DNA of 10,791 nt from Stephanodiscus triporus (taxonomy: Eukaryota > Bacillariophyta > Thalassiosirophyceae > Thalassiosirales > Thalassiosiraceae): positions 1 through 10,791 of the forward strand of contig JALLAZ010001009.1 in NCBI GenBank assembly GCA_036939755.1. The letters are read 5' to 3'. Within the stretch, counting starts at the first letter, position 1. Each line of letters starts with the position of its first letter. Made by a program: the position numbers and the translations under genes. The notes under the pieces were generated by a model, which did no database searches, was not told the origin of the DNA, and saw nothing but the letters and a program-made list of their open reading frames with translations. Shown piece after piece: positions 1 to 10,791 of the stretch.

Positions 1-1
1 C

Positions 2-319
2 TTCCTCGACCCAGGCGAGCGGGTCGAGGCGGACGAGGGGTACGCGGGGCACCCCGATAAAATCGTGTGCCCCACGAACCCGGGGTACTCGGACGAGCGT
101 CGGGCGATGTCGGCGCGGGCAAGAGCGCGCCACGAGACGCTCAACGGGCGTCTCAAAAATTGGGGGATCCTTAAGCAGATTTTTCGCCACCGCATCCAAC
201 TGCACGGCACCGTATTCCGGGCGTGCGCGGTGGTGACGCAAGTCGGGATTTTGATCGGGGAGAGCCTCTTTGAGGTCGAGTACGGAGACAACTCGGACGA
301 TTCGTCCGAGTCTAATTAG
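2..319 (+). CDS. DDE-superfamily transposase/endonuclease, C-terminal part (5' end outside window)
   Basis: The frame is open from the window edge and ends at TAG, giving 105 residues of a longer protein. It reads as the C-terminal part of a DDE-type (DDE_Tnp_4 / Harbinger-like) transposase of the kind common in diatom genomes. The segment VEADEGY (visible residues 8-14) fits the second catalytic Asp (D11). RARHETLNGRLKNWG (from residue 41) fits the helix with the catalytic Glu (E45), followed by the usual basic FRHRIQLHG stretch and a short acidic Ser/Asp tail. The first catalytic Asp would lie to the left. An internal GTG at 65 is not a start, because the homologous reading continues upstream of it. 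No stop or frameshift interrupts the visible part, so the copy could be functional, but the N-terminus and the left terminal repeat cannot be judged here. The exact superfamily is inferred from motif style. Confidence 0.72.
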   Translation, partial: FLDPGERVEADEGYAGHPDKIVCPTNPGYSDERRAMSARARARHETLNGRLKNWGILKQIFRHRIQLHGTVFRACAVVTQVGILIGESLFEVEYGDNSDDSSESN

Positions 320-708
320 TAGATTATTATTCATAGTAAATTCATTCAATTTATTCATTATAGTCATTATAACTATTCTCTAATACTAGCGGAGGGGAGA
401 GGCGGCGACGGAAGCCATGGTCGAGTTATTTTTTCTAGTAAAAATCACTAACAGAGTAAAACTATGATTTCATAATTTTATCAATTATTAGTGGGTAACT
501 ACTAAATCATAGTTATTTCCCACAACTCCATTACCCTGCGTACCTAGATACTCACGGTAAGCTCCGTCCGCAAATTTTTTGTGCACTGTTTGGCGGGAGA
601 GTCCTCGCTTGATTCTCAGAACCTTTTACCGTAGCTCGGCCTTGCTTAGCTTCCCAGCTCCTTAGTCCGTCGTTGTTGCCGGTCCGCGACCCCCAACAAG
701 CCGAATCC
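320..708. other. AT-rich spacer between transposase and GGPPS
   Basis: No coding region is supported here. The left half (320-530) is AT-rich, has short attcatt-like repeats near 335-365 and contains the inverted repeat listed separately; it may be the 3' end of the transposon. The right half (530-708) is more GC-rich and presumably carries the promoter and 5'UTR of the synthase gene. I could not identify a TATA box or initiator with confidence, nor a clear transposon terminus with a target-site duplication. Confidence 0.5.
460..514. repeat. 11-bp perfect inverted repeat (460-470 / 504-514)
   Basis: AACTATGATTT at 460-470 is the exact reverse complement of AAATCATAGTT at 504-514, separated by 33 AT-rich bases. 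A second, imperfect pairing (gtggg at 491-495 with cccac at 519-523) overlaps it. It lies about 140 bp downstream of the transposase stop, so it could be a sub-terminal repeat of that element or a transcription-end hairpin. No function is shown. Confidence 0.5.
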
Positions 709-2337
709 ATGGCCGAGCGTCAAGAACGAGACGGAGGGGAGGGATACCCCTCCCCCCCCTCCTCCTCCTCGTCGGGACGATGCTCATCCTCGACGTCGAC
801 CGCCCCCGTCCCCGACAAACATGCCATCGACGAATCCCTCCTGGAACCGTACGCCTACATCTCCTCCATGCCAGGGAAGGACGTCCGTACGGCCCTGATC
901 GACTGCTTCGACCTTTGGCTGCGCGTGTCCGACCCATTCGTGCTGTCGGAGATCAAGACGATAGTGTCGAGCCTGCACGACGCGTCGCTTCTGATAGACG
1001 ACGTCGAGGACGATTCGAAGTTGAGACGTGGCGTGCCTGTGGCTCACGCGATATTCGGCACGGCGCCCACGATCAACGCGGCCAATTACGTTTACTTCCT
1101 CGCGTTGGAGAGGTGCTTGGCGCTCGGCAACGAAGGGGCCATGAGGGTGCGTTTTTCTTTTCTTCTTTTCTTCTTTTTTCTTCTTCCTTTCGTCTCGTTT
1201 CCTTTTTTCCCTTCTTCGTCGTCGTCTCTCGGAAGATCGTGACCGAACGGTTGGCCCGAGGATTGTTTTGAGAATTTTTCTTTTTGTGCATATTTTCGTC
1301 GGGCAGCAACATAACCGAGGGAGAGAGATGATGGGGCACGAGATGAATGCGGAGGAAAATACGTCGGATAGTATCCCACGTCGAGGAAAATACGTCCGTT
1401 TTGCCTCCTTCGGAGTCCCGCGACTCATTATTTCGTCTCTCTCCCCGTCGTCTCCCTCGGCCGCCCGATTTCGGTTTTCGATTTCGGCGATTATTTGCGC
1501 TCGTGCTCCGATGCACTCCACTCCCTTGCTTCATTCTCCCACAATCGTCCTTTTTTTCGCGTAACGATCGGCAATAAATCGTCAACGTTCCTCCGTCGTG
1601 CGGCCGTAAAACGATCGAAAAAACATGAATGATGCACATGATATTACGCGGCAAACCAGGTGTTCGTGTCCGAAATGCTGAATCTCCACCGCGGGCAGGG
1701 ATACGACATACGATGGCGGGATTCGGCATCGTGTCCAACCGAGTCGCAGTACGTCGGGATGGTGATCGACAAGACCGGCGGACTCTTCCGACTTGCGGTC
1801 GGCCTTCTACAGTCCTTCGCGTCCGCGAACGAAAATGTCGATTACGTCCCGCTCGTTAATGACCTCGGATTGTACTTTCAGATACGAGACGATTTGCTCA
1901 ACCTCGCGGACGAGGAGTACATGAAGGGAAAGAGCTTCTGCGAGGATTTGACCGAGGGCAAGTTCAGCTACCCGATCATACATTGCATCCACGGCGGTGG
2001 TGGTGGCGGCGGCGGCGGGGACAAGGGCGAAGGAGGAGGGGAAAGAGAAGGAGATATAGGGGTAGGAGGAGGGGGGGCAGAACGGTCGGCGGCGGCCTCC
2101 GCACAGCTGCTGTCGATACTGAAACGCCGCACCGAGGACGCCGACGTGAAACGATACGCCCGTCGCCTCATGATCGACGCCGGAAGCCTCCGATATGCCC
2201 ACGAGGAATGCGTTCGGTTAAAAGTGAAGATCGTGGCCCGGATCGAAGAATTGGGCGGCAACAAGCCGCTGTTGGGGGTGATGGACGCGCTGCATGTGCA
2301 GGTCGAGAAAATACCCGACGATTATTTGGACCGATGA
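709..2337 (+). CDS. GGPPS: Geranylgeranyl diphosphate synthase, type III; join(709..1146,1660..2337)
   Basis: Trans-prenyltransferase predicted to condense IPP with allylic diphosphates to make C20 GGPP, the precursor of carotenoids, the chlorophyll side chain and prenyl anchors. The joined product is 371 aa; animal and fungal homologues are about 300. Visible landmarks are [16 protein letters not shown] (45-60); the first Asp-rich motif with D97, D98 and D101 inside [28 protein letters not shown] (156-167); KTGGLF (184-189); the second motif QIRDDLLNL (D223, D224, N227); and [15 protein letters not shown] (237-251). The residues before the first motif and the DDxxN form of the second match eukaryotic type III enzymes. 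ATG 709 has good context (tccATGG) and precedes a Ser/Pro-rich leader of about 40 aa. I see no signal peptide or diatom plastid ASAF motif, so a cytosolic form is inferred. The extra length comes from this leader and a Gly-rich insert at 258-287. Confidence 0.93.
1147..1659 (+). other. Intron of the GGPPS gene (513 nt, phase 0)
   Basis: Exon 1 ends ATGAGG|GTGCGT and exon 2 starts after AAACCAG|GTGTTC. Joining them gives [15 protein letters not shown], which lines up without a gap with the same helix of the human enzyme family, so both borders are well supported. An almost pure pyrimidine run of about 75 nt (1150-1225) sits next to the donor rather than the acceptor. A 14-bp direct repeat (GAGGAAAATACGTC at 1352-1365 and 1383-1396) lies in the middle. 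The long frames on either strand here are low-complexity readings of this intron. Confidence 0.9.
1993..2080 (+). repeat. Gly-codon-rich low-complexity insert in GGPPS
   Basis: Repeated GGT/GGC/GGA triplets encode about 30 residues of mostly Gly with Asp, Glu and Lys (258-287). They lie between the conserved SYPIIHCIH and [11 protein letters not shown] segments, where homologues have only a few residues. It is either a disordered loop grown by triplet slippage or, less likely, a phase-preserving intron (1997-2080, 84 nt, starting GT and ending CAG). Confidence 0.75.
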
Positions 2338-3179
2338 CGAACGGTAATAATGGCGAGGAGGAATTTCTATCGGGTGCGTAGCGGGTGCGAAGGAGACCGC
2401 CCCCCATTCGCGAAGGCCTATGGTGAAGAAGCTGATTGGATGACTTCTTCGCATGGAAGAGCAGTAGTCTTCATAGTAAATTTTACGCGATCAGCGGTAA
2501 TGAGTCATAACCTGTCAGCAACGCACTCACAATCTAAGAGGAAGGTATCATAGTACGTAGCTGAAAGAGAGTGGCTAGTTTACTCTCTATTGTAACAAAC
2601 TGCAAGTTCAACATGTAACTGTTAGAATTACTTTCCTTTATCAACAGTATCTTGTCCTCTGTAGCAGGCAAACAAATACTACCTAGTAATTATTACACTG
2701 TCTTGGCTTATTGTAGCAGTCTATCGGTCTTGTTCTCAGTTGGTCTCGAGAGTGTGTCAATCATCTTTGCTTTGTCCCTTCCTGAGTTTCAGTATTGCAT
2801 GTTAATTGTGCATCGTTCTTTTCTCATGACGTCTTCCATCGCATTGATTTTACACTTACCTATCGATCCCGGCATAACGTTTTTCTAATCAAGCATGCCC
2901 AGCACCAGATTTCATATCCGCGGGTATTATTATAGGAAGACTAGCTACGAGGAGCTTTTGTATTGGCTCGTATCAAATACACCAATCGTACAGATACTAA
3001 ATTCTCTGACCCAATCGAATTGTAGCGCCGTCGGTTCTCATGGCCGCATTTCGTTGAAGGTCGTGCAAAAGCATCCATCTGTGGACACGACCAATGCAAA
3101 CCTAACCCCAATGCGCCGCAAGAAGAGCTCCACTGATCGCATGAACATTTTTCTCTCATGACAGATTCCTTGCCGTCGA
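2338..3179. other. Convergent intergenic region
   Basis: Spacer between the stop of GGPPS (+) and the stop of the transporter (-), so it should hold both 3'UTRs and polyadenylation sites. Open frames on both strands are under 90 codons, several lack an ATG, and none shows a recognisable motif. A weak hairpin (GAAGAAG near 2424-2432 against CTTCTTC near 2443-2450) follows the synthase. I see no RNA gene or mobile element. Confidence 0.55.
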
Positions 3180-3688
3180 CTATTTTGTGGTTACCTTCCA
3201 AAACAGCTCACAAAGAGTCAGGACAGATGCTATGGAGGTTGCCACGACAGCCAACACAAGCGCCACAACATCGCACAGGCGCTCGCTTGACCAAGGTTTT
3301 CCCTTGCTAGATAGTTTCAAACGGAATAGAGGGGGGAGGACGAAGCCTGTAGTCGCCCCGCAAAAGCACCCAATGAAGCTCACGAGGTCCACGAAGCCGT
3401 TCGGGACGTATCCCGAAAAGGCCATGCAGGAAAGACAGATCGCGACCCTGACGACGACGCGTTCGGGATCGAGCATCGAACGACGTTGTTGTCGGCCGTC
3501 GTCTTCGTCGTCCGCTGCCATCCCGAGCTTTCCCTCGATCAGCTCGCCACACGGTACGACAACGAGGGGAGTCGTGAGCGCAACCACGAACGTCATCAGG
3601 AGACGGACCGACAGAGAAATCCAGGAGTCGGGCATCGCCTGCAGTACGTCCCCGTCGAACACGTGCGAGGGGGAGAATAGTACCCGTA
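3180..3688 (-). pseudogene. AAAP-family amino acid transporter, 3' part separated from the 5' part by an insertion
   Basis: This is the C-terminal part (about 167 native residues) of an amino acid/auxin permease (AAAP, Aa_trans) transporter. It starts with the lumenal-loop motif LFSPSHVFDGDVLQ. Four hydrophobic segments follow: SVRLLMTFVVALTTPLVVVP with the PCGELIEGK motif; VRVAICLSCMAFSGYVP; GFVDLVSFIGCFCGATTGF; and DVVALVLAVVATSIASVLTL. The frame stays open upstream to 3728, but those first 15 codons lie in the insert and have no transporter character. TAG at 3180-3182 ends the gene. With the 5' part at 7701-8724 it completes an 11-helix carrier, so it cannot be an independent gene. Family membership is strong; the substrate is unknown. 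Alone it has no promoter, and it would be translated only if the insert is spliced out. Confidence 0.85.
3680..3688. repeat. 9-bp direct repeat, left copy (putative target-site duplication)
   Basis: GTACCCGTA at 3680-3688 is identical to 7701-7709. The two copies lie exactly at the ends of the two transporter parts, in the same codon phase. On the minus strand both read ...A CGG GTA C... (Arg-Val). Keeping one copy and removing everything between gives NGIRVLFSPSH without frameshift. A 9-bp duplication is typical of Mutator-like elements; other superfamilies with 8-9 bp duplications are possible. Confidence 0.75.
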
Positions 3689-3690
3689 AG

Positions 3691-4017
3691 ATGATCACGA
3701 TTACTGGAAAAGTCCAACATCGATGCATCTAGCTCTCTTAAAGGTCCTAAACTAGAGCATGACAACACTTATAGATTTACTCTGGCACTTAAGTGTTCTT
3801 CTGCTATCCTTTTAGGTTGGTGACAGAAAACTAGGACGTTGACGACGAATCATGATAACGATTATAGATTTACTCTAGTTGCTGTAGAATTGCGGATTCC
3901 AGCGCCATTAAATGATATAAAGAAACACACCGTAGGCTTGATTGGTAGCTGACACCTTCCGGTGTATGCATGAATATCAGACCGGCCAATTCCAACATCG
4001 ATGCATCTAGCTCTCTT
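3691..4017. repeat. Scrambled direct-repeat copies of the ORF 3' end
   Basis: Three sequence pieces occur twice, all in the same orientation. A 27-bp piece at 3991-4017 (encoding KRARCIDVG in the large ORF) recurs perfectly at 3713-3739. TTATAGATTTACTCT at 3862-3876 (spanning the ORF stop) recurs at 3769-3783. ATGATAACGATTA at 3852-3864 recurs with one mismatch at 3691-3703. The copies are not in the same order as the originals, so this is not a simple tandem duplication. All copies lie between the ORF stop and the insertion boundary. Confidence 0.8.
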
Positions 4018-5931
4018 TAGGACATCTGCAGGGAAGATGTAAGCGTAACAAGTTTCGCTGAAACGACCCATGTCGTGACCATAGAACATAGTACGGTCCG
4101 TTGCATGTCGAAATTTCCATAGAGCATGAAGTATGTTAGTTGATATGAATACCTCTTCATAGATTTGTATCCTCTGAATCCGAGTAACAGGATCAACGAC
4201 ATGTGGGATCTCCGCCCCACCTCTGGTCTCGTCGTACTCGTGTAATTCTCTGACAACGTCGTCCGGCATGATGCATTTGTGTTCATTCAATTCGTTCAAA
4301 TATTCGCGGTCAGCATCGAGTAGGTCTACAGAAGTGGCTTTTGTTTTCAAGAAAATCTCTCGGTCGAAGGGAGTCAACATATCTGGAGGCACAGGAGAGA
4401 TATGAATTCCACTGAATCCATTCTCAATATTAGTTGCGAAGCTGGAGGATAGTCCCTCGGTGGAACACAATTTCTTTAAACATAAATCGGATGGGATATC
4501 AGGTTCATCGTCTTCTATTGACCACCTTTTCGACAGTGCTTCCATTTCAATATCTTTCAATCCAATCCGAAGAATCAAGTGCAGATGATATTCACAAGCT
4601 AGAATACTCCGACCAAGCTCATTTGCTATGGTAGAAAATTCCTGACGATCAATTGTATCAATCTCCCTCTCATTTTCAATGAACCAATTGTATAATTTGG
4701 ATTCATCCTCGCCACTCCATTGTTTATTATCTTTTCTAGTGTTATCTTTGACGGTATTTTTTTCATGAGGTACCTGATTGACGGGAGGTTGAAGATGTCT
4801 CATTATTTTGATTCTGATATCACGGTCATCCATCTGCTTCCACACTCCATCTGTTTCACGAAGGAATTTTCTCTTTTCATTGTGGAGTTGATTGGATATT
4901 TGTGCGACGATGTATCCTTTGAGAATACTAGAGTTTCTTCCAGTTAATGCAGAGTATTCGTCACGACTCTTCTCGGTTAGTTGAACTAGACGCTGATTAC
5001 CCTCGTTCGAACCATATGGATTGGTACAGTCTTTGGACCTCACGAGAATATCACGGGTCGAGAACTCATCCGAGGAGGGAGACGCTCTGGGCACTTCTCC
5101 CTCATCGACGCTCTCAACCAAGGAGGTAGACGCTCTGGGCACTTCTCCCGACCCACGATTCTTCTTATACCAATTCTTCCTACAGCTAAAGCACTGCCCT
5201 CCATGCAAATAGCGTGACATGGTCTCATTTGGATTGGAGTCATAAAGCAACACGGGTACACCAATCTTTGGGCAATCTTTCGTCGTGCATTGAGTTTGTC
5301 CCGCCCCGCGAGGAATGGTAATGTTAGCGGATTTAGTGGCGAGTTCATGATCGCTTTGCTTGGGAATGTATCCGTAATCGAGAATGATGAATCGTCCAAT
5401 GTTGAGGCGAACCATTATCCGTCCGTCATGGACATTCTCTACTCCTTGTTTGAGCACAAATGTATTTCCATTGCGTCCACCCAATTGATTCACAGCAACG
5501 GTGATCTCCTCAGGTTGAAGAGCAATTGATAAAGTTGCGGATGACGATCCCCGTTCGGAATCATTGTTGTCTTCATCAAGCGAGGGAGACGCGCATGGCA
5601 CTTCTCTCAGAGATGCGCAGAGCACTTCTCTAGCGATGCGACTAGCAATGCGACTCGAAGAGCGTTGAGGTAGTTTTGCCGAGGAATCAGTGGAATGCTT
5701 CCTGTGGGAGACTCCCTCGTGATGGCCTCCCTTCTTCCCGGCCGCTGCCGACCGTCGCTTCCTCTCGTCTCTGTTCAAGGGACATGTCATCATTCCGGCG
5801 AGACCTTTACTCGACAGGAGATCGGTATTGCGCTTTCGCTTGGCAGAAACAAATTCGTGGTAGGTCGGGTAGACCTGTCCGTTATAGGTGTATCCATCTT
5901 GCACATCGTCATCGTCATCATCGTCATTGGA

Positions 5932-5966
<35 letters not shown>

Positions 5967-7080
5967 TGTCATCGGCCTCGTTTTTGAATCCCTCGGCTGG
6001 CTCGTGAGTGAATCCCTCGGCTGGCTCGTGAGTGAATTCCTCGGTTGGCTCGTGAGTGAATCCCTCGGCTGGCTCGTTGGTGAATTCCTCGGTTGGCTCG
6101 TTGGTGAATTCCTCGGTTGGCTCGTTGGTGAATTCCTCGGCAGACGCTGTGGCGGTGGAACGACTGCAAAAAGGGAGGTGTGAGGACACGGATAGGGTAT
6201 TCCCATGTCCAAATACCTGTCCAATCTCGGCATCCTCACGCGCCCTCTTGCGAACGTCGCCGTTCTTGCGGTCGTCGACGACATCGTCCATCTCGTCCAG
6301 ATCCACCTCCCCGGATGCGCCAGCGAGCGATGGCGATGACGAGACCCTCCTGTTTTGCGGTAACAGCTGTGGGAACAAAGGCTGCGCGTATGATGGCAGC
6401 GCAAGTGGAACACTGACCCTCCTCTTTAACGCAATTCTCCTCCTAAGCCTACCAATGGATAAGGTAGCAATCCTTGGAACCGAAGGAATCGACGCCGGCG
6501 TAACCATGGCCCCTGGTGTGTTGATATCTCGACCTTGAACTCTCGCAGCGTAGGAATCGACGTCTGTGGCGGCTTGAAAAATGGGCAGCGCCTCCGGCGT
6601 AACCATGGCCCCTGGTGTGTTGATATCTCGACCTTGAACCCTCGCAGCGTAGGAATCGTAGGCGGCATTCGTAGTAGCCGAAGGAATTGACGTGCCCGAA
6701 GGAATCGGCGTGCCCAAATGAATCGTTGGAACCGAATGAATCGACGTGCTTGATGGAATCGCCGCGCCCGAATGAATCGCCGCGCCCGAATGAATCGACG
6801 TGCTTGAATGAATCGACGTGCCCGAAGCAATCGTCGCGGTGGACGCACCATCACAATGATTCCAGGGGGCGACCCAGCCTCGAAGGCTCCTCTCCCCGTC
6901 GGCCCTGCGCGGCGGGGGACTGCTCACCCTTGGAACTCTCCCCCTATCGGCGCTACGCGGCGGGGGATTGCTCACCGTCACACCGCGCATCAATGCGCTA
7001 AGGTATGAACCAGGCGGAGGTCCGTCGTCGTCGGAATCGTACATGGAGAGTCCGAGCAAGTCAAAGCGATTGCCACTCAT
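3862..7080 (-). CDS. 1072-aa probable nuclear protein with DUF6824-like and SANT/Myb-like regions
   Basis: One uninterrupted frame, ATG at 7080 directly after a splice-acceptor-like CGCAG|T. In order it shows: an acidic/Pro-rich start; nine degenerate hexapeptides of TSIHS/GAAIPS type (81-134); two near-identical DSYAARVQGRDINTPGAMV units 33 residues apart (142-195); basic clusters (RKNGDVRKRARED near 281, KRKR near 414) that could be nuclear signals; seven EEFTNEPT-type octapeptides (315-366); an Asp/Glu tract (370-393); Cys pairs C598-x4-C603 and C630-x2-C633 resembling a zinc ribbon; a region from RDILV (676) to RHLQ (764), with GNQRLV and KFLRETDGVW, that fits DUF6824; and a SANT/Myb-like stretch WSGEDESKLYNWF...FSTIANELGRS (788-838). 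A DNA- or chromatin-associated regulator is inferred; no enzyme or transposase motif is seen. The C-terminal half is more AT-rich than the flanking transporter. It lies wholly inside the insertion. Confidence 0.82.
5983..6138 (-). repeat. 24-bp tandem array (EEFTNEPT octapeptides)
   Basis: About 6.5 tandem 24-nt units encode residues 315-366 of the large ORF. They come in two versions, E-E-F-T-N-E-P-T and E-G-F-T-H-E-P-A, that alternate towards the 3' side, suggesting more than one round of unit duplication. The array runs directly into a GAC/GAG-type acidic tract (5904-5976). No stop codon occurs, so the frame has been kept. Confidence 0.88.
6495..6658 (-). repeat. 99-bp-period duplication (65 bp, 64/65 identical)
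   Basis: 6495-6559 and 6594-6658 match at 64 of 65 positions; the only difference is t/c at 6541 versus its counterpart. Both encode the same DSYAARVQGRDINTPGAMVTP unit in the large ORF, 33 codons apart. The near-perfect DNA match points to recent duplication or conversion inside the gene. Confidence 0.93.
6679..6840 (-). repeat. 18-bp tandem array (SIHS-type hexapeptides)
   Basis: Nine degenerate 18-nt units encode residues 81-134 of the large ORF, with the pattern x-x-x-I-[HP/A]-S (for example STSIHS, GAAIHS, GTSIPS). The units differ more from each other than the neighbouring 99-bp duplication does, so this array is older. It is probably a disordered Ser/Thr-rich linker. Confidence 0.85.
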
Positions 7081-7081
7081 A

Positions 7082-7315
7082 CTGCGAATAGGGAACAGGA
7101 GCGGAGAAGTAAAGGGTTAGGGGCCCTAACCGGCACAAAAGCCCCAGGCCAAGCAACCGTACCCCCTCCCCGACCCGCCTCCGACGACGCGACGAAGCGC
7201 CTCAGGAATATCGCAACGAGGCACCCCCCACGGCGCACCGACGCGAAAAATCGCCCGGCGAGCGTGCCGTCGCTCGACCTCGGGAGGGGTGGGGGTGCGG
7301 GGGGTTAGGACTTAC
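7082..7315 (-). other. 5'UTR intron of the 1072-aa ORF (234 nt)
   Basis: On the minus strand a consensus donor ATCACCAG|GTAAGTCC lies at 7315. A pyrimidine-rich acceptor (CTGTTCCCTATTCGCAG) ends at 7082, two bases before the ATG. A yeast-like branch sequence CTAAC lies at 7116-7120, about 35 nt before the acceptor. Donor, branch point, pyrimidine tract and AG are all in order, so the call is strong for a prediction by eye. It implies that the gene was transcribed and spliced where it evolved and that it moved as DNA. Confidence 0.75.
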
Positions 7316-7700
7316 CTGGTGATGTGGTGATGGGGATGGTGTTTTTTTTGTTCTGTGTGTGGCTGTAGGGCTGTCATTTGTCGGAGGCAGGATAATTCTG
7401 CTGCCAGACACTTTTTGGTGGCTTTCTTTTGATACTGGAAAGGGATGGCTCTAAGGGAGACCAGACCCCAAGTAGGGATTTTCCCCACAAAGAGAAAGGG
7501 TGCGCCAAAAAGTGTGAGGGGGACTCACGCTTTCTGGCTTGCCACTTTTTAACTAGGTACTCCTAGGTAAGGGTCCGAATTTTACCACTTACCACTAAAA
7601 AATCGGACTTTTTAACTAGGCGCTGGACACCGTCGAGTGCATCATCGACTCCACGAAACGGTGGGACAAGCAGATCCGAGGTGTGCTCGGCGTTCGGGAC
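7316..7700. promoter_or_regulatory. Upstream region of the nested gene: 5'UTR exon, promoter and insert end
   Basis: No protein-coding gene is supported on the gene strand. 7316-7400 reads as a CA-rich 5'UTR exon on the minus strand. Further up are an inverted repeat of 10 bp (CACTTTTTGG 7409-7418 with CCAAAAAGTG 7505-7514), a 13-bp direct repeat CTTTTTAACTAGG (7545-7557 and 7608-7620), and an imperfect hairpin (GTCCGAATTT at 7573 with AAATCGGAC ending at 7608). These could be promoter elements or sub-terminal repeats of the insert. The transcription start cannot be placed. Confidence 0.45.
7620..7700 (+). pseudogene. Exon-like fragment on the + strand at the insert's right end
   Basis: After an acceptor-like CTTTTTAACTAG, the + strand reads 27 codons with gene-like composition (ALDTVECIIDSTKRWDKQI, then RGVLGVRD). 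C/G dominates third positions, as in the GC-rich genes here. The reading runs to the insertion boundary, where transporter sequence begins on the other strand. It resembles a captured piece of another gene's exon rather than an ORF shadow. I do not recognise the protein, and a chance reading cannot be excluded. Confidence 0.35.
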
Positions 7701-7709
7701 GTACCCGTA
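7701..7709. repeat. 9-bp direct repeat, right copy (putative target-site duplication)
   Basis: Identical to GTACCCGTA at 3680-3688. On the minus strand this copy continues as GTACGT, a perfect splice-donor hexamer created at the junction (7704 down to 7699). That matters for whether the interrupted gene can still be spliced. Confidence 0.75.
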
Positions 7710-8724
7710 TCCCGTTCGACATCGCTACGTATCCAACGAAGACAAGGAGTAGGCCCGTGCGGACGGCGTGACCAACCCGCCGCGGGTTTTCCATGGAGTC
7801 CCGGAAATTGAAAACGAACGGCGCCACGCCGTAGCTGAAGACTGCCACTCCGAACCAACTGCTCGCGGCGGAGAGACTTGCCGGCCACAGACCTAACGCG
7901 CCGCCACTTGACGCGTACCAGAAGCCGCCGAATCCGTTCTCCGCGTAGCCCTGCCACGATATGATCGCGAACGACGCCGCCAACGCCATCAGGCCGACGC
8001 CGGAGAAATTTCCCAGCCATCCGACGCCCGGCGCGCACGACAGGACGATGACGATTGAATTCGGGATCATTAGGTCGAGTCCGCCGGAGCCCGTGGATAG
8101 CGGTGTGCCGTCGACGAAGGACATCATGGCGCTCTTGTAGGCTACCACGAGGCCGAAGAGCAGGGATAGCATGAGGGCATCCAGAACTGTCAAACCCACC
8201 AGACCGAGCGCGTACCAGGCCACCCTCCCGTATGCCGTCGTTCCGGGAGGGGGAGGAGGGGGCGGCGCCGGCGACGGAGGACGATGACGTGCGCCGCCGA
8301 CGCCACCGATTCCGACGAGGACCATGCCACCGTCGTCGTTGTCCTCCCCCCCGGATACGGGGATGAGATCGACGCACCCGAGCAGCAGGATCGACATGTA
8401 GTAATCCCACGCCCCTATCACGAACAGCCCGATGGCGTTGAATATCAGCCCTCCCCGTTCGGACGCGAAGGGCAGAGCGAGCGTCCCCGTGCCCATGCAG
8501 AACTTCGCGACGTTCGCGGACGTTCGAAGCGCGGACGCGCCCCCGCCCCCGTCGCTCGATGGCGGTCGTCGTCGTCGGAGGAGGGGCGTGCCCTCCTTGG
8601 CGGCAAGTGCGGAGGGCGGCGTCGTCGTCGCGTCGTTGAGGCCGCCACTATCGCCGTCCGCACACGATGGCGGCGGCGACGAAGACGACGCATCGTCGAT
8701 TTGGAGATGGACTTGGCGCATCAT
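7701..8724 (-). pseudogene. AAAP-family amino acid transporter, 5' part
   Basis: N-terminal 341 residues of an amino acid/auxin permease family proton-coupled transporter. A soluble leader of about 65 aa carries a TPLLRRRR stretch, compatible with a dileucine-type sorting signal. First-helix hallmark NVAKFCMGTGTLALPFA (71-87) follows. About seven hydrophobic segments are visible: 71-90, 92-120, 167-203, 222-238, 240-258, 283-303 and 321-336. A Gly/Pro-rich loop with a run of seven Pro lies at 123-163. The native frame then runs into the insert and stops at 7642 after 19 foreign codons, so the unspliced message would give a 360-aa protein lacking the last four helices. ATG 8724 (followed by a second ATG) starts the frame only 78 bp after the SET gene's stop. 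Vacuolar or plasma-membrane location and substrate cannot be told from sequence. Confidence 0.85.
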
Positions 8725-8802
8725 GCTTGCTTGAGAGTTTTTCCAGCCGGGGCCAAGTACATAATATTAATCACAGAGACGAAGCTACATGGTCAAGCAA
8801 CA
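8725..8802. other. Very short spacer between SET gene stop and transporter start
   Basis: Only 78 bp separate the two same-strand genes. The region must hold the 3' end of the SET transcript and the promoter or 5'UTR of the transporter. An AT-rich TTAATATTATGTA stretch (minus strand, near 8760-8772) is the only visible candidate for a polyadenylation or core promoter element. Confidence 0.4.
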
Positions 8803-10380
8803 TCAAACTTGCTTTTTATTGTACGATAGATACACTTGGGCATTTACTGTGGGATACACCTGATGCTCATCATCCTCTGCTGCTGTGATTGTTCCATCTT
8901 TAACCCACCAGTTCTCGTTGTCCTTCCATACATCATCAGTCATATTATATCCATTACTACTCTGCTGCACAGCAGATGAAAGTGCATAGTGCAAAGCGTC
9001 ATAATATTGCCAGAGAGACGACCACTCACTGTGAGGGATGCCTGCGTCTTCACTAGCCGTATCCCTGTGCTTATTTGCAAACGACGTCAGTCGAGTGAGC
9101 TCCTCTTTTAACAATTCAATGCCTAAAACAGAAGGTGGAACGAGAAAGTTGACTACGGCTTCTCCTGTTGATTCATCAGCATCACTCCAATCCAAGTCAA
9201 ACTTCACTCTCGCGAAATCAAACAGCCATCTCTGAGGCAGCTCCTCAACAAAGCCAAAATGTAAAAATATTTCTGGTGTGCCAAACCAGTCAAGCCACTC
9301 CTGGCACAACACGCCACGATTGTAGCTTGTATAAAGTTGTTCTGATTGCTTGACTGCCTTGGTGGTGATGAGTTCGTATCCAGTCTGTTTGATTTGATCG
9401 CGATCATTAGATTCGTAGGGGTTATAGCGATGAGCCATGTTGCACTTTCCGTTATGGTGATTATTTATGTCATAGAACGGCACCATGTATTGATAGTCCG
9501 CACGAGCCTTGACGAGCATGGCTGCTTGACGATACATCGGATCATTTACTTGTCCATTGCAGAATAGCTTAATTTCGTTGTCAATGACATCATCAATCCC
9601 TCGGGCTTCATTTCACATGATACAGTAGGGGTTTGCAAGGTAAAAATAGTCCGACAAGAAGATTTGGTGTTGATCAAATAATATGCCAATACTTACGTGG
9701 CAGTTGATCAAGCTTTGTAAGATGATCAGATCTCTGACTTAGCAGCATTTCATGCAATAGATCTCTAGCAGCCTATGATAATTATCACGGATGCGAGATT
9801 TCATTTGTAGAGACCGTCATCATCATCATCGCATTAGATAAAATCGTTGAATGATTTGTTGAGCACGAGCTTACGTTCCATCACTCACCTGTGACCAAAA
9901 CGCTGCGGTATAATCCTTGGGCTGGGCGAGCAAGTATGCCCCATAGGGCGTTTTGCCACCATTGTTCATGGCATCAGCAACTGCTTTGATTGTGTCGCAG
10001 TCTGTTGAATTCCCTATTTCCAACTCCTCTTCACTTGGCTTCAAAATGAGATTCCACGGAATTCTGCAAACCGTTTCACCCACATCCATGTCATCCGTAG
10101 CAAAGATTCCGCGTGGAGATAAAGGATCATCGGGCACCGAATGTCTTACTGCAACCTTTTCATTGATGTAGGCGCCGTTTTTATGGAGCCAGCCAAGCAG
10201 CAGGGAAACAACGTCATCAGCAGAGCGTTCTTCGCTGCACTCCTGTGCCAGAGTTACCACAAGAGGCACAAGGATAATAGCTAAGAACCGCGACAATATG
10301 GATTTCATCGAGCGAGAGGAGGACATCATCAGGGTTTGGATTAATGCCAGGACCAACAACGGCGTTGTCAACCCTGTCAT
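8803..10380 (-). CDS. SET-domain (class VII, SETD3/Rubisco-LSMT-like) methyltransferase; complement(join(8803..9605,9697..9772,9889..10380))
   Basis: Predicted SAM-dependent protein lysine or histidine methyltransferase of 456 aa in three exons; the exon sum is 1371 nt, exactly in frame. Visible parts are SET start PRGIFATDDMDVGETVCRIPW (89-109), YGAYLLAQ (146-153), FWSQ-AARDLLHEML across the first junction, LPPRGIDD across the second, MVPFYDINNHH (230-240) with the SAM-pocket N238-H239, then ELITTKAVKQSEQLYTSYNRG (267-287), the usual GEQ-SYG strand with Ser for Gly. The C-terminal part (288-456) fits the helical substrate-binding region, though short. The N-terminus has a clean signal peptide if translation begins at Met25 (10308; MKSILSRFLAIILVPLVVTLA), so 10308 is a serious alternative start. 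No plastid ASAF/AF motif follows, so entry into the secretory pathway is inferred. Substrate unknown. Head-to-tail with the transporter. Confidence 0.87.
9606..9696 (-). other. Intron 2 of the SET gene (91 nt)
   Basis: Donor CTGCCAC|GTAAGT at 9696 and acceptor ATGAAG|CCCGAGG at 9606, phase 1, creating a Pro codon across the junction (QLP-P-RGIDD). Together with intron 1 this defines a 76-nt middle exon (9697-9772) of about 25 codons. Both introns are typically short for diatoms. Confidence 0.82.
9773..9888 (-). other. Intron 1 of the SET gene (116 nt)
   Basis: Donor TCACAG|GTGAGT at 9888 and acceptor ATTATCATAG|GCTGCT at 9773, phase 0. The join FWSQ-AARDLLHEM matches the tryptophan-containing helix seen in this family (W-S-x-x-G/A-R-x-L-L). 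Without splicing the frame stops six codons into the intron. Confidence 0.85.
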
Positions 10381-10791
10381 TATTGGGTGGCTGCCGTAAT
10401 TCGATTTACGGAGTCAAAAGATATCAAAAGATATTAATAACTGGATTGAGCCGTCCCGATAATCGGGACGAAGAGAGTGAAAAGATTTGTTCCGCAGTGT
10501 TGTGTCTGGCTGTGGTGTGTGTCGTTCGGGCCGTCGTTTTTTCTATGTAGCCAAAGTACTGGTTCCGACGTTAGAGTTCCACGCGTCGAACGGACGGACG
10601 GACGGAGAATAGCCCGAGATCGGGACGAAGAACAAAAAGATAAAATAATCAAAAAACTCGCCATACACGTCACTTCAGGGGGGGTGACTTTTGTTTTTTT
10701 TGATTCCGTGTGCGCCTCCTTGTACGTCAACACTTAGGCTCCGCTGCGTCCATGTGATTACATTTTGACTGGGTGTCATGACTGCATTTGT
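10381..10791. promoter_or_regulatory. Upstream region of the SET gene
   Basis: No supported gene; frames on both strands here are short and lack motifs. It contains a tandem 10-bp repeat CAAAAGATAT x2 (10415-10434), the palindrome at 10452-10470, a second copy of ATCGGGACGAAGA (10462-10474 and 10619-10631), a CGGA x4 run (10591-10606) and poly-G/poly-T runs near 10678-10700. It probably holds the SET promoter; a start site cannot be assigned. Confidence 0.45.
10452..10470. repeat. Perfect 9-bp-arm palindrome
   Basis: CGTCCCGAT at 10452-10460 and ATCGGGACG at 10462-10470 are exact reverse complements with a single A between. It lies about 70 bp upstream of the SET ATG, a position that fits a dimeric factor-binding site; half of it recurs at 10619-10631. 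Confidence 0.6.

Follow-up and report, generated by a model that had tools for sequence, protein, structure and literature searches.

A diatom amino acid transporter gene split by a 4-kb insert that carries another whole gene

In the diatom Stephanodiscus triporus, an amino acid transporter gene is split by a 4-kb insert that carries another whole gene. The insert lies between two exact copies of a 9-bp direct repeat, paralogous loci run continuously through the corresponding position, the edges of the insert consist partly of short pieces with matches dispersed in the assembly, and neither terminal inverted repeats nor a recurring block was found in our searches. We favour, with a probability of about one half, the interpretation that the block is filler DNA, copied into a double-strand break by repair synthesis that switched templates. 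In that case, what the 9-bp repeat marks may be a staggered break, or a site that a transposon once occupied, and not the ends of a transposon.

The window, i.e., the whole stretch of 10,791 nucleotides that was analysed, is contig C995 of an assembly of 21,651,415 bases in 1,324 contigs, and the features under discussion are listed in Table 1. Elsewhere in the window, positions 673–2337 hold a polyprenyl synthetase gene (PF00348) with at least two exons, the second frame of which has a glycine-rich stretch near residues 110–145. A frame at the contig end (2–319) and two minus-strand frames (8803–10380) have no Pfam match; we take the former to resemble the C-terminal part of a DDE transposase, and the latter presumably resemble a SET-domain methyltransferase.

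Table 1. Features of the interrupted transporter gene and of the inserted block, in window coordinates
Feature	Position	Strand	Basis
5′ part of transporter gene, codons 1–341, including one 9-bp repeat copy	7701..8724	-	Aa_trans
9-bp direct repeat, copy adjoining 5′ part	7701..7709	-	GTACCCGTA search
9-bp direct repeat, copy adjoining 3′ part	3680..3688	-	GTACCCGTA search
3′ part of transporter gene, codons 342–507 and stop	3180..3679	-	Aa_trans
Inserted block, 4,012 bp	3689..7700	.	Single copy in assembly searches
Inserted gene ORF, 1,072 aa: repeats, DUF6824, Myb-related C-terminal part	3862..7080	-	Pfam and frame comparison
Probable 5′UTR intron of inserted gene, CAG/GTAAGT ... TTCGCAG/TATG	7082..7315	-	Sequence only
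Low-copy repeat, also on C706 and C1047	7544..7620	+	Sequence match
PPR (pentatricopeptide) exon piece, 56/60 identical to C522	7620..7679	+	Sequence match
13 bases equal to transporter 3398–3410, crossing right junction; possible templated piece	7691..7703	+	Exact match
40-bp piece, 93% identical to C43	3791..3830	+	Sequence match
Second copy of ORF end with stop codon, 23/26 against 3851–3876	3758..3783	-	Self-comparison
Second copy of ORF stretch 3988–4017, 29/30	3710..3739	-	Self-comparison
27-bp piece, 24 positions matching C462, starts at left junction	3688..3714	+	Sequence match

The interrupted transporter gene

When the block and one repeat copy are taken out, the joined flanks give 1,524 nt, i.e., 507 codons and a stop codon, and the reading frame is restored, which bears out the exact 508-codon frame claimed in an earlier note on this sequence. 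The two halves hit successive parts of the Pfam Aa_trans profile (2–245 and 260–400 of 410). A Kyte-Doolittle scan of the transporter returned 10 hydrophobic segments at a threshold of 1.2 and 9 at 1.4 and 1.6, so that the 11 segments counted in the same note could not be reproduced. Its description of the 9-bp repeat, GTACCCGTA, proved accurate: both copies are exact and flank the block, and no third occurrence exists in the whole window on either strand. Of 2,000,000 breakpoint pairs drawn at random in this window, with draws of the true pair counted, 92 are spanned by a direct repeat of at least 9 bp.

The 5′ half of the transporter has eight matches in the assembly, one of which is the window itself, while two are on contig C1322 and five on C25. 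The C1322 and C25 loci, which are paralogues and not orthologues of the window gene, are continuous at the junction (SNGIRI-L(F/L)SPSY, compared with SNGIRV-LFSPSH in the window), and the pieces aligned across it are 57% (C1322) and 49% (C25) identical. In both, an intron apparently follows NFR (residue 308), 33 residues ahead of the junction. Because these loci run through the junction and their apparent introns lie elsewhere, the block can be regarded as an insertion in an exon, and a normal intron between the halves is ruled out for both paralogous loci. The earlier note had proposed an alignment to transporter orthologues; the comparison that was decisive here is the one with these paralogues. 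Taken together, the uninterrupted paralogous loci, the exact repeat and the restored frame make one insertion event within an exon, accompanied by a 9-bp duplication of target-site type, a well-supported reading of the sequence. The apparent intron after residue 308 is itself absent from the window transporter, which could have lost it or have originated as a retrocopy.

An assembly artefact could be suspected from the short contig, the fragmented assembly and the single-copy nature of the block. A misjoin would, however, not be expected to leave the 9-bp repeat exact and the frame restored, with both halves matching the same paralogues, and we consider this explanation barely credible. It is also conceivable, although quite improbable, that splicing removes the block and the gene remains functional, with a few residues added, a situation that would be compatible with any mode of insertion. 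Of the GT-AG pairings that were tested, three are in frame (7704 to 3729, 7700 to 3704, and 7728 to 3729), but there is no intron at the junction in the two paralogous loci, and the block carries a gene on the same strand. Unless such splicing takes place, full-length transporter is expected to be lost from the interrupted allele.

The inserted gene

The block contains a single, apparently intact gene, with its ORF on the strand of the transporter. The G+C content by codon position in this ORF (0.54, 0.46, and 0.51) fits coding sequence, though it is not strong evidence. DUF6824, a domain typical of diatoms, is present at residues 691–763, barely at the Pfam cut-off (27 bits), and the assembly as a whole has 29 DUF6824 matches, 28 of them over the cut-off and that of the window included. 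Besides DUF6824, Pfam returns one weak repeat match in the 1,072-aa ORF, and neither a Myb match nor a transposase or reverse transcriptase domain is found by Pfam in this ORF. Residues 814–1072 share 28–31% identity with frames on C93 and C538, the former of which has a Pfam Myb_DNA-binding match over the cut-off, and the C-terminal part of the inserted ORF thus appears to be related to the Myb protein on C93. No database protein related to the whole ORF was found at E ≤ 0.001 among the 7,985 candidates with most words in common, nor any relative of residues 560–1072 among 5,032 candidates at the same limit. A predicted structure of residues 780–1072 has no PDB match at E ≤ 0.001, a result that is uninformative at a mean pLDDT of 46.7 and with 4 sequences. 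Our literature search for DUF6824 returned no paper.

The probable intron is well formed, opening with GTAAGT at 7315 and closing with CAG at 7082, just ahead of the ATG at 7080, and 385 bp of the block are located further upstream. Since the probable intron is retained, and is preceded by these 385 bp, the source of the inserted gene is likely to have been DNA and not mRNA. The same probable intron does not fit a processed retrocopy made by a LINE, and neither does the lack of an A-run at the 3′ end (the 3689 side). The block does not resemble an LTR retrotransposon or a LINE either, as the 1,072-aa ORF has no RT domain and the ends do not form a long direct repeat.

Parts of the inserted ORF also occur on other contigs. 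A 120-bp segment (5428–5547) is 94% identical to C1094:5446–5565, where it lies in an otherwise unrelated-looking 639-aa frame, in which part of the segment is tandemly repeated. A 24-bp coding minisatellite of the ORF (5977–6141) is also found on C311, C608, C713, C1247, C1308, and others, and in some places the copies on other contigs contain stop codons.

Copy number, termini and edges of the block

No second copy of the 4,012-bp block was found in the 21.65-Mb assembly in searches with the whole block and both edges, which returned short patches only; the assembly searches scored the best candidates and skipped very common words, and therefore do not prove rarity. Except for one partial match to the left end with 3 mismatches, the block termini do not recur in the assembly at up to 3 mismatches. 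There are no terminal inverted repeats in 3601–7800, where the best match between left and right ends comprises 8 bases and is situated off the ends. On the block, edge and terminus searches, a transposon with further copies was rejected, and the additional copies with different 9-bp flanks for which the earlier note had suggested a search did not appear in the assembly. From its proposal of a single insertion with target-site duplication, the insertion and the exact 9-bp repeat can be retained, whereas the recurrence, termini and inverted repeats of a transposon were not found.

The block could nevertheless be a low-copy, non-autonomous Mutator-type transposon without terminal inverted repeats, which would have been moved by a MULE transposase in trans and would contain captured gene pieces. 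Non-TIR forms of Mutator-like elements, gene capture, and duplications of 8–11 bp are all described in PMC6446971; the exact 9-bp repeat falls within this range, gene pieces are present inside the block, and the non-TIR forms would lack inverted repeats anyway. In addition, there are 11 matches to MULE transposase in the assembly, 9 of which are over the cut-off. Unlike Mutator-like elements, the block has no transposase in its ORF, no inverted repeats, and no second copy that could be found, and each terminus was found once, the partial match to the left end aside. Of the two MULE loci examined, that on C1180 does have its frame enclosed by a 56-bp inverted-repeat pair (87.5%), with no 9-bp duplication established, and that on C695 has no inverted repeats, in a stretch that ends at the contig end. 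The block ends, when compared with 12 MULE loci, gave nothing better than 11 bases (E 0.70), and diatom MULEs are tabled in PMC6446971 as ‘No TSD and not indicated’. A Mutator-type origin is therefore possible, but we regard it as doubtful.

At the left edge, the order of the pieces from the ORF outward is the C43-like piece, the copy of the ORF end, the copy of 3988–4017, and finally the C462-like piece. The counterpart of the first of these on C43 is located inside a 190-aa open frame. For the C462 match, a 24-base pattern with up to 3 mismatches, 0.009 occurrences are expected by chance. An empirical control with targets that included the transporter paralogues gave 3 hits from 200 positions (3600–7800 skipped); the same control without the paralogues gave none for 300 24-mers against 196,133 positions on both strands, a set smaller than the genome that provides a loose bound. 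Backwards controls of the terminus searches returned 0 matches for the left end and 1 for the right end, and because of the latter, single short matches such as that to C462 need to be treated with caution.

At the right edge, the low-copy repeat has a 25-base core of which, besides the window, C706 has two copies and C1047 one; C706 also carries a DDE_1 transposase frame. The PPR piece directly adjoins this repeat, and its C522 counterpart is found inside a 1,236-aa frame of a PPR gene. It is followed by 11 bases to which no source has been assigned, and then by the 13 bases shared with the transporter. In a chance test of this own-flank match, devised post hoc and applied to 12 loci, 69 of 60,000 random positions were as good.

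Edges composed of pieces that are found elsewhere are what a filled break would leave, but two control stretches show dispersed matches as well. The 840-bp stretch 2340–3179 has 8 matches elsewhere, all within query positions 148–258, i.e., a dispersed short repeat at window positions 2487–2597 with 79–90% identity. A 1,872-bp control beside the C25 paralogue, which is not purely intergenic, has at least 54 matches besides itself among the best 40 of 141 candidates, and in the same set 53 of them fall within 1619–1769 and one at 1321–1549. As far as two controls can tell, which is few, dispersed short matches occur in ordinary DNA of this genome, mostly as one repeat per stretch, and neither of the two shows different pieces strung together as at the block edges.

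The patchwork may also predate the insertion, if a break captured a ready-made chromosomal fragment whole, with the patches already in it, or if such a fragment entered as extrachromosomal DNA. This would agree with the 120-bp match to C1094, which implies that mosaics exist also away from the edges, and with the 4 mismatches in 60 bases between the PPR piece and its apparent source. Against this, the C462-like piece starts exactly at the left junction and the own-flank piece crosses the right junction, as would joints made at the time of insertion, and we find a ready-made fragment unlikely.

Proposed origin and implications

In the mechanism that we favour, a double-strand break would have opened the transporter gene within an exon, and repair synthesis would have switched templates several times and thereby copied in the 4-kb filler. 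The filler would comprise the nearly complete gene of a nuclear protein, flanked on both sides by short scraps that come from other genes, from the 3′ end of the inserted gene itself and perhaps from the local flank. Two sources of the 9-bp repeat are conceivable: a staggered break whose overhang was filled in, or a transposon that had duplicated its target site there and left the break on excision. That there was a break, that templates were switched, in which direction copying ran and where the repeat came from are our inferences; the pattern is consistent with the uninterrupted paralogues, with the succession of four pieces at the left edge and of low-copy repeat, PPR piece and junction-crossing transporter bases at the right, with termini that otherwise do not recur and have no inverted repeats, and with the probable intron and upstream DNA, which favour a DNA source.

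The main weakness of template-switched filling is that no donor of the block core was found in the assembly, although copying predicts one if the assembly is complete. The 32 contigs listed are all at least 10,164 bases long, and short contigs, among which a donor could reside, may be missing. Furthermore, the patches may already have been neighbours of the gene prior to its movement, ordinary DNA here also has short dispersed matches, and the matches to C462 and to the own flank, both short, were noticed post hoc, with one match in the backwards control of the right end.

Related cases are described in other organisms. PMC3445842 states that genes move through filler DNA in plants and, citing Wicker et al. 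2010, relates gene movement in grasses to filler at repaired breaks. As in the grass cases of that source, where the inserted fragment is interpreted as filler from synthesis-dependent strand annealing and is tied to target-site duplications, a gene is found at a non-ancestral place; the diatom case differs in being inside an exon, in having several traceable patches at both edges, and in that no donor locus was found. At excision sites of rice DNA transposons (PMC4423477), where Mutator target sites are 9 bp long, filler of 1–123 bp was present in 58 of 94 excisions and both duplications were exact in 8 of 94. The diatom insert shares with these a repeat of Mutator length, the retention of both repeat copies and, on the proposed reading, foreign filler, but 4,012 bp with a gene between two exact copies is extreme by comparison, and no excised element can be named. 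Human double-strand breaks capture adjacent and ectopic sequence, which the authors of PMC5087911 attribute to microhomology-mediated template switching, and copies of nearby and ectopic sequence at junctions are common to both situations; those breaks were, however, induced in cultured cells and mostly accompanied by deletions, whereas no deletion is seen at the insertion in the window. Small tandem duplications result when 3′ overhangs are filled in in mouse embryonic stem cells (PMC8355091). Among the titles from our literature searches on filler DNA and Pack-MULEs, we met no such insertion in a diatom, though the print record may hold one.

With respect to age, the earlier note had called the insertion young. 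The halves contain no stop codon or frameshift across 507 codons, which agrees with this only weakly: 0.81 stop codons would be expected in 507 codons at 2% neutral divergence and 2.03 at 5%, and the intact frame alone is thus compatible with a few percent of neutral divergence and sets a weak limit on age. A very recent copying event is disfavoured by the four mismatches in the PPR piece, unless a different allele or paralogue was the true donor.

More generally, the case cautions against taking a transposon as proven just because an insert lies between perfect 9-bp direct repeats. Gene movement through the repair of breaks has been argued from grass genomes, and if the proposed origin is true, an exon case in a diatom, with continuous paralogues and traceable patches, would place the same process far from plants. 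It would also provide a hint as to how mosaic genes arise in this diatom. We tentatively suggest, as an idea that is not yet probable, that patchwork repair of breaks, through repeated template switching, can carry whole genes into other genes here, joins them in with scraps of several unrelated genes and is a standing source of mosaic genes, in which case the inserted ORF, with its C1094-like stretch, would itself be an example.
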